DNA from: Chloroflexota bacterium
GTDB taxonomy: Bacteria; Chloroflexota; Anaerolineae; DTLA01
DNA length: 64,000 bases
Assembly: GCA_014874485.1 (NCBI GenBank)
Contig: JADBJK010000074.1
Location: 62,001 to 126,000, forward strand
Direction: 5' to 3'
Shown: piece after piece, positions 1 through 64,000 of the stretch
Layout: each line of letters begins with the position of its first letter
Position numbering within the stretch: the first letter of the stretch is position 1
Translations under genes and position numbers: made by a program
The notes under the pieces: model-generated
Told to the model about the DNA's origin: nothing
The model's input: only the letters and a program-made list of their open reading frames with translations
The model's database searches: none

Positions 1-2
1 TT

Positions 3-1526
3 CGGGGCCTGGGGCTGGCCGTCATCCTGATCGTGTATGTGCTGGCGGCGGGCCTCTATGCCCTGCGCACGCCCCTGTGGCAGAATCCGGACGAGCCTGC
101 GCATTTCAACTACATCCGCTACATCTGGGAGGAGCGGCAACTGCCGGTCCTGCAGATGGGCGACTACCCGCACGCCTATCTGGAGGACATCAAGGCGCGG
201 CGATTCCCCCCGGACATGAGCATTGCCCCCATCCGCTACGAGTTCCACCAGCCGCCGCTGTACTACCTCGTCGCCGCGCCGGTGTACGGCCTGGCGGGGA
301 GCATCCCGCCGACGACGGGGGCGCAGGGCATCCTCGCGGCCCTGGGCGCGCCGACGAATGGGGAATGGCCCCTGGGCGTCCAGGTGATGGCGCTGCGATT
401 TCTGTCCATTGTCTTTGGCGTGGGGCTCCTGGTCGTCTGCTACCGATTGGCGCGCCTGATCTTCCCGGACGAGCCCCTGCTGGCGCTGCTGGCGACGGGC
501 TTCGCTGCCACCATCCCGATGCACGTGGCGATGACGGCGGCGGTGAACAACGACAGCCTCGCCAACCTTCTGCTCGCGCTGGCGGTGCTGCTCATGCTCA
601 AGGCCATGCGGGCGGAAGGCGCGCGCGCCGTGCGGGCGTGGCTGTGGACGGGCGTGGTTACAGGCTTGGCGATGCTCACCAAGTCCTCAACCTACGTGGC
701 GATTCCCCTGGCGCTCGCGGCGCTGGCCATGGCCCCTGGGCGGAGCGCCCGCTCGCTCGCTGTTCGCGCCGTGGCGGTCTTCGGGCCGGCGCTCGCGCTG
801 AACCTGCCGTGGTACATCCGCAACGTGGCGGTGTACGGCGGCGTGGATGTGCTGGGGCTGCAGCGCCACGGCGAGATCGTGCTGGGCCAGCCCACGACGG
901 CGGAATGGGTGGCGCGGATGGGCTGGGGCGGCCTGGCGCGGGAGTTCATCGCCACCACGTTCCGCAGTTTCTGGGCGCAGTTCGGCTGGATGGGCGTCCT
1001 GGTGGATCAGCGCATCTACCAGGCGCTGGCGCTGGTGTCCCTGCTGGCGGTGGCCGGGCTGTGCCTGTTCCTGCTGCGGGCGGCGGCCAACCGATGGATG
1101 CTGTCGGGGTTCCGGTGGAAGGCCCTGGGGCTTCTGGCGCTGTGGCTGGGACTCACGGGCGCGGCCTATCTGTGGTACAACGTGCAGTTCGTGCAGCACC
1201 AGGGGCGCTACCTGTTTCCGGCGATGCCCGCCATTGCCCTGGGGATGGCGCTGGGCGTGCGCGAGACGTTCCGGCCCACGCGGGCGCGGCTGCTGGCGCT
1301 GGCCAGCGCGTTGGGCATCGCCGCCAGCCTGGCGATGGTGGCGTTCACCGGCCGCGCGTTCAAGACGCTGTCGCTGCTGCTGGGGCTGTCGGCGCTGGGG
1401 TACGTGGTGATCTGGCGGCTTGGCCCCAGGCGGTCGTGGGTGTGGCACGTGGCCGCCTATGGGCTCTTCGTGGCGCTGGACTTCATTTGCCTTTTCGGCT
1501 ATATTGTTCCATACTTCACAGGCTAG
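3..1526 (+). CDS. Polytopic membrane glycosyltransferase-like protein (5' end outside window)
   Basis: The reading frame is open from the first bases, so the true start lies upstream of the window; about 507 residues are visible. The protein is almost entirely hydrophobic, with roughly ten to twelve membrane segments. Just after the first segment it has an NPDEPAHFNYIRYI motif facing a large extracytoplasmic loop. Acidic residues after TM1 are typical of GT39/GT-C or DUF2142-type transferases that use polyprenyl-phosphate sugars to modify surface glycans or proteins. I cannot assign a substrate. The next gene starts 25 bases after the stop, probably in the same transcript. Family-level call only. 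Confidence 0.7.
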   Translation, partial: RGLGLAVILIVYVLAAGLYALRTPLWQNPDEPAHFNYIRYIWEERQLPVLQMGDYPHAYLEDIKARRFPPDMSIAPIRYEFHQPPLYYLVAAPVYGLAGSIPPTTGAQGILAALGAPTNGEWPLGVQVMALRFLSIVFGVGLLVVCYRLARLIFPDEPLLALLATGFAATIPMHVAMTAAVNNDSLANLLLALAVLLMLKAMRAEGARAVRAWLWTGVVTGLAMLTKSSTYVAIPLALAALAMAPGRSARSLAVRAVAVFGPALALNLPWYIRNVAVYGGVDVLGLQRHGEIVLGQPTTAEWVARMGWGGLAREFIATTFRSFWAQFGWMGVLVDQRIYQALALVSLLAVAGLCLFLLRAAANRWMLSGFRWKALGLLALWLGLTGAAYLWYNVQFVQHQGRYLFPAMPAIALGMALGVRETFRPTRARLLALASALGIAASLAMVAFTGRAFKTLSLLLGLSALGYVVIWRLGPRRSWVWHVAAYGLFVALDFICLFGYIVPYFTG

Positions 1527-1551
1527 GGGCGCGTTCGGCGGAGGTGGAGCG

Positions 1552-1905
1552 GTGGGCTTCTGGGAGCGCGTGCTGAAGGCGGTAACGGGCGGCAAGGGCG
1601 TTGCCGACCCCATGATCTACTGGGTGTACGTGCGGTGCGAGAAGTGCGGCGAGCCGCTGAAGGCGCGCGTGGACCTGCGCAACGAACTGAGCGCCGAGTT
1701 CGGCGAACGGCGCGAGGACACGGTCTATACCACGCGCAAGGTCATCATCGGGAGCGGGCGGTGCCATGCGCCGGTGGAAGTGCGGCTGACGTTTGACTGG
1801 CGGCGCAACCTGCTGCGGCGCGAAATCTCCGGCGGCGCGTTTCTCACGGAAGCCGAATACCAGGCCGAAATCGGCCGTCAGAACTCATCAGGGGAGTCTT
1901 TGTAG
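1552..1905 (+). CDS. Small Cys-pair protein, unknown function
   Basis: A 117-residue protein with a GTG start, chosen because GGAGGTGGAG lies 2-12 bases upstream. It opens with an amphipathic stretch (GFWERVLKAVTGG), followed by a CEKC pair near residue 27 and a further Cys in GSGRCHAP near residue 71. The middle is charged and the pattern suggests a small metal-binding or beta-rich domain. Only three cysteines plus one His are available, so a zinc site is possible but unproven. Its stop lies two bases before the start codon of the PRPP synthetase gene, so the two are surely co-transcribed. I do not recognise a family. Confidence 0.7.
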   Translation: MGFWERVLKAVTGGKGVADPMIYWVYVRCEKCGEPLKARVDLRNELSAEFGERREDTVYTTRKVIIGSGRCHAPVEVRLTFDWRRNLLRREISGGAFLTEAEYQAEIGRQNSSGESL

Positions 1906-1907
1906 CG

Positions 1908-2882
1908 ATGCCTCGTATTCAGGACAATGCAAAAGGGGAACGGAAGGAAATCTGCGTGTTCAGTGGCCAGGCGCATCGGGCGCTGGCGCTGGAAATTTGC
2001 GAGCACCTGGGGATTCCGCTGTCCCCATCGGTTACGCGCAAGTTCAGCAACGACAACCTGTACGTCCAGTTGCAGGATAGCGTCCGCGAGAAGGACGTCT
2101 TCATCATCCAGCCGCTCACGTATCCGGTGAGCGACAATCTGGTGGAGTTGCTGCTGCTGTTGGATGCGGCGCGGAGCGCGTCGGCCGGGCGGGTTACGGC
2201 GGTGATCCCGTACTACTCGTACAGCCGCTCGGACAAGAAGGACGAGCCGCGCATCTCCATTGCGGCCAAACTCATCGCCGACCTCATCCACACGGCGGGG
2301 GCCAACCGCGTGCTGACCATGACGCTCCACTCGCCACAGGTGCACGGCTTCTTCCAGATGCCGGTGGATCACCTGTCGGCTCACCCCGTCCTCGCCGCCT
2401 TCTACCGCAAGAAAGACTTGTCCAACACGGTCGTCGTCGCGCCCGATATGGGGCACGCCAAGCGCGCCTTCGCCTTCGCCCGCAACCTGGGGGTGCCGGT
2501 GGCCGCCGGGGCGAAGAAGCGCCTCACCGACGAGACGGTGCACATTGAGACCATCATCGGCGACGTGCGGGGCAAGCGCGTCATCCTGTTTGACGACGAG
2601 GTGGCCACGGCGGGGTCGGTGATAGAGGCGGTGGCGCGGCTGCGGGAGATGGACGTTACGGACGTGAGCCTGTGCTGCACCCACGGGGTTTTCTCCGGGC
2701 CGGCGATTTCGCGGCTGCTGGCGACGCCGGAGATTCACGAAATCGTTACGACCAACACCGTGCCCATTCCGCAGGAGAAGCGCATCAAGGACATGCAGGT
2801 GCTGTCGGTCGCGCCGCTGTTCGCCGAGGCGATCCACCGGATTCACACGGGGCAGTCCATGACGACGCTGTTTGAGTATTAG
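1908..2882 (+). CDS. prs: Ribose-phosphate pyrophosphokinase (PRPP synthetase)
   Basis: Cytosolic enzyme making PRPP from ribose 5-phosphate and ATP for nucleotide, His and Trp synthesis. Length (324 aa) is normal. Visible hallmarks are FSGQAHRALALEI at the N-terminus, KFSNDNLYVQ, the ATP-loop region PYYSYSRSDKKDEPR (about 101-115), HSPQVHGFFQMPVDHL (141-156), and the PRPP loop DDEVATAGS (229-237). In the commonest Prs loop (DDMIDTAGT) the fifth residue is Asp; here it is Ala, a departure worth noting, although the rest of the loop is intact. The start lies two bases after the preceding stop. The 3' end faces the flavoprotein gene with only ten bases between stops and no obvious terminator. 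Confidence 0.93.
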   Translation: MPRIQDNAKGERKEICVFSGQAHRALALEICEHLGIPLSPSVTRKFSNDNLYVQLQDSVREKDVFIIQPLTYPVSDNLVELLLLLDAARSASAGRVTAVIPYYSYSRSDKKDEPRISIAAKLIADLIHTAGANRVLTMTLHSPQVHGFFQMPVDHLSAHPVLAAFYRKKDLSNTVVVAPDMGHAKRAFAFARNLGVPVAAGAKKRLTDETVHIETIIGDVRGKRVILFDDEVATAGSVIEAVARLREMDVTDVSLCCTHGVFSGPAISRLLATPEIHEIVTTNTVPIPQEKRIKDMQVLSVAPLFAEAIHRIHTGQSMTTLFEY

Positions 2883-2892
2883 GGGGAGTAAA

Positions 2893-3522
2893 TTACGCCC
2901 CGTGCCGTCCACCGCTACCGTGCAGCGGAGCGCCCGGGTGGTCCAGGACAGCCCGCGCCACCGCCGCGCCCAGCGCCCGTGCCCGCTCCAGCCACACGTC
3001 GTCGTTCCGCGCGCCCTTGCCCGCGTCGGCGTGGGAGATGAACAACTCGCCCACCGGCTCCACGCGGGCGTCGTGGAAGAACAGGCGGATGGGCAACAGC
3101 GCCGCGGACGGGTCTTCGGTGGTGTCGCTGACCAGGATGATGCCGCCCTTCTTCACCTTCTCCAGTCGCGGCGTGAACACGGCCTTGCCGTCGGGGTCGC
3201 GCTCAATCCACGTGAGGCAGTTGGCGCGGTCTATCACGTGCTTCAACTGGGCGCTGACCGTGCCGTAGTAAATCGGCGAGCCGACGATGATGCCGTCGGC
3301 GTTCTCCAGCACCTCGTAGATTTTCTGCATGTCATCAAAGAAGAAGCAATGGTTGGGCGCGGGGTGCTTGGGGCAGGCTTGGCACGGGCGAATGTCCATC
3401 TGGTTCAGGAGGAGGATTTCGGTGTCCGCGCCCAGCGAGGCCGCGCCGACCAGGGCCTCGCGCACAAGCGTGTCGGTGTTCATCCCGCGTCGGGGGCTTC
3501 CCACAAAGCCGACGATGCGCAT
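2893..3522 (-). CDS. NAD(P)H-dependent FMN reductase / flavodoxin-fold oxidoreductase
   Basis: A 209-residue flavodoxin-like protein. The FMN phosphate loop SPRRGMNT is at residues 9-16, and GSPIYYGTVSAQLKHVIDRA (81-100) is the second flavin-contact segment typical of the NADPH-dependent FMN reductase family. Between them lie three cysteines (C47, C50, C59; CQACPKHPAPNHC) followed by DDM. That arrangement is seen in iron-sulfur flavoproteins and in related multimeric flavodoxins, but a fourth cluster ligand is not evident, so a cluster is uncertain. It is likely a cytosolic quinone, metal or thiol reductase; substrate unknown. It lies 79 bases downstream of the dksA-like gene, beyond a strong hairpin. 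Confidence 0.85.
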   Translation of the reverse strand: MRIVGFVGSPRRGMNTDTLVREALVGAASLGADTEILLLNQMDIRPCQACPKHPAPNHCFFFDDMQKIYEVLENADGIIVGSPIYYGTVSAQLKHVIDRANCLTWIERDPDGKAVFTPRLEKVKKGGIILVSDTTEDPSAALLPIRLFFHDARVEPVGELFISHADAGKGARNDDVWLERARALGAAVARAVLDHPGAPLHGSGGRHGA

Positions 3523-3550
3523 ACGTTTCTCCCGTTCTCGCCCTGAGACG

Positions 3551-3579
3551 AGAAAACGAGGCGGCGGGCCTCGTTTTCT
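3551..3579 (-). terminator. Perfect 12-bp hairpin between dksA-like gene and flavoprotein gene
   Basis: AGAAAACGAGGC and GCCTCGTTTTCT form a perfect 12-bp stem around a 5-nt loop. It follows the stop of the DksA-like gene by about 22 bases, and the TTTT of the right arm can act as the U-tract. The hairpin is symmetric and could work on either strand. Confidence 0.7.
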
Positions 3580-3601
3580 GGGCGGGGGAACGCGCGGCGG
3601 G

Positions 3602-3970
3602 CTACTCGCGCGAGGCGCGCGCTGCTGCCTGCCGCTCTAGTTCCTGCTTGCACTTCAGGCACAGGGTGGCGGTGGGCATGACCTTGAGCCGGGCGGGGTC
3701 AATGGGCTGGCCGCACCGCTCGCACAAGCCGTAGTCGCCCCGCTCCGTCATCCGCAGCGCCCGGTCTATTTCGGACAACTTGTTCTCCAGGCTGCGAATC
3801 AGGGAGGCGATCTTCTCGCGCTCCCAGATATCGGGATCGCCTTCCTCGGGGGACGTTTCCAGGTCGTAGGTCATCCCCTCCTGGAGGCGCGCGATGTTGG
3901 TCAGGGTTTCCTCGCGCTCGCGCTGGAGCCGTTCGCGAATCTCCTGCACATTCACCCGTACATGGGCCAT
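3602..3970 (-). CDS. TraR/DksA-family C4 zinc-finger protein
   Basis: A 122-residue protein: a long charged helical hairpin (residues 1-78, including REREETLTNIARLQEG) followed by a four-Cys zinc finger, C83-x2-C86 (CERC) and C104-x2-C107 (CLKC). This is the DksA/TraR fold. Those proteins bind the RNA polymerase secondary channel, often with ppGpp, to adjust transcription initiation. The acidic tip motif DxxDA of true DksA is not present; the segment corresponding to the hairpin tip reads EEGDPDIWERE, so this is better called a DksA/TraR-like regulator than DksA. A strong promoter with an extended -10 lies just upstream and a hairpin terminator follows, suggesting a monocistronic unit. Confidence 0.88.
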   Translation of the reverse strand: MAHVRVNVQEIRERLQREREETLTNIARLQEGMTYDLETSPEEGDPDIWEREKIASLIRSLENKLSEIDRALRMTERGDYGLCERCGQPIDPARLKVMPTATLCLKCKQELERQAAARASRE

Positions 3971-4005
3971 AATCTATACTCCTTTCCCGCGGCGAGGTGT
4001 GCATA

Positions 4006-4034
4006 CTTATAGCATCTTTCGGGCGCTGGGTCAA
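4006..4034 (-). promoter_or_regulatory. Promoter of the DksA-like gene
   Basis: On the minus strand TTGACC, a 17-nt spacer ending in TGC, then TATAAG: a sigma70-type promoter with extended -10. The -10 ends 35 bases before the start codon. Confidence 0.7.
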
Positions 4035-4151
4035 TAAAGTGGAATAGGTCCACAGGTCGCCCAGTTGCTCTCGCGGGCATTCATCTCGTCAAAGCGCGTG
4101 ATTCCTTTGGATAGCGCGAATTTTCTCCGTTTTTCTCTCCCCGACGTCCAT

Positions 4152-4180
4152 TTCACCCGCGCCGCACGTTCTGCTATAAT
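4152..4180 (+). promoter_or_regulatory. Promoter of ruvB-queH
   Basis: TTCACC, 17-nt spacer, then TATAAT preceded by TGC (extended -10). It lies about 30 bases before the ruvB start; GAGGAG sits 4 to 12 bases before the ATG. Confidence 0.65.
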
Positions 4181-4210
4181 GGGAAGCACCTGTGAACGAG
4201 GAGCAAATCC

Positions 4211-5236
4211 ATGCGCGAGCGCATCACGTCGGGCAAGCCGCAGGCGCAGGACCGCACCGTGGACGCCGACCTGCGGCCCAAACGACTGTCCGAATACATC
4301 GGCCAGGAGCGGCTGAAGGAGAACCTGCGCATCTTCCTGGAGGCGGCCAAGGGGCGCGGCGAGCCGCTGGACCATGTGCTGTTCTACGGCCCCCCCGGCC
4401 TGGGCAAGACAACCCTGGCCTACATCATCGCCAACGAGATGGGCACCAATCTGAAGATCACGTCGGGCCCCGCCATAGAGCGCCCCGGCGACCTGGCGTC
4501 CATCCTCACCAACATGAGCAAGGGCGACGTGCTCTTCATTGACGAGATTCACCGCCTGGGCAAGGCCGTGGAGGAAGTCCTGTACCCGGCGATGGAGGAC
4601 TTCGCGCTGGACATCATCATCGGCAAAGGCCCATCGGCCCGCAGCGTGCGCCTGAAACTGCCCCGCTTCACCGTCGTGGGCGCGACCACCCGCCTGGCGC
4701 TCATGACCTCGCCCCTGCGCGGGCGGTTCGGCGTGGTGTACCGCCTGGACTTCTACGACCTGGCGGCGATGGAGCAAATCGTTACCCGTTCCGCGGCGAT
4801 TCTGGGCGTGCGGCTCAGCCCGGAGGGGGCGCGGGAAATCGCCCGCCGTTCTCGCGGGACGCCCCGCGTGGCCAACCGCCTGCTGCGGCGCGTGCGCGAC
4901 TTCGCCGACGTGCGGGCCCAGGGCGAGATCACGCTGGACGTGGCCCGCGAGGCGTTGAGCCTGCTGGACGTGGACGACCTGGGCCTGGACGAGGTGGACC
5001 GCCGCGTGATCCGCACCATCATTGAGAAGTTCGGCGGTGGACCGGTGGGGCTGGACACCATTGCCGCATCCATCAGCGAGGAGCCAGATACCATCATGGA
5101 CGTGTACGAGCCGTACTTGCTGCAACTGGGCTTTCTGGAGCGCACCTCACGTGGGCGGGTGGCCACGCGCCGCGCCTACGAGCACCTGGGCATCCCCTAC
5201 CCCGCCGACACGGTCCAGCAGCCAGGATTGTTCTGA
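4211..5236 (+). CDS. ruvB: Holliday junction branch migration ATPase RuvB
   Basis: Hexameric AAA+ motor that drives Holliday-junction branch migration with RuvA, and resolution with RuvC. At 341 aa it has the family's length. Seen in order: [18 protein letters not shown] (22-39), Walker A GPPGLGKT (60-67), Walker B/DEIH (111-114), sensor/arginine-finger region [18 protein letters not shown] (157-174), then [19 protein letters not shown] (sensor 2) and the winged-helix C-terminus with [11 protein letters not shown] and EEPDTI. ruvA and ruvC are not adjacent. The stop codon overlaps the start of queH by one base (TGATG), implying translational coupling. Confidence 0.97.
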
Positions 5237-5982
5237 TGGGCAAGGTCATCGTCCTGGACGCCGAGGGGAAGCAGGTCTCCTTCACGTCCGAGAAGAAAGC
5301 CGAGCGCCTGCTCCAAGAGGGCAAGGCGGTGGAGGTGAGCCGCGACCCGTTCACCATCCGACTGGCCCGCGTCGTGGACCTGCCCGCACGAGAGGAGCCG
5401 CCCGCGCCCGCGCTTCCAGGCGAGGGCAAGCGCATCCTGCTGCACATCTGCTGCGGGCCGTGCGGGACGTACACCATCCAGCGCCTGCGCGACTTGGGGT
5501 TCGCCGTTACGGGCTACTGGTACAATCCGAACATCCACCCGTTTGCCGAGCACGAACTGCGGCGCGAGACCCTGCGCGGGTACGCGGAGCAGGTGAGCCT
5601 GCCCGTCATCTGGCACGAGACCTACGACATGCCGCTGTACTTCCGCCAGGTGGCGGGGCACGAGGCTTTCGGCGAGCGGTGCCGCATCTGCTATCGGCTG
5701 CGGCTGGAGCAGACGGCGCGGGCGGCGCGCGACGGCGGCTTTGATGCCTTCACGACCACGCTGCTCATCAGCATCCATCAGGACCAGGAGGCGATTCGCC
5801 AAATCGGCGAGGAGGTGGGCGAAGCCATCGGCGTGCCGTTCTTCTACGAGGACTTCCGTCGTGGCTGGTCCGAGCGGGGCCGCATTGCCAACGAGTACGG
5901 CTTGTACAAGCAACACTACTGCGGGTGCCTCTACAGCGAGTGGGAGGCGGCCCGCGCGCGTGCGATCAAGGGAACCCGTTGA
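5236..5982 (+). CDS. queH: Epoxyqueuosine reductase QueH with an extra N-terminal PLMP/RRXRR-like domain
   Basis: The C-terminal part (about 66-248) is QueH (formerly DUF208), which reduces epoxyqueuosine to queuosine in tRNA. It carries the cysteines HICCGPC (C72, C73, C76), RCRIC (C149, C152) and HYCGC (C229, C231), plus YWYNPNIHP. Family members are about 180-210 aa; this one is 248 aa because of an added head. Residues 3-43 read VIVLDAEGK...ERLLQEGKAV...SRDPFTIRL, which closely resembles the PLMP/RRXRR N-terminal segment of IscB (VYV...GKPLMPT...LLKEGKA...PFTIQL). A Pro/Glu-rich linker (50-64) separates the two. No nuclease domain is present. The head may bind RNA (inference). Coupled to ruvB by a one-base overlap. 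Confidence 0.9.
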   Translation: MGKVIVLDAEGKQVSFTSEKKAERLLQEGKAVEVSRDPFTIRLARVVDLPAREEPPAPALPGEGKRILLHICCGPCGTYTIQRLRDLGFAVTGYWYNPNIHPFAEHELRRETLRGYAEQVSLPVIWHETYDMPLYFRQVAGHEAFGERCRICYRLRLEQTARAARDGGFDAFTTTLLISIHQDQEAIRQIGEEVGEAIGVPFFYEDFRRGWSERGRIANEYGLYKQHYCGCLYSEWEAARARAIKGTR

Positions 5983-6046
5983 GGGCAGCGTGCCGCATCT
6001 GGCCCGCGTGGCCCTCACACCAGAACATTTCTAGGAGGGGGTTGGA

Positions 6047-6949
6047 TTGGAGACATTCATATTCGCTGCGTTGGTGATCCTGTTCCTCATCGTCTTGCTC
6101 GCGTCGGCCATCAAGATCGTGCGCGACTACGAGCGGCTGGTGGTGTTCCGCCTGGGCCGATGCATCGGCGAGAAGGGGCCTGGGTTCGTCCTGCTGATTC
6201 CCATCGTGGATCAGCCGACGAAGGTGGATTTGCGCGAGTCGTACCTGCAGATTCCCCACCAGACCTGCATCACCAAGGACAACGCGCCGATTTCCATTGA
6301 CTTCCTCATCTACTGGAAGGTCATCAACCCGACGCTGAGCGTGCTCCAGGTGCGCGATTTCGCGGGCGCGTCGGCGGGAATCGCCACGACGACCCTGCGC
6401 GCGGTCATCGGCGACATCCTGCTGGACGACGTGCTGGCGCGGCGCGAGGAGATCAACCACATCCTGCGGGTGAAACTGGATGAGGTAACCGAGCGCTGGG
6501 GCGTCAAGGTTACGACGGTGGAGATTCGCGAGATTGAGCCGCCGCGCGAGGTGCAGACCGCCATGAACCGCCAGATGGCCGCCGAGCGCGAGCGCCGCGC
6601 CATGGTTACCGAGGCCGACGGCAAGCGCGAGTCCGCCGTTAAGGTGGCCGAGGGCGAGAAGCAGGCCGCCATCCTCCGCGCCGAGGGTGCCAAGCAGTCG
6701 GCAATTCTCCAGGCCGAGGGCGATCGGCAGGCGGCCATCCTCCGCGCCGAGGGGTTCTCGCTGGCGCTGGAGAAGGTGTTCAGCGTGGCCAAGGGCGTGG
6801 ACAGCAAGACCATGAGCCTGCAGTACCTGGACGCGCTGCGGAGCCTTGGGGCGAGTCCCGCGACCAAGTTCGTGCTCCCGATGGAGTTCACGCGGCTGCT
6901 GGAGCCGTTCGTGGGCCACGCCGAGAAGGCCGCGAAGGCGGAGGAGTAG
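6047..6949 (+). CDS. Slipin / SPFH (band 7) membrane protein
   Basis: A 300-residue protein with one N-terminal membrane helix (about residues 3-24), an SPFH/band 7 domain (25-190; RDYERLVVFRLGR, GPGFVLLIPIVD, LRAVIGDILLDDVLARREEI), then an Ala/Glu/Lys-rich coiled coil (170-240) with near-repeats of the type AAILRAEG. This is the stomatin/slipin layout; such proteins form oligomeric membrane microdomains and scaffold or protect membrane proteases. The usual NfeD partner is absent. The start is TTG, favoured by AGGAGGGGG 5-13 bases upstream. It follows queH by 64 bases and may share its transcript. Confidence 0.92.
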   Translation: METFIFAALVILFLIVLLASAIKIVRDYERLVVFRLGRCIGEKGPGFVLLIPIVDQPTKVDLRESYLQIPHQTCITKDNAPISIDFLIYWKVINPTLSVLQVRDFAGASAGIATTTLRAVIGDILLDDVLARREEINHILRVKLDEVTERWGVKVTTVEIREIEPPREVQTAMNRQMAAERERRAMVTEADGKRESAVKVAEGEKQAAILRAEGAKQSAILQAEGDRQAAILRAEGFSLALEKVFSVAKGVDSKTMSLQYLDALRSLGASPATKFVLPMEFTRLLEPFVGHAEKAAKAEE

Positions 6950-6985
6950 GGGCACAGGATGCTGGGCCCCAGGAAAAAGAAAAGG

Positions 6986-7072
6986 CGGAGGGAGTGGGAT
7001 TTGAACCCACGGGGCATTTCTGCCCACGCGTTTTCGAGACGCGCGCATTCGGCCGGACTATGCTATCCCTCC
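6986..7072 (-). tRNA. tRNA-Ser (anticodon CGA)
   Basis: An 87-nt class II tRNA. Acceptor arms are GGAGGGA and TCCCTCC, with a GCAT/ATGC D-stem, anticodon stem CGCGT/ACGCG with loop CTCGAAA (anticodon CGA, reads UCG), a long variable arm (GGGCA/TGCCC) and T-arm GTGGG-TTCAAAT-CCCAC. The discriminator is G. CCA is not encoded (CC follows directly, then no A). Confidence 0.97.
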
Positions 7073-7082
7073 GCGTAACCGA

Positions 7083-7544
7083 CTATTCGGTTGTCGTGCG
7101 CAGGCTGGCGAAGAAGCGGGCCAGGATGGCCGCGGCTTCCTCGGCCAGCACGCCGCCGATGACCTCCACCCGATGGTTGAGCAGCGGCGACGCTGTCAGG
7201 TTGAGCACCGAACCCGCCGCGCCTGCTTTGGGGTCGGGCGCTCCGTAGACCAGACGCGGCAGCCGCGCTTGCACCATCGCGGCGGCGCACATGGCGCACG
7301 GTTCCAATGTGCAGTAGAGCGTAACGCCGACGAGCCGCCAGCCGCCCAGCACGCGGCTGGCCTGTTGCAGCGCGATCATCTCGGCGTGGGCGGTCGGGTC
7401 GCGGCGGGTCTCGCGCAGGTTGTGCCCCCGTGCGATGATGACCCCGTCGCGCACGGCCACCGCGCCCACGGGCACTTCGCCCTTGTCAAGGGCGCGCAGC
7501 GCCTCTTGCAGGGCCTCGCGCATGTACCGTTCGTCGTCGCTCAC
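7083..7544 (-). CDS. tadA: tRNA-specific adenosine deaminase TadA
   Basis: Zinc deaminase converting A34 to inosine in tRNA-Arg(ACG). It has 153 residues from the GTG start. The zinc/catalytic motif is TAHAEM (H53, E55) and PCAMC (C83, C86), with NLRETRRDPTAHAE and the RLPRLVYGAPDPKAGA segment typical of TadA rather than of other CDA-fold deaminases. A longer in-frame opening upstream exists, but it would run through the promoter: the -10 element ends only 7 nt before this GTG and no ribosome binding site is seen, so the mRNA is probably leaderless. The neighbouring tRNA-Ser gene ends the unit. Confidence 0.93.
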   Translation of the reverse strand: MSDDERYMREALQEALRALDKGEVPVGAVAVRDGVIIARGHNLRETRRDPTAHAEMIALQQASRVLGGWRLVGVTLYCTLEPCAMCAAAMVQARLPRLVYGAPDPKAGAAGSVLNLTASPLLNHRVEVIGGVLAEEAAAILARFFASLRTTTE

Positions 7545-7551
7545 TGCCCCT

Positions 7552-7580
7552 ATTATACGGGCAATGCGGTCTGCGGGCAA
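7552..7580 (-). promoter_or_regulatory. tadA promoter (leaderless start)
   Basis: On the minus strand TTGCCC, 17-nt spacer, TATAAT; only 7 nt separate the -10 from the GTG, so transcription should begin at or next to the start codon. Confidence 0.7.
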
Positions 7581-7613
7581 ATCATTTGCATCTCTGCGGT
7601 GCAGGGTGGATTT

Positions 7614-7688
7614 CACCGCGGAGACGCGGAGAGCGCGGAGAGAATCTCAAAGTTTACTTTCCTCTGTGTCCTCTGCGCCTCTGCGGTG
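7614..7688. repeat. Imperfect palindrome of the CACCGCAGAGAC... family
   Basis: Left arm begins CACCGCGGAGACGCGGAGAG and the right arm ends CTCTGCGCCTCTGCGGTG, giving arms of about 27 bases around a 20-base AT-richer centre. A close relative lies at 36250-36320 and a decayed one near 22817-22905. It separates tadA from the glycosylase gene. Confidence 0.75.
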
Positions 7689-7711
7689 CAACCCCACGTA
7701 AGGTGCGGAGA

Positions 7712-8557
7712 ATGGCCTACATCCTTCCTGCTTCTGGCGGCATCAACCTGAACGAGACCCTGCGCTGCGGGCAGTCGTTCCAATGGCGGGCAGAACCCGA
7801 CGGCGCGTGGCGGGGCGTCATCGGCGGCGCGGTGGTGCGCGTCTGGCAGCAGGGCGACGCGCTGGCGTGCGACACGTCGCTCCCGCCCGATGCCGTGGCC
7901 GCCTACTTCCGCCTGGACGACCCGCTGGATGCCATCTACGCGACGTTCCCGCCTGACCCGGCGCTGCCGCAGGCCGTGGCCGCCTATCGCGGCATGCGCC
8001 TCGTGCGCTATGAGGTGTGGGATGCGGTGCTGTCGTTCCTGTGCGCGACCAACACCAACATCCCGCGGATAGACAAGATGCTGGGCGCGCTGGCCGCCCG
8101 CTTCGGCGACCGCCTGGACGCCGACTTTCACGCCCTGCCGCGCCCGCACCAACTGGCGGGATCGTCCGAAGGCGAGTTGCGCGCGCTGGGTCTGGGGTAC
8201 CGCGCGGCCTACGTCCTGCAGGCGGCGCGGATGGTGGACTCGGGGCGGTTTGACCTGGGCGTGCTGGCGGCGATGGACTACGAGGCGGCGCATGTCCACC
8301 TGCAGGCGTTGCCGGGCGTGGGGCCAAAGGTGGCCGACTGCATCTGCCTGTTCGCCCTGGGCTGGTTGCAGGCGGTGCCGGTGGACGTGTGGGTGCGCCG
8401 CATCCTGTCGCAGCGCAGGGCGGGGCTGCGCTCATACCGCGCCATGGCCGAGTTCGCCAGGGAGTGGCTGGGGCCATACGCGGGCTACGCGCAGCAGTAT
8501 CTGTTCCACTACGAGCGCATGCGGAACGCGAAGGCGTGTGCCCGGTTGCGCTCGTAG
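7712..8557 (+). CDS. OGG1-type 8-oxoguanine DNA glycosylase / AP lyase
   Basis: Base-excision repair glycosylase of the HhH-GPD superfamily, 281 aa. The N-terminal beta-domain opens with INLNETLRCGQSFQW, matching the OGG1 opening. CATNTNIPRI (111-120) corresponds to the OGG1 SSNNNIARI loop, and the helix-hairpin-helix is LPGVGPKVADC with catalytic Lys206; the catalytic Asp225 lies in VPVDVWV. There is no Fe-S cluster at the C-terminus, unlike EndoIII/MutY. The start is the ATG after GGTGCGGAG; upstream sequence belongs to a palindromic repeat. Probable substrate is 8-oxoG opposite C; MutY at 18.4 kb would complement it. Confidence 0.9.
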   Translation: MAYILPASGGINLNETLRCGQSFQWRAEPDGAWRGVIGGAVVRVWQQGDALACDTSLPPDAVAAYFRLDDPLDAIYATFPPDPALPQAVAAYRGMRLVRYEVWDAVLSFLCATNTNIPRIDKMLGALAARFGDRLDADFHALPRPHQLAGSSEGELRALGLGYRAAYVLQAARMVDSGRFDLGVLAAMDYEAAHVHLQALPGVGPKVADCICLFALGWLQAVPVDVWVRRILSQRRAGLRSYRAMAEFAREWLGPYAGYAQQYLFHYERMRNAKACARLRS

Positions 8558-8594
8558 CGGAACGGGTGCTCTGCCGCAAGGATTCTGGGCGGTG

Positions 8595-8690
8595 TGTCCT
8601 TGCGAGCGAAGCGAAGCAATCTCGGTTGGCGAGATTCTTCGGCGCTGTGCGGCTTCGCAATGACATGCCATCAAGAATCTTTGTGGTCAA
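8595..8690. repeat. Degenerate CATTGCGAGCGAAGC-family repeat at a convergent gene junction
   Basis: Contains TTGCGAGCGAAGCGAAGCAA, a GGTTGGCGAGATTCTTCGG core and GCTTCGCAATGACA, i.e. one somewhat decayed unit of the main repeat family, followed by the CCATCAAGAATC boundary motif seen beside rtcA and htrA. Confidence 0.75.
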
Positions 8691-8693
8691 GTG

Positions 8694-9113
8694 CTAGCCC
8701 AGCGACGCGACCATAATGAGGATATACATGCCAACGGCCAGGAGGAGCAGGGAAGCGGCGACCCAGGCCAGGATGCGCCGATGGCTCATGCCGAGCGCGG
8801 CCAGCCCGGCCGTTACCGCATACGCGCCCAGCACGATGACGGCAAGGGGAATGCCGAATACGCCGTAGCGGTTCATGAAGTAGTGCACGCGCTCGGTGCG
8901 CACGCGGGCAAGATGGCGCATCAGTTCGGGGCGCTTCTCCGCGTGGGCGCACGCCTTGAGGATGGCCAGCACGCCGCCGAACTGTCCGGCGGTGGACAGG
9001 CCGATGGCCGCCGGAAGGCCCAGCCCCATTGCCAAGCCCGCTGTGGAGGGGAACCAGATGCCACCCCAAGGGGCCGCACCCAGTAGGACAACCACGAGCA
9101 ACTTCGTGATCAT
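8694..9113 (-). CDS. Small four-helix membrane protein, unknown function
   Basis: A 139-residue integral membrane protein with about four hydrophobic helices (roughly 3-25, 30-52, 84-110 and 115-137) and a basic cytoplasmic loop (HAEKRPELMRHLARVRTERVHYF). The layout is reminiscent of the small multidrug-export-like (PF06695) or DedA-related proteins, but no diagnostic motif is visible and I would not assign transport. The ATG is preceded by GAGG within AGGTAGGCCC. A promoter with extended -10 is present and the gene ends at a repeat. Confidence 0.75.
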   Translation of the reverse strand: MITKLLVVVLLGAAPWGGIWFPSTAGLAMGLGLPAAIGLSTAGQFGGVLAILKACAHAEKRPELMRHLARVRTERVHYFMNRYGVFGIPLAVIVLGAYAVTAGLAALGMSHRRILAWVAASLLLLAVGMYILIMVASLG

Positions 9114-9149
9114 GGGCCTACCTCGCGCGTCGGTCTATCGGGCACCCAT

Positions 9150-9178
9150 AGTATAGCACAAGGCTCCGATTTTGTCCA
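9150..9178 (-). promoter_or_regulatory. Promoter of the small membrane protein gene
   Basis: Minus-strand TGGACA, 17-nt spacer ending TGC, TATACT; about 36 bases before the start codon. Confidence 0.6.
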
Positions 9179-9255
9179 GTGGGTTCGGGCGTTCGGGCGC
9201 ATTTCCATTTTGGGGTGAGAATGACCGAATGTCGTTAGGTTGTCGCGCAGAATCT

Positions 9256-9341
9256 ACCTCGCCTATCCCCACCCCGGCCCTCCCCTTTCCTCTCCGCCCG
9301 CGGAGAGGAAAGGGGAGGGTGCGGGAGGGGTTAGGTGAGGT
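9256..9341. repeat. Long inverted repeat (about 40-bp arms)
   Basis: A perfect 19-bp central stem (CCCTCCCCTTTCCTCTCCG and its complement around a CCCG loop, 9278-9319) is extended by imperfect pairing to ACCTCGCC / TGAGGT at the ends. It is polypyrimidine on one arm and polypurine on the other. The gap between the flanking genes otherwise contains only the two promoters. Confidence 0.85.
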
Positions 9342-9445
9342 CAAGCAGCCCCATCGCCCTATGTCAGGCGACGAAAGAGACTGCCCATTGCAACAGCTTT
9401 GCCCCCAAACTGAAATGCACCGCGGGCGTTCGCGCGGCGTCGCTG

Positions 9446-9474
9446 TTGAAATCGCCCATGGATTGTGTTATAAT
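9446..9474 (+). promoter_or_regulatory. Promoter of the double-HTH regulator
   Basis: TTGAAA, 17-nt spacer, TATAAT with a TGT just before the -10; one of the best promoters in the window. Start codon 48 bases downstream. Confidence 0.8.
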
Positions 9475-9521
9475 GTACACGGGCTGCAGGGTAGAAGAAT
9501 CTTGCGAAACGGGAGGGGGCT

Positions 9522-10196
9522 ATGCAAGCCGCTCCGGCACTCGCCATCCGGAACAAGATACTGGGGGCGCTCCTGAAACACGCCCGCCTGCGCGCCGGCA
9601 GGCTCCCCGATGAGTACGCGAAGGTGTTCGGCCGCAGCGAGGATGACATCCTCCGATGGGAGAGCGGCGAGATGCCCATCACCCTGTCCGAGTTGGAGGT
9701 GTGGGCGCACCTGAGCGGCGTGCCCATCTCTTTCTTCTGGAATGAGCATGCGCTGCCCCAGAGGCGGGAGGTTGAGGAGCCGGTGCAGTCGGTCATGCAA
9801 ATCCGCCGCAAGATGGTGGGCGTCCTGTTGCGCCAGTCCCGCCTCATCGCGGCGCGCTCGCTAGAGGAGTTGGCCCAGGCCATCGGCGTAACCCCGCAGT
9901 TTCTGGAGGCGTGCGAGGCTGGGGAGGCGGAACTCTCGGTTGCCCAGTTGGAACTGGCCGCCGAGGCGTGCGGCGTGCCCATCGCCCAGTTCTTTGACGA
10001 AGACCTGTTCGCGCCCAGCGAAGAAGAACGCCGCATGCGCGACATGCACCGCCTGGACGAACTCCCGCCCGACCTGCGCGAGTTCGTGCTCAAGCCGTCC
10101 AACGCGCTGTACCTGAAGATCGCCAAGCAGATCAGCGTCCTTTCCGCCGATACGCTCCGCGAAATCGCCGAGACGCTTCTGGACATCACGCTATGA
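9522..10196 (+). CDS. Transcriptional regulator with two XRE-type HTH domains
   Basis: A 224-residue cytosolic protein with two tandem Cro/C1-type HTH domains. The first (about 11-72) contains GALLKHARLRAGRLPDEYAK and WESGEMPITLSELEVWAHL; the second (about 88-150) contains VGVLLRQSRLIAARSLEELA and CEAGEAELSVAQLELAAEA. Each ends with a similar 'GVPIxxFF' segment, so the protein looks like an internal duplication. The C-terminal third (150-224) is charged and helical with no known effector domain. The last four bases overlap the start of the GAF/kinase-like gene (ATGA), so the pair is translationally coupled and probably forms one signalling unit. Confidence 0.85.
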   Translation: MQAAPALAIRNKILGALLKHARLRAGRLPDEYAKVFGRSEDDILRWESGEMPITLSELEVWAHLSGVPISFFWNEHALPQRREVEEPVQSVMQIRRKMVGVLLRQSRLIAARSLEELAQAIGVTPQFLEACEAGEAELSVAQLELAAEACGVPIAQFFDEDLFAPSEEERRMRDMHRLDELPPDLREFVLKPSNALYLKIAKQISVLSADTLREIAETLLDITL

Positions 10197-11818
10197 GTCC
10201 CGCATCCGCGACCGCAAACCCGCCCGTTGCCGACATCGTCGCGCACCTGACCACCAAGGACTTCCGCACGGCCCTTGGCGCGGTCGCCCAATCTCTGCTC
10301 GCCCATACGGAGGCGCAGGCGGTGTCGCTGGCCTGCCTGGCAGAGGACGGTGGGACGCGCGCGCGGGCGGGTGCATGGCCCCAGGATGCGCTCCCGAAAC
10401 TGGACTCCTGGGAGCGGGCGCTTGCCGAGCAGGCGCGGAGAGGCGCGACGGCGCTGCCCGCAGGCCCCCTGCCCATCAGCGTGGCGCGGGGCGGGGACTG
10501 GCTTCTGTGCGCGGCCCCGCTCGTTGCGGGCAATCACGCGGCGGGGCTGCTGGCGCTTTGCGTCGCGCCGAGCGAGGAAGCAGAGGCCGCCCAAATGCTG
10601 CGGGACACGTCCCCCTGGCTCGGTGGGCTGCTGTACCTGGCGCAGGGGCGCGAAGCCATCGCCCGCCAGGTAACGGCTCTGGGCGCGATCCTTCGCCAGA
10701 GCCAGGCGTGGACGGCGGCGACGGACGCGCGCACAGCCCTTCGCTCGGCGCTCCAGGTGCTGGCCGAACTGTTCGGCGCGCAGGGCAGTCTCCTCGCCGC
10801 GCTGGACGATGACGAGAACGTTCTGCACTGCCTGGGGGCGTACATCCCCAACGAGGTGCTGGACTGGACGGGCGCTCGCCTCAAACCCGCCGGAATCCTG
10901 CACCACGTGTGCGTTTCCGGGGAGGCCGTCCTTTGCAACGAGCCGGACAAGGATTCGCGCTACGCGCCGGACGTGGAAGGCGCGCTGGTGGGCACATTGC
11001 GGTCGCTGGTGGCCGTGCCGATTCGCACCCCCGGAGGTGGGCGCGGCGTGCTGGCGGTCTTCAACCGCGTGGGCGCTGCCGGGTTCCGCCCTGCGGATGC
11101 CGGCCTCATCGCCGGTGTGGCCGCGTGCGTCTCGGCGATTCTGGAGACCGCACGGCTGCGCGAGGCCGTGGAGGTGGCACGGGAACAGTTGGGGACGCTG
11201 CCTCGCTCCATTCGCACAGAAGTCGCGGGCACGCTCCATCAGGGCCCGGTCCAAATGCTGGCCGCCGTCGCCATGGGCTTGGACCACCTGGAGCATCTGC
11301 TTGCCGTCCAGCCCGACGCCCTCGGCGAGGAGATCAAGTCCCTCAAGTCCCTGACCCGCGAGGCCACCCGTGAGGCGCGCCTGCTCCTGTTTGAATTGCG
11401 CCCGACCGTGCTGGAGAGCGAAGGGCTGGTGAGCGCCCTGACTGCCTACATCCAGCAACTGCCCGAGGAGAGCGTCCGCATCCAGTTTGACCACAGCGGC
11501 CCCATCGGCGATGCCCCGATTCAGGTGGCCGAGGCCGCGTTCCACGCCGCGACGCAAGGCATCCGACACGCGCGACTGCACGGCGAGGCGACGCAGATCG
11601 CGCTGACGGTTTTGGCGGATGCGGAGGCCCTGTCGCTGACCCTGGAGGACAACGGCAAGCCCCACGGCGCGCGCCGCTGCACCCGAGGCGAGACAGAGAC
11701 AGGCTGCCTGGCCGCCATCGCCGAGCAACTCGCGCCCCTGGGCGGCACGCTGGCCCTGCGCGACGCCACCGCCGAGCGCGGGCCCGCAGTGCAAATCCGT
11801 ATCCCCCTGCGGGCATAG
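10193..11818 (+). CDS. GAF-domain histidine-kinase-like protein with degenerate ATPase domain
   Basis: A soluble 541-residue protein. A diverged N-terminal sensor region (about 15-170) is followed by a GAF domain (about 185-320; HHVCVSGEAVLCNEPDKDSR, SLVAVPIRTPGG), then a NarL-type HisKA_3 dimerisation segment, VAGTLHQGPVQMLAAVAMGL, with candidate phospho-acceptor His349. The HATPase region is poor: the N-box Asn is replaced (TQGIRHARL, Gln455), and the G1 box reads DNGKPHG (486-492), lacking the second Gly. ATP binding is therefore doubtful. No response regulator is adjacent; instead it is coupled by a 4-base overlap to the double-HTH regulator, so a partner-switching or ligand-sensing role is plausible (inference). 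Confidence 0.8.
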   Translation: MSPASATANPPVADIVAHLTTKDFRTALGAVAQSLLAHTEAQAVSLACLAEDGGTRARAGAWPQDALPKLDSWERALAEQARRGATALPAGPLPISVARGGDWLLCAAPLVAGNHAAGLLALCVAPSEEAEAAQMLRDTSPWLGGLLYLAQGREAIARQVTALGAILRQSQAWTAATDARTALRSALQVLAELFGAQGSLLAALDDDENVLHCLGAYIPNEVLDWTGARLKPAGILHHVCVSGEAVLCNEPDKDSRYAPDVEGALVGTLRSLVAVPIRTPGGGRGVLAVFNRVGAAGFRPADAGLIAGVAACVSAILETARLREAVEVAREQLGTLPRSIRTEVAGTLHQGPVQMLAAVAMGLDHLEHLLAVQPDALGEEIKSLKSLTREATREARLLLFELRPTVLESEGLVSALTAYIQQLPEESVRIQFDHSGPIGDAPIQVAEAAFHAATQGIRHARLHGEATQIALTVLADAEALSLTLEDNGKPHGARRCTRGETETGCLAAIAEQLAPLGGTLALRDATAERGPAVQIRIPLRA

Positions 11819-11834
11819 CGACCGCCAAAGAAAA

Positions 11835-11862
11835 AAGCGGGCCTGCACCCGCAAGCCCGCTT
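11835..11862 (+). terminator. Hairpin after the kinase-like gene
   Basis: AAGCGGGC and GCCCGCTT form an 8-bp stem with a 12-nt loop, 16 bases after the stop and preceded by a run of A. On the plus strand no U-tract follows; in the opposite direction the A-run gives one. Confidence 0.5.
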
Positions 11863-11896
11863 GGAAATCGTTTCGGTGCCGAAGTTTGTTAGGCCC

Positions 11897-12206
11897 GTCA
11901 TTGCGAGGGCGCAGAGCGCCCGTAGGGACAATTCATGAATTGTCCCTACTGAGACGCGAAGCGCCGAAGAATCTCGTCAACCGAGATGCTTCGCTTCGCT
12001 CAGCACGACAGCAGTTGTCATTGCGAGGGCACGCAGTGCCCAAAGCAATCTCCGGAGGCTGTCATTCTGAGCGGCGAGGCTGCGAAGAATCTCGTCAACC
12101 GAGATGCTTCGCTTCGCTCACAATGACGGAGAAGGCACGTGCGACGCACCTCCGAGGTGCGTCGCACGTGGGCCGACTGGATTGCTTCGCTTCGCTCGCA
12201 ATGACG
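11897..12206. repeat. Composite palindromic repeat region at a convergent junction
   Basis: The 400-base gap holds no gene. It is built of two CATTGCGAGGGC... units, a 26-bp TAGGGACAATTCATGAATTG... palindrome (11923-11948), two copies of the AGAATCTCGTCAACCGAGAT core, and a 35-bp palindrome with 16-bp arms beginning CACGTGCGACGCACCT (12136-12170). The region closes with CTCGCAATGACG. Confidence 0.9.
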
Positions 12207-12232
12207 CCGAAGAGAACATCCGCGCAGGAGTG

Positions 12233-14302
12233 CTACTTTGACTCCGCCGCCTTCGCCGCCTGGATAATCTGCTGCGCGATGTGCGACGGCACTTCCTCGT
12301 AGTGCGAGAACTCCATGGTGTACACGCCGCGCCCCTGGGTAATGGAGCGGAGCGTCGTGGCGTAGTGGAGCATCTCGGCCAGGGGCACCTGCGCCGTTAC
12401 AACGCTGCGCCCATGCGACTGCTCCATCCCTTGCACGCGCGCCCGCCGGGTGTTCAGGTCGCCCAGCACGTCGCCCATGTACTGCTCGGGAATCGTGATG
12501 ACCACCTGCATGATGGGTTCCAAGAGCACCGGGCCAGCCTCTTCCATCGCCTTCTTGAAGCCCAGGTTCGCGGCGATCTTGAACGCCATTTCGGACGAGT
12601 CCACCGCGTGGTACGAGCCGTCGTACAGGGCAACGCGCACGTCCACCACCGGATAGCCCGCCAGGATGCCCTTTGTCATGGTCTCGCGCACGCCCTTTTC
12701 CACCGCCGGGATGTACTGGCGCGGGACGGACCCACCGAAGACCTCATCCACGAACTCAAACCCCGCGCCGCGCGGCAGGGGCTCCAGGCGCAGCCAAACG
12801 TCGCCGAACTGGCCGTGCCCGCCGGTCTGCTTCTTGTGGCGGCCCTGGGCGCTGGCCGTGCGGGTGATGGTCTCGCGGTACGGGACCTTGGGCGTGCCGA
12901 GGGTAATCTCCACGCCGAACTTCTGCTGGAGTTTGCGGGCGGCGATGTCCACGTGCGACTCGCCCATGCCCGACAGGATTGTCTCGTTGGTCTCGGCGTC
13001 GCGGGTAACCTCCAGCGTGGGGTCTTCCTCCACCAGGCGCGCGAGCGCCGTGCTCATCTTGTCCAGGTCGGCCTTGGTCTTGGGGGCGATGGCCGCCGAG
13101 AAGATGGGCTTCGGGTAGGTTACCGGATCCAGCATGAGCGGGCGGCCCTTGTCGCACAGGGTGTCGCCGGTAACGGTGCTGCTCAACTTCGCCACGCCGC
13201 CGATTTCGCCCGCACGCAACTGCTTGACCGGCATCTGCTCCTTGCCGCGGATGAGGAACAACTGCCCGATGCGCTCCTCGCTCTCGGAGCGTGAATTGTA
13301 CGCCCGCGAATCCGATTCCAGGATGCCGGAGTACACGCGCAAGTAGGTGAGCCGCCCCACGAACGGGTCGGCCGTCGTCTTGAAGGCGAGCGCCGCCAGC
13401 GGGCCGTTGTCGGTGGCAGGCAGGACTTCGGTCTCCCCGGTGGCCGGATTCTTGGCGCGAATCTCGCTGCCCTCGGCCGGCGAGGGGAGCAGGGCCACGA
13501 TGGCGCTCATCAGGGGCTGGACGCCGATGTTCGCCAGGGACGAGCCGCACAGCACGGGCACGATCTTGTTGCCTCTGACGCCGAGCCGCAGCCCTCGGTA
13601 GATTTCGTCCGCGGTGAGTTCCTCGCCGTCCAGGTACTTCATGATGAGTTCGTCGTCGCCCTCGGCGGCAACTTCAATCAATTGCGTCCGCGCTTCTTCC
13701 ACCTGGCTGGCCATGTCCGCCGGAATCGGCCCCTTCTCGGCCTTGGGGCCCAGGTAGGCCGTGCGCGACACGAGGTCCACCACGCCCTTGAAGTTGGCCT
13801 GGCTACCGATGGGCAACTGCATGATGGCGGGCCGCACGCCGAAGATGTCGGCCAGGCTTTCCACCGCCTTCTGGAAGTCGGCGTTCTCGCGGTCCATCTT
13901 GTTCACGAACGCGATGCGGGGCAACTTGTAGTCGTTGGCATGCTGCCAGACCAGTTCCGTGCCGACCTCTACGCCGGCGACCGCGTCCAGCAGGACGACC
14001 GCGCCTTCCACCACGCGCACGGCGCTGCGCACCTCGCCCACGAAGTCGGTGTAGCCCGGCGTGTCCAGGATCGTGATGCGGCAGCCGTCCCAGTCCAGCG
14101 GAAGGATGGACGTGTTCACCGAGATCTTGCGCCGCTGCTCTTCGGGGTCAAAGTCGGAGGTGGTGTTCCCTTCGTCCACCTTGCCGAGGCGCGAAATGGC
14201 GCCCGCGTCAAACAGCATCGCCTCGGACAGCGAGGTCTTCCCGCAGTTCCCATGTCCCAGCAAGGCCACGTTGCGCAACTTGCTGATGTCGTAATCGGCC
14301 AT
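12233..14302 (-). CDS. Elongation factor G-like GTPase (EF-G2 type)
   Basis: A 689-residue translational GTPase with all five EF-G domains. G1 is GHGNCGKTS (16-24), switch/G3 DTPG (80-83), G4 NKMD (134-137); domain II has VGRLTYLRVYSG, and domain IV has HKKQTGGHGQFGDVWLRLEP and DVRVALYDGSYHAVDSSEMAF. Canonical EF-G has GHIDAGKTT in G1; the GHGNCGKTS variant and the shortened region after it fit the EF-G2 / EF-G-like paralogue group (as in Thermus EF-G-2) rather than the main FusA. The main EF-G with rpsL/rpsG is not here. Role in translocation is uncertain. ATG is preceded by GAGGAGGATCC. Confidence 0.88.
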   Translation of the reverse strand: MADYDISKLRNVALLGHGNCGKTSLSEAMLFDAGAISRLGKVDEGNTTSDFDPEEQRRKISVNTSILPLDWDGCRITILDTPGYTDFVGEVRSAVRVVEGAVVLLDAVAGVEVGTELVWQHANDYKLPRIAFVNKMDRENADFQKAVESLADIFGVRPAIMQLPIGSQANFKGVVDLVSRTAYLGPKAEKGPIPADMASQVEEARTQLIEVAAEGDDELIMKYLDGEELTADEIYRGLRLGVRGNKIVPVLCGSSLANIGVQPLMSAIVALLPSPAEGSEIRAKNPATGETEVLPATDNGPLAALAFKTTADPFVGRLTYLRVYSGILESDSRAYNSRSESEERIGQLFLIRGKEQMPVKQLRAGEIGGVAKLSSTVTGDTLCDKGRPLMLDPVTYPKPIFSAAIAPKTKADLDKMSTALARLVEEDPTLEVTRDAETNETILSGMGESHVDIAARKLQQKFGVEITLGTPKVPYRETITRTASAQGRHKKQTGGHGQFGDVWLRLEPLPRGAGFEFVDEVFGGSVPRQYIPAVEKGVRETMTKGILAGYPVVDVRVALYDGSYHAVDSSEMAFKIAANLGFKKAMEEAGPVLLEPIMQVVITIPEQYMGDVLGDLNTRRARVQGMEQSHGRSVVTAQVPLAEMLHYATTLRSITQGRGVYTMEFSHYEEVPSHIAQQIIQAAKAAESK

Positions 14303-14570
14303 GGATCCTCCTCATCAGGACATCTCGTCCAAGTGTGATCGCGTCATCAAACATGAATGGCGGGCCTGGGGATTCCTCCACGCAGGCCCACGTACACGGC
14401 TATTCTACTTGAATCGGGCAGTTGTGTCAAAGCCGCCCCCGCGCGGTGCGACTTGCGTCCAAGCCTGTTGGCGGCACCGTCGGCATGGGAGGAACCGCGA
14501 AACTCTGCAAAGGGTCGTCTTCGTGCCGATTCGCGCCCGTTCGCGGTTCCGGTCCGACATCCGCTGCCCG
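14303..14570. other. Gene-free stretch upstream of EF-G2 and the hemerythrin operon
   Basis: No plausible coding sequence in either strand and no repeat of the families seen elsewhere. It separates two divergent start regions; an obvious EF-G2 promoter was not identified. Confidence 0.5.
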
Positions 14571-14613
14571 CGCGACCAAAGTCACATACAACCGCGGGGA
14601 ATTGCCCTATACT
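14571..14613 (+). promoter_or_regulatory. Candidate CRP/FNR-type half-palindrome and -10 of the hemerythrin-cooS operon
   Basis: CGCGA-N6-TCACA (14571-14586) matches TGTGA-N6-TCACA in 8 of 10 positions; TATACT follows at 14608-14613. The site centre is about -41 from the expected transcription start, the class II activator position. No good -35 hexamer is present, as expected for an activated promoter. Confidence 0.45.
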
Positions 14614-14671
14614 GCATGTACAAGAAACTTGACAATCGGGCCTGCGCCCGATGCACATAGGAGGCCGGACG

Positions 14672-15226
14672 ATGAAACCAACCGAAGTCCTCAAAGAGGA
14701 ACATCAGGGCATCAAGACGGGGCTGCGCATTCTGGGCGGCATCGCCGACCGCCTCAAAGCGGGCCAGAAGGTGCCGCCGGAGCACCTGGAGGAGATGGTG
14801 GACTTCATCCGCACCTTCGCCGACCGGTGCCATCACGGCAAGGAAGAAGACCTGCTGTTCGTGGAGATGGAGAAGGCGGGCGTTCCCAGGCAGGGTGGCC
14901 CCATCGCGGTCATGCTCCTGGAACACGACCAGGGGCGCGGGTACGTGCGGGCCATGGCCGACGCAATCCCCGGATACAAGGCCGGCGACCCCGCCGCAGC
15001 GCAGAAGTTCGCGCAGAACGCCTACAACTACATCGGTCTGCTCACCCAGCACATTGACAAGGAGGACAATATCCTCTACGTCATCGCCGATATGCACCTT
15101 TCGGACGAGCAGCAAGCGTGCCTACTGGATGGCTTTGACCGCGTGGAAACCGAGCGCATCGGTCCGGGCAAGCACGAGGAGTACCACCGCATGTTGGAGC
15201 GCCTGAGCAGCGTCTATCTCCAGTAG
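14672..15226 (+). CDS. Hemerythrin-like HHE-domain protein
   Basis: A 184-residue helical protein with spaced metal-ligand candidates: EEHQGIKTGL near the start, DRCHHGKEEDLLFVEM (about 52-67), LLEHDQGRGYVRAM (about 83-96) and LTQHIDKEDNILY (about 124-136). This H...HxxxE...H...HxxxD pattern is a di-iron hemerythrin bundle. Such proteins bind O2 or NO, or donate iron for cluster repair. ATG 14672 is chosen over upstream starts because AGGAGGCC lies 7-14 bases before it. A 7-bp hairpin (14635-14652) sits in the leader. It heads an operon with DUF2249 and cooS, both 18-33 bases apart, suggesting protection of the oxygen-sensitive CO dehydrogenase or NO handling (inference). Confidence 0.88.
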   Translation: MKPTEVLKEEHQGIKTGLRILGGIADRLKAGQKVPPEHLEEMVDFIRTFADRCHHGKEEDLLFVEMEKAGVPRQGGPIAVMLLEHDQGRGYVRAMADAIPGYKAGDPAAAQKFAQNAYNYIGLLTQHIDKEDNILYVIADMHLSDEQQACLLDGFDRVETERIGPGKHEEYHRMLERLSSVYLQ

Positions 15227-15244
15227 CCGAGGAGGCCAACGCCC

Positions 15245-15496
15245 ATGGAGCAGAAGCCCCGCCCGTTCATCACGGTCGAATTGGACATACGCCCGGTCCC
15301 GCCGCGCCAACGCCACCCGCTGATTGACGCCACCTTTGACGGCCTGAAGCCCGGCGAGGCGTTCGTGTTGGTGAACGACCACGACCCCAAGCCGCTCCAT
15401 TACGCGTTTCAGCACGAGCGGCCAGGCCGGTTCACCTGGGAGTACCTGGAGCAGGGGCCGGACATCTGGCGCGTGCGCATCGGCAAGACCGAGTGA
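15245..15496 (+). CDS. DUF2249-domain protein
   Basis: An 83-residue single-domain protein: LDIRPVPPRQRHPLIDATFDGLKPGEAFVL...DHDPKPLHYAF...WEYLEQGPDIWRVRI is the complete DUF2249 signature (TusA-like fold without the TusA cysteine). The domain recurs beside hemerythrins and in gene sets for nitrogen-oxide respiration and iron-sulfur maintenance, but its chemistry is not established to my knowledge. Its position 18 bases after the hemerythrin gene and 33 before cooS links it to redox or metal-centre care of the CO dehydrogenase. The start is the ATG after CGAGGAGG. Confidence 0.9.
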   Translation: MEQKPRPFITVELDIRPVPPRQRHPLIDATFDGLKPGEAFVLVNDHDPKPLHYAFQHERPGRFTWEYLEQGPDIWRVRIGKTE

Positions 15497-15529
15497 GAAA
15501 CACCCATCGCCACACTGTGAGGAGAATAC

Positions 15530-17536
15530 ATGGCAACCGCAAAGAGCATTGATCCCGCCGTCAACGCCCTGCTGGAATACGCCGAGCAGGAGAGCATTAC
15601 CACCGCATTCAGCCGCGCCGAGGCCATGAAGCCCTGCCCCATCGGGCACATCGGCGCGTGCTGCAAGCACTGCCACATGGGCCCCTGCCGCCTGGTCAAG
15701 CCCGGCCAGACGGGCATCTGCGGGGCCACGATAGAGACCGTTACGTCGCGCAACTTTGCCCGCATGGTCGCAGTGGGGGCCGCCGCCCACTCGGACCACG
15801 GGCGCGACCTAGTGTTCACCCTGCTGGCCGCCGCCGAGGGCGAAGCGCCCGACTACCGCATCCGCGACGAGCGCAAACTCATGGAGGTGGCGCGGTTCCT
15901 GGGCGTGGCGACCGAGAACCGCGGCCCGAGGGACATTGCCCGCGACGTGGCGCTCAAGGCCATGGAGCAGTTCACATCGCAGCGGAAGGAGGCCACCTAC
16001 CTGCGCCGCGCGCCCAAGCCCAGGCAGGAAATCTGGCGCAGGCTCGGCATCGCACCGCGCGGGATTGACCGCGAGGTGGTGGACCTGCTGCACCGCACCC
16101 ATATCGGCGACGACCAGGATCACGAGCACATCCTCATGGCCAGCCTGCGCTGCGCGCTGGCCGATGGGTGGAGCGGCTCCATGCTGGCGACGGACATCAC
16201 CGACATCCTGTTCGGCACACCCGCGCCCCTGCACTCGCAGGCCAACCTGGGCATCCTGGGCAAGGACACGGTGAACATCGTCGTGCACGGCCACGAGCCG
16301 ACGCTGTCCGAGATGATCGTCGCGGCGTCCCAGGACCCGGAACTCATCGCCTACGCCCAGTCCAAGGGCGCGCGGGGCATCAACCTGACGGGCATCTGCT
16401 GCACGGCCAACGAGGTGCTGATGCGCCAGGGCGTGGGCACGGCGGGCAACTTCCTGAGCCAGGAACTCGCCATCCTCACCGGCGCGGTGGAGATGATGGT
16501 GGTGGACGTGCAGTGCATCATGGAGGCGCTGGCCCCGCTGTCGCAGCGGTTCCACACCAAACTGGTAACTACCTCGCCCAAGGTGAAAATCCACGGCGCG
16601 CTCCATGTGGAGATGGACGAGCGGCGGGCGTTGGCCATCGCCAAAGACCTGGTGCGCATGGCGATTGACAACTACCCCAACCGCGGCGAGACCCGCATCC
16701 CCCAGTTCAAGAGCGACATCGTGGCGGGGTTCTCGCACGAGTACCTGAACTACATGATGGGCGGCGTGTACCGGGGCTCCTTCCGCCCGCTCAACGAGGC
16801 CATCGTACAAGGGCGCATTCGGGGCGTGGCGGGCGTGGCCGGGTGCAACAACCCCCGCGCCAGCGCCCACGACGCCGCGCACGAGTACATCGTCCGCGAG
16901 TTCATCCGCAACGACGTGTTAGTGGTACAGACGGGGTGCGGGGCGATTTCCGCCGCCAAGTACGGCCTCCTGTCGCCCGAAGAGGCCTTCCGCGGGGCGG
17001 GCGCAGGGCTACGCGAGGTCTGCGAGGCGCTGGGAATCCCTCCCGTGCTCCACATGGGGTCGTGCGTGGACAACTCCCGCATCCTCACGGCGCTGTCGCA
17101 GATGGCGACCGAGGGCGGCCTGGGCGAAGACATCAGCGACATCCCGGGCGTGGGCATCGCGCCCGAATGGATGAGCGAGAAGGCCGTGTCCATCGGCGCG
17201 TACCTGGTGGCGTCGGGAGTGTACACCCTGTTCGGTGGCGACAACCCCGTGGAGGCTAGCCCGGTGGTAACCGAGTTCCTGAGCCAGGGCTGGGAGCAGC
17301 GCGTGGGCGGCAAACTGGAGTTCGTGCGCGACCCTGAGGAGATCGTGGCGCGGTCGCTGGCGCACATAGACGCCAAGCGCGCGGCGCTGGGCCTGGCCCG
17401 CTACGACCCGCACCGCTTCGGCGCGAGCGGCGACGCCGTGATGCTGCGCTGGCTGCAGGCGCGGGAGATGGGACTCCCCGTCAGCCCCTACAGCACGGCG
17501 GGCTTGGAGGTGGCAGAAGCCCTGGCCCAGAGGTAG
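15530..17536 (+). CDS. cooS: Anaerobic Ni-Fe carbon monoxide dehydrogenase, catalytic subunit CooS
   Basis: A 668-residue homodimeric CODH catalysing CO + H2O <-> CO2 + 2e- + 2H+. D-cluster ligands are C36 and C44; B-cluster C45, C48, C53, C64 (from CPIGHIGACCKHCHMGPC and GICGA). C-cluster ligands are H255 (VVHGHEP), C291 (TGICC), C329 (VDVQC), C439 (VAGCNNP), C470 (QTGCGA) and C512 (MGSCVDNSR). All metal ligands are present, so it should be active. There is no cooF, cooC, ech hydrogenase or acetyl-CoA synthase gene nearby; the electron acceptor is unknown. It is third in a hemerythrin-DUF2249-cooS operon. Confidence 0.97.
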   Translation: MATAKSIDPAVNALLEYAEQESITTAFSRAEAMKPCPIGHIGACCKHCHMGPCRLVKPGQTGICGATIETVTSRNFARMVAVGAAAHSDHGRDLVFTLLAAAEGEAPDYRIRDERKLMEVARFLGVATENRGPRDIARDVALKAMEQFTSQRKEATYLRRAPKPRQEIWRRLGIAPRGIDREVVDLLHRTHIGDDQDHEHILMASLRCALADGWSGSMLATDITDILFGTPAPLHSQANLGILGKDTVNIVVHGHEPTLSEMIVAASQDPELIAYAQSKGARGINLTGICCTANEVLMRQGVGTAGNFLSQELAILTGAVEMMVVDVQCIMEALAPLSQRFHTKLVTTSPKVKIHGALHVEMDERRALAIAKDLVRMAIDNYPNRGETRIPQFKSDIVAGFSHEYLNYMMGGVYRGSFRPLNEAIVQGRIRGVAGVAGCNNPRASAHDAAHEYIVREFIRNDVLVVQTGCGAISAAKYGLLSPEEAFRGAGAGLREVCEALGIPPVLHMGSCVDNSRILTALSQMATEGGLGEDISDIPGVGIAPEWMSEKAVSIGAYLVASGVYTLFGGDNPVEASPVVTEFLSQGWEQRVGGKLEFVRDPEEIVARSLAHIDAKRAALGLARYDPHRFGASGDAVMLRWLQAREMGLPVSPYSTAGLEVAEALAQR

Positions 17537-17621
17537 CGCGAGACGCTCGGCGCCCAGGCCAGGATGGCGAGGACGACGGCCCAGTCCAAAGGGACGGAAA
17601 CCGCAACGTGCCCCAACGCAA

Positions 17622-17650
17622 TTCGCCAAAAACCTCGTTTCGCGTATAAT
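17622..17650 (+). promoter_or_regulatory. Promoter of the HEAT/zinc-ribbon gene
   Basis: TATAAT at 17645-17650 with a weak TTCGCC 17 bases upstream; 53 bases before the start codon. Confidence 0.5.
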
Positions 17651-17703
17651 CTCGTCTCGTGCATGGCACGAGTTCGGGGAAATGAGGTCTTTGGGAATCG
17701 CCG

Positions 17704-18351
17704 ATGGGTGAACGGCTATCGCTACATGAATTGCTGGACGATTTGCGCGAGGGGCGCATTGACGATGCGGACATCCCCGCCGTCTTGCGGTGCTTCGCCG
17801 ACGGCTTCTTGACCGAAGCCGATGAGGATATTGAGGATTTGGTGCTGCACAACTCGCCGGAGGTGCGGGCCGCTGCCCTGGAGGTGCTGGCCATACGGTG
17901 GCGCATCGCCGACTACCGGCCTCTCTGCGAGTACGTGCTTCGCTACGACATCAATGCCCACGTGCGGGCCACAGCGGCGCGTGCCCTGGGCGCTCTCTTG
18001 GCGCGCACCCGCGACAAGGGCGCCCTGCGCCAGTTGCTGGAGACGCTGCGCGACCCCGACGAGGACCGCGTCGTGCGGTACGCCGCCTACTTGGCCGCCC
18101 TGGAAGTGGCCGGAGCCGCGCCGAAGGACGGTGTGAAAGAGCGGTTCAACCTGCGCCGCGACGTGGACTGGAAACTGGTCAACGACCTGCTGGCCGAAAC
18201 CGGCGAGGTGCTGCGGTGCCTGCGGTGTGGTGCGCCCCTGATCCGCCCGGGCGACGGCCCCGCCTGGTGCCTGGACTGCACCGTGGAGGTCATGGAACTC
18301 AACCGCGCCACCGCCGAGAACGGCCGCAGCACTGTGCTCGGCCGCGACTAG
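17704..18351 (+). CDS. HEAT-repeat protein with C-terminal zinc ribbon
   Basis: A 215-residue cytosolic protein. Residues about 40-140 form two to three HEAT-like helical hairpins (NSPEVRAAALEVLAIRWR, NAHVRATAARALGALLAR, DRVVRYAAYLAALEVAG). The C-terminus has a CLRC...CLDC zinc ribbon (about 174-199). HEAT repeats usually mediate protein-protein contact; the ribbon may bind nucleic acid or stabilise the fold. No specific function can be assigned. It is followed 39 bases later by mutY and shares its orientation, so they may be co-transcribed. Confidence 0.78.
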   Translation: MGERLSLHELLDDLREGRIDDADIPAVLRCFADGFLTEADEDIEDLVLHNSPEVRAAALEVLAIRWRIADYRPLCEYVLRYDINAHVRATAARALGALLARTRDKGALRQLLETLRDPDEDRVVRYAAYLAALEVAGAAPKDGVKERFNLRRDVDWKLVNDLLAETGEVLRCLRCGAPLIRPGDGPAWCLDCTVEVMELNRATAENGRSTVLGRD

Positions 18352-18390
18352 GGCAACGCCCGGCCGAGCGTAGCGCGAGCCTTGCGCGAT

Positions 18391-19506
18391 ATGGAACCGA
18401 ACCCACAGCCCGAGAGGTGCGCGCAACTCCAAAGCGCGCTCCTGGACTGGGCCGCCGGTCATCTGCGCCCGCTGCCCTGGCGCACCACGCCCCGCGATCC
18501 TTACCGCGTGTGGGTCTCCGAGGTCATGCTCCAGCAGACGCGGGTGGAAACCGTCGTGCCCTACTTCGAGCGGTGGGTGCGCCTGTTCCCCGACGTGCAG
18601 GCGCTGGCCCGCGCGCCACTGGATGACGTGCTCAAGGCGTGGGAAGGGCTGGGCTACTACGCGCGGGCGCGCAACCTGCACAGGGCGGCGCGGGAAATCG
18701 TGGCAGCGCACGGGGGCCACGTGCCCGACGACGCCGAGGCGCTGCGCCGCCTCCCCGGCGTGGGCCGCTACACGGCGGGCGCTATCCTGAGCATCGCCTT
18801 TGGCCGCGACGAGCCTGCCCTGGATGGCAACATCCGTCGGGTGTTGAGCCGCGTCTTCGCCGTGGCCGAACCGACCCGACCGCGCCTGGATAGGGCGCTG
18901 TGGGAGTTGGCGCGGGCGCTGCTGCCAACCGGCCGGGCCGGCGCGTTCAACGAGGCCCTCATGGAACTGGGGGCGACGATCTGCACGCCCCGCAATCCCC
19001 TGTGTCCGCCGTGCCCGTGGGCGTTCGCCTGCGCCGCCTACGCGCAGGGCACGCAGGCCCTATTCCCGCCCCGCGCGGCCCGCAAGCCTACGCCCCACTA
19101 CGACGTTACCGCCGCCGTCATCTGGCGAGAACCCGGCGTGTTCCTTGTCGCCCGCCGCAACGCCGAGGGGCTGCTGGGCGGGCTGTGGGAGTTTCCGGGC
19201 GGCAAGGCGGAGCCCGGCGAATCGCTGGAAGATTGCCTGAGGCGCGAGATTCGGGAAGAACTGGGCGTGCGCATCCGCGTCGGCGAGCGGCTGACGGTGG
19301 TCAAGCACGCCTACACCCACTTCCGCATCACGCTGCACGCTTTCCACGCGTGGCTTGAACCCGGCGAACCCGAACCGCAGGCCCTGGATTGCGCGGCGTG
19401 GCGGTGGATTCGGCTGGACGAGGCGGAGTCGGTGGCGTTCTCGGCGGCGGACCTGCGCATCCTGGACGCGCTGCGCCGGTCGTCGCAGGTCGCCTCTCCC
19501 CGCTAG
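18391..19506 (+). CDS. mutY: A/G-specific adenine glycosylase MutY
   Basis: Removes A opposite 8-oxoG. Of 371 residues from the ATG, the HhH-GPD domain has catalytic Glu44 (WVSEVMLQQTRVETV), hairpin LPGVGRYTAGAIL (121-133) and catalytic Asp145 (ALDGNIRRVL). The Fe4S4 loop C198-x6-C205-x2-C208-x5-C214 is intact. A C-terminal Nudix/MutT-like domain follows with a complete Nudix box, GGKAEPGESLEDCLRREIRE, at 270-289. A TTG nine bases upstream is an alternative start. The stop codon shares the palindrome CTAG with the stop of the convergent glycosyltransferase gene, so the two genes overlap by four bases. Confidence 0.95.
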   Translation: MEPNPQPERCAQLQSALLDWAAGHLRPLPWRTTPRDPYRVWVSEVMLQQTRVETVVPYFERWVRLFPDVQALARAPLDDVLKAWEGLGYYARARNLHRAAREIVAAHGGHVPDDAEALRRLPGVGRYTAGAILSIAFGRDEPALDGNIRRVLSRVFAVAEPTRPRLDRALWELARALLPTGRAGAFNEALMELGATICTPRNPLCPPCPWAFACAAYAQGTQALFPPRAARKPTPHYDVTAAVIWREPGVFLVARRNAEGLLGGLWEFPGGKAEPGESLEDCLRREIREELGVRIRVGERLTVVKHAYTHFRITLHAFHAWLEPGEPEPQALDCAAWRWIRLDEAESVAFSAADLRILDALRRSSQVASPR

Positions 19507-20624
19507 GCGCGCTCCCCCAGAAGCCGCTCGTACAGCGCCACGATGCGCGCCACCATCCGCTCGGCGGTGAACTCGGCCAGGACGCGCGCGCGTGCCCGTC
19601 CCCCCATCTCCCGCCGCAGGTCGGCGTCGGCGATGAGGCGGTTGCAGGCGTCGGCCAGGGCGTCGGCATCCCGCGCGGGCACCACCAGGCCCGTCTCGCC
19701 GTGCCGGTTGATGTAGGACGTGCCCGTGCCCAGTTCGGTGCAGACGACCGGCCGCGCCGACGCCATGGCCTCCAATTGCACCAGGCCGTAAGCCTCCGAC
19801 CGCTCGGACGCGGGCAGCACGAACACGTCGCACGCCTGATAGTAGGCGGGCAAATCCTCATCCGGCGCATCGCCCACGAAGACAACCCTGTCGGCCACGC
19901 CCACGTCCGCCGCCAGTTGTCGCCAGGCCGCCTCCATGGGGCCCGTCCCCACCACCAGGAGCGTGGCCGGGATGCGCGGCATGGCGCGGATGAGCCAGTC
20001 CAGCCCCTTGTAGTACCGCAGCCGCCCCACGAACAGCAGCATCGGGCCACCGTATCGGGCGCGGATTTCGCCTGCCGCGGGCGACTCGCGCAGGAACGGC
20101 GCGGGGTCTATCCCCAGCGGGATGATCTCCACCTTGTCGCGGAATCGGCCAAGGTAGGGCGATGTTTCCACGTAGTTCGGCGTGCTGGCGATGAGGCAGT
20201 CGGCATCCTGCAGCACGCGCCACAGCACGGGGCGGTACAGGCGCAGCCAACCCTTCTGCCGCACCACGTCGGACTGGTAAGAGATGACGGTGCGGGCCGC
20301 GCGCCCCAGCAGGAGATTCGCCACCTCGCCCACGGGGTAAGGGAATTGCAGGTGCGCGATGTCGGGGCGCAGGCGGCGCATCCAGGCGAACAGCATGGGG
20401 CTGATGGGCGTGGACGCGACCGTGGCGAGCCGCGCCGCGCGTATCAGCCGAACGCCGTTGAGGCGGACCTCCTCCGTGCGGCGGGTGCGGCTGGTAACCA
20501 GCACCGTTACGTCCAGGCCCAGGGCGGCCTGCCGCTCGGCCAACAGTTTCACGTGGTTCTCAATCCCGCCCAGCACAGGCCAGTAGTCCTTGTACACGTG
20601 GAGCACGCGGATGGGTGCGCTCAC
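19503..20624 (-). CDS. GT4-family glycosyltransferase
   Basis: A 373-residue GT-B glycosyltransferase, probably acting on the cytoplasmic face of the membrane in polysaccharide or glycolipid assembly. It opens with VLHVYKDYWPVLGGIENHV (the GT4 acceptor-side glycine loop) and has LLFVGRLRYYKGLDWLI for the nucleotide-sugar domain and the EX7E motif in SEAYGLVQLEAMASARPVV. The GTG start overlaps the upstream gene's stop by four bases (GTGA), showing coupling to the second GT4 enzyme. A much longer open frame extends upstream through the neighbour but lacks glycosyltransferase similarity there, so this GTG is preferred. Confidence 0.92.
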   Translation of the reverse strand: MSAPIRVLHVYKDYWPVLGGIENHVKLLAERQAALGLDVTVLVTSRTRRTEEVRLNGVRLIRAARLATVASTPISPMLFAWMRRLRPDIAHLQFPYPVGEVANLLLGRAARTVISYQSDVVRQKGWLRLYRPVLWRVLQDADCLIASTPNYVETSPYLGRFRDKVEIIPLGIDPAPFLRESPAAGEIRARYGGPMLLFVGRLRYYKGLDWLIRAMPRIPATLLVVGTGPMEAAWRQLAADVGVADRVVFVGDAPDEDLPAYYQACDVFVLPASERSEAYGLVQLEAMASARPVVCTELGTGTSYINRHGETGLVVPARDADALADACNRLIADADLRREMGGRARARVLAEFTAERMVARIVALYERLLGERA

Positions 20625-21736
20625 GAAGCCACCTCCCTGTAGACGTCCATTGTATCCCGCGCGGCCCTCTCCCACGAGAACGCCGCCGCCCGCGCCAGGC
20701 TGCGCCCGCGCATGACCGCCAGCGTCTCGGCGTCGCCCAGAAGGCGCGCCAGCGTCTCGGCCCACGCTTCCACGTCCGTGGGCGGGATCAGCGGCCCGGC
20801 GTCGCCGACGACCTCCGGCAAACTGGCCGCATCGGACGAGACCACCGGCGCGCCGCATGCCATGGCCTCCAGCACGGGCAGGCCGAACCCCTCGTACCGC
20901 GAGGGGAAAGCGAACAGCGCCGCGCCCGAATACAGCGCGGGCAGGTCGGCCTCCGGCACGTCGCCCAGGAGCCGCACGCGACGCTCCAGCCCCAGCGCCG
21001 CGACGCACTGTCGCGCCTGCGGGTAGCGCGGGTCCTCGCGGCCCGCCAAGACGAGCGCGCCCTGCGCCTTGGCCCTGGCCCAGGCTTCCACCAGCGTCTC
21101 CACGTTCTTGTGCGGCTTGTTGATGCCCACGTACAGCACATAAGGCCCGTACAGGCGGTACTTCTGCCGCACGCGCTCCACGGCATCGGCGGGCTGCGGC
21201 CGGAACTGGGGATCGGCGGCCGGGTAGATGACGGTGGTCTTGGCCTCGGCCACGCGGAAGTAGCGCATTACGTCTCGCTGCGCCGACCTGGACAGCAGAA
21301 TCACCCTGTCCGCGCTCGCCAGGGCCAGCCAAGACAGCGCGCGGAACATCACCCGCGCCCGCGCCGATGGGAGTGTGTTCGGGTACACCAGTCCGATGAC
21401 GTCGTAGTACGTGAGCACCGACGGCACGGGCAGGCGATACGGCTTGACGTAGTAGGGCGAATGCAGCAAGTACGCGCCGAGGCGGGCGACCATGCGCGGG
21501 AGCGCCGCCTGCTCCTGGAGCGAGAAGGTGCCCACGTCGCACGGCACCGGCCGCACCCCCGGCCGCGCGGCGAGGGCCGCCAGGTCGTAGCGCGTGTTGG
21601 GCAGGCGCGGGTTGGTGATGACGAGCCACTCGGCGCTCTCGCCCAGTGCGGACAGCGCCCGCACCAGGTTGTACGTGTAGCGGCCGATGCCCGGGAAGTG
21701 GTCTTGGATGTACCTGCCGTCTATGGCGATTCGCAT
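20621..21736 (-). CDS. GT4-family glycosyltransferase (mannosyltransferase-like)
   Basis: A 371-residue GT-B enzyme: IDGRYIQDHFPGIGRYTYNL at the N-terminus, YVGINKPHKNVETLVEAW in the second Rossmann domain, and EX7E in YEGFGLPVLEAMACGAPVV. The 'GIGRYT...HSPYY' pattern is typical of GT4 mannosyl- or rhamnosyltransferases in O-antigen and exopolysaccharide loci; the sugar cannot be read from sequence. It is the first gene of a two-gene unit with the following GT4. No clear promoter was seen in the 130 bases before it, where the divergent lipoprotein promoter lies. Confidence 0.92.
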   Translation of the reverse strand: MRIAIDGRYIQDHFPGIGRYTYNLVRALSALGESAEWLVITNPRLPNTRYDLAALAARPGVRPVPCDVGTFSLQEQAALPRMVARLGAYLLHSPYYVKPYRLPVPSVLTYYDVIGLVYPNTLPSARARVMFRALSWLALASADRVILLSRSAQRDVMRYFRVAEAKTTVIYPAADPQFRPQPADAVERVRQKYRLYGPYVLYVGINKPHKNVETLVEAWARAKAQGALVLAGREDPRYPQARQCVAALGLERRVRLLGDVPEADLPALYSGAALFAFPSRYEGFGLPVLEAMACGAPVVSSDAASLPEVVGDAGPLIPPTDVEAWAETLARLLGDAETLAVMRGRSLARAAAFSWERAARDTMDVYREVAS

Positions 21737-21868
21737 GGCTTCACTCCGGCGAGCAGAAGTCTAGCCGGCTTGCCGTGCCGTGTCAATTGGACGGAGATCC
21801 CCCCGGTCGCCGCGTCCCCCGCGCGATAGGTACGGACGGAGCCGGCGGCCGGATTGGGCCAAACCGAC

Positions 21869-21897
21869 TTGACAAACAGGCCAATATGGGGTATCAT
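21869..21897 (+). promoter_or_regulatory. Promoter of the lipoprotein gene
   Basis: Consensus TTGACA, 17-nt spacer, TATCAT; start codon 78 bases downstream. Confidence 0.8.
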
Positions 21898-21974
21898 AGC
21901 ATTGTGACAAAACGTTCATCTTGGCGCTTTGTCCGCACACCGTACCACGCCACGTGGGGGAGGGATTGACAATT

Positions 21975-22499
21975 ATGGGAGATGGAGGTTTACGCCGCCT
22001 TCGGGTGGCTGTTTTGCTCTCCGCACTCCTGCTGGTTGCCTTGACAGGTTGCACACAATTTCAGATAGAGACTCGCCAACTGGACGTCTTCACCACGACG
22101 GCCCAGGATGTTTCGGCCAGGCCGCCGGAGCACGACATCTCCGTGCTGGCCATTGACTTTGACCCGCCTTTGGATACCATCCGTTCGCTGGAGGATCTGA
22201 AGGCGGTCAGTCTGCTTGTGGCCGTGGAGAACACGGGCCTGGTCTCGGAGCGCAATGTCGTCGTCCGCGCCGAACTCCGCCTGGACAACCGCGAGCCTTC
22301 GCCGACCCTTGTCCGCACCGCGACCGTGGAGCAACTGGCCCCGGGCGAGGTCAAAGTCATCCGCATGCAGGGCCTTTCCGAGATTCCCATTCGCACCGAG
22401 TACTGGCTCAGGGTGAGGGCGACGCCTGTCCTGGGCGAGACGGACGTTACCGACAATCAGCGCATCTACCGGCTGCAACTGACGAACCTAACCCGCTAG
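21975..22499 (+). CDS. Secreted lipoprotein with CARDB-like domain
   Basis: A 174-residue protein with an N-terminal signal of the lipoprotein type: basic MGDGGLRRLR, hydrophobic LLSALLLVAL, then lipobox LTGC. The remainder is beta-rich, with LLVAVENTGLVSERNVVVRAELR and TATVEQLAPGEVKVIRM, the pattern of CARDB/Ig-like adhesion or scaffold domains. It is therefore expected on the outer face of the membrane. Specific function unknown. The ATG is supported by GGGGAGGGA about 10-18 bases upstream and the lipobox; earlier in-frame starts would bury the signal peptide. A repeat block starts right after the stop. Confidence 0.8.
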   Translation: MGDGGLRRLRVAVLLSALLLVALTGCTQFQIETRQLDVFTTTAQDVSARPPEHDISVLAIDFDPPLDTIRSLEDLKAVSLLVAVENTGLVSERNVVVRAELRLDNREPSPTLVRTATVEQLAPGEVKVIRMQGLSEIPIRTEYWLRVRATPVLGETDVTDNQRIYRLQLTNLTR

Positions 22500-22503
22500 T
22501 ACT

Positions 22504-22702
22504 TTACCACAGGATGGCTTGTCATTGCGAGGGCGCACGGCGCCCGTAGGGACAATTCATGAATTGTCCCTACTGAGGCGCGAAGCGCCGAAGAATCTCG
22601 TCCACCGAGATGCTTCGCCGGCGATGACGTGAGAAGGCACATGCGACGCACCTCCGAGGTGCGTCGCATGTGGAGATTGCTTCGCTTCGCTCGCAATGAC
22701 AA
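22504..22702. repeat. Composite palindromic repeat region
   Basis: Begins TTTACCACAGGATGG, then CATTGCGAGGGC, a 26-bp TAGGGACAATTCATGAATTG... palindrome (22547-22572), the AATCTCGTCCACCGAGATGC core, a 35-bp palindrome with CACATGCGACGCACCT arms (22638-22672), and TTCGCTCGCAATGACA. From there to 22912 is a decayed CACCGC...-type palindrome (about 22817-22905) and no gene. Confidence 0.9.
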
Positions 22703-22912
22703 CGAACAAGAACTGGTAGGCACCATTCTTGCACAAGGAAAAGTGTTTCAGTCAGAAAGGCACCGAAAGGTGCTTTTCTCCGTTATATATAGTGAATTCA
22801 CCGGAAACGGCCAGATTCACCGCGGCACGCACAGAGGCCACAGCGATTTCGCCAGGCTAGCGCCTCTTTGCGCTTTCTGTGTGAGCCGCCTTCGCGTGGC
22901 GGGGAAGTCGTA

Positions 22913-23665
22913 ATGCAGGGCAATCCGATGGAGAAACGGAAGTCTCAGACACCGTCCATAGGGCTTCTCCTGGTCGGCGTGGCGCTGGGCCTGCTCTTGG
23001 CGCTCCAGTGGCGGTCGGCGCCCACCGCGCGCCTGACGGACACCAGTTACGCCCGCGACCGCACGGCGCTCACCATCGCGCGGCTGGAAGCCGAACAGGA
23101 TGCCCTGAAGGCGCAGGTGGCCGAACTCCGCCAGCAGCTGGACGAGCGGCAGCGACAGAAGCAGTCGGCCGACACGCTGCAAGGGCTGGCCGAGGAACTG
23201 GCGCGGCAGAAGGTTCTGGCGGGCCTGGTCGCGCTGCACGGCCCAGGCGTTGAGGTCGTCCTGAACGACAGCAACCGGCAGGTCGTCCCCTCGGTGGTAA
23301 ACCCCGAGTTGTACCTGGTGCACGACTACGACCTGCGCGACGTGGTGAACCTGCTGTGGGCAGCCGGAACCGAGGCGATGTCGGTCAACGGCGAGCGCAT
23401 CGTGGCCAGCACGTCCATCTACTGCGTGGGCGCTACCATCATGGTCAACGACACGCGCCTGTCGCCGCCGTATGTGATCCACGCCATCGGCCCGTCCGAG
23501 CAACAGGAAGCCCTGCTCAAGAATCCCAAGTTTCTCGCCGACCTGCGCAACCGCGTGAGCGCCTACGGCCTGACCTTCAGCGTGGCGCAAGTGGCCGACA
23601 TTGAGGTGCCCGCCTACCGTGGCGGGTTCGGAGCGCTGTATGCAAGTGTCTCAGTATCTCCGTAG
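22913..23665 (+). CDS. DUF881-family membrane-anchored protein
   Basis: A 250-residue protein with one N-terminal membrane helix (about 17-33; IGLLLVGVALGLLLALQW), a coiled coil (about 46-100; many Glu/Gln/Leu heptads), then the DUF881 domain: VALHGPGVEVVLNDS, DLRDVVNLLWAAGTEAMSVNG, RIVASTSIYCVGATIMVNDT and LSPPYVIHAIG. DUF881 proteins are common next to division or sporulation genes in Gram-positives but have no proven activity. The start has GGGGAAG 5-11 bases upstream. The gene overlaps the second DUF881 gene by 26 bases, so the two are paralogues made together. Confidence 0.9.
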   Translation: MQGNPMEKRKSQTPSIGLLLVGVALGLLLALQWRSAPTARLTDTSYARDRTALTIARLEAEQDALKAQVAELRQQLDERQRQKQSADTLQGLAEELARQKVLAGLVALHGPGVEVVLNDSNRQVVPSVVNPELYLVHDYDLRDVVNLLWAAGTEAMSVNGERIVASTSIYCVGATIMVNDTRLSPPYVIHAIGPSEQQEALLKNPKFLADLRNRVSAYGLTFSVAQVADIEVPAYRGGFGALYASVSVSP

Positions 23666-24344
23666 AATCGCACATGACCCCTGGGTCGTGCGCATCCCGT
23701 TGGCGGTGCTGTTCGTGCTGATCGGGATGCTCATCTTCGCCCAGTTCCGCAGCGAGAGCGCCCTGCGAGCGGCGCGTGTCGCGGCGTCGGGAACGGATCG
23801 GGCGGCGCTCATCAGCGGCCTTGTGGACGCCAACCTGAAGTTGCGCGAAGAGGTGGACTCCCTGCAGGCCAAACTTGCCGAACTGGAGCAGCAGGGCGGT
23901 TCGCTGGTGGTCATGGTGGAGGAACTGAACCGGCTCAAACTCATCACGGGCCTCAGCGAAGTGTCGGGGCCTGGCATCACCCTCACGCTGAACAGCCCCG
24001 TGAGCGCCACCGAGTTGCAGGACATGGTCAACGAACTCAAGAACTCCGGCGCGAAGGCCATCGCCCTCAATGGCCAGCGGCTCATCGTATCCTCGGCTAT
24101 CGTCGGCACCGAGGCAGGCATCGCCGTGGACGGAAACCTCATCACCCGCCCGTTCGTGTTCCAGGTGCTCGGCGACCCCGATACCCTGCGGGTGGCGCTG
24201 ACGCGGAAGGGCGGGATGCTCGCCTCGCTCCAGGCCGCCCATCCCGGATTCCAGGCCGACATCACCGACGCCCAGACCCTGGTGATGCCCATCTACGCGC
24301 GAAAGATTGAGTTCCGCTACGCTCAACCGGTGGCTGCCCAATAG
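23640..24344 (+). CDS. DUF881-family membrane-anchored protein (paralogue)
   Basis: A 234-residue paralogue of the preceding gene: one membrane helix (about 20-37; IPLAVLFVLIGMLIFAQF), a coiled coil (about 60-90) and a DUF881 domain with VSGPGITLTLNSP, ELQDMVNELKNSGAKAIALNG and RLIVSSAIVGTEAGIAVDG. The start ATG lies inside the previous gene, giving a 26-base overlap and tight coupling. The pair probably forms a hetero-oligomer at the membrane (inference). The alpha-2-macroglobulin gene begins 87 bases later and may be in the same transcript. Confidence 0.9.
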   Translation: MQVSQYLRRIAHDPWVVRIPLAVLFVLIGMLIFAQFRSESALRAARVAASGTDRAALISGLVDANLKLREEVDSLQAKLAELEQQGGSLVVMVEELNRLKLITGLSEVSGPGITLTLNSPVSATELQDMVNELKNSGAKAIALNGQRLIVSSAIVGTEAGIAVDGNLITRPFVFQVLGDPDTLRVALTRKGGMLASLQAAHPGFQADITDAQTLVMPIYARKIEFRYAQPVAAQ

Positions 24345-24431
24345 TGAGGGAACCCACCGCGCCCCGCAAGCGTCTATTGTGTGAAGTGTCGCGCGCTTCG
24401 GCGCGTTTCCGCTCGCTCAGGAGGCTTCCGT

Positions 24432-27400
24432 ATGAAATCGTGGCGCAAGGTAACGTTCGCGATCCTCATCACCCTGACGGCGCTGGTCGCCGTGTCCTGT
24501 GGCCCCAAGGAACCCCCTGCCGTCCCCAAGGTCGTGCGGCAGACCCCCCTTCCCTCCGAAGAATTGACGGTCCAGTCGCCGCTGGTCGTGGAGTTCAACC
24601 AGCCCATGGACCCCAAGTCGCTGGAAGGGCAGGTGCGCATTGAGCCTGCCGTCCCAGGGCGGTGGGCGGTGGAGGGCCGTCGGCTCGTGTTCCAGCCCGC
24701 CGCGCCGCTTCAGCCTGCCACCGTGTACCGCGTGGTGCTCGGCAAGGGCATGAAGTCCAGCGCGGGCCTGACCCTGGCCGATGAGGTTGTCCTGCGCTTC
24801 CAGACGGTGGGCAATCTGCGCGTCTCCCAGACCCAGCCCGCCGACGGCGCGACCGAGGTGGAGCGGGACATCGCCATCACCGTCATCTTCAACCGGCCGG
24901 TGGTGCCGCTCACCGACCTGAAGCGCGCTGCGGATTTGCCCCAGCCGCTGCGCCTGGATCCGCCGGTGGCCGGCACAGGCGAGTGGCTCAACACGTCCAT
25001 CTACATCTTCCGCCCTGCCGAGGGCCTGGCAGGCTCCACCACCTACCGCGCTACGGTGCCCGCCGGGTTGCAGGACACCACCGGCAGCGTGCTGGCCGAG
25101 GACTACTCGTGGACGTTCACGACGGAATCGCCCAAAATCACCGGCACCGAGCCCCAGGGGATGAAGGTTGCGCCGACGGCCCAGGTCATCGTCGCGTTCA
25201 ATCAGCCCATGGACACCGCTTCGGTTGAGGCGGGGTTCTCCTTGCGCGAAAGTGAGACGGGGAGCACAGTCGCCGGCTCGTTCTCGTGGCAGGGGAGCAC
25301 GCTGTACTTCACGCCGAGCGCGCCCTTGCGCATGGGGATGGGATATGTCGCGTCGGTGGCGGCGGGGGTGCGGTCGGCCACCGGCGGCACGCTTGCAGCG
25401 GGGGAGGAGTGGCAATTCGGCGTCGTCCCCAGGCCCCGCGTCCTGCGCACATCCCTGGACAAGGACCCGACTTCCGTTTCGCCCTATGACTGGGTGCAAA
25501 TCTGGTTTGCCGGCCCCATGCTCCTGGACACCATCACGCCCACCTTGCGCGTGGAACCCGAGGGCACCGCGTGGGAGGCGTACTGGAACGAATACGAGGA
25601 CTCGCTGCAACTCTCCGTGCGGCTCCAGCCGGACACGAACTACCGCATCATCATTCCGGCGACGGCAGCGGACCCCTATGGTAACACCCTGGGCCGAGAT
25701 TACGTCCTGGCGTTCCACACGCGCGATTTGGACCCCAGCGTGTACTTTGTGGGCCGCTGGGGCGACGCGACGGTGTTCAACGCCTACAACGAGGTGAAGA
25801 TTCCCATCGCCTACCGCAACATCGGGCGCATCGGCCTGCGCCTGTACGCCCTGTCGCTGGACGAGTTCGTGCGCCTGAACGGTAACGACTGGGAGTACCG
25901 AAGCAAGTTTGCCCCCCGCAGCGACAGCCTGCTGCGGGCGTGGGAGACGGTGGTGAGCGCCCCCCGCAACAAGACCCAGACGCTGGACGTGCCCATCACC
26001 GCCGACGCCACCCGCCCGCTCCCGCCGGGGGTGTACTACCTGGTGCTCTCCTCGCCGGACATCCAGGACAAAGCCTACGCCCAGCGGGGGATGCCCCTGA
26101 TAGTAACCCGGACCAACCTGGTGCTGAAGCACGGCCCCAAAGACCTCTTGGTGTGGGCCACCGACCTCATGAGCGGCCAGCCGCTGGAATCGGTCCCGCT
26201 CAAGGTCTATGACGGCAGCGGCCAGATGGTCATGGAGGGGCTCACGAGTGCCGAGGGCGTGTGGCGCGGCCAGTTCGCCAAGCCGCGCGACGTCTGGTCC
26301 CCGCTCATCGTCGTGGGTGGCTCGGGCGAGACGCTGGCCGTGGCGGCGAGCACCTGGTCGGCGGGGATTGACCCCTGGGAGTTCGCGCTCCCCAGCGAGT
26401 CGTGGCTCACGCCCTACGTGGGCTACTTCTACACGGACAGGCCCATCTACCGCCCCGGCCAGACGGTGTACTTCAAGGGCATCATCCGCGCCGACGATGA
26501 CGCCCACTACTCGCTGCCCGACATCGGCCCGCTGCGGGTTACAGTCTCCGACCCGCTGGGCCAGCAGTTCTACAGCCAGACGCTCCAGGTTAGCGACCTG
26601 GGCACTGTCTACGGCAGCCTGACGCTGGACGAGAACGCGCCCACGGGCACGTACTGGCTCAACGCCGTGCCCGCCAGCGCAGCGGGTGCATCCCCCGACG
26701 GGTACAAGGGGGCCCCGCCGTCCTTCGGGACGACGTTCCAGGTGGCCGAGTACCGCAAGCCGGAGTACGAGATTTCCGTCGCCGCCAACCAGCCCGAGTA
26801 CATCCAGGGCGACCGCATAGAGGTCAGCGTGCTGGCGAAGTACTACTTTGGCGCGCCCGTGGCGAACGCAAAGGTGCGCTGGAATGTCATGGCCCAGCCG
26901 TACTTCTTCCAGTGGCAGGGCCAGGGATGGTATGACTTCCACGACTGGGACTACTGGACGCCGGAGGACACCGGCTCGCAGGTGGTCGCCAGCGGCGAAG
27001 GGACGACCGACGCCGAAGGCCGATTCTCCTTCACCGTGCCCGCGGACCTGGCCAAGTTCACCATGAGCCAGACCTTCTCCATTGAGGCCACCGTTACGGA
27101 CGTGAACGGCCAGGAGGTCAGCGGGCGGACGGCGGTGCCCGTGCACAAGGGCGAGTTCTACATCGGCCTGTCGCCCAAGTCCTACGTGGGCACCGCAGGC
27201 AAGCCCGTGGAGGTCTCGGCGCTCACTGTGAACTCCAAGAGCCAACCCGCCCCGAACGTGCCGCTGACCGTCATCTTCTCGCTGCGCGACTGGTACACCG
27301 TGCAGGAGAAGGGGGCCGACGGTGGGTTCTACTGGACGACGCGCTTCACCGACACGCCGGTGTTCACACAGACCCTCACCACCGACGGCGAGGGCAAGGC

Positions 27401-30287
27401 TCTGGCGTCGTTCGTCCCGCCCGAAGGCGGCAGTTACCGCGTGCTGGCCCTGGGGCGCGACGCGCGGGGCAACGAAGTCCGCAGCGCCACGTACCTGTGG
27501 GTCTCCGGCGGGACGAACGAGTACGTCTCCTGGCGCATAGAGAACAACAACCGCATGGAACTCATCGCCGACAAGAAGAGTTACGCGCCCGGCGAGACGG
27601 CCCATATCCTCATCCCCAGCCCGTTCCAGGGGCCGGTGGTGGCGCTGCTCACCGTGGAGCGGGCCGGCATCCTGTCCCACCGCGTGCTGACGCTGCAGAG
27701 CAACAGCGAGCAGGTGGACATTCCCATCACCGAGGACCTGATTCCCAATGCCTACGTGTCGGTCGTGCTGGTGAAGGGCAAGGGCGCGACCGAACCCTTC
27801 GCGTCGTTCCGGGTGGGCTACGTGGCGCTGCAGGTCTCGGCAGCGGAGAAGCAGCTCACCATCCGCGTTACGCCCGACCGCGCCGGCACCTACGGCCCGC
27901 GCGAGGCGGCCCAGTTCACCGTGGAGACGCTGGACGCTGCCGGGAACGGCGTGCCCGCCGAGGTGTCGCTGGCCCTGGTGGACGCTTCGGTGCTGGCCCT
28001 GGCGCAGCGCCCAGGCCCGGACATCATGGACTTCTTCTACCGCAAGCGCGGGCTCGGCGTCCGGACGGCCGCGAGTTTGACCCTCGCCATCGCCGAGCGG
28101 GAGGCGGAACCGCCCACGGAGGGCAAAGGTGGCGGCGGCGCGGAAGGCGCGTTGACGGCGCGCACCTACTTCCCCGATACCGCCTTCTGGGAGCCTGCGC
28201 TGCGCACCGACTCGCAGGGCAGGGCCACGGTTACCGTTGACTTGCCCGACTCGCTGACCACGTGGCGCATGATCGCCGACGGCGCGACGGCGAACACGCA
28301 GGTCGGCTCGTCCACGTCCGACATCGTGGTAACGAAGCCCCTGCTGGTGCGCGTGGTTGCGCCGCGCTTCTTCGTCATCGGCGACAAGCCCGAACTGGCC
28401 GCCATCGTCCACAACAACACGGACCAGAACATCCAGGTGCAGGTGCAGATGGACGTTCGCGGCGAGCAGTCGGGCTTTGGCCGCTCGGAGACCGTGGAAG
28501 TGCCCGCGAAGGGGCTGCAGAAACTCACGTGGAGCGGCACGGTTGGCGCGGGCGAGCAGGTAACGGTGTCCGTTCGCGCGGCGGGCGGTGGGCTGGAGGA
28601 TGCCATCGCCCTGACGCTGCCGGTCTATCACTTCACGACGCCGGAGGTCGTGGCCACGGCGGGCGAAGTCCCCGCGGGCGAGCAGCGGGTGGAAATCGTG
28701 CCGCTGCCCGACGTGTACGAGCCAACCCAGGGCGACCTGACCGTGCGGGTGGATCCGTCGCTGGTCGCCGGCATGAAGGAGGCGCTGGGCTACCTGGAGC
28801 ACTTCCCCTACGAGTGCGCCGAGCAGACGGTGAGCCGCTTCCTGCCTAACGTGGCGGCGTGGCGGGCCTACCAGCGGCTCGGCGTCCGCAATGCGGAGTT
28901 GGAGGCCAAACTGCCCGACCTGGTGGCCGTGGGCCTGCAGAAACTGTACGCCGCGCAGAACATGGACGGCGGATGGGGTTGGTGGTACACCGAGGAGAGC
29001 CACCCGTACATCACTGCCTACGTCCTGCTGGGGCTGAACGAGGCCCGGCGCGCAGGGTTCGGCGTGGACGCATCGGTCGTAGAACGGGGGACGCGCTTCC
29101 TGAAGTCCAAACTGGACGTGTCGGGCGTCAAGGACGGCACGGCGGCGAACCAGCAGGCGTTCATGCTCTACGTGCTGGGCGAACTGGGCGAGGGGGACAC
29201 GGCCCGCTGCGTCGCCCTGTTTGAGAAGCGCCACCTGCTGAGCCAGTACGGCAAGGCGTTCCTGGCGACGGCCCTGCAGGCTGCGGGCGACGCCCACGCG
29301 GGCCAGGTGCGGACGCTGGTCGCCGAACTCGCCGGCCAGGCGATTCTCAGCGCCACGGGCGCGCACTGGGAGGAAACGGAGGCCGACCGCTACCTGATGA
29401 ACACCGACGTGCGGAGCACGGCCATCGTCCTGCGGGCGCTGGTGCGCCTCGTGCCCGACAACGCCCTGCTGCCCAACGCCGTCCGCTGGCTCATGGCCGC
29501 GCGGCAGGATGGCCGCTGGGCCACCACGCAGGAGAACGCCTGGGCACTGATGGCCCTGACCGACTACGCCGCCATGACCGGCGAACTGGAGGGCGAGTAC
29601 CGCTACCAGGTGGGCCTCAACGGCAAGCGCATCCTGGCGGGCGACGTGCGGCCGGAGAACGTGGACACGCCGCAGGTGGTTCACATCCCGCTCAAGAACC
29701 TGCTGAAGGACGTGGGCAACCGCATCATCCTGGAGCGGTCGCCGCTGGTGAGCGGCCAGACCGAGAAAGGCGCGCTGTACTACTCGGCGGCGCTGAAGTA
29801 CTACCTGCCGGTGGAGCAGGTCAGCCCGCTGAATCGCGGGGTCATCGTCATGCGAGCGTACACGCTGGCCGACGACCCGAACCGAGAGGTCGCCGAGGCC
29901 AAGGTAGGCGACATCATCCGCGTGAAACTCACGGTCATCGCGCCGAGCGCGCTCCACTACCTGGTGGTGGAAGACCCGATTCCGGCGGGCACCGAGGCCG
30001 TGGATACCAGCCTGCGGACGACCAGCCAACTGTTGGAGCCGCCGCAGTTCCGGCGGGCGGGCGAGAATGACGTGTGGGGCTGGTGGGTCTTCTCGCACAC
30101 CGAAATCCGCGACGAGAAGGTGGCGCTGTTCGCGCGGACGGTGCCCGCGGGCACCTACGAGTACACGTACCTGCTGCGGGCCAGCGTGCCGGGCCAGTTC
30201 CTGGTGATGCCGGCGGTGGCCTACGAGATGTACTTCCCGGAGACGTTCGGGCGCAGCGCGGGCGCGCAGTTCGCCGTAACGCCGTGA
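24432..30287 (+). CDS. Alpha-2-macroglobulin family lipoprotein
   Basis: A 1951-residue surface protein. The signal peptide ends in a lipobox (LVAVSC, Cys23). Residues about 35-450 are four SbsA-type Ig-like domains, each with an 'xVxFNQPM' strand (VEFNQPMDPKSLE, VIFNRPVVPL, VAFNQPMDTAS, IWFAGPMLLDT). Then come MG domains (YTDRPIYRPGQTVYFKGIIR, the MG2 hallmark, near 680), the A2M core (PDSLTTWRMIADGAT, near 1275), and the thioester ECAEQT with Cys1462 and Gln1465. The thioester-domain helices follow (GGWGWWYTEESHPYITAYVL), then the C-terminal MG10-like domain. Bacterial A2Ms trap and covalently hold attacking proteases. The usual partner PBP1C is not adjacent. ATG chosen by CAGGAGG and the lipobox. 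Confidence 0.95.
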   Translation: MKSWRKVTFAILITLTALVAVSCGPKEPPAVPKVVRQTPLPSEELTVQSPLVVEFNQPMDPKSLEGQVRIEPAVPGRWAVEGRRLVFQPAAPLQPATVYRVVLGKGMKSSAGLTLADEVVLRFQTVGNLRVSQTQPADGATEVERDIAITVIFNRPVVPLTDLKRAADLPQPLRLDPPVAGTGEWLNTSIYIFRPAEGLAGSTTYRATVPAGLQDTTGSVLAEDYSWTFTTESPKITGTEPQGMKVAPTAQVIVAFNQPMDTASVEAGFSLRESETGSTVAGSFSWQGSTLYFTPSAPLRMGMGYVASVAAGVRSATGGTLAAGEEWQFGVVPRPRVLRTSLDKDPTSVSPYDWVQIWFAGPMLLDTITPTLRVEPEGTAWEAYWNEYEDSLQLSVRLQPDTNYRIIIPATAADPYGNTLGRDYVLAFHTRDLDPSVYFVGRWGDATVFNAYNEVKIPIAYRNIGRIGLRLYALSLDEFVRLNGNDWEYRSKFAPRSDSLLRAWETVVSAPRNKTQTLDVPITADATRPLPPGVYYLVLSSPDIQDKAYAQRGMPLIVTRTNLVLKHGPKDLLVWATDLMSGQPLESVPLKVYDGSGQMVMEGLTSAEGVWRGQFAKPRDVWSPLIVVGGSGETLAVAASTWSAGIDPWEFALPSESWLTPYVGYFYTDRPIYRPGQTVYFKGIIRADDDAHYSLPDIGPLRVTVSDPLGQQFYSQTLQVSDLGTVYGSLTLDENAPTGTYWLNAVPASAAGASPDGYKGAPPSFGTTFQVAEYRKPEYEISVAANQPEYIQGDRIEVSVLAKYYFGAPVANAKVRWNVMAQPYFFQWQGQGWYDFHDWDYWTPEDTGSQVVASGEGTTDAEGRFSFTVPADLAKFTMSQTFSIEATVTDVNGQEVSGRTAVPVHKGEFYIGLSPKSYVGTAGKPVEVSALTVNSKSQPAPNVPLTVIFSLRDWYTVQEKGADGGFYWTTRFTDTPVFTQTLTTDGEGKALASFVPPEGGSYRVLALGRDARGNEVRSATYLWVSGGTNEYVSWRIENNNRMELIADKKSYAPGETAHILIPSPFQGPVVALLTVERAGILSHRVLTLQSNSEQVDIPITEDLIPNAYVSVVLVKGKGATEPFASFRVGYVALQVSAAEKQLTIRVTPDRAGTYGPREAAQFTVETLDAAGNGVPAEVSLALVDASVLALAQRPGPDIMDFFYRKRGLGVRTAASLTLAIAEREAEPPTEGKGGGGAEGALTARTYFPDTAFWEPALRTDSQGRATVTVDLPDSLTTWRMIADGATANTQVGSSTSDIVVTKPLLVRVVAPRFFVIGDKPELAAIVHNNTDQNIQVQVQMDVRGEQSGFGRSETVEVPAKGLQKLTWSGTVGAGEQVTVSVRAAGGGLEDAIALTLPVYHFTTPEVVATAGEVPAGEQRVEIVPLPDVYEPTQGDLTVRVDPSLVAGMKEALGYLEHFPYECAEQTVSRFLPNVAAWRAYQRLGVRNAELEAKLPDLVAVGLQKLYAAQNMDGGWGWWYTEESHPYITAYVLLGLNEARRAGFGVDASVVERGTRFLKSKLDVSGVKDGTAANQQAFMLYVLGELGEGDTARCVALFEKRHLLSQYGKAFLATALQAAGDAHAGQVRTLVAELAGQAILSATGAHWEETEADRYLMNTDVRSTAIVLRALVRLVPDNALLPNAVRWLMAARQDGRWATTQENAWALMALTDYAAMTGELEGEYRYQVGLNGKRILAGDVRPENVDTPQVVHIPLKNLLKDVGNRIILERSPLVSGQTEKGALYYSAALKYYLPVEQVSPLNRGVIVMRAYTLADDPNREVAEAKVGDIIRVKLTVIAPSALHYLVVEDPIPAGTEAVDTSLRTTSQLLEPPQFRRAGENDVWGWWVFSHTEIRDEKVALFARTVPAGTYEYTYLLRASVPGQFLVMPAVAYEMYFPETFGRSAGAQFAVTP

Positions 30288-30302
30288 TGGCGCGCGGGCA
30301 CG

Positions 30303-30784
30303 CTGTCATTGCGAGCGAAGCGAAGCAATCCGGTCGGCCCACGTGCGACGCACCTCCGAGGTGCGTCGCACGTGCCTTCTCACATCATTGCCAGCGAAGC
30401 GTCTCGGTCGGCGAGATTCTTCGGCGCTCCGCGCCTCAGAACGACCGTTTGCGGGGATTGCTTCGGGCGCTGCGCGCCCTCGCAATGACAACCCTTTTGC
30501 TGTCATGCTGAGCGAAGCGAAGCATCTCGGTTGGCGAGATTCTTCGGCGCTCCGCGCCTCAGAATGACAGTTTGCGGGGATTGCTTCGGGGCTTTGCCCC
30601 TCGCAATGACATCCCATTTGTCATTGCGAGCGAAGCAATCCGGTCGGCCCACGTGCGACGCACCTCCGAGGTGCGTCGCACGTGCGTGAGCGAAGCATCT
30701 CGGTTGGCGAGATTCTTCGGCGCTCCGCGCCTCAGAATGACAATGGTAAACATGCAGGGGCGACTCGCCGAGTCGCCCCTGCAT
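30303..30784. repeat. Large composite repeat block at a convergent junction
   Basis: No gene is present in about 600 bases. The block holds several CATTGCGAGCGAAGC... and GCGAGATTCTTCGGCGCTCC units, two 35-bp palindromes with CACGTGCGACGCACCT arms (30340-30374 and 30650-30684), and a different perfect palindrome at 30752-30784 with 16-bp arms (ATGCAGGGGCGACTCG). Confidence 0.9.
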
Positions 30785-30788
30785 TTGA

Positions 30789-30953
30789 CTATTCGCGTAG
30801 ATTCGTGTGATTCGCGGACCCCGCCGCCCCATTCGCGGTCGGGGTTTTCACGTGCGACGGGCGGTCCCCCGGATCGCCCCTGCCATTTGCCTATTCGCGT
30901 AGATTCGTGTGATTCGCGGACCCCGCCGCCCCATTCGCGGTCGGGGTTTTCAC
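30789..30953. repeat. Two identical 63-bp direct repeats, the second inside the acetyltransferase gene end
   Basis: Bases 30789-30851 and 30891-30953 are identical (beginning CTATTCGCGTAGATTCGTGT), 102 bases apart. The second copy supplies the last twenty or so codons and the stop codon of the acetyltransferase gene. Confidence 0.92.
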
Positions 30954-31511
30954 CGCCTGCGCCTGGCGGCGACGCTTGTCGCACTCCCACTCGTACCGCG
31001 TCAGGTCCACCCGCAGGAACTCGCGGTTGTACAGCAGGCAGCAGATGCGAAACCCTGCCGCGATGAGCGTGCGCTTGGCGCGCTCGTTCGTCAGTTCCAC
31101 CAGCCCGAACAGCGAGTCTATGCTGGTCGTCTCAAACACCAGGTCTATGAACGCGCGGGTCGCGGCGGTCCCGTAGCCCTTGCCCCACGACGACCGGTCG
31201 CCGATCTTGATGCCGTACTCGGCCTCGCGGAAGTCCGGGTCAATGTACGCCACGCACAGGCCGATCAGTTTGCCCGTCTCCTTGACGACGATGCCCGCGG
31301 CGATGCGCCTGGGGTTCGGGCGGACGTACTTCTCCACGAAGAAGCGGCGGAACTCCTCGGGGTCGCGCGGGCCCAACGGCGCCCCGCTCAACCCCTGCAC
31401 GATGGGGTCCCGCCACCAGGCGTAGGCGATGTCCGCATCCTCTTCGGTGAGGGGGCGCAGATAGACGGGCGATTCCTCCTCGCCCTGCGCGCGCTTGGCC
31501 TCACTCGTCAC
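30891..31511 (-). CDS. GNAT-family N-acetyltransferase (RimJ/RimL-like)
   Basis: A 206-residue GNAT protein: PVYLRPLTEEDADIAYAWWRD at the start, GIKIGDRSSWGKGYGTAATR with the acetyl-CoA loop, and LFGLVELTNERAKRTLIAAGF, as in enzymes acetylating ribosomal-protein N-termini or small molecules. The substrate is unknown. GTG start, overlapping the coaX stop by 11 bases, so it is last in the operon. The C-terminal tail (TPTANGAAGSANHTNLRE) is not part of the fold: it is encoded by a 63-bp repeat whose sister copy lies 102 bases away, suggesting the original stop was replaced by repeat insertion. Confidence 0.85.
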   Translation of the reverse strand: MTSEAKRAQGEEESPVYLRPLTEEDADIAYAWWRDPIVQGLSGAPLGPRDPEEFRRFFVEKYVRPNPRRIAAGIVVKETGKLIGLCVAYIDPDFREAEYGIKIGDRSSWGKGYGTAATRAFIDLVFETTSIDSLFGLVELTNERAKRTLIAAGFRICCLLYNREFLRVDLTRYEWECDKRRRQAQAVKTPTANGAAGSANHTNLRE

Positions 31512-32292
31512 CGGTTTTCCCCTCGGGTGGCATGTTCCGCTCGCTCAGCAGGCGGACCCCGTCCAGCGTGAGCCACGGGTCCACGGCGTCCACGCACTTG
31601 AGCAGCGGAGCCAGCACCTGCACCAGGCCGCCGGTGGCCACCACCTTGGCCTGGCCTCCCAGTTCGTGCCGAATGCGCGCGACCAGCCCCTCCACCAGGC
31701 CCACGTAGCCGAAGATCAGGCCGGACTGCATGGAGTGCACGGTGTTCTTGCCGATGGCGGCGGGCGGCGGCGCCAGGTTGATACGCGGCAGTTGGGCCGT
31801 GCGCCCGGCCAGGGTGTCGGCGGCAGGCCCCAGCCCCAGCGCGATGGCCACGCCCAGGAAGTCGCCGTTGTCCGCCACGGCGCTCAGCGTCGTCGCCGTG
31901 CCGAAGTCAATGGCGATGCAGGCCGAGCGGAAGCGATGGTACGCGGCCACCGCATCGCAGAGCAGGTCCGCGCCCAGTTCGGCCGGGTTGTCAATCCGAA
32001 TGCGCATGCCGGTCTTGATGCCCGGCCCGATGATGAGGGGCGCGAACCCGAAGTAGTGTTCGCACAACTCCGCCAGCGCGCCCGTAACCGGCGGGACTAC
32101 ACTGGAAATCGTTACCCGCCGCACGTCGCGGAACGAGTACCCGCGGTCGTTCAGGAGCGCCTTCCACAGCATGGCGTATTCGTCGGGCATCATGTCGTGC
32201 TCGGTGCGCACCCGCCACCGCGCGACCCATTCGCCGCCCTTGTACAGCCCGCCGACGGTGTTCGTGTTGCCCACGTTCACGCACAGAAGCAT
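31501..32292 (-). CDS. coaX: Type III pantothenate kinase
   Basis: First step of CoA synthesis, phosphorylating pantothenate; the CoaX type needs a monovalent cation and resists feedback by CoA. It has 263 residues. ASKHA-fold motifs: CVNVGNTNTVGGLY (phosphate 1), SSVVPPVTGAL, GPGIKTGMRI, DNPAELGADLLCDAVAAY (dimer/substrate site with catalytic Asp) and IDFGTATTLSAV (phosphate 2). The ATG is supported by GAGGAGGAG 6-14 bases upstream; a TTG 15 bases earlier would overlap that site. It lies 31 bases after the galactosidase gene in a five-gene minus-strand run. Confidence 0.95.
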   Translation of the reverse strand: MLLCVNVGNTNTVGGLYKGGEWVARWRVRTEHDMMPDEYAMLWKALLNDRGYSFRDVRRVTISSVVPPVTGALAELCEHYFGFAPLIIGPGIKTGMRIRIDNPAELGADLLCDAVAAYHRFRSACIAIDFGTATTLSAVADNGDFLGVAIALGLGPAADTLAGRTAQLPRINLAPPPAAIGKNTVHSMQSGLIFGYVGLVEGLVARIRHELGGQAKVVATGGLVQVLAPLLKCVDAVDPWLTLDGVRLLSERNMPPEGKTGDE

Positions 32293-32323
32293 CGGTCTCC
32301 TCCTCAAACCTGGGATGATGGCG

Positions 32324-34630
32324 TTATTCGTCTCGGACGAAGTCCACTTCCACCAGCGCCCGCTCTTTCAGGCGGAAGCGCACGGCGACAAGCCCCGACG
32401 CCAACACGCGGAAGGGCCATTTGCGCCCGTCCACACGCGCCTCGCTGGCCCGCCAGGGTGCCGGAGCGGTGAACACCAACTGCCCGCGCTGCGCCCCCGC
32501 CTTCTCCAGGGCGACGCCGAGCGTCTGCCCGTTGGGGCCGTGCACGACGCGCTGGATGCCCGAAATCTCCGCCGCGCCCTGGGTTACGTGGAAGGTGGAC
32601 GTCAGCAGGTCGGGCTGGTCGGCGACGGGGCGCAGGCACAGCACGATGCTCTCGTGGGGCTGGTGGCGACGGAACGACAATTTGTCGGAGCGAACGCCCA
32701 CGTAGCGCTGTCGCCAGAAGTTGTACACGTGATACTCGCCTTCGGGAAGCCCCAGTTCGCGCAGGGTTACCTCGGTCTTGGCCGTCTTGTCGCGCCAGTT
32801 TATGAGCGAAACGACCCACCAGCGCCCCCAGGGCTTGTCCACGGCGAGCACTTGGAGGCGCGGGTTCTCGCTGCGGAACAGGTCCACCGGCCGCGCCGCC
32901 AGGCCCGAAGGCGGCAGCGCCATCCGCAAGTACTTCAGCCGCCCGGGGCGGATGGTGGGCAGGTTATCGCTGTCCAGCGTCAGGCCGCCCGACAGCGCGA
33001 TGCACGTAACCAGCGTCCGCATCTCGTTGAGCACCAGGTCCGACTGGTCGCCGCGCATGCGCACCAGCACGCAGTCGCCGTCGTTGAGCCACCAGCGGCG
33101 GTGCATGAAGTAGCGGGTCGCCGTGTTTCGCAGGGCATTGGCTACCGCCGGTGCGCTCAAGTCGGCCCAGATGGGCGCCCAGTTGAAGGCGACGTCGGGG
33201 CCGATGCGCATGGCGTCCACCACGCCCACGCTGGGGAGTTGGGGCGCGCCGCAGCCTAGCAGGAACCGGTCGCCGATGACCTCGCGGATGCGCTCAATGC
33301 CGCGCCGGTAGGCTTCGGCGCGGGTAACCGTGGGGTCGTGGCGGATGCCCTCCATCGCCGCGGCGAACACGAAATCAATCTTGAACAGGTCGTAGCCCCA
33401 CTCCTGGCTCATGACGCGGAACACGTGGGCGATCCAGTCCAGCACGTCGGGGCGGGTCAGGTCCAGCGCGTAGATGTCCACGCCCCAGTGCTGCCAGGCC
33501 ACCACCGGCGAGCCGTCCTGGTGCTTGAGCGTCCAATCGGGGTGCTCCGCGTAGGTCGCCGACTCGCTGCTGACGCCGAAGGGGGCCAGCCAGATGCCCG
33601 GGCGCAGTCCTGCGGCGCGGATGCCGTCGGCCACGGCCTTCATCCCCTGGGGGAACTTGGTCGCGTCAATCCGCAGCCAGTCGCCGATGGCCTGCTGGTA
33701 GCCGTCGTCTATGAGGACGTAGTCCAGGGGCAGGTGATGCTTGCGAATCTGCGCGGCGTTGGCCAGAACGTCCTCTGCCGAGTTCTCGCCGTAGAAGTAG
33801 TACCACGTGCACCATCCGGTGGGGATGTGGGCGGGGACGCGCGGGGTCATGCGCGCCGCGACGCGGTCGGCGTAGTGCTCCAGCAGCGCCAGCGCGTCGT
33901 CCGAGAAGGCCACCAGCAGCGGCTCGGACAGGAACCGCTCGCCGGGCTGCAAGATGACCCCGTCGGCGTAGCACGTGGCCGCGAGCCGCCGAAACGCGCG
34001 CCCGTCCAGGTACAGCGCCACGTCCGCGAGGGCATGGCGGCCATCGGTGAACCCCAGCAGCGTGGAGAGTCCGCCGTCTCGGTCGTGCAGCACCGTGAAC
34101 CACTCGCTTTGGAAGTCCTCGGTGCCCGAGCCTGGGTGGGGGGTGTGCTTGCGGTCGTATTCCTCGCCGCCCGGGTTGACGTAGATGCCGTCGCCGATGT
34201 GGCGGGCGAAGGTGGGCGACCAGGATTGCCACCCGTGCTTGTAGAACGACCACCGGTGCGGCCCTGCGCCCAGGTTCACCGCGCCGTTGGCCTCCCGCCG
34301 CACGTCCAGCACGGCCAGGCGGTCCAGGTGCACGGGCGCGGGGCCGACGTTCTGCACTTCCAAGACGAGTTCCAGGTCGGCGCCCAGGTGGATGTACCAC
34401 CGCAGCCGAATGTGCTCGTCGCTGCGCTCCCAGCGGATGAATTCGGGCTTCACTTCCAGCGACGCGCCCGGCCCTGCGATGGTCAGAGCGCGGCGCTCGC
34501 CACCCGCGCGGTACTCCGCGCCGGCGCTGGCCTCCTGAATCACAGGCGCGGCCTGGAACACGAAGGTTGCCGCGCCCCGTGCGCCGTGGAGAATCAATCG
34601 GTCGCGGATGTAGGTGTCGTCAGGGTTCAT
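32324..34630 (-). CDS. GH36-family alpha-galactosidase
   Basis: A 768-residue glycoside hydrolase. An N-terminal beta-supersandwich (about 1-255) is followed by a TIM barrel starting at PTGWCTWYYFYG (270-281). LIDDGYQQ (307-314), the nucleophile in DLFKIDF (Asp419) and the acid/base segment AMRIGPDV (Asp479) are in the expected order, and the C-terminal beta domain follows. These match GH36/melibiase enzymes that release terminal alpha-galactose; no signal peptide, so it acts on imported oligosaccharides. The gene overlaps the pcm stop by 11 bases. Housekeeping neighbours do not help to specify the substrate, and alpha-N-acetylgalactosaminidase activity is also possible. Confidence 0.9.
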   Translation of the reverse strand: MNPDDTYIRDRLILHGARGAATFVFQAAPVIQEASAGAEYRAGGERRALTIAGPGASLEVKPEFIRWERSDEHIRLRWYIHLGADLELVLEVQNVGPAPVHLDRLAVLDVRREANGAVNLGAGPHRWSFYKHGWQSWSPTFARHIGDGIYVNPGGEEYDRKHTPHPGSGTEDFQSEWFTVLHDRDGGLSTLLGFTDGRHALADVALYLDGRAFRRLAATCYADGVILQPGERFLSEPLLVAFSDDALALLEHYADRVAARMTPRVPAHIPTGWCTWYYFYGENSAEDVLANAAQIRKHHLPLDYVLIDDGYQQAIGDWLRIDATKFPQGMKAVADGIRAAGLRPGIWLAPFGVSSESATYAEHPDWTLKHQDGSPVVAWQHWGVDIYALDLTRPDVLDWIAHVFRVMSQEWGYDLFKIDFVFAAAMEGIRHDPTVTRAEAYRRGIERIREVIGDRFLLGCGAPQLPSVGVVDAMRIGPDVAFNWAPIWADLSAPAVANALRNTATRYFMHRRWWLNDGDCVLVRMRGDQSDLVLNEMRTLVTCIALSGGLTLDSDNLPTIRPGRLKYLRMALPPSGLAARPVDLFRSENPRLQVLAVDKPWGRWWVVSLINWRDKTAKTEVTLRELGLPEGEYHVYNFWRQRYVGVRSDKLSFRRHQPHESIVLCLRPVADQPDLLTSTFHVTQGAAEISGIQRVVHGPNGQTLGVALEKAGAQRGQLVFTAPAPWRASEARVDGRKWPFRVLASGLVAVRFRLKERALVEVDFVRDE

Positions 34631-35264
34631 CTCGTCCTCCTGCGTTCTCCGGCGGGCGCGCCACGCCCCGCACCAGCGGCACGAAGACCACGCCGGCCAC
34701 CTCGCGCTGTTCCAGTTCGGTGCCCCGCTTGCGGATGAACATCAGCCGCTGGGACCAACCCGATTCGCCCACGGGGATGACCAGCCGCCCGCCGTCGGCC
34801 AACTGCTCCACGAGAGGCGGGGGTATCTCCTCCGCCGCGCACGTTACGATGATGGCGTCGTAGGGGGCGTGTTCCGGCCAGCCCTCGTACCCGTCGCCGA
34901 CGCGGATGTACACGTTGTGATAGCCCAGTTCGCGCAGGCGCTGGCGGGCCTTCTCGGCCAGTTGGGGGATGCGCTCCACGGTGTACACCTCGTGGGCCAG
35001 CAGCGAAAGGATGGCCGCCTGATACCCCGACCCCGCGCCGACTTCCAACACCTTCTCGTGGCCCTTCAGTTCCAGCAACTGCGTCATCAGCGCGACGATG
35101 TACGGCTGGGAGATGGTCTGGCCGTAGCCGATGGGCAGCGGGTGATCGCCGTAGGCGTCTTCGGCGTACTGGGCGGGCACGAACCGCTCACGCGGCACGG
35201 CTTCCATCGCCGCCAGCACCCGCGGATCCGAGATTTCTCGCAGCACCAGTTTCCGCTTGCCCAT
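34620..35264 (-). CDS. pcm: Protein-L-isoaspartate O-methyltransferase
   Basis: Repairs isoaspartyl damage in aged proteins using SAM. 214 residues: AMEAVPRERFVP, AYGDHPLPIGYGQTISQPY (substrate loop with the Ser of TIS), the SAM motif VLEVGAGSGYQAAIL and YDAIIVTCAAEEIPPPLVEQL are all diagnostic. Cytosolic. It starts 12 bases after the SGNH hydrolase gene and overlaps the GH36 gene by 11 bases. The last twenty residues are Gly/Arg/Pro rich and variable in this family. Confidence 0.95.
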   Translation of the reverse strand: MGKRKLVLREISDPRVLAAMEAVPRERFVPAQYAEDAYGDHPLPIGYGQTISQPYIVALMTQLLELKGHEKVLEVGAGSGYQAAILSLLAHEVYTVERIPQLAEKARQRLRELGYHNVYIRVGDGYEGWPEHAPYDAIIVTCAAEEIPPPLVEQLADGGRLVIPVGESGWSQRLMFIRKRGTELEQREVAGVVFVPLVRGVARPPENAGGRDEP

Positions 35265-35276
35265 GCGCCCCTCGCC

Positions 35277-36185
35277 CTAGCCGCGCCCGACCAGCCCGAG
35301 CAGCAGCGGCTCCAGACGGACGTACAGGTACGACGCCAGTTTCCTGTAGCCGCGCGCGCTCAGGTGCACGCCATCGTCCAGCCAGTCGCCCGCCTCAAGG
35401 CGGAGTTCCCCGTACACGTCCAGCAGATGCGCGCGCTCCTCACGCGCAACCGCCCGCACGCGGGCGTTGTAGGCGTCGCACGATTGCCGCAGCTCCAGGC
35501 GCGATGCGTCGCCCACATCGGGCCGGAAATCGGGCGCGAGCGGCGTGGTGGTCAGGAACACAACCTGCGCGCCCACCTTGCGCGACCGCCTGCACATCCA
35601 GCCCAGCGCCTGGGCGAAGACCGACTCGGATACGCGCGGCTCCCACCGCTTGCCTTCCCAAGCCGCGTACTGCGCCTGCCATCGCCGCCAGCGCCGCTCC
35701 GCCCCGACGAACAGCCGCGAGTGGCGCAGCACCCGGACCCACTTGGGCGCGGTGAAGGCGTCCTCCAGCCGCGCGTCGGCGTAGGACCGCGCCAGGTTGG
35801 CATCGTTCAGGCCGAAGGCGATGGCCACGACCTGCGGTCGGAAGGCCCGCACCAGCAGAGGCAACAACTGCACGCCGTGCATTGTCGTTAGCCCGTTCGC
35901 GCCCCCGTTGACGAACTCAACGGGAATATCCGGGTGGGCGGCCTTCCACATGCTGCCCAGCAGGGCGGGGTAGGCCTGGTCGGGCGCCACGTCGTGCCCG
36001 TACACGATGGAATCCCCGACGAACAGCACGCGGAGCGGGGCCGCCGCCTGGGCCGCAGCCAGGGTCTCGCGGCGCAGCGCGAAGTCCGCCAGCGTCGGCC
36101 AGGGGCGCGACAGCAGTCTTGCCGCACCTTCCATCGCCAGGAGGCCCACAATGGTCGCCCCTGCCCAGATGCACACCCGCTTCAT
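35277..36185 (-). CDS. SGNH/GDSL-family hydrolase with N-terminal membrane anchor
   Basis: A 302-residue protein with an N-terminal hydrophobic segment (about 4-20), likely an uncleaved anchor or signal. The SGNH blocks are FVGDSIVYGHD (block I, Ser59), NGGANG (II), GLNDANLA (III) and DWLDDGVHLSARGY (V, Asp and His of the triad). Such enzymes are esterases or carbohydrate deacetylases; substrate unknown. The -10 promoter element ends only 6 nt before the ATG with no room for a ribosome binding site, so translation is probably leaderless. First gene of the pcm-GH36-coaX-GNAT run. Confidence 0.87.
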   Translation of the reverse strand: MKRVCIWAGATIVGLLAMEGAARLLSRPWPTLADFALRRETLAAAQAAAPLRVLFVGDSIVYGHDVAPDQAYPALLGSMWKAAHPDIPVEFVNGGANGLTTMHGVQLLPLLVRAFRPQVVAIAFGLNDANLARSYADARLEDAFTAPKWVRVLRHSRLFVGAERRWRRWQAQYAAWEGKRWEPRVSESVFAQALGWMCRRSRKVGAQVVFLTTTPLAPDFRPDVGDASRLELRQSCDAYNARVRAVAREERAHLLDVYGELRLEAGDWLDDGVHLSARGYRKLASYLYVRLEPLLLGLVGRG

Positions 36186-36191
36186 GCGCCC

Positions 36192-36220
36192 ATTCTAGCA
36201 CGTCGGCGTGCCTTGCGCAA
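36192..36220 (-). promoter_or_regulatory. Promoter of the SGNH-pcm-GH36-coaX operon (leaderless)
   Basis: Minus-strand TTGCGC, 17-nt spacer ending TGC, TAGAAT. The -10 ends 6 nt from the ATG. Its -35 lies just upstream of the -10 of the divergent Trm112-like gene, so the two promoters are interleaved. Confidence 0.68.
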
Positions 36221-36227
36221 GGTTTTG

Positions 36228-36236
36228 TGCTATAAT
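36228..36236 (+). promoter_or_regulatory. Extended -10 of the Trm112-like gene
   Basis: TGCTATAAT; no good -35 at 17-18 bases. Transcription from here would place the 36250-36320 palindrome in the mRNA leader. Confidence 0.6.
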
Positions 36237-36249
36237 CGGGATAGAGGTT

Positions 36250-36320
36250 TCACCGCAGAGACACAGAGGGCGCAGAGAGATATCGTTGGTATCTCTGCGT
36301 GCTCTGCGCCTCTGCGGTGA
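36250..36320. repeat. Palindrome of the CACCGCAGAGAC... family in an mRNA leader
   Basis: Left arm starts TCACCGCAGAGACACAGAGG, right arm ends GCTCTGCGCCTCTGCGGTGA, with an ATATCGTTGGTAT centre. Ends 28 bases before the Trm112-like start codon. Confidence 0.85.
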
Positions 36321-36348
36321 AGAGATTAGACCCGTGGAGCGAGTGGAG

Positions 36349-36582
36349 ATGCCTGTAGATTCCGAGTTGCTGGACATCCTCGTTTGCCCGCATTGCCGGA
36401 CCAAGGTGCGGTTGTACGGCGACGCGTGGCTGATATGCCCCAACCCCGACTGCCGCCGCAAGTACCCGATTGTGGACGACATTCCCGTCATGATGATTGA
36501 AGAGGGGGACAAATACATTGACACACCGCCCGACCAACTGGACATCACCAAAATATCGCTGGACACGGTGGGCAAGCCCTAG
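36349..36582 (+). CDS. Trm112-like zinc-binding protein
   Basis: A 77-residue protein of the Trm112p/UPF0434 family: ELLDILVCPHCRTKVRLYG with C13 and C16, then C30 and C35 in ICPNPDCRRKYPIVDDIPVMM. The family forms a small zinc fold; eukaryotic Trm112 activates methyltransferases, and the bacterial proteins (YcaR-like) are of unclear function. The ATG is favoured by GAGTGGAG immediately upstream. The end of the gene overlaps the start of the metallopeptidase gene by about 65 bases in another frame. Confidence 0.9.
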   Translation: MPVDSELLDILVCPHCRTKVRLYGDAWLICPNPDCRRKYPIVDDIPVMMIEEGDKYIDTPPDQLDITKISLDTVGKP

Positions 36583-37801
36583 AGGGGCTAGCCTGGTCGC
36601 CGTCGTCCTGCTGCTGTTCGCCCTCGCGCTGGCGGCTCCCGCTCATGCGCAGGAGCCGTGGGCAGGCAGCCAGCCGAGCGCGAAGGCGGAGTTCGGCGCG
36701 GGCATCACCTTCGCCTTGCAGGCGCAGACGGCCTCGCCCGTGCAGGCGCTGTACCTGTTTTACCAACTGGAAGGTGAACGCGCGCGCAACCGCGTCAACC
36801 TGGAAGACACCGGCACGCGCATCAACGCCGAGTGGACGTGGGAACTGGAGCCTGGGAGCATCCCCCCTGGAAGGGCCATCACCTACTGGTGGCGGGCGGA
36901 ACTGGCCGACGGGCGAACCCTGGAGACCGAGCGCGCCACGGTAACCTACGAGGACACCCGCTTCACCTGGAAGCAGCGGCAGGAGGGCAACCTCATCCTC
37001 TACTGGTACGGCGACAGCCAACGCGAGGCCGACAAGATCATGGCGGCCGCGCAGTCGGCTCTCCAGCGCCTGCAGGCCGGCACGGGCGTGGAACTCCAGA
37101 AGCCCATCCGCATCTTCCTGTACCGCAGCAAGTCGGACATGCGGCTCGCCATTCCGTCGCGCAGCGAGGGATACGACATCGCGACGATCACCCTGGGCAT
37201 GGCGATGGGCGGGGATACGATCGTCATCCTGTCCACGGCCGCCGACGCCGACCGCACCATCGCCCACGAGTTGAGCCACATCGTCATCGGCGCGTTCACC
37301 GAGAACCCGCTGGGCGGCCTGCCCACCTGGCTGGACGAGGGCCTGGCCATGTACGCCGAGGGAGACCTGCGCGGCGAGAATCAGGCCGACCTGGACAGGG
37401 CCATCCGCACCAACACGCTCATCTCGGTGCGCTCGCTTTCGGCCTACACGGGCGACCCGTCGCAGGTGGATTTGTTCTACGGCGAGTGCTACTCGGTCGT
37501 CAAGTTCCTGATTGACACCTACGGCGCGGACAAGATGGACGCGCTCCTGAAGACGTTCAAGCGGGGCATGTACCAAGAGGACGCCCTGCGGGAGGTGTAC
37601 GGGTTCGGGATAGACGAACTGGACGCGCGCTGGCGGGAGGCCATCGGTGCGCCGCCGCAGCCGACGCCTGCCCCCACCACGCCGCCCGTCCTGCCGACCC
37701 CGCGCCCGCAGGAGGAGCCATCATCCACGCCGATATGCTCGTCGGCGGCGCTGATTCTGGCGGCGCTGGGCGTCGTCATCTGGCGCAGGGTTGCCGCGTA
37801 G
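36518..37801 (+). CDS. Secreted, membrane-anchored gluzincin metallopeptidase (peptidase MA-like)
   Basis: About 427 residues. An N-terminal signal (ASLVAVVLLLFALALAAPAHAQE, split here at its hydrophobic core LLLFALALAAP) is followed by a beta-rich domain, then the metallopeptidase region with HELSH (His250-His254) and the downstream glutamate in WLDEGLAMYAE (Glu274), the HExxH...E zinc site of gluzincins. A Pro/Thr-rich linker (about 375-405) leads to a C-terminal membrane helix (AALILAALGVVIWRR). The protein is thus extracytoplasmic and tethered. Start TTG is inferred from AGAGGGGG 10-17 bases upstream; another TTG 21 bases earlier is possible. Confidence 0.8.
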   Translation: MTHRPTNWTSPKYRWTRWASPRGASLVAVVLLLFALALAAPAHAQEPWAGSQPSAKAEFGAGITFALQAQTASPVQALYLFYQLEGERARNRVNLEDTGTRINAEWTWELEPGSIPPGRAITYWWRAELADGRTLETERATVTYEDTRFTWKQRQEGNLILYWYGDSQREADKIMAAAQSALQRLQAGTGVELQKPIRIFLYRSKSDMRLAIPSRSEGYDIATITLGMAMGGDTIVILSTAADADRTIAHELSHIVIGAFTENPLGGLPTWLDEGLAMYAEGDLRGENQADLDRAIRTNTLISVRSLSAYTGDPSQVDLFYGECYSVVKFLIDTYGADKMDALLKTFKRGMYQEDALREVYGFGIDELDARWREAIGAPPQPTPAPTTPPVLPTPRPQEEPSSTPICSSAALILAALGVVIWRRVAA

Positions 37802-37845
37802 CCCGACGGCACCCGCGCACGCACGCGACTCTCCACGAGGATGCG

Positions 37846-37916
37846 ATCCACGAATCGCACGAATGACCACGAATCCTACATCACCCTATTCGTGCAGATT
37901 CGCGTCATTCGTGGAT
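37846..37916. repeat. Palindrome between metallopeptidase and RNase Z genes
   Basis: Arms start ATCCACGAATCGCACGAAT and end GCGTCATTCGTGGAT. It spans the gap between two convergent genes and its right arm encodes the last residues (V-I-H-E) and stop of the RNase Z gene. Confidence 0.82.
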
Positions 37917-38876
37917 GACGTCCTGCCCTCCAGTCGCGGCTTCCTGCCGATCGGCGTCGGGCTCGCGCTTGATGATGCGGAACGTGTCAAAGTCGTTGGC
38001 TACGACGATATTGGGGAAGATGGGTGTCGCCTCGTCCAGAATCTGGCGCTCCGAGTAGCGCCGCGAGATGTGCGTCAGGATGAGCAGGCGCACATCGGCC
38101 TCCGCGGCCAGGCGCGCGGCCTGCGACGCCGTCAGGTGGCCGAACTTCCGCGCCATGTCGGCTTCCTCGTCGGTATAGGTCGCCTCAATCACCAGGGCAT
38201 CGGCCTGGCGGGCCACGCTGACCAGCCCCTCGGTGCTGCCCGCATCGCCGACGAAGACCAGTTTGGCCCCGCCGACCGGCGCGCCCAGCACGTCATCGGG
38301 GGTAACCACGCGCCCGTCGGCCAGCCTCACCGTTTCGCCGCGCACCAGCCGCGCCCGCTCCGGCCCCGCGGGAACGCCCAGCGCCTCGGCCTTGTCCACC
38401 AGGAAGGGCCGCTTCTCCTTCTCGTAGAACATGAACCCGAAGCATCCCGGCCCTCGGTGCTGCACCGGGAAGGCGATGAGCGCGAAGGAATCGTCCTCCA
38501 GGACGATGCCCGGCTCCAACGCGGTGTACACGATGTCAATCGGCGGGATGCCCTCGCCGAAGACCACGTTCATCAAGGCCCGCACGCGCTCCAGCGCCCA
38601 CGGCCCACCCATGATCTCCACGCGGTCTATGGACTCCCAGCGGGCGAAGGTGGACATCAGCCCGCCCAGGCCCAGGATGTGATCCAGATGCCCGTGGGTG
38701 ATGAGGATGCGGTCCATGCGTTTGAAGCCCAGGCCGCTTTTGAGCAGTTGGCGCTGGGTGCCCTCGCCGCAGTCTATCAGGAAGCGGTACTCCTTGTGTA
38801 GCACCATGGCCGACGACAGCCCGCGCTTGATGGACGGTGCCGATGCCGATGTTCCCAGGAAGATGAGTTCAAACAT
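37905..38876 (-). CDS. rnz: Ribonuclease Z (tRNA 3'-end endonuclease)
   Basis: Removes tRNA 3' trailers, needed here because at least the local tRNA lacks an encoded CCA. 323 residues of the metallo-beta-lactamase fold: FLGTSASAPSIKRGLSS, CGEGTQRQLLKSG, the zinc motif THGHLDH (H61, H63, D65, H66), FPVQHRGPGCFGFMF, FVGDAGSTEGL and LTHISRRYS. A full-length RNase Z form. The C-terminal tail after DFDTFRI is hydrophilic, and the final four codons come from a palindromic repeat. Confidence 0.95.
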   Translation of the reverse strand: MFELIFLGTSASAPSIKRGLSSAMVLHKEYRFLIDCGEGTQRQLLKSGLGFKRMDRILITHGHLDHILGLGGLMSTFARWESIDRVEIMGGPWALERVRALMNVVFGEGIPPIDIVYTALEPGIVLEDDSFALIAFPVQHRGPGCFGFMFYEKEKRPFLVDKAEALGVPAGPERARLVRGETVRLADGRVVTPDDVLGAPVGGAKLVFVGDAGSTEGLVSVARQADALVIEATYTDEEADMARKFGHLTASQAARLAAEADVRLLILTHISRRYSERQILDEATPIFPNIVVANDFDTFRIIKREPDADRQEAATGGQDVIHE

Positions 38877-38980
38877 GTTGTCTCCGTTGTATTGTCGTGT
38901 CGCGCGGGTTCGGATCGCGAAACCCGCGAAAGGACGCGAAAACCCCGAAGCGCCCCCTCAGCCCGATGGGTTCAGCGTCG

Positions 38981-39545
38981 GGCCCACGTACGACGCACCT
39001 CCGAGGTGCGTCGCACGTGCCTTCTCACGCCATTGTGGGCGAAGCATCTCGGTTGACGAGATTCTTCGCGGCTTCGCCGCTCAGAACGACAGGCTGCCGT
39101 GGATTGCTTCGGGCGCTGCGCACCCTCGCAATGACAACTTCTGCCTGTCATTGCGAGCGAAGCAATTCGGTCGGCCCACGTGCGACGCACCTCCGAGGTG
39201 CGTCGCACGTGCCTTCTCACGCCATTGTGGGCGAAGCATCTCGGTTGACGAGATTCTTCGCGGCTTCGCCGCTCAGAACGACAGGCTGCCGTGGATTGCT
39301 TCGGGCGCTGCGCACCCTCGCAATGACAACTTCTGCCTGTCATTGCGAGCGAAGCAATTCGGTCGGCCCACGTGCGACGCACCTCCGAGGTGCGTCGCAC
39401 GTGCCTTCTCACGCCATTGTGTGCGAAGCATCTCGGTTGACGAGATTCTTCGCGGCTTCGCGCCTCAGTAGGGACAATTCATGAATTATCCCTACGGGCG
39501 CTGCGCGCCCTCGCAATGACACACCATCAAGAATCCCTGTGGTAG
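38981..39545. repeat. 192-bp tandem repeat (2.6 copies) of composite palindromes
   Basis: A 192-base unit recurs with starts at 38981, 39173 and 39365. Each unit has a 35-bp palindrome with CACGTGCGACGCACCT arms (38985-39019 with one change, 39177-39211, 39369-39403), a GTTGACGAGATTCTTCGCGG core and CTCGCAATGACA. The third copy ends in a 26-bp TAGGGACAATTCATGAATT... palindrome (39469-39494) and CATCAAGAATCC at the rtcA stop. No gene is present. Confidence 0.95.
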
Positions 39546-40648
39546 ATCGCTTGCCCCTCGCCGCGCACCCGCACCAGCGCGCCTGCTGGGTGCGGCTCAA
39601 TCTCCACGCGCGGGCCCAGGAACTGCTCTATCGCCCAGGCGTTGGTTCGCAGGTGGTCGGTGGCACGCGGCGTGGTGAACGCCACATCCGCCCCGGCCAG
39701 TACCGCAGGCAGCAGCAACTGGTCGGCCAGATGCTCGTCCACGGCGGCCTTCGTCGCGTGAAACCGGATGAGTTCGCGGGCGGCCTCCTCGGCGACGCGC
39801 TCCGCGGGCTTGCGCAGCGCCCCGTAGGCGGTGAACCCGCCGATGCCGCGCTCGTACTCGGCCACGAGGAAGACCACCGTGCCGAAGCCCATTGCTGGCG
39901 CTTCCGCCTCCTCCATTTCGGCGCGCAGGCCCGCCTTGCGGAGCATCTCCAGCGCCTGCGCCTTCTGCCGCTGGACGATGTGCTCGGGCAGGTTGGACGC
40001 CGCGCTGATGCCCCAGACGCGGGTCAGGCGCCCCCGCCGCGTCCAGTCCAGCGAGCGTGCCGCCCCTTCGGTGGCATCCAGCGGCTGGATGCTGGCCTGG
40101 ACCACGCCGCCGCCCTTCGGGTACCAGCCCCAGCGTTGGATGGCGAGGTCGGCCCTGTAGCCGAGCGCGGCGACCGCCGGCAGGTACACATGCGCCAGGT
40201 AGTGAAACGGCGGACTCCAGGGCACGTGGGTGCCGCCCACCAGCGTCAGGTGCGACGGCGCACCGGCAAGCGCCAGGGGCAGGAAGAGCGTCTGGAAGAC
40301 CAACGACACCGCGCCCGCGCTTCCCCCCGCCTCTGTGGCCCCCACGTCAAAGGTGCAATCGCCGCCTGCGGGCCAGCGTTGGGGCGCGAACAGCAAGTCC
40401 TGGGACCCGACGCGGTCGCCCTCCACCGCCGCGCCCGAGATGGCCGCAGCCGCGCGCACGGCCACCAGGTGCTGCGGGCGCAGACCCGGCTTGGGGCGGC
40501 CCGCGCGTATCCGCCGCATCCGAAAGGGTCGGCCCAGCGCCACGGCCAGCGAGAGCGCCGTGCGCAGAATCTGCCCGCCGCCCTCGCCGTAGGAGCCGTC
40601 TATCTCCAGAACATCGGCCTGCGCCCCGGCCATGGTCGCCCCGCTCAC
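39527..40648 (-). CDS. rtcA: RNA 3'-terminal phosphate cyclase RtcA
   Basis: Converts RNA 3'-phosphate to a 2',3'-cyclic phosphate using ATP via a covalent His-AMP. 373 residues: [53 protein letters not shown] (family signature), [11 protein letters not shown] and a C-terminal [14 protein letters not shown] region with [11 protein letters not shown], which contains the conserved His of the active site. The GTG start overlaps the clpC stop by four bases (GTGA), so it is coupled to clpC. RtcB is not in the window. The stop codon falls in the CATCAAGAATCC boundary motif of the repeat family. Confidence 0.93.
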
Positions 40649-43122
40649 GGACTCGCGGCGACGGAATTGGACGGGAGTTCCACGCTCTCCTTGCGGTAGA
40701 AGCGGATGCCCGTATCGCCCGCGTCCACGATGATGACGTCGCCCTCTCGGAACTCGCCGCTCAACAGGCGCAGCGCCAGGGCGTTCTCCACGTGCTTCTG
40801 GAGCGCCCGGCGCAGGGGCCGCGCCCCGAAATTGGGGTCATACCCCTCCCGCGCAAGCCAATCGCGGGCGGCCTCGGTCAGTTCCACCTCTACGCCCTGC
40901 TCGCGCAGCCGCGCGCGAATCTCCTTCATCTGCAAGTCCACGATTTGCTTGACCTGGTCCAGCGTCAGCGTGTGGAAGATGATGATCTCGTCCACGCGGT
41001 TCAGGAACTCGGGTCGGAAGGTCTCCCGCAGGCCGCGCTCAATGGCCTCGTGGGCGGCGCGCTCTTCGGAATCGCGCGTGTCGGCAGCCCGGAAGCCCAG
41101 GGTGCCCCCCTTGCGCGTGTACTGCGTCCCGATGTTGGAGGTCATGATGACCACCGTGTTGCGGAAGTCCACCGTGTGGCCCTGGCCATCGGTCAGGCGA
41201 CCGTCTTCCAGAATCTGGAGCAGCGCATTCCAGACTTCGGGGTGGGCCTTCTCAATCTCGTCAAAGAGCACCACCTGGTAGGGCCTGCGGCGGACGGCCT
41301 CGGTCAGTTGGCCGCCTTCTTCGTAGCCCACGTATCCCGGCGGCGCGCCGATGAGGCGGGAGACCGTGTGCCGCTCGCGGTACTCGCTCATGTCCACGCG
41401 CACCAGGGCGTCCTCGTCGTCAAACAGGAACCAGGCCAGCGCCTTGGCCAGTTCGGTCTTGCCGACGCCCGACGACCCCAGGAAGATGAACGAGCCGATG
41501 GGGCGGCGTGGGTCCTTCAGCCCGGACCGTGCCCGGCGGATGGCGTTGGACACGGCGCGGATGGCCTCGTCCTGGCCCACGATCCGCTCGTGGAGCCGCT
41601 CCTCCATGTGGAGAAGGCGCTCGGCCTCGGTCTCCAGGAGCGCTGTAACGGGAATGCCGGTCCATGTGGCGACCACCTCGGCGATATCCTGCACGTCCAC
41701 CACTTCGTCAATGTTCTTCTCCCGCTGCCAGGCTTCGCGGGCGGCGTTGAACTCCTGCTCCAGGCGCAGGCGTTCGGCGCGGTGGATCGCGGCCTTCTCG
41801 TAGTCGCGCTGCTGCCAGGCGGCCTCTTCCTCCGCCGCCAGTTTGTGGATGGCGGCGCGCTTCTCCTTCAGTTCGGGCGGCATGCTGTGGATGGCCATCC
41901 GCAACTTGGAGGCGGCCTCGTCTATCAGGTCAATGGCCTTGTCGGGCAGGTGGCGCTCGGTTACGTAGCGTTTGGACAGGCGAGCGGCGGCCACCAGCGC
42001 CTCGTCCGAGAAGCGCACCTTGTGGTGCGCCTCGTAGCGGTCGCGCACGCCGCGCAGCATCTGGATGGTCTCCTCCACCGACGGCTCGTCCACGTACACG
42101 GGGGCGAAGCGGCGCTCCAGGGCGGCGTCCTTCTCAATGTAGCGGCGGTATTCGTCCAGGGTGGTGGCGCCCACGCACTGGAGTTCGCCCCTGGCCAGGG
42201 CTGGCTTCAGCATGTTGGAGGCATCCATGGCGCCCATGGCCGCGCCCGCGCCGACCACGGTGTGGAGTTCGTCAATGAAGAGGATGATCTCGCCCTGGGC
42301 GCGCTGGATTTCCTCAATGGCGGTCTTCAGGCGCTCCTCAAATTCGCCGCGGAACCGCGTGCCCGCCACCATCGCGCCCAGGTCCAGGGCCAGCACGCGC
42401 TTGCCCATCAGGACCTCGGGCACGTCCTCCTGCACGATCTTCTGCGCCAGACCCTCCACGATGGCCGTCTTGCCCACGCCCGCCTCGCCGATGAGGACCG
42501 GGTTGTTCTTGGTGCGGCGCGACAGAATCTGCATCACGCGCATGATCTCTTTGTCCCGGCCGATGACCGGGTCCAGTTTCCCCTCGCGCGCCAGTTGGGT
42601 CAGGTCGCGGGTGTATCGCTCCAGGGTTCGGTAGCGGCTCTCGGCCTGGGGCGAGGTAACCCTCTGCCCGCCCCGCACCTGCTCAATGGCCTCCATCACC
42701 CGATCCCGTGTAACGCCCATTTCCTCCAGCAGGCGCGATGCGGGCGACCCGCGCTCGGCGATGAGGGCGAGGAACAGGTGCTCGGTGGAGATGTAGTCAT
42801 CCTTGAGACGGTTCGCTTCCTCGTTGGCCGTGTCCACCACGTGCTTGAGGCGCGGCGTGATGAACATCTGGCCCGGCATCGTGCTGCCGAAGGAGGGCGT
42901 TCTGGGCGCAGCGCGCAACGTGGCCTCCAGGCGCTGCTTCAGCGTCTCGGTGTCCACGCCCAGTTTGTCCAAAATCTGGGGAATCACGCCCCCCGGCTGT
43001 TCTATCAGCGCCAGGAGCAGGTGCTCGGTATCCACCTGCGTGTGGTTGTAGCGCTGCAAAATCTCGTAGGCGCGCATGGCTGCATCCTGTGCGCGCTCCG
43101 TGAAACGGTCAAATCGCATCAT
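40645..43122 (-). CDS. clpC: ClpC-type AAA+ unfoldase
   Basis: An 825-residue class I Hsp100. Double Clp-N (about 1-145; [45 protein letters not shown]), AAA1 with GEAGVGKT and [12 protein letters not shown], a coiled-coil M domain (about 400-470; [20 protein letters not shown]), AAA2 with GSSGVGKT and [12 protein letters not shown], and the C-terminal D2 helix bundle. It would feed proteins to ClpP, which is not here. ATG 43122 follows GAGGGGAAA; starts further upstream precede the Clp-N homology. It lies third in a minus-strand operon headed by the HspR-like repressor. Confidence 0.93.
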
Positions 43123-43167
43123 AGAGTTTCCCCTCGCCGGCATGCACCGGCTCTGTGATTCAGGCCA

Positions 43168-44259
43168 CTAGTAGCGAAGGATAGCCCCAATCTGGCCTGC
43201 GCGTTTCAAATCCTCATTCCCCGGCACAAACTCTACCTCAACGCCCCGCTGGATGGCGCGGCGGACGATGGCATCCACTGCGTCCTTGATGGGAACCATG
43301 GGGCCGCCGCAGTACACGCACGTCTGGGTCTTCTGGGCGCCGATGTAGCCGCAGTGCTCGCACCGGTAGGCGGTGGCCTGCAACCCCTCGTCCACGATGA
43401 GCACGTGCACGCGCTCCTCCTGCAACGCGGTCAGGGTGTCGGCCAGGCCGATGGCGCCCGGCCCGCCTTTGGTCGCCGCGGTGATCATCTGCTGAATCAG
43501 CGCAGCCTCGCGGTCGTGTTCGGCCTTCTCCAGCAAGTCTTGCGCGCGCGCCAGGGCCTCGCTCTCCGACGCGGTGATGTCTATGGGCATGGTGCCGATG
43601 ACGCTGTCGCGCAGCGCCTTGGGCAGCATGGACAGGAAGCGCGACACGGTCTCCTCTTGCCCGCCCACGATGAGCCGCTTGCATCGGTGCTTGTTGCAGA
43701 AATCCTTGACCAGCGTTGCGGCCTCTTTCAGGTTCTGGTGGGCTTTCTCATCCTGGCGGCGCTGCAACCGCTGGGCCGCCCAGCCGCCCTTCTTGTGCCG
43801 TTTCAGTTCCGTCCCGAACGTCCCGGCCGTGTCCTCCACCACGCCCAGGTGGTACAGGATGACCCGCGCGCCTTCCTGGTCCACCAGCGCGACGGCAAAG
43901 CGGCCGTACTCGTCCAGCATGTCGCTGAGCGGCTTCACGTAGGGCCGGTCGGCCACGAACACGTGGTTGCTGACCGGCACGCTGACCGGCAGGGCCCGCC
44001 AAAAATCCTGCGCCTGGCAGGAGAACATGGCCAGCCCCTTGGCCTGCCAGTCGTATTCCAACTCCACGAAACGCTCCATGCGGTCGGCGTCAGCCTGGGC
44101 CGCGCCCAGCGCCACCGCCTGCTTCAGCATCCCCCTAAGGCTCAACTTGACTTCGTCCTTGACGTGGCGGGAAGGATCCGTGCTCAGGTACAGGCTCAAC
44201 ACCGTGGCACCATCTGCGTGGAAAGCAGCCAGTTCATGAACGTCCTTTTCGTCAAACAT
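43168..44259 (-). CDS. Bacterial eRF1-like release-factor-family protein (baeRF) with zinc ribbon
   Basis: A 363-residue protein in the eRF1/Dom34/Vms1 lineage found in bacteria. The N-terminal part (1-130) is followed by a domain 2 segment KRHKKGGWAAQRLQRRQDEK (153-172) aligning with the eRF1 loop GRGGQSALRFARLR, so GGQ is GGW here. Domain 3 is eL8-like (KRLIVGGQEETVSRFL) with an inserted four-Cys zinc ribbon (C300, C303, C314, C317). The family is thought to act on stalled ribosomes or peptidyl-tRNA. It is second in the operon between hspR (37 bases upstream) and clpC (45 bases downstream). The assignment is from motif alignment by eye. Confidence 0.8.
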   Translation of the reverse strand: MFDEKDVHELAAFHADGATVLSLYLSTDPSRHVKDEVKLSLRGMLKQAVALGAAQADADRMERFVELEYDWQAKGLAMFSCQAQDFWRALPVSVPVSNHVFVADRPYVKPLSDMLDEYGRFAVALVDQEGARVILYHLGVVEDTAGTFGTELKRHKKGGWAAQRLQRRQDEKAHQNLKEAATLVKDFCNKHRCKRLIVGGQEETVSRFLSMLPKALRDSVIGTMPIDITASESEALARAQDLLEKAEHDREAALIQQMITAATKGGPGAIGLADTLTALQEERVHVLIVDEGLQATAYRCEHCGYIGAQKTQTCVYCGGPMVPIKDAVDAIVRRAIQRGVEVEFVPGNEDLKRAGQIGAILRY

Positions 44260-44296
44260 ACTATCCTCCTGTCTGCATGATCCGATTCTGTTCCGC

Positions 44297-44638
44297 CTAC
44301 TCGCTACTCTGCAACTTGCTTTTCAGCAAGGCGACCTCGCGCTCAAAGCGTGCTTGCAGGGCCTCCATCTCGGCCTTCATCTGCGCCACCTGATCCATCA
44401 GCGACAGAATCGCCTCCACCCCTGCAAGATTGACGCCCAACTCGTCTGTAAGACGCTGAATCTGCCGCAATCGTTCAATGTCGCTGGGCGAGTACAGCCG
44501 TCGGTTGCCCGGCGAGCGGCAGGGCTTGATCAGCCCCAGGCTCTCGTAGTAGCGCAGGGTCTGGGGATGCACCCCCACCATTTTCGCTGCCACGCTGATG
44601 ACGTAGCAGGGTTCCTGATGCGACGGACTGTCGCCCAC
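44297..44638 (-). CDS. hspR: MerR-family heat-shock repressor, HspR-like
   Basis: A 113-residue MerR-type DNA-binding protein: YVISVAAKMVGVHPQTLRYYESLGLIKPCRSPGNRRLY (split core HPQTLRYYESLGLIKP) with the winged HTH, then a C-terminal coiled coil (80-110). The HPQTLRxYExxGLxxPxR signature is characteristic of HspR, which represses dnaK/clpB operons with DnaK as co-repressor. The GTG start has GGAGG 7-11 bases upstream. Being first in the operon with baeRF, clpC and rtcA implies heat-shock control of the set. A full HAIR operator is not visible upstream; only a CTTGACT half-site resembles it. Confidence 0.88.
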   Translation of the reverse strand: MGDSPSHQEPCYVISVAAKMVGVHPQTLRYYESLGLIKPCRSPGNRRLYSPSDIERLRQIQRLTDELGVNLAGVEAILSLMDQVAQMKAEMEALQARFEREVALLKSKLQSSE

Positions 44639-44679
44639 GGATGGCCTCCAGATACGACTTGACTATGGAGAGAATTGTC

Positions 44680-44776
44680 TGTCACTGCGAGCGAAGCGAA
44701 GCAATCTCACGCTCCGGGTATTGCTTCGTCGCTGCGCTCCTCGCAATGGCACACCATCAAGAATCCTTGTGGTACA
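44680..44776. repeat. CATTGCGAGC-family repeat after htrA
   Basis: A single unit: TGTCACTGCGAGCGAAGC ... CTCCTCGCAATGGCACACC, then CATCAAGAATCCTTGTGGTA, directly against the htrA stop. Confidence 0.85.
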
Positions 44777-44779
44777 GCG

Positions 44780-45934
<1,155 letters not shown>

Positions 45935-46124
45935 TCGTGCATTGCTCCTCTGAGAATCAGGCTGTCGGTGTGCACGGTACAGCGAGCGGGGAAGTTTCTG
46001 CCGCGAAGCAACTGCAAACCGAAGGGCATCATGCTACACCACCCGCCTTTCGCGTACCGAGCGGTGCCGAGGTACGTCCCGAACTGACCGGTTGAGGCGC
46101 TAGGGTTGAAGAATCTCTATGGCT

Positions 46125-46154
46125 ATTATAGCACGAATTGCGGTCGGATGTCAA
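46125..46154 (-). promoter_or_regulatory. htrA promoter
   Basis: Minus-strand TTGACA, 18-nt spacer ending TGC, TATAAT: consensus hexamers plus extended -10, the strongest promoter in the window. The roughly 190-base leader between it and the ATG has no gene or recognised structure. Confidence 0.8.
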
Positions 46155-46249
46155 TACCTACAGCCGCATTGTGAGGAAATCTTACATGGCGATTGTAAGA
46201 AATCGCCGTGGGGGAGGCGCGCCGACTCTCGCCCTTGCACTGGTGCGAA

Positions 46250-46660
46250 TCAGTCAGAGTCCAGCCAATCCGCAAACTGGCGAGGGGTTACGATGGGGAT
46301 GTCCTGGAACTTGCCCAGCAGCAGGAGATCCTGATCGCCGGAGATGATACAGTCCACGCGGCCCGCCACTGCCGCTGCCAGCACGGCATTGTCCCCCGGA
46401 TCGCGGCAGGCGTCCGGCGTCTCGGCAGGAGTAACCCACTCCGCACCGAGCGCCACGAGGTCCACCCACTCGTCGGCAAGGCCCGGCGGCGGATGGATGC
46501 GCGTGGCGAGGGTATGCAAGACACGGCCCAGTTCATCCAATAGGGCAGCCGACACGACAGCCTCAAACTCGCCGTCGCGCCAACGCAGCAATAACTGGTG
46601 CGGCAGTCCGGTCCAGAAGATGCCAGAGACCCACACCGATGTATCAATCACCACTCGCAT
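46250..46660 (-). CDS. PIN-domain toxin (VapC-like ribonuclease)
   Basis: A 136-residue PIN-domain protein: VVIDTSVWVSG (first Asp), DELGRVL (Glu), RDPGDNAVLAAAVAG (Asp pair) and IISGDQDLLLLG (last Asp) give the four-acid Mg site of PIN nucleases. It is closest to the 'PIN-family putative toxin' group (COG1569). The ATG lies inside the end of the upstream HTH gene, a 17-base overlap that implies coupled translation. Together they form a type II toxin-antitoxin module; the RNA target is unknown. Confidence 0.85.
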   Translation of the reverse strand: MRVVIDTSVWVSGIFWTGLPHQLLLRWRDGEFEAVVSAALLDELGRVLHTLATRIHPPPGLADEWVDLVALGAEWVTPAETPDACRDPGDNAVLAAAVAGRVDCIISGDQDLLLLGKFQDIPIVTPRQFADWLDSD

Positions 46661-46979
46661 CGCGCAGCACCCGCTCGGCCTCGTCATCCGTCAACGTGCC
46701 CGGGTGCAGCCCCTGGGCTTCCAGATGGCGGCGGAAAGCCTCCTGCGACTCGGACAGGGCGTGGTCAAATCGCTCCTGCCACATGCGCGACCGCCGTACC
46801 GTCTTGCGCTCCAGCAGGAAGCGGCGCAGGTCACCGGGGTCCACCCGGTAGACACGGCCGAGCCGCACTGCCGGCAGGTCGCCGTTCTGGATCCACTTGT
46901 ACACCTGCCGCACGTTCACCCGGAGGCTGTCGGCCACCTCCTGGGGCGTCAATGTTCTAAAAGTCGCGGGAAGAGCCAT
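46644..46979 (-). CDS. Excisionase-type HTH protein, probable antitoxin
   Basis: A 111-residue protein with an N-terminal MerR/excisionase-like helix-turn-helix (about 8-56; LTPQEVADSLRVNVRQVYKWIQNGDLPAVRLGRVYRV, core VNVRQVYKWIQNGDLP) and a charged helical tail that could bind the toxin. It precedes and overlaps the PIN gene, the usual antitoxin position. A promoter with a palindrome between its hexamers lies right before the start, suggesting autoregulation. A regulator unrelated to toxin-antitoxin function cannot be excluded. Confidence 0.8.
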   Translation of the reverse strand: MALPATFRTLTPQEVADSLRVNVRQVYKWIQNGDLPAVRLGRVYRVDPGDLRRFLLERKTVRRSRMWQERFDHALSESQEAFRRHLEAQGLHPGTLTDDEAERVLRDASGD

Positions 46980-46998
46980 AGCATCACCTCACAACAAC

Positions 46999-47027
46999 AC
47001 TTTACACTAGAGTACATTGGATGTCAA
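46999..47027 (-). promoter_or_regulatory. Promoter and probable operator of the HTH/PIN pair
   Basis: Minus-strand TTGACA, 17-nt spacer, TAAAGT. TAC-A-CTAG-A-GTA (47003-47014), a near-perfect palindrome, overlaps the spacer and -10: a plausible autorepressor site. The leader is only about 13-20 nt. Confidence 0.65.
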
Positions 47028-47246
47028 GAAGCATCAACGATGCAGTTAGGTCCACGGCGGGTATTTTGGGTGGGAGTGGCGGCTGCGGGTGGCCGCCCTA
47101 CGACCTTGGAACCGGGCCTGCGTGGAGGGCCGAACTTCAGTCGCGACGCGCCCGCGACGTGCGTCGCAACCGAGGGCCGCTGCAAGCCACCATCGGGTGC
47201 GCGCAACTGCTCAACGCGGCGGCCTCGCTCCACTCCTGCATTGGCC
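47028..47246. other. Gene-free stretch upstream of the heme-copper operon
   Basis: No convincing coding sequence, no repeat of the known families, no tRNA. GC-rich and unremarkable. Confidence 0.5.
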
Positions 47247-47291
47247 TGTGACAAAAGTTACACGCGCCCAACGCCGAAGTATGCTATACTC
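47247..47291 (+). promoter_or_regulatory. CRP/FNR-type operator plus extended -10 of the heme-copper operon
   Basis: TGTGAC-AAAA-GTTACA (47247-47262) is a dyad with a single mismatch, fitting CRP/FNR-family sites. TGCTATACT (47283-47291) is an extended -10 without a proper -35. The dyad centre is about 43 bases upstream of the expected start site, close to the class II activator position (-41.5). Confidence 0.6.
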
Positions 47292-47365
47292 TATGTTGGA
47301 GAATGGCACCCTACATCGCCCCGCAAATCCGCGCCCAAACGAACTCTTGAGTGAGGAGGGAGGCT

Positions 47366-47470
47366 ATGTACGCGACGGATGTCATCTGGTGGGCCTACAC
47401 GGCGTTCCTGGTCCTGGTGATTCTGTTCATGCTGCTTTTCGCCTGGAAGGTGAGGGAGAAAGGAGGGTGA
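47366..47470 (+). CDS. 34-residue single-helix subunit, candidate heme-copper oxidase subunit IIa
   Basis: A very short gene encoding MYATDVIWWAYTAFLVLV..., one membrane helix (about 7-27) and a KVREKGG basic end. GAGGAGGGAGG lies just upstream of the ATG, and the stop is two bases before the subunit II start, whose ribosome site is its last codons (AAAGGAGGG). Thermus ba3 oxidase has a 34-residue single-helix subunit IIa in its complex; identical length, topology and position make this the likely counterpart, though sequence identity cannot be judged at this length. Confidence 0.75.
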   Translation: MYATDVIWWAYTAFLVLVILFMLLFAWKVREKGG

Positions 47471-47472
47471 AG

Positions 47473-47895
47473 ATGGACAGACGTGAACGGAACTGGCTGT
47501 TGGTTCTGGTGGGCGTGTTCCTGCTCGTCAATGTCATCACGCTGTCGCCCCTGGTTCCCTGGCAGAAGTGGCTCCTCTGGTCCCGCCCCACGCCCGACCG
47601 AATCGTCCCCGTGGAGTTTGAGAACTACCAGATTCGGCTGCCGCAGGGCGGCGTGGAGGTGAAGGCCAACGAGTTCGTGCAGTTCGTCGCCACGTCCAAA
47701 GACGTAACCTACGGGTTCGGCGTGTTCCGACCCGACGGCACGATGGTATTCCAGATGCAGGTGCTGCCGGGGTACCAGAACAAGATCACGTGGCGATTTG
47801 ACACCCCTGGCGTGTACGATGTGCGCTCCACCGAATACTCAGGCCCGCGGCATCCGGAGATGTACATCCCGAATGCCATACGGGTGCTGCCGTAG
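47473..47895 (+). CDS. Subunit II-like cupredoxin of a heme-copper oxidase, CuA site lost
   Basis: A 140-residue protein: one N-terminal membrane helix (about 8-26) and a periplasmic cupredoxin domain (45-140) like B-family subunit II (NEFVQFVATSKDVTYGFGV, LPGYQNKITWRFDTPGVYDV). The CuA motif C-x3-C-x3-H-x2-M reads S119-x3-S123-x3-H127-x2-M130, so both bridging cysteines are Ser, and the first His of the site (TSxDVxHGF) is Tyr80. It therefore should not bind CuA and cannot take electrons from cytochrome c in the usual way. Start ATG follows AGGAGGG at 6-12 bases. Confidence 0.85.
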   Translation: MDRRERNWLLVLVGVFLLVNVITLSPLVPWQKWLLWSRPTPDRIVPVEFENYQIRLPQGGVEVKANEFVQFVATSKDVTYGFGVFRPDGTMVFQMQVLPGYQNKITWRFDTPGVYDVRSTEYSGPRHPEMYIPNAIRVLP

Positions 47896-47906
47896 GGAGG
47901 TGCGAC

Positions 47907-49559
47907 ATGGCGAAACTCAACTGGCAAACCAAGTGGACGCTGCGTTTTGCGGTTGTTGGCCTGCTGTTCCTGGCGCTGTCGGGATTTGAGGGCATCCTCA
48001 TGCGCATCCAGTTGGCCGCGCCCGACGCGCTGCACGGGATGGAGCAGGCGCTGATGGCGCTGCGCCCCGTCGGGCGCGAGGTTACGTCCGCCGAACTGTA
48101 CTACGCCATGCTGACGGCGCACCCCATCGTGGGCATCTACGGCTTCGCCTACATGCTGGTCTTTGGCGCGTTCTACTTCCTGGTGCCCTACCTGCTGGGC
48201 AAGGAGGTCCGCCACAAGAAACTGCTGGTGTTCAACTTCTGGGCGCAGATCGTTGGGGTGCTCACCTGCTGGGCGGCGGGCTTCTTCGGGCTGTTCAACT
48301 CGCTGTACACGCTCTACTGGCCGCTGCCCGTGTCCTACGACCGCGTGCCGCTCGTCGGCAGCATTGCCTTCACCGTGGGCGCGGCCATCATCATGGTCAA
48401 CATCCTGCTGTTCTCGTACAACACCTTCAGCACCGTGTTGAGCAAGAGCAACCCGGGGTCCTACAGTTTCGGCGCGTTCCTGCGGGCGGCCTTCGGCATC
48501 TCGCGCCTGATGAAGCGCCTGGGCAGGGAGGACAAGGCCGCGCCCAACCTGGACTACAACGGCCTGCCCGTGTTCATCGTGGCGGTGGCGCGCGGCTCCA
48601 TTGACACCGTCATCAACGCCATCGTGCTCCTGACGGCGGGCGCGCTGATCCTGGTCTATGGCATCGCGGCGCTCCTCAAGTCGCCACTGAACCCCGCCGC
48701 CGTTGACCCGCTCATCTACAAGAACTGGTTCTGGTGGGGCCTGGACATGGTGGCCGACGGCAACGTGCTGATATACACGGCGGGCGTGTGGTATCTGCTG
48801 GTGCCGCTCCTGGTGGGCCGCAAACTGTTCGGCGAGAACGTGGTCAAGACGGTCATCATGGTGGACCTGCTGGTGTCCCTTGGCGTGTGGAGCCACCACC
48901 TGCTGGGCGACCAGAGCCAGCCGCTGTGGATGCGGCTGATTTCGGGCCAGTTCATCACCTGGGGCGAGTTCTTCACCATGGGCCTGACGCTGTTCGCCAC
49001 GCTGATGACCATCTGGCTGGCGCGCCCGGTCAAGTTCTCGCCGCCGCTCAAGTTCGTGCTGGGCTCCATGTTCGGGTTCATCATGGGCGGCGCGGCGGGC
49101 CTCATCCAGGCCAACGTGGGGCTGAACGTGGTGTTCCACAACACCCAGTGGGTCGTGTCGCTCCACGCGCACACGTTCCTGCTGACCGGCCTGGCGATGC
49201 TCCTGTTCGCCGTCGTGTACGCCCTGATTCCCATGCTCACGAACCTGGAAATCAAGAGCAACCGTCTGGTGAACGCCCACTTTTGGCTGTGGATGGTCGG
49301 CTCGGTGGGAATGGCCTACGTGATGGGCATGGCGGGGGCGCGCGGGATGCTCCGCCGCACGCTGTACCCCGAAGGCAACCCCTACCAGACCAACGAGACG
49401 CTGGCCATCGTCGGCGGCGTTCTGATCGGCCTGGGGTTCCTGGCCTTCCTGGTCAACATCATCGCGACGCTGGGCTGGCGGAACGTCCTGAGCCTGGTCG
49501 TCCCCGAGCGGTGGCTGGAGCGGCAACCGTCGGCGGCGCTGGCCGAGGCGCAACCCTAG
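47907..49559 (+). CDS. Heme-copper oxidase superfamily subunit I, divergent (candidate NO reductase)
   Basis: A 550-residue membrane protein with about 13-14 helices. Low-spin heme ligands are His72 (LTAHPIVGIYGF) and His422; His420 is the high-spin heme ligand (SLHAHTFLLTG, aligned with VAHFHYVLS of A-type enzymes); His330-His331 (VWSHHLLGD) fit the CuB pair. The third CuB His, normally in the GHPEVY/GHPIVY helix, is missing: NWFWWGLDMVADGNVLIY places Asp280 at that position, and the cross-linked Tyr is absent. This active site suggests a non-O2-reducing member such as the gNOR/sNOR-type NO reductases rather than an oxidase. Co-transcribed with the two preceding genes. Confidence 0.88.
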   Translation: MAKLNWQTKWTLRFAVVGLLFLALSGFEGILMRIQLAAPDALHGMEQALMALRPVGREVTSAELYYAMLTAHPIVGIYGFAYMLVFGAFYFLVPYLLGKEVRHKKLLVFNFWAQIVGVLTCWAAGFFGLFNSLYTLYWPLPVSYDRVPLVGSIAFTVGAAIIMVNILLFSYNTFSTVLSKSNPGSYSFGAFLRAAFGISRLMKRLGREDKAAPNLDYNGLPVFIVAVARGSIDTVINAIVLLTAGALILVYGIAALLKSPLNPAAVDPLIYKNWFWWGLDMVADGNVLIYTAGVWYLLVPLLVGRKLFGENVVKTVIMVDLLVSLGVWSHHLLGDQSQPLWMRLISGQFITWGEFFTMGLTLFATLMTIWLARPVKFSPPLKFVLGSMFGFIMGGAAGLIQANVGLNVVFHNTQWVVSLHAHTFLLTGLAMLLFAVVYALIPMLTNLEIKSNRLVNAHFWLWMVGSVGMAYVMGMAGARGMLRRTLYPEGNPYQTNETLAIVGGVLIGLGFLAFLVNIIATLGWRNVLSLVVPERWLERQPSAALAEAQP

Positions 49560-49585
49560 CCGTGAATCTACTTGAATTAAGGGAC

Positions 49586-49623
49586 AACGATGCGACGCAC
49601 CTTCGGAAGTGCGTCGCATCGTT
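49586..49623 (+). terminator. Hairpin closing the heme-copper operon
   Basis: AACGATGCGACGCAC and GTGCGTCGCATCGTT form a 15-bp perfect stem with an 8-nt loop, 27 bases after the stop. The stem is a variant of the GTGCGACGCACC palindrome family, so here a repeat appears to serve as the terminator. Confidence 0.75.
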
Positions 49624-49627
49624 CTCG

Positions 49628-49815
49628 TTACCGCATGATCACCCGCAGGTAGGCGTATGGGATCGGCCCCGAACCCGCCCAGAACCCGCCGACAAGCGTG
49701 TACACGTCGCCGGACAGTTTACCCGCGTCTGCCTGGCCCGCCGTTCCCACCAGCGTGAAGCCTCCTCCCCTCAACTCGCCCCCGCCGCCGTCCACGGTGT
49801 ACCAGGGCAGCGCAT
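49628..49815 (-). pseudogene. Remnant C-terminus of a surface protein
   Basis: About 60 codons with the common surface-protein tail YTVDGGGG...GGFTLVGTAGQADAGKLSGDVYTLVGGFW ending GPIPYAYLRVIMR. The family consensus (SGGxYxLxGTIGQPDA...SGGxYxLxGGFW) is a C-terminal module of large secreted Chloroflexota proteins. Upstream of this the frame has no similar sequence, no start codon with a ribosome site and no signal peptide. It is therefore a decayed 3' fragment. Confidence 0.7.
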
Positions 49816-49895
49816 AAGGATGGCCATACCCGTCTGGACGGGCGCGGCTGTTGGGGATAACCGTCCTGCGGCTTTGGAACCGCGCGGGGGGAATC

Positions 49896-49924
49896 TTGCG
49901 CGCAGGGCCAATGGGTGCTACAAT
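49896..49924 (+). promoter_or_regulatory. Promoter of the aminotransferase gene
   Basis: TTGCGC, 17-nt spacer ending TGC, TACAAT; 46 bases before the ATG, inside the remnant gene's upstream flank. Confidence 0.7.
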
Positions 49925-49969
49925 CAGGCGGCTTCGCTCAGAGCAATGGTGCTGCAAGGAGGAAGAATC

Positions 49970-51076
49970 ATGAAGAAGATGTTCATCGTCGGCCCCGTGG
50001 ACGTCTTTGATGACGTGCTGGCCGTGATGGGCGAACAGGTGATCGCCCACTACGGCGACGACTTCGTGCGCCTGTACCGCGAGACGCAGGACCTCACCCG
50101 CATGGTCCTCGGCGCGTCCGGCGACGTGTTCCTGATGGCGGGGCCTGGGACAGCCGGCCTGGACGCCTGCTTGGGCAGCCTGCTCCAGACCGGCGAGAAG
50201 GTGCTCATCCCCGTCAGCGGCTTCTTCAGCGACCGCCTCGTCGCCGTCGCCAAAGGGTCGGGCCTGGAGCCGGTGGTGGAGGAGTTTGAGTGGGGCGCGC
50301 CGGTGGAGCCGGAACGACTGCGCAGGCGGCTTGCGAGCGAGAAGGGCGTCGCTGCCCTGGCCTTCGTGCACCACGAGACCTCAACGGGCGTCCTCAACCC
50401 GCTGGACGAAATCGTCGGCGTGGCCCATGAGTTCGGCGTGCCCGTCATCGTGGATGCCGTCGCGTCGGCGGGCGGGGTTCCGGTGGACGTGGACCGCCTA
50501 GGGATTGAGTTCCTCGTTACCGTGGCGAACAAGGCACTGGAAGCGCCGCCTGGCTTGTCCATTGTCTCCGTGAACAAGCGGGCTTGGGAGTTGATGGACA
50601 AAGGTGGCCCGCGCAATCACGGCTGGTATCTGGACCTGCGCACGTGGCGCGACTACGCCACCCGCTGGGCCGACTGGCACCCGTTCCCCGTTACGCTACC
50701 GACCAGCGTCGTGCGGGCGCTGCACACGTCTCTCCTGCGCATCCAGCGCGAGGGGCTGGACCATCACTTCGCCCGATTCGCCCGGGCCGCCGAGCAGGTT
50801 CGGCAGGGTCTGCGCGCGATGGGGTTCTCCATGATGGTGGAAGGGCGCTACGCGTGTCCGGTGGTGTCGGCGGTGTGGGCGCGGCCCGAGTTCCCCGTTG
50901 CCGAGATGGCTGCCTACCTGGAGCACGAGCGCGGCCTCATGATCGCCGGGGGCATCGGCCCGCTCAAGGGCAAGATTTTCCGCATCGGGCACATGGGCAA
51001 GGCCACGACGCAGGAGTACATTGACGAGTTGCTCGCGGCGGTGCGCGATTTCCTGCGCATGAAAGGGCTGGCGTAG
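49970..51076 (+). CDS. Class V aminotransferase (serine/alanine-glyoxylate type)
   Basis: A 368-residue PLP enzyme of the serine-pyruvate/alanine-glyoxylate aminotransferase group: VGPVDVFDDVLAVMGEQVIAHYGDDF, GPGTAGLDACLGSLL, HHETSTGVLNPLDEI, VDAVASAGGVPVDVDRLGI, and PLP Lys188 in TVANKALEAPPGLSIVS. The 'KAL..PPG' motif is typical. Candidate reactions are serine or alanine to glyoxylate transamination; cysteine desulfuration is less likely because the IscS-type cysteine loop is absent. ATG with AGGAGGAAGA just upstream. Confidence 0.9.
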   Translation: MKKMFIVGPVDVFDDVLAVMGEQVIAHYGDDFVRLYRETQDLTRMVLGASGDVFLMAGPGTAGLDACLGSLLQTGEKVLIPVSGFFSDRLVAVAKGSGLEPVVEEFEWGAPVEPERLRRRLASEKGVAALAFVHHETSTGVLNPLDEIVGVAHEFGVPVIVDAVASAGGVPVDVDRLGIEFLVTVANKALEAPPGLSIVSVNKRAWELMDKGGPRNHGWYLDLRTWRDYATRWADWHPFPVTLPTSVVRALHTSLLRIQREGLDHHFARFARAAEQVRQGLRAMGFSMMVEGRYACPVVSAVWARPEFPVAEMAAYLEHERGLMIAGGIGPLKGKIFRIGHMGKATTQEYIDELLAAVRDFLRMKGLA

Positions 51077-51094
51077 GCGACTCGGACCGCGACC

Positions 51095-51116
51095 AGGGGG
51101 CCCAGCGAGGCCCCCT
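51095..51116. terminator. Bidirectional hairpin between converging genes
   Basis: AGGGGGCC and GGCCCCCT pair around a 6-nt loop; 19 bases after the aminotransferase stop, with the right arm reaching the VTT-protein stop codon. Confidence 0.7.
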
Positions 51117-51838
51117 TACTGTTTGCGCCTCCCGACGCGCGCGGCGATGCGGTCCACCCACGCCTCCAGCCGCCGGCGGTAGGCGATCACCGGCACCCCC
51201 AGCGCCAACGCAATCCCCGCGAGCGCAAGCCATTGCCCGCCGGTCAGGTCGCCCGACACATCGCCCATCCAGGCGGAGGCCAGCAGGCTGGGGAATCGCC
51301 CGATGGCGGCCAGGATCATCAGCAGGGAGATGGGAATGTCGGTCAGCCCCGCCAGGATGCTGATGGAATCATCGGGGACGAAGGGGAGCAGGAACAGGAC
51401 GAAGAACGCCGTCGGCCCGCCCCGCTGTACCAGGTCGTCAAACCGCCGAAGGTGCGCGGGCGGCACGATGCGCTCCACAAAGGGCCGCCCCAATTTGCGG
51501 GCCAGCGTCATCAGAATCCAGGCGCCCAGCAGGACGCCGATGGTGCTGTACACCGTGCCCCAGAGCGTGCCGAACAGGTAGCCGGAGACCAGCCCCACCA
51601 CCTGCCCGGGCAGCGGCGCGAGGATCACCTGCGTGGCCTGCAGCGCGACGAGGGCCAGCGGCGCAGCCCACCCGAACCCTGCGACCCACTCGCGGAGCCG
51701 CTCCTGCTCGGAGACGAGGCCCAGCAGAGGCCGCCAGAAGCGGACGGCGAGCGCCACCAGCGCAATCGCCGCCAGCGCCCACGCGGCCACCCGAATCGCC
51801 TGCGCCCTACGCCGAGGTGTCCCCCGTCCTGTGTCCAT
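51116..51838 (-). CDS. TVP38/TMEM64-family (VTT/SNARE-associated) membrane protein
   Basis: A 240-residue membrane protein with a VTT/PF09335 domain: GWAAPLALVALQATQVILAPLPGQVVGLVSGYLFGTLWG (core LAPLPGQVVGLVSGYLFG), RRFDDLVQRGGPTAFFVLFLLPFVPDDSISILAGLT, with the reentrant loops seen in DedA/TVP38 proteins. These are linked to lipid scrambling or membrane-lipid carrier recycling. ATG 51838 opens MDTGRGTPRRRAQ, a basic N-terminus suited to the positive-inside rule; more N-terminal starts are less likely. Substrate unknown. Confidence 0.9.
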   Translation of the reverse strand: MDTGRGTPRRRAQAIRVAAWALAAIALVALAVRFWRPLLGLVSEQERLREWVAGFGWAAPLALVALQATQVILAPLPGQVVGLVSGYLFGTLWGTVYSTIGVLLGAWILMTLARKLGRPFVERIVPPAHLRRFDDLVQRGGPTAFFVLFLLPFVPDDSISILAGLTDIPISLLMILAAIGRFPSLLASAWMGDVSGDLTGGQWLALAGIALALGVPVIAYRRRLEAWVDRIAARVGRRKQ

Positions 51839-51928
51839 GCCGCCAGTGTAAGCCGGGCAGGCCGTTTCCGTCAACTCCGGCGCGGCTTGGCGTCTGGTGG
51901 CGAACCACGCGCGCACTTGCCCATCCGT

Positions 51929-52395
51929 CGTCGCGGGCGAAGCGAAGCATCTCGGTTGACGAGTAGGGGCAATTCATGAATTGCCCCTACGGGCGCTGCG
52001 CGTCCTCGCAATGACAACTTCTGCCTGTCATTGCGGGCGAAGCGAAGCATCTCGGTTGCGAGATTCTTCGCGGCTTCGCCGCTCAGAATGACGGAGTCAT
52101 CTGTCATTGCGGGCGAAGCGAAGCATCTCGGTTGGCGAGATTCTTCGGCGCTTCGCGCCTCAGTAGGGACAATTCATGAATTGTCCCTACGGGCGCTGCG
52201 CGTCCTCGCAATGACAACTTCTGCCTGTCATTGCGAGCGAAGCGAAGCAATCCCGGGCCGCGGAGATTCTTCGCGGCTTCGCCGCTCAGAATGACAGAGT
52301 CATCTGTCATTGCGAGCGAAGCGAAGCATCTCGGTTGACGAGTAGGGGCAATTCATGAATTGCCCCTACGGGCGCTGCGCGTCCCTCACATTGAC
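51929..52395. repeat. Composite repeat block between divergent genes
   Basis: About 470 bases of gene-free repeats. Three 26-bp palindromes, TAGGGGCAATTCATGAATTG... (51964-51989), TAGGGACAATTCATGAATTG... (52164-52189) and TAGGGGCAATTCATGAATTG... (52343-52368), each sit in a CATTGCGAGCG/AATCTCG... context with GCGCTGCGCGTCCTCGCAAT. This is the only block in a divergent gap. Confidence 0.92.
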
Positions 52396-52429
52396 GGTTG
52401 CCACCGGCCCGTTGCGACCGCCAACGCCT

Positions 52430-52458
52430 TTGCCAAAGCCCTGCCGCGCGGGTATAAT
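52430..52458 (+). promoter_or_regulatory. Promoter of the spermidine-synthase-like gene
   Basis: TTGCCA, 17-nt spacer, TATAAT; 33 bases before the start codon. Confidence 0.8.
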
Positions 52459-52490
52459 GCGCCGTAGTCAGAAGGCTTGGCAGGAGCAGA

Positions 52491-54032
52491 ATGCCCAAGG
52501 GACAGCGCGCGTTCCTGACGTTGGCCGTGTTCGTCGCCGGCATGACCACCATGGCGGTGGAGATGTCGGCTGCGCGGCTTCTGGACCCCTACTTCGGCAA
52601 CTCGCTCATCGTGTGGGCGAACCTCATCGGGCTAATCCTGGTGTACCTGTCGGTGGGCTACTACCTGGGCGGCCGCATCGCCGACCGCTCGCCGCACCCC
52701 GCGACGTTCTACAGTATCATCGGCGCGGCGGCGATTCTCGTCGGGCTGGTCCCCTTCGCGGCGCGGCCCGTGCTGTCGCTCTCCGTGCGCGGGTTCGCCG
52801 CCTACGATGTGGGGCTGTTGGCCGGTTCGCTGTTGGGAGTGCTCCTGCTGTTCGCCGCGCCGGTCATCCTGCTGGGGTTCGTGTCGCCGTTCGCGGTGCG
52901 CCTGGCGGTGCAGGACGTGGGCTCGTCGGGGCATGCCGCCGGGCGGATGTACGCCGTGTCCACGCTGGGGAGCATCGTGGGCACGTTCGCGCCGGTGCTG
53001 GTGTTCATCCCCGCCATCGGCACGCGGCGGACGTTCTGGCTGTTCTCGCTGGCGCTGCTGGCCGTTGCAATCGCAGGGTTGGCGCTGGCCCGGTCCCGCC
53101 GCGCGTGGGCCTACGCTGCCTGCGGGGTCGTCCTGCTGGCCGCCATCGTGGCGATTCCGACGGGCGTCGTGAAGGCGTCCGAGGGCCTCATCTACGAGAC
53201 CGAGTCGGCCTACAACTACATCCAGGTGGTGCGCTGGGGCGACGACATCTACCTGCGCCTCAACGAAGGCCAGGGCGTGCACTCCGTGTACAACCCGCGC
53301 GAGGAACTGACGGGGGAGGTGTGGGACTACTTCCTCGTCGCGCCGCTGTTCAACGCGCCGCCGTTCGCGCCGTCGCAGGTGTCCAGCCTATGCCTCATCG
53401 GCCTGGCGGCGGGCACGGTGTCCAAGCAGTACGCGCTGGTGTACGGCGGCTTGCCCATGGACGGCGTGGAGATTGACCCGGAAATCGTCCGCGTGGGCCG
53501 CGAGTTTTTCGCCATGACCGAGCCGAACCTGCGCGTGATCGTCCAGGATGGGCGCTACTTTCTCCGCAATAGCCCGCGAGTGTATTCCGTCGTCGCCGTG
53601 GATGCTTATCGCCCGCCGTACATCCCCTTCCACCTGACGACGCGCGAGTTCTTCCAAGAGGTGCTCGCCCACCTGACGGACGACGGCGTGGCGGCGGTGA
53701 ACGTGGGGCGGGCGCCGGGGGACTACTCGCTGGTGAACGCCATCGCCCAGACCATGCGCACCGTGTTCCCCAGCGTGTACGTGCTGGACACGCCCGACCG
53801 CGATGGAAGCCTGGCGTCGTGCCTGGTGGTGGCGACGCGCCAACCGACGACGCCGGATAACTTCCGGGTCAACGCGGCGCACCTCACCGACGCGCGCCTG
53901 CGCGCCGTATCTGAGCGGGTACTGCCACTGATGTGGGAAGTAACCGAGGCGCGGGCCGTGTTCACCGACGACCGCGCGCCCGTGGAGCAAATCGTGCACG
54001 GAATCATCCTACGCTATGTGTTGGGAGAGTGA
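52491..54032 (+). CDS. Membrane-fused spermidine synthase-like protein
   Basis: A 513-residue two-part protein. The N-terminal half (about 8-215) has seven or so membrane helices (MTTMAVEMSAARLLDPYFGNS near the start). The C-terminal half is a Rossmann-fold methyltransferase-like aminopropyltransferase domain: LIGLAAGTVSKQYA (nucleotide loop), MDGVEIDPEIVRVGR (acidic residue for the ribose), RVIVQDGRYFL and DAYRPPYIPFHLTTREFF. This MFS-like/spermidine synthase fusion is common, but the usual DxxDP-type catalytic Asp of true SpeE is not obvious and the function of the family is uncertain. The RNase PH gene starts one base after its stop. Confidence 0.82.
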   Translation: MPKGQRAFLTLAVFVAGMTTMAVEMSAARLLDPYFGNSLIVWANLIGLILVYLSVGYYLGGRIADRSPHPATFYSIIGAAAILVGLVPFAARPVLSLSVRGFAAYDVGLLAGSLLGVLLLFAAPVILLGFVSPFAVRLAVQDVGSSGHAAGRMYAVSTLGSIVGTFAPVLVFIPAIGTRRTFWLFSLALLAVAIAGLALARSRRAWAYAACGVVLLAAIVAIPTGVVKASEGLIYETESAYNYIQVVRWGDDIYLRLNEGQGVHSVYNPREELTGEVWDYFLVAPLFNAPPFAPSQVSSLCLIGLAAGTVSKQYALVYGGLPMDGVEIDPEIVRVGREFFAMTEPNLRVIVQDGRYFLRNSPRVYSVVAVDAYRPPYIPFHLTTREFFQEVLAHLTDDGVAAVNVGRAPGDYSLVNAIAQTMRTVFPSVYVLDTPDRDGSLASCLVVATRQPTTPDNFRVNAAHLTDARLRAVSERVLPLMWEVTEARAVFTDDRAPVEQIVHGIILRYVLGE

Positions 54033-54033
54033 G

Positions 54034-54741
54034 ATGCCTCGGAAGGACGGCCGCCGCTCCGACGAACTTCGGCCGGTCCGCATCACGACCGGCTTCACGA
54101 AATACGCCGAGGGGTCTGCCCTCATCTGCCTGGGCGACACCCACGTTCTCTGCAACGTCTCGGTGGAGAACGCGGTCCCGGCCCATCGGCTGGGCAAGGG
54201 CGGATGGGTTACGGCCGAGTACGCGCTGCTGCCCCGCTCTACTTTGACCCGCACGCCCAGGGAGACCGCCGGACTGACCGCCCGCACGCAGGAGATTCGC
54301 CGCCTCATCGGGCGGAGCCTGCGGGCGTCGGTGGACCTGTCGCTGCTGGGCGAGCGCACCTTCATCGCCGACTGCGACGTTCTGCAGGCCGACGGGGGCA
54401 CGCGCACCGCCGCCGTTACGGGCGCATACGTGGCGCTGGCCCTCGCCGTGCGCAGGCTCATCGCGGAGGGCGAGGTTGACCCGCGGGCGCTCCTCGCGCC
54501 GGTGGCAGCGGTGAGCGTGGGCATGGTGGGGGGCGAGCCGCTGCTGGACCTGTGCTACGAGGAAGACCTGGCGGCAGATGTGGACTTCAATGTGGTGATG
54601 AACGCGCGCGGGCAGTACGTGGAGGTGCAGGGCACGGCCGAAGGGCGGCCCTTCTCGCACGGCGACCTGCTGCGGCTGCTGGAGATGGCCCACCGGGGCA
54701 TCGGCCTGCTCCTGGCGGCCCAGGAGAAGGCGCTGGCGTAA
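54034..54741 (+). CDS. rph: Ribonuclease PH
   Basis: Phosphorolytic 3'->5' exonuclease trimming tRNA and rRNA ends; 235 residues. RSDELRPVRITTGFTKYAEGSALICLGDTHVLC, LLPRSTLTRTPRE (split here), TQEIRRLIGRSLRASVDLSLLGERT, DCDVLQADGGTRTAAVTGAYVAL and DLCYEEDLAADVDFNVVM are all present. The key RNA/phosphate-binding residues of the family (R, R and G-G-T-R-T) are intact. It starts one base after the preceding stop with GGGAGAG upstream, and the Wzz gene follows by 22 bases. Confidence 0.96.
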   Translation: MPRKDGRRSDELRPVRITTGFTKYAEGSALICLGDTHVLCNVSVENAVPAHRLGKGGWVTAEYALLPRSTLTRTPRETAGLTARTQEIRRLIGRSLRASVDLSLLGERTFIADCDVLQADGGTRTAAVTGAYVALALAVRRLIAEGEVDPRALLAPVAAVSVGMVGGEPLLDLCYEEDLAADVDFNVVMNARGQYVEVQGTAEGRPFSHGDLLRLLEMAHRGIGLLLAAQEKALA

Positions 54742-54763
54742 ACCGCGCGGCAAGGAGTGGAAC

Positions 54764-55456
54764 ATGGAACTGAGAGCATACTGGCGGGTGCTGAAGCGGC
54801 GGTGGTGGGTGTGGGTTCTGTTGCCCGTGCTGGTGGCCGTCATCACGCTGCTGACGGCCAGGCCCGCGCCCACGACCTACACGGCGTCCATGGCGTTCAC
54901 CGTGGGCATCAGGCCCGAGCCGAAGACCGGCGCGTACTACAGTTATGACCGCTACTACACGTGGCTGACGGCGGAGTACTTCGTGGACGACCTGGCCGAG
55001 GTCATCCGGCGGAGCGAGTTCAGCAACGCCGTGAGCGCGGAACTGGCCAAGCGCGGCGTGCAGGTGTCGGGGGTCGCCGTCGGCGCGGCCACGCAGACGG
55101 GCAAACTCCACCGCATCCTGAACGTCAGCGTGGCGTGGCACGACCCGGAGCAGATTCGCGCCATCGCCGACGCCATCACCACCGTGCTGGAAGAGCAGAG
55201 CGCCGCGTTCTTCGGCTTCCTCCAGGCCGAGGATGCGGTGGTGCGGCGAATTGACGGGCCGCACTTCGGCGTGGCGGGGCGCAGCCTGCGGGAACGCTTG
55301 GACTTGCCGCTGCGTCTAATAATCGCGCTCGTGGCGGGCGTGGCCATCGCGTTCCTGTGGGACTACCTGGACGACACGGTGCGCACCCGCGAGGAACTGG
55401 CCCGCATGGGGGTGGAGGTGCTCGCCGAAATCCCGCGCCCGCGCCGCTGGCTGTGA
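54764..55456 (+). CDS. Wzz/chain-length determinant-like polysaccharide co-polymerase
   Basis: A 230-residue protein with membrane helices at both ends (about 13-33 and 183-204) enclosing a periplasmic helical domain. The opening MELRAYWRVLKRRWWVWVL is the Wzz/CapA pattern (helix preceded by basic WxxLKRR), and TYTASMAFTVGI starts the beta strand. The second helix is followed by a short cytoplasmic tail LDDTVRTREELARMGVEVLAEIPRP, the PCP tail that contacts tyrosine kinases. It probably controls polysaccharide chain length with the kinase at 56.8 kb. Confidence 0.85.
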   Translation: MELRAYWRVLKRRWWVWVLLPVLVAVITLLTARPAPTTYTASMAFTVGIRPEPKTGAYYSYDRYYTWLTAEYFVDDLAEVIRRSEFSNAVSAELAKRGVQVSGVAVGAATQTGKLHRILNVSVAWHDPEQIRAIADAITTVLEEQSAAFFGFLQAEDAVVRRIDGPHFGVAGRSLRERLDLPLRLIIALVAGVAIAFLWDYLDDTVRTREELARMGVEVLAEIPRPRRWL

Positions 55457-55467
55457 TGCGGGCCGAC

Positions 55468-55890
55468 TGTCATTGCGAGGGCACGGAGTGCCCGAAGCAA
55501 TCCCAGGAGCGGGAGATTGCTTCGCTTCGCTCGCAATGACGGGTGGTCGTTGTCATTGCGAGGGCACGGAGTGCCCGAAGCAATCCCAGGAGCGGGAGAT
55601 TGCTTCGCTTCGCTCGCAATGACGGGTGGTCGTTGTCATTGCGAGGGCACGGAGTGCCCGAAGCAATCCCAGGAGCGGGAGATTGCTTCGCTTCGCTCGC
55701 AATGACGGGTGGTCGTTGTCATTGCGAGGGCACGGAGTGCCCGAAGCAATCCCAGGAGCGGGAGATTGCTTCGCTTCGCTCGCAATGACAGATGGGCTGT
55801 CATTCCGAGCGGCGAAGCCGCGAAGAATCTCGCCAGCCGAGATGCTTCGCACATGCGACGCACCTCGGAGATGCACCGTACGGGAACCAC
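55468..55890. repeat. Four perfect 83-bp tandem repeats plus a decayed unit
   Basis: Starts at 55468, 55551, 55634 and 55717, each beginning TGTCATTGCGAGGGCACGGA and ending in TTCGCTCGCAATGACGGGTGG. Each unit is a self-complementary hairpin (CATTGCGAG...CTCGCAATG). A decayed unit follows (55798-55850), then a degraded GTGCGACGCACC palindrome (about 55852-55881). No gene is present; frames through the repeat are open only because the unit contains no stops. Confidence 0.95.
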
Positions 55891-55891
55891 T

Positions 55892-55920
55892 TTGCCCGTG
55901 CAGGTCAGGTGTGGTAGAAT
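55892..55920 (+). promoter_or_regulatory. Promoter of the second Wzz gene
   Basis: TTGCCC, 17-nt spacer, TAGAAT preceded by TGG (extended -10); start codon 30 bases downstream. It allows the kinase/phosphatase part of the cluster to be expressed separately. Confidence 0.75.
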
Positions 55921-55949
55921 TGCGCGACGACATCGGTTAGGAGGCAGGG

Positions 55950-56723
55950 TTGGAATTCCGAGACTACCTGGAGATCATCCGCAAGCGAGGCTGGATATTC
56001 ATCTTCCTGGCCCTCTTCACGGCGGCGGTGGCCGTGCTGGTGGGCAAGTTCCAGACCCCCGTGTACCGCGCCACCATCGTCCTTCGCGCGGAACCGGCCC
56101 GCGCCGACTGGGGGCTGAGCAACACGGCCAAAGACCTGCTCCGCAGTTACACGCTGCAGATTCGCAGCCACAACACGGCCCAGCGGGCGATTGACCGCGG
56201 CCAGTTGGACATGTCCACCGACGACTTGCTCAGCAAGATCACGGTCAGCCCCGACCCGTCCAACTTCTCCATCCGCATTGACGCCAAGGACACCGACCCC
56301 AAAGTGGCGATGACCATCGCGCAGAAGGTCGCCGAGATTTTCGCCGAAGACCGCGCCGCCTGGAACGAGAAGCAGGACAAGCGCGACCGCATTGAGGTGG
56401 CTATCATTGACAGCGCGCGCTACGAACTGTTCTCGCCGAAACTCAAGATCAACGGCATCGTCGGGTTCGTCGTGGGGCTGCTGCTGGCGGGCGTCATCGT
56501 CTTCTTCCTGGAGTGGGTTCAGGCGGATTTGCTGCGCACGCCGGAGCAGGTGGAGCGCATCACCGGCCTGGTGGTGCTCGGCTCCATCCCGGCGGGCGGC
56601 GAGGCGAACCCCACGCGGCGCAGGCGGCTGCTCCCGCGCATTCGGCCGGAGACGCTTCTGTACTTCGGGCTGGGGCTTATCGTAGGGGCCGTTGGGTTTG
56701 CCCTTGTCAGCCAGATTCTGTAG
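55950..56723 (+). CDS. Wzz-type polysaccharide co-polymerase
   Basis: A 257-residue paralogue of the first Wzz: MEFRDYLEIIRKRGWIFIFL (basic stretch before TM1), a periplasmic domain (ATIVLRAEPARADWGLSN; VSPDPSNFSIRIDAKDTDPKVAM), TM2 (IVGFVVGLLLAGVIVFFLEW), a cytoplasmic tail LLRTPEQVERITGLVVLGSIPAGG, then unusually a third hydrophobic helix at the extreme C-terminus (about 237-255). The extra helix is not usual for PCP2 proteins. Start TTG follows AGGAGGCAGG. The tyrosine kinase gene is next, 57 bases away. Confidence 0.88.
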   Translation: MEFRDYLEIIRKRGWIFIFLALFTAAVAVLVGKFQTPVYRATIVLRAEPARADWGLSNTAKDLLRSYTLQIRSHNTAQRAIDRGQLDMSTDDLLSKITVSPDPSNFSIRIDAKDTDPKVAMTIAQKVAEIFAEDRAAWNEKQDKRDRIEVAIIDSARYELFSPKLKINGIVGFVVGLLLAGVIVFFLEWVQADLLRTPEQVERITGLVVLGSIPAGGEANPTRRRRLLPRIRPETLLYFGLGLIVGAVGFALVSQIL

Positions 56724-56780
56724 CGGCGGCTGCCTGCGTTCCGGCGCGGGCAGAGCCGTCCCTTGGAGGGATGCTTGCAG

Positions 56781-57467
56781 ATGAGCGAGAAGACTCTGCA
56801 GAACTTGATCACGATTGCGCAGCCGCGGTCTGCTGCCAGCGAGGCGTACCGCACGCTGCTGACCAGCATTGACTTTGCCGGGCTGGACAAGCCCATTCGC
56901 ACCCTGATGCTGACCAGCGCCAGCCCGGAAGAGGGCAAGTCGTCCACCCTGGCCAACCTGGCGGTGGTTGCCGCGCAGGAGGGGCGCAAGGTCATCGTCG
57001 CGGACTGCGACTTGCGCCGGCCCTCGCTCCATTCCATCTTCGGCCTTCCCAACGGCGAGGGGCTGACCACGGCGCTGATGAATGCGGAGATGCTGAAGGA
57101 GCCGCCGCTTCGCGCGGTGGGGGTCAACGGCCTGTCGGTGCTCACCAGCGGGCCCATACCGCCCAACCCGCTGGAACTGCTCGGTTCGCGCCGCATGGCC
57201 GACTTGCTGGCGGCGCTTGCGGACCGCGCGGACATGGTGCTGGTGGACGCGCCGCCGGTCGTCGCCGTGGCCGACGCCGCAATCCTGGCGTCCAAAGTGG
57301 ACGCCGTCCTGCTCGTCGTTCAGGCGGGGAAGGCGAAGCGAGACTACGTAGAGCGGGCGAAGGCCCTGCTGGAGAAGGCCAACGCGCGCATCATCGGCGC
57401 GGCCCTGACCAACGTGCAGGCCGACAGCCTGCTCACCCGGTACTACGCCGCCGAGGGCAGTCGGTAG
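56781..57467 (+). CDS. CpsD/BY-kinase-like tyrosine autokinase
   Basis: A 228-residue cytoplasmic P-loop protein: RSAASEAYRTLLTSIDF (the typical N-terminal segment), Walker A TSASPEEGKSST (45-56), Walker A' VADCDLRRPSLH, Walker B MVLVDAPPV. This is the kinase partner of Wzz co-polymerases that controls polymer length by tyrosine phosphorylation. The C-terminus is short, ending TRYYAAEGSR with only two tyrosines instead of the usual cluster, so regulation may be atypical or weak. Start: ATG with GGAGGG 11-16 bases upstream. The phosphatase gene follows by three bases. Confidence 0.9.
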   Translation: MSEKTLQNLITIAQPRSAASEAYRTLLTSIDFAGLDKPIRTLMLTSASPEEGKSSTLANLAVVAAQEGRKVIVADCDLRRPSLHSIFGLPNGEGLTTALMNAEMLKEPPLRAVGVNGLSVLTSGPIPPNPLELLGSRRMADLLAALADRADMVLVDAPPVVAVADAAILASKVDAVLLVVQAGKAKRDYVERAKALLEKANARIIGAALTNVQADSLLTRYYAAEGSR

Positions 57468-57470
57468 CGG

Positions 57471-58238
57471 ATGGGGCAGTCGCCGACCGCAGGGCTTGTG
57501 GACCTGCACACCCACATCGTGCCGGGCGTGGACGATGGCGCGCAGACCCCGGACGAGTCGCTGGCGATGGCCCGCGCGGCGCTGGCCGACGGAGTCCGTC
57601 AGGTCGTTGCCACTCCTCACATCCCGTTCGCGGGGATGACCCGCGAGGAGTTCGGCCAACGCCTGGAAAGCCTGCGGCAGGTTCTCGCAGGCCAGGGGGC
57701 GAATCTGGAGGTGCACCTGGGGGCAGAGGTGAGCCTGGAGCCGGATATCCTTCGGTGGCTCGCGGCTGGGCTGGCCTGGCCCATCGGGGCCACGCGCTAT
57801 GTCCTGGTGGAACTCCCGTTCTTCGTCCTCCCGCCCTACACCGAGGACGTGATCTTCAGGCTCCAGGTGGAGGGGTACAAGCCCATCCTGGCACACCCGG
57901 AGCGCAACGCACTGCTGGCGGCGAAGCCCGAACGGTTGCAGGTGCTGGTGGAGCGCGGCGTCCTGGTGCAGATCACGACGACCAGCATCCTGGGCGGCTT
58001 CGGGGTGCAGGCAAAATCCGCGGCGCAGGCGTTCCTTGAGCGGGGCTGGGTGCATGTGCTGGCGTCGGACGCGCACTCGGCCAACCACCGCCCCCCGCTC
58101 CTGACGGAGGCAGCGCGGGCGGCGGAGAGAATCGTCGGCGCGGATGCTTGGCGCCTGGTGAGCACCAACCCCGCCGCGATTCTGGGCGGCAGCGAGGATG
58201 TGGAACCGGCGCGTCCCGCCAGACGGGCGCGGCAATGA
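57471..58238 (+). CDS. CpsB/CapC-type PHP-fold tyrosine-protein phosphatase
   Basis: A 255-residue metal-dependent phosphatase of the PHP superfamily, the dephosphorylating partner of BY-kinases. Metal motifs: DLHTHIVPGVDDGAQ (motif I), VATPHIP, LGAEVSLEP, LAHPERNAL and LASDAHSANHRPP. The motif order is exact for CpsB. Cytosolic. It is three bases from the kinase gene and 16 from the rmlA gene. Together with the two Wzz proteins this makes a complete phosphorylation-controlled export switch. Confidence 0.93.
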   Translation: MGQSPTAGLVDLHTHIVPGVDDGAQTPDESLAMARAALADGVRQVVATPHIPFAGMTREEFGQRLESLRQVLAGQGANLEVHLGAEVSLEPDILRWLAAGLAWPIGATRYVLVELPFFVLPPYTEDVIFRLQVEGYKPILAHPERNALLAAKPERLQVLVERGVLVQITTTSILGGFGVQAKSAAQAFLERGWVHVLASDAHSANHRPPLLTEAARAAERIVGADAWRLVSTNPAAILGGSEDVEPARPARRARQ

Positions 58239-58254
58239 TCGTGCAGGAGGCGCA

Positions 58255-59334
58255 ATGAAAGGGCTTATTCTCAGCGGGGGGAAGGGCACGCGGCTTCGGC
58301 CGCTTACCTATACCGGCGCGAAGCAATTGGTGCCGGTGGCCAACAAGCCGGTGCTGTTCTACGTGATAGAAGACCTGGTGGAGGCCGGCGTTACCGACCT
58401 GGGCATCGTCGTCGGCGACACCGGCGACCAGATACGCGAGGCGGTGGGCGACGGCTCCCGCTTCGGCGCGCGCGTTACCTACATCCAGCAGGAGGCCCCG
58501 CTGGGCATCGCCCACGGCATCAAGATTTCCCGCGACTTCCTGGGCGACGACCGCTTCGTGCTGTTCCTGGGCGACAACTTCATCCGCGACGGCATCGTCC
58601 CCTTCGTGGAGGCCTTCCAGGACGACTCGCTCAACGCGCAGATTCTGCTGTACAAGGTGCCCAACCCCGAAGCGCTGGGTGTGGCCGTGCTGGACGAGCG
58701 GGGCAACGTGGTGCGCCTGGTGGAGAAGCCCAAGGAGTTCGTCAGCGACCTGGCCGTCATCGGTATCTATATGTTTGACCACCACGTGTGGGAGGCCGTC
58801 AACGCCATCAAGCCATCCAAGCGCGGCGAGTTGGAGATCACGGACACCATCCAGTACCTGGTGGACAAGGGGCTGAATGTGAAGGCGTCCATGGTGCACG
58901 GGTGGTGGATTGACACCGGCAAGATGAGCGACATCCTGGAGGCCAACCGCCTGGTGCTGGATACCTTTGAGACGCGCATCCTGGGCGAGGTGGATGCCAA
59001 CTCCGAGGTGTACAACAAGGTGGTCGTGGAGCGCGGCGCGCGCATCGTGAACAGCATCATCCGCGGGCCTGCCATCATCGGCGAGGAGACCCAGATCGTG
59101 AACTCCTACATCGGCCCGTTCACCAGCATCTACCACCATTGTCTGATTCAGGACGCGGAGATAGAGCACTCGGTGGTGTTGGAGAACTGCCGCATCGTGG
59201 ACATAGACCAGCGGATTGAGGATTCGCTCATCGGGCGCAACGTGGAGATCACGCGCTCGCCGCTGAAGCCCCGCGCCTACAAACTCATGCTGGGCGACCA
59301 CAGCAAGGTGGGGCTTATCGGCAACGGGAGATAG
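58255..59334 (+). CDS. rmlA: Glucose-1-phosphate thymidylyltransferase, long form
   Basis: Makes dTDP-glucose from dTTP and glucose 1-phosphate, first step to dTDP-L-rhamnose. 359 residues, longer than enterobacterial RmlA (about 290) because of a left-handed beta-helix C-terminus (about 250-350; SEVYNKVVVERGARIVNSIIRGPAIIGEE split here), as in archaeal and Actinobacterial long forms. Motifs: ILSGGKGTRLRPLT, GAKQLVPVANKPVLFYVIE, GDNFIRDGI, GWWIDTGKMSDILEA. ATG with AGGAGGCGC upstream. RmlB lies 1.9 kb on; RmlC and RmlD are not in the window. Confidence 0.93.
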   Translation: MKGLILSGGKGTRLRPLTYTGAKQLVPVANKPVLFYVIEDLVEAGVTDLGIVVGDTGDQIREAVGDGSRFGARVTYIQQEAPLGIAHGIKISRDFLGDDRFVLFLGDNFIRDGIVPFVEAFQDDSLNAQILLYKVPNPEALGVAVLDERGNVVRLVEKPKEFVSDLAVIGIYMFDHHVWEAVNAIKPSKRGELEITDTIQYLVDKGLNVKASMVHGWWIDTGKMSDILEANRLVLDTFETRILGEVDANSEVYNKVVVERGARIVNSIIRGPAIIGEETQIVNSYIGPFTSIYHHCLIQDAEIEHSVVLENCRIVDIDQRIEDSLIGRNVEITRSPLKPRAYKLMLGDHSKVGLIGNGR

Positions 59335-59335
59335 C

Positions 59336-59452
59336 GGTCAGCGGTCAGCATTCAGCCGTCAGCGGTCAGCATTCAGCGGACGGCCAACGGCCAACGGCGA
59401 AAGGCTAACGGCCAATGGCCAAAGGCTAAAGGCCAAAGGCAAGCGGCTCTTA
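59336..59452. repeat. Short heptamer-based tandem repeats
   Basis: First half is built of GGTCAGC / ATTCAGC words (GCGGTCAGCATTCAGC...), second half of GGCCAACGGCC / AAAGGC words. Non-coding spacer between rmlA and the radical SAM gene. Confidence 0.85.
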
Positions 59453-59466
59453 TTCGTGAGGTGCAC

Positions 59467-60867
59467 ATGAGGACTACGCTAGTTTACCCGGGCATCGCCG
59501 GGTACGGGTTTGACTGCCTGGGCAAGGGGATGGAGGCCGGATGGGTGAGCCACGGCTTGGCTCATATCAGCGCGGCGGCCAAGGCCCAGGGATTTGAGAT
59601 AGACCTGATTGATCTGCGCGCGCTCAAGGGCTGGGACGACTTCCGCGCCGAAATCCGCCGGCGCCGCCCCGACGTCATCGGGTTCACGATGATGAGTGTG
59701 GACTACGACCCGGTCATGCAGTCGGTGGACATCGTGAAAGAGGAGTTGCCCCAGAGCATCGTCGTGGTGGGCGGGCCGCACCCCACCCTGGCCCTGGACG
59801 AGGTGGCCCAGAACCCCAAGATTGACTACATCGTAACCCACGAGGGCGAAGTTACGTTCCCCAAACTGCTGCGCGCCATCCAGGAGGGCAACCGCCCATC
59901 CGACCGCATCCTGGTGGGCGAGATGCCCGATTTGGACGCGCTGCCTTTCCCCGACCGCGAACTGTTCCTGAACGAGTGGCGCAAGTACGGGTACACGCTG
60001 GACTCGCCCGAGGTGCCGTTCGTGGAGGAACTCCCGCCGCCGTTCCTGACCATCATCGCGGGGCGCGGGTGCAAGTACAACTGCAACTTCTGCCAACCCG
60101 CCGAGCGGCGCATCTTCGGCCGCAAGGTGCGCCGCCGCAGCGTGCCCAATATCATCGCCGAACTCAAGGAGTTGCGCGACCGCTATCACTTCGCGTCGTT
60201 CATGTTCCACGACGACTGCCTGACGGAAGACCGCGAGTGGGTGATAGAGTTCTGCCGCGCCTACAAGGCCGAGGGGTTCACCCAGCCGTTCTTCTGCCAG
60301 AGCCGCGCCGACATCATCGTGAAGCACCCCGACATGGTGCGCCTCATGGCCGACGCGGGGCTGCGCGGGTACTTCATCGGGTTTGAGAGCGGGAGCGACC
60401 GCGTGCTCAAGTTCCTGCGCAAGGGCACGACCCGCGCCATCAACCTGGAAGCCGCGCGCATCTGCCGCAAGAACGGCATCGCCATCTGGGCCAACTACAT
60501 GCTGGGCATCCCCACCGAGACGGACGAAGAGGTGATGGAGACTATCTCCATGCTGAAGGAGATGGACCCGGACTACTACAGCCCGGCCTTCTACACGCCT
60601 CACCCGGGCAGCGACCTGTTTGATTACTGCGTGGAGAACGACCTGTCGCTCATCACCAGCCACGAGCAGTACCGTCGCTCGCCCACCGAGGCGAAGATCA
60701 AGGGGAAGGACTACGACTTTCTCCGCTGGGCGCTGCAGGAATCCCAGCGGCGCAAGCCGTGGAATCAGTTCAAGCGGCAGGTGCGCCGCTACTGGAAGCG
60801 GTATGCATCGCCCAAGAAAATCGTGCGCAAACTGCTGCGCATGGCCCACCTGCTGCCGGCGGGTTAG
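59467..60867 (+). CDS. B12-binding-type radical SAM enzyme
   Basis: A 466-residue protein. N-terminal cobalamin-binding-like Rossmann domain (1-150; VSHGLAHISAAAKAQGFEI, DVIGFTMMSV, VVVGGPHPTL) is followed by the radical SAM core with the cluster motif C202-x3-C206-x2-C209 (GRGCKYNCNFCQ) and HDDCLTEDREW, RADIIVKHPDMVRLMADAGL, FIGFESGSDRVLKFLRKGT. The DxHxxG cobalamin signature is not evident, so B12 use is uncertain. Its position among sugar-nucleotide genes hints at glycan or lipid modification, e.g. methylation (inference). ATG chosen over an upstream GTG because GTGAGG is 7-12 bases before it. Confidence 0.87.
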   Translation: MRTTLVYPGIAGYGFDCLGKGMEAGWVSHGLAHISAAAKAQGFEIDLIDLRALKGWDDFRAEIRRRRPDVIGFTMMSVDYDPVMQSVDIVKEELPQSIVVVGGPHPTLALDEVAQNPKIDYIVTHEGEVTFPKLLRAIQEGNRPSDRILVGEMPDLDALPFPDRELFLNEWRKYGYTLDSPEVPFVEELPPPFLTIIAGRGCKYNCNFCQPAERRIFGRKVRRRSVPNIIAELKELRDRYHFASFMFHDDCLTEDREWVIEFCRAYKAEGFTQPFFCQSRADIIVKHPDMVRLMADAGLRGYFIGFESGSDRVLKFLRKGTTRAINLEAARICRKNGIAIWANYMLGIPTETDEEVMETISMLKEMDPDYYSPAFYTPHPGSDLFDYCVENDLSLITSHEQYRRSPTEAKIKGKDYDFLRWALQESQRRKPWNQFKRQVRRYWKRYASPKKIVRKLLRMAHLLPAG

Positions 60868-60894
60868 CGCTTGACCGCAGAGTAAATTGCCCGT

Positions 60895-61138
60895 TGTCAT
60901 TGCGAGCGAAGCGAAGCAATCCCAGGCTCTATTTGTCATGCTGAGCGAAGCGAAGCATCTCGGTTGACGAGATTCTTCGCGGCTTCGCCGCTCAGAATGA
61001 CAATGCTCTGTTTGTCATGCTGAGCGAAGCATCAGCGGAGCGAAGCATCTCCGTTGACGAGATTCTTCGCGGCTTCGCCGCTCAGTAGGGACAATTCATG
61101 AATTGTCCCTACGGGTGCTCCGCGCCCGCGCAATGACC
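60895..61138. repeat. Composite repeat block
   Basis: Units TCATTGCGAGCGAAGCG, TGTCATGCTGAGCGAAGC (twice), the GTTGACGAGATTCTTCGCGG core and a 26-bp TAGGGACAATTCATGAATTG... palindrome (61086-61111), ending CGCAATGACC. No gene is present. Confidence 0.9.
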
Positions 61139-61215
61139 GGTCAGCGCGCCCCTGTGCGGGCGAAGCAGGGGTCGCCCGTGCAGCAAGGGCAGAAATCCAA
61201 TCGGGGAGTTTGGCC

Positions 61216-62235
61216 GTGAAACGATTGATGATCACCGGCGGGGCCGGGTTTATCGGCTCCAACTTCGTGCACTACGTCCTGGAGCACCACCCCGACTACC
61301 ACGTGGTCGTCTATGACAAACTGACGTATGCGGGCAACCTGGACAACCTGCGCGACCTGGAGGGGAACCCCCGCTACGCCTTCGTGCGCGGCGACATCTG
61401 CGACGCGGCGCTGGTGGAGCAGACGGTGCGCGAGCACAAGATTGACACCATCGTGAACTTCGCCGCCGAGACCCACGTGGACCGCTCGCTGATGGAGCCG
61501 GGGAGTTTCATCCAGACCGACGTGTACGGGACCTACGTCCTGCTGGAGGCCGCCCGCAAGTTTGGGCTGGAGCGCTTCCACCAGGTCAGCACCGACGAGG
61601 TGTACGGCGAGGTGCTGGACGGCGCGTCGGTGGAGACGGATCCGCTAGCGCCCCGCAGCCCCTACTCGGCCAGCAAGGCTGGCGGCGAGCACATGGTTCA
61701 CGCCTACTTCGTCAGTTTCGGCGTCCCCGCGACCATCACGCGCGGCTCCAACAACATCGGCCCGTACCAGTATCCGGAGAAGGCCGTGCCCCTGTTCATC
61801 ACCAACGCCATTGACAACCTGCCGCTCCCCGTGTACGGCGACGGGACACAGATGCGCGACTACCAGTACGTGTGGGATCACTGCGAGGGGATAGACGTGG
61901 TGCTCCACAAGGGGGTGCCGGGCGAGGTGTACAACCTGGGCACCGGCGTGGAGACGCGGAACATTGATATGGCCCGCCAGGTGCTTCGCCTGCTGGGCAA
62001 GCCCGAAAGCCTGATTCAGTATGTGGCCGACCGCCCCGGCCACGACCGCCGCTACGCCCTGAACTGCGACAAGATCAAGGCGCTGGGTTGGCAATCGCGC
62101 CACACCTTTGAGCAGGCGCTGGAGAAGACCGTCCGCTGGTACGTGGACAACGAGTGGTGGTGGCGCAAACTCAAGACGGGCGAGTACCTGGAGTACTACA
62201 AGCGCCAGTACGGCGAGCGGCTCCGCCAGCGCTAG
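61216..62235 (+). CDS. rmlB: dTDP-glucose 4,6-dehydratase
   Basis: Second enzyme of dTDP-rhamnose synthesis. 339 residues of the extended SDR family: NAD loop ITGGAGFIGSNFVHYVL, YDKLTYAGNLDNL, AAETHVDRSLMEPGSFI, STDEVYGEV (catalytic Asp-Glu pair), YSASKAG (Tyr-xxx-Lys) and RGSNNIGPYQYPEKAVPLFI. GTG start 61216 is preferred: GGGGAG is 8-13 bases upstream, whereas the TTG at 61210 would leave almost no spacing. Works on the product of rmlA. Confidence 0.95.
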   Translation: MKRLMITGGAGFIGSNFVHYVLEHHPDYHVVVYDKLTYAGNLDNLRDLEGNPRYAFVRGDICDAALVEQTVREHKIDTIVNFAAETHVDRSLMEPGSFIQTDVYGTYVLLEAARKFGLERFHQVSTDEVYGEVLDGASVETDPLAPRSPYSASKAGGEHMVHAYFVSFGVPATITRGSNNIGPYQYPEKAVPLFITNAIDNLPLPVYGDGTQMRDYQYVWDHCEGIDVVLHKGVPGEVYNLGTGVETRNIDMARQVLRLLGKPESLIQYVADRPGHDRRYALNCDKIKALGWQSRHTFEQALEKTVRWYVDNEWWWRKLKTGEYLEYYKRQYGERLRQR

Positions 62236-62263
62236 TGCTGAGCCACGCCGATTCTTGATCGCA

Positions 62264-62430
62264 TGTCATGGCGAGGGTCGCAGCGATTGAGTAATCCCCG
62301 CAGCCTGTCATTCTGAGGCGCGAAGCGCCGAAGAATCTCGTCAACCGAGATGCTTCGCTTTGCTCAGCATGACAGATCGGGAGAGTGCAAGGCACGTGCG
62401 ACGCACCTCCGAGGTGCGTCGCACGTGGGC
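62264..62430. repeat. Composite repeat at a convergent junction
   Basis: A CATGGCGAGGGTCGC unit, an AATCTCGTCAACCGAGATGC core and a 35-bp palindrome with CACGTGCGACGCACCT arms (62393-62427) fill the space between rmlB and the subtilase gene. Confidence 0.9.
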
Positions 62431-62433
62431 CGA

Positions 62434-64000
62434 TTATAGATAGACGAACGGGAAGATCAGCCGCGTCGCCGTGCGCAGGATGAGCAGGTACACATCCACT
62501 TGCGGCGCGGCGCCGTCCCAGAACGGGTGCGTTGACAGGATGCGGAAGCGGCCGCGGTACAGCCCCGGCGGCAGCGATTCCGCCCCCGCCAGGTTCAGCA
62601 CGACCTCCGCGTTCGGCGCGAGGGTCCCGCCGGCGGGCTCCACCTTCAGCCAGTCCGCGCCCGACAGCACCTGCACGCTCCAGTCCATGGAGCCTGCGCC
62701 GGTGTTGGTGATCGTGAGGGACGCCTGCACCGGCTCCCCAGGCTCGGCGTGGATGACCCACTCGGTTCCCGACGCGGCCAGGTGTGGCGGATCCACCAGC
62801 CCCCAGAGCGCGGCGGCTGCGTCTATGCGCCCGTACCCGTAGAAGTCGTTGCGCCCGTTCACGTAGGGATCGTTCCCGACTTTCGCGGCGGTGGCCTTCA
62901 AGTGCGCTTCTACTTGCTCGCGGTTCCAGGCTGGCCGCAGGAACCGAATCAGCCCCGCCAGGCCCGCCGCGAGCGGGGAGGACATGGACGTGCCCGACTT
63001 GTACCCGTATGAACTGCCCAGCGCGGTGCTGTAGATGGACACGCCGGGCGCGGCCAGGTCCACGAAGGCGTTGTACTCGGAAAATGCGCCGCGCACGTCC
63101 CCCGAGTCGGTGGCGGCCACGGAGATGACGTTGTCCATCGCGGCGGGGTACATGATGGGGTTCACCGAGCCGCATCCCGTGCCGCCGGAGCCGCAATTGC
63201 CCGCCGCAGCCACGAACACCACGTCGTAGCGCATAGCCACGTCGTTGATGGCATCCTGCAGCAGGTGGCTGTAGTCGGAGCCGGCCAGGCTCATGTTGAT
63301 GACGCGCGCGCCGTTCTTCGCCGCGTAGTACACCCCATCGGCCACGCCCGCGTAGGTGCCGCTGCCCGATGAGTTGAGCACCTTGACGGCCATCAACCGG
63401 CAGCGCCACAGGATTCCGGCGACGCCAACGCCGTTGTTCCCCACCGCGCCCGCGATGCCCGCCACGTGCGTCCCGTGCCCGTGGTCATCCTGGGGCCTGG
63501 CGCCCCTGGTGATGACGTTCCAGCCCCAGCGGTCGTCCACGTAGCCGTTGCCGTCGTCGTCCACGCCGTTGCCTGCGATTTCCCCGAAGTTCTGCCAAAT
63601 GCTGGCGGCCAGGTCGGAGTGGTTCAGGTCCACGCCGGTGTCCAGGATGGCGATCACAATGCCGTAGTCGCCCGTGGCCACATCCCACGCCAGCGGGGCG
63701 CGGATTTTGTTCAGCCCCCACTGGGCGGCGAAGTTGGGGTCATTGGGGGATTCCGCCGCACGGACGACGTACTCCGGTTCGGCGGTGATGACGCCGGGCG
63801 TCTGGCGGAGCGCGGCGGCGGCCGATTCCTCCTGGCCATCCGGCACCGCAAGGCGCACCCACTCGGTCCCGCCCCCGAGCCTGCCCAGGATGGGGTGGCC
63901 GTCCCATTCGCCTGCCTGGTCCGCCGCGGCGGCCACGTCCGGGGCCAGTTTCGCCCACACGACGCCGGGCGTGTACCGTCGTGCGGCGTCCGGGGGTGCG
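62434..64000 (-). CDS. Subtilisin-like (S8) serine peptidase, N-terminus outside window
   Basis: More than 520 residues; the frame stays open to the window edge, where TPGVVWAKLAP resembles the start of an I9-type prodomain, so the signal peptide lies outside. Catalytic Asp is in AILDTGVDLNHSDL, His in DDHGHGTHVAGIAG, oxyanion Asn in VAAAGNCGSGG and Ser in KSGTSMSSPLAAGLAG. After the catalytic domain comes a beta-sandwich (SGTEWVIHAEPGEPVQASLTITNTG, split here) and a final strand ending TRLIFPFVYL, a typical Chloroflexota C-terminal sequence of secreted proteins. Secreted protease; target unknown. Confidence 0.9.
   Translation of the reverse strand, partial: APPDAARRYTPGVVWAKLAPDVAAAADQAGEWDGHPILGRLGGGTEWVRLAVPDGQEESAAAALRQTPGVITAEPEYVVRAAESPNDPNFAAQWGLNKIRAPLAWDVATGDYGIVIAILDTGVDLNHSDLAASIWQNFGEIAGNGVDDDGNGYVDDRWGWNVITRGARPQDDHGHGTHVAGIAGAVGNNGVGVAGILWRCRLMAVKVLNSSGSGTYAGVADGVYYAAKNGARVINMSLAGSDYSHLLQDAINDVAMRYDVVFVAAAGNCGSGGTGCGSVNPIMYPAAMDNVISVAATDSGDVRGAFSEYNAFVDLAAPGVSIYSTALGSSYGYKSGTSMSSPLAAGLAGLIRFLRPAWNREQVEAHLKATAAKVGNDPYVNGRNDFYGYGRIDAAAALWGLVDPPHLAASGTEWVIHAEPGEPVQASLTITNTGAGSMDWSVQVLSGADWLKVEPAGGTLAPNAEVVLNLAGAESLPPGLYRGRFRILSTHPFWDGAAPQVDVYLLILRTATRLIFPFVYL

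Follow-up and report, generated by a model that had tools for sequence, protein, structure and literature searches.

The 64,000-nucleotide stretch of Chloroflexota DNA analysed here (in the following, the window) carries a three-gene operon. Its product is quite likely a gNOR-type complex, and most probably an NO reductase with quinol as electron donor (2 NO -> N2O) that would serve the removal of NO. Gene structure, protein family, invariant residues, the loss of the CuA ligands and the gene content of related genomes are direct observations. As far as sequence comparison goes, three features are new in this study: a clade of Chloroflexota sequences that is sister to classical gNOR and set apart by three residues, a separate 34-aa gene in this clade for what is otherwise helix 1 of subunit II, and a conserved Crp-type site before the putative promoter in the window genus.

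Operon structure and flanking signals

The three-gene heme-copper operon that the initial annotation had proposed for positions 47366-49559 was recovered there, with all genes on the plus strand. Open reading frame calls delimit a 34-aa single-helix, IIa-like subunit (47366..47470), subunit II of 140 aa with one helix and a cupredoxin domain (47473..47895), and subunit I of 550 aa, a member of the heme-copper superfamily by its match to PF00115 (47907..49559). The genes are separated by 2 nt (34-aa gene and subunit II) and 11 nt (subunit II and subunit I).

Upstream, a Crp/Fnr-type palindrome, TGTGACAAAAGTTACA (47247..47262, plus strand), has its centre near -42.5 relative to the inferred start site, and a probable -10 element, TATACT, was assigned by eye at 47285..47290 (plus strand). 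The palindrome is the sole match to TGTGA-N6-TCACA with one mismatch within the 64-kb window, for which 1.2 such matches are expected by chance. Across three genomes of the window genus, GACAAAAGTTACA is identical amid otherwise diverged DNA and forms the longest conserved upstream block before the leader. A sigma-70 scan did not find a full promoter, as expected if the promoter is activated. A Crp/Fnr box common to all Chloroflexota loci was considered and rejected, a clear box being confined to the window genus.

Downstream, a strong hairpin on the plus strand (49583..49626) begins 24 nt past the stop codon of subunit I and consists of an 18-nt inverted repeat (-30.1 kcal/mol, z -4.1). It has no clear T run and the terminator scan listed none there; it is the probable transcript end.

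Several further features surround the operon. Just upstream, on the opposite strand, a PIN-domain toxin and an HTH_17 protein (46250-46979, minus strand) form a probable toxin-antitoxin pair. A class-V aminotransferase follows at 49971-51076; its place is taken by a YtfE-like hemerythrin in L034, a near-identical genome, which indicates a rearrangement right after the operon. Three copies of a dispersed direct repeat about 80-88 nt long, with the inner palindrome GTAGGGGCAATTCATGAATTGCCCCTAC, lie within 470 bases at 51962-52428; their translations hold a recurring 'HCERSEAI'-like stretch.

Subunit I and its active site

Subunit I matches PF00115 with 1.4e-64, and its structure model (AF2, pTM 0.87) aligns to oxidase subunit I with VIA-align Z values of up to 40.8. 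With dN/dS ratios of 0.04 and 0.09 it is under purifying selection, which rules against a gene in decay.

Across 80 full-length sequences, among them that of the window, the residues E28, R33, H72, D280, D284, H330, H331, E354, H420, and H422 never vary. The heme and metal histidines named by the initial annotation, H72, H330/H331 (the metal-ligand pair, codons at 48894..48899, plus strand), and H420/H422, are therefore retained throughout the family. The same annotation had proposed that the third metal-ligand His and the cross-linked Tyr are gone, and both losses extend to all relatives. In alignments of the 80 sequences, D280 (codon 48744..48746, plus strand) invariably stands in place of the third ligand, TM VI (268-303) contains no conserved His, and D284 (48756..48758, plus strand) occupies the position of the oxidase Tyr or of Glu211 in cNOR, the Tyr being absent from every sequence. 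No alignment turned up with a His rather than Asp280 at the third-ligand position; a few sequences have a His within 262-306, which, where printed, is located in the loop before the TM VI helix. Besides D284, two more acidic residues that had escaped notice are invariant in 80/80: E354 in TM VIII (48966..48968, plus strand), in the column of cNOR Glu280, and E28 (47988..47990, plus strand), at the position that Asp75 holds in E. coli bo3.

The TM VI pattern is His-x3-Tyr in oxidases and His-x3-Glu in cNOR; the window family has Asp-x3-Asp. When aligned with cNOR/qNOR-like sequences from genomes of gNOR carriers, D280, D284, and E354 land on the columns of the ligand His, Glu211, and Glu280, respectively (Pseudomonas numbering). 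These column matches rest on anchor motifs, since the hhalign probability to the cNOR profile as a whole is 1.6%. The E354 column is non-acidic in the A-, B-, and C-type oxidases compared. TM VI of gNOR is one residue longer than that of A- and B-type oxidases, aligners put D280 either on the ligand His or one residue off, and gaps of the profile-profile alignments fall in this helix. The register is thus uncertain by one residue against A/B oxidases and exact against cNOR. The conclusion on the active site is independent of the register: no His is conserved in TM VI, and the only residues of this helix that are both invariant and able to serve as ligands are D280 and D284.

Subunit II and the separate 34-aa helix

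Subunit II matches CoxB (TIGR02866, 4e-8) and, weakly, COX2. Its suspected loss of CuA, with both Cys changed to Ser and the first His to Tyr80, is confirmed across 76 subunit II sequences: S119, S123, and Y80 are invariant or nearly so, and both CuA Cys (STEYSGP) as well as the first His are lost in 76/76. E121 is kept, H127 mainly so in the Chloroflexota clade, and the cupredoxin domain holds many invariant residues. For the model (AF2, pLDDT 88), the best fold match is CyoA of bo3, tied with CuA domains at a Z of about 12.

The 34-aa gene was found at every Chloroflexota locus with intact upstream DNA. Classical gNOR subunit II has two N-terminal helices, whereas that of the Chloroflexota has one and is split into 34 aa and 140 aa. 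In a search with an HMM of the 34-aa protein, TM1 of the classical subunit II fills all 44 best places, with 27.9 bits at best against 6.5 bits for the best unrelated decoy; the 34-aa gene thus corresponds to TM1 of the classical subunit II. Compared with the PDB on its own, the 34-aa protein had no useful match. Subunit II is most likely a structural cupredoxin without CuA that is completed by the 34-aa helix. One Anaerolineae genome (locus L151) carries a classical fused subunit II.

A separate IIa is also known from B-type oxidases. The ba3 and bNOR/sNOR systems, with gene order IIa-II-I, likewise have a short one-helix subunit gene just before subunit II (CbaC has 46 aa; PMC3475470). Unlike the window complex, they have Tyr or Asn at the active-site position and retain CuA, and they are far away in the tree.

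Assignment to gNOR, phylogeny and distribution

Our definition of gNOR is second-hand, as given in PMC8756737, PMC3475470, and PMC8906906. Table A4 of PMC8756737 lists Asp at the Tyr position in gNOR of Sulfurimonas, Sulfurovum, and Persephonella, Asn in sNOR, and Gln in eNOR. In certain NORs a metal-ligand His is replaced by Asp (PMC3475470, with reference to Hemp and Gennis 2008 and Sievert 2008), in line with the remark in the initial annotation on non-canonical third ligands in divergent B-family NO reductases. Furthermore, gNOR (norGH) is described as a quinone-oxidising, non-electrogenic NO reductase (PMC8906906).

The window complex shares with gNOR (NorGH; Sulfurimonas, Sulfurovum, Persephonella, Methylomirabilis) the Asp at the Tyr position, the replacement of a ligand His by Asp, and a cupredoxin subunit II without CuA ligands; its subunit I is 41-45% identical to that of Sulfurimonas/Sulfuricurvum. 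An assignment of the three-gene operon to gNOR is thereby supported on comparative grounds. Of the original proposal 'gNOR/sNOR', the first half stands, given the double-Asp site and CuA-less subunit II as in the Sulfurimonas/Sulfuricurvum-type homologues, while sNOR was rejected, having Asn where the window has Asp (PMC8756737). The Gln of eNOR is likewise not found at this position. Neither the cross-linked Tyr nor the complete set of three CuB His of A-/B-family O2 reductases is present, nor is the FeB site of cNOR/qNOR, built from three His and a Glu and accompanied by a cytochrome c subunit or fused domain. The latter enzymes are alike in having an acidic residue four positions after the TM VI ligand and another in TM VIII, but the window has Asp, not His, as TM VI ligand and a cupredoxin, not a cytochrome c, as subunit II, and the two are distant in the tree.

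Relatives were collected with a profile of close relatives, searched in named genomes. Chloroflexota account for 23 loci, 22 of which are full length at 62-99% identity in subunit I. Outside this phylum, 57 loci at 41-45% identity occur in Campylobacterota (including Sulfurimonas, Sulfuricurvum, and Sulfurospirillaceae), Bacteroidota, Ignavibacteria, Acidobacteriota, Actinomycetes, and others. In the tree, whose references are without authenticated eNOR, sNOR, and nNOR, the window joins the sequences of Sulfurimonas type and stands apart from the oxidases and the other NORs. Chloroflexota and classical gNOR are sisters (SH-aLRT/UFBoot 99.2/86; classical group 100/100), far from A-, B-, and C-type oxidases and from cNOR/qNOR. 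A position inside the O2-reducing oxidases, which would have spoken against the initial annotation, was thus not seen. Both groups are fully separated by three residues: N286, W352, and N403 in the 23 Chloroflexota sequences are L or M, A, and D, respectively, in the 57 classical ones.

A different heme-copper subunit I, at locus L018 (genome G031), has His-x3-Asn in TM VI (GHAIAN) and a very long branch; it is a candidate sNOR/nNOR-like enzyme in Anaerolineae.

Gene content and neighbourhood

The genome that harbours the window (3.74 Mb, 96% complete) belongs to the class Anaerolineae, as judged from its near-identical relative L034. It contains one cytochrome bd, no other PF00115 gene, and none of NirS, NirK, and NosZ. 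To place this in context, gene content was compared among 69 Anaerolineae genomes, 20 gNOR carriers and 49 others; the p-values given here ignore relatedness. Clade-II NosZ occurs in 0/20 carriers and 12/49 others (p 0.014), full-length NirS in 0/20 and 4/49, and NirK above the family cut-off in 0/20 and 9/49 (p 0.05); one NirS-like fragment was detected in carrier G049. Hence, a source of NO was not found in the carriers. Cytochrome bd is commoner among them (12/20 vs 13/49, p 0.013), which indicates that these anaerobes do meet O2.

The two gNOR groups differ in adjacent regulators. Of the 45 classical loci with enough sequence, 20 have the gene of a three-Cys Rrf2-type regulator (C-x6-C-x5-C) immediately upstream; adjacent Rrf2 genes are confined to classical loci, whereas Crp/Fnr regulator genes are near seven Chloroflexota loci. 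A YtfE-like hemerythrin is found beside or near three Chloroflexota loci, including a member of the window genus. Also among the Chloroflexota, the heme o synthase gene adjoins gNOR in L052 (right after it) and G458, and CtaB-like matches above 160 bits are present in 19/20 carriers, including the window's own genome (211 bits, over the cut-off). The latter match, together with gNOR as the sole heme-copper enzyme, suggests heme O, which is probably the high-spin heme in most carriers.

Proteins without a Pfam family were observed directly after gNOR at some loci. In a Thermoflexia genome, L038 (7740-9119), and possibly also L041, a multi-helix protein of 447-459 aa with HLHAML and GHWHVL motifs follows. 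A membrane protein of about 200 aa follows in L056, L070, L073, L074, L085, L095, L098, and L101; it is conserved in Campylobacterota and one Myxococcales MAG.

Electron donor, proposed mechanism and alternatives

In three alignment modes, E28 shares its column with Asp75 of CyoB from E. coli, a residue of the bo3 quinol site; among the remaining oxidases in the comparison, this column holds Leu, Met, Phe, or Tyr. Both the window subunit I and CyoB have an Arg five residues after the acidic residue, and bo3 (CyoAB) also shares the CuA-less cupredoxin subunit II. In contrast to bo3, the window complex lacks the Tyr, the third His, and the quinol-site residues R71, H98, and Q101, and encodes TM1 of subunit II as a separate gene. 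PF00033 cytochrome b was found neither in the window's own genome nor in 15/20 carriers. Considering E28, the loss of the CuA ligands, the CyoA fold match, and the rarity of PF00033, quinol is the best reading of the electron donor.

Metal, donor, reaction and role can be combined as follows. Membrane quinol would donate its electrons to subunit I at a site to which E28 belongs; from there they would pass via the low-spin heme (H72/H422) and the high-spin heme (H420) to a non-heme metal. This metal, probably iron, would have H330, H331, and two carboxylates, those of D280 and D284, as ligands, with E354 and D284 in the role of the cNOR Glu pair. The enzyme would probably remove NO during nitrosative stress, under the control of an activator of the Crp/Fnr type, and not be part of full denitrification. 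This role is suggested by the lack of clade-II NosZ, full-length NirS, and NirK above cut-off in the carriers, and by homologues that adjoin Rrf2, Crp/Fnr, YtfE-like, and heme o synthase genes. NO reduction by the gNOR family is a proposal; no gNOR is known to have been assayed for this activity or otherwise characterised biochemically.

A cytochrome c or another periplasmic carrier might feed the NO reductase instead, with subunit II as docking platform. All 20 carriers have cytochrome c assembly genes, the cupredoxin domain is rich in invariant residues, and the bo3 quinol-site residues other than Asp75 are not kept; yet we judge this unlikely in view of the CuA ligands lost from every subunit II, the lack of PF00033 in 15/20 carriers, and E28 at the quinol-site Asp column. 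The bo3-like traits of subunit II and E28 would equally suit a quinol oxidase for microaerobic O2 removal, operating at an unusual site without Tyr cofactor, in carriers that more often possess cytochrome bd. Such an enzyme is very improbable, as none of the 80 sequences has the cross-linked Tyr or the full set of ligand His, one of which is missing throughout, the family lies outside the A-, B-, and C-type oxidases, and E354 is a cNOR-type residue.

The heme-copper fold could also act on another substrate (e.g., nitrite, hydroxylamine, or sulfur species) or as a sensor. Most carriers lack an NO-producing nitrite reductase, and iron as the B-site metal is a putative assignment, which leaves room for this reading. 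It nonetheless seems improbable, because the Rrf2, Crp/Fnr, and YtfE-like neighbours point to nitrosative stress, the acidic residues are cNOR-like, and the complete heme ligand set with strong purifying selection argue for catalysis.

Implications

That a two-His, two-Asp B site, probably with iron, supports quinol-driven reduction of NO in anaerobes without other denitrification is a tentative proposal, to which we give slightly less than even credence. If true, such a site would differ chemically both from CuB, with its three His, and from FeB, where a Glu joins three His. The conserved residues D280, D284, E354, and E28 make metal, donor, and reaction directly testable. Genes of the Chloroflexota clade match general cytochrome c oxidase models, and the 34-aa gene for the split-off helix is small enough to be overlooked easily in annotation. 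The clade may represent an N2O-producing potential in anaerobes whose Nir and Nos gene content would class them as non-denitrifiers.
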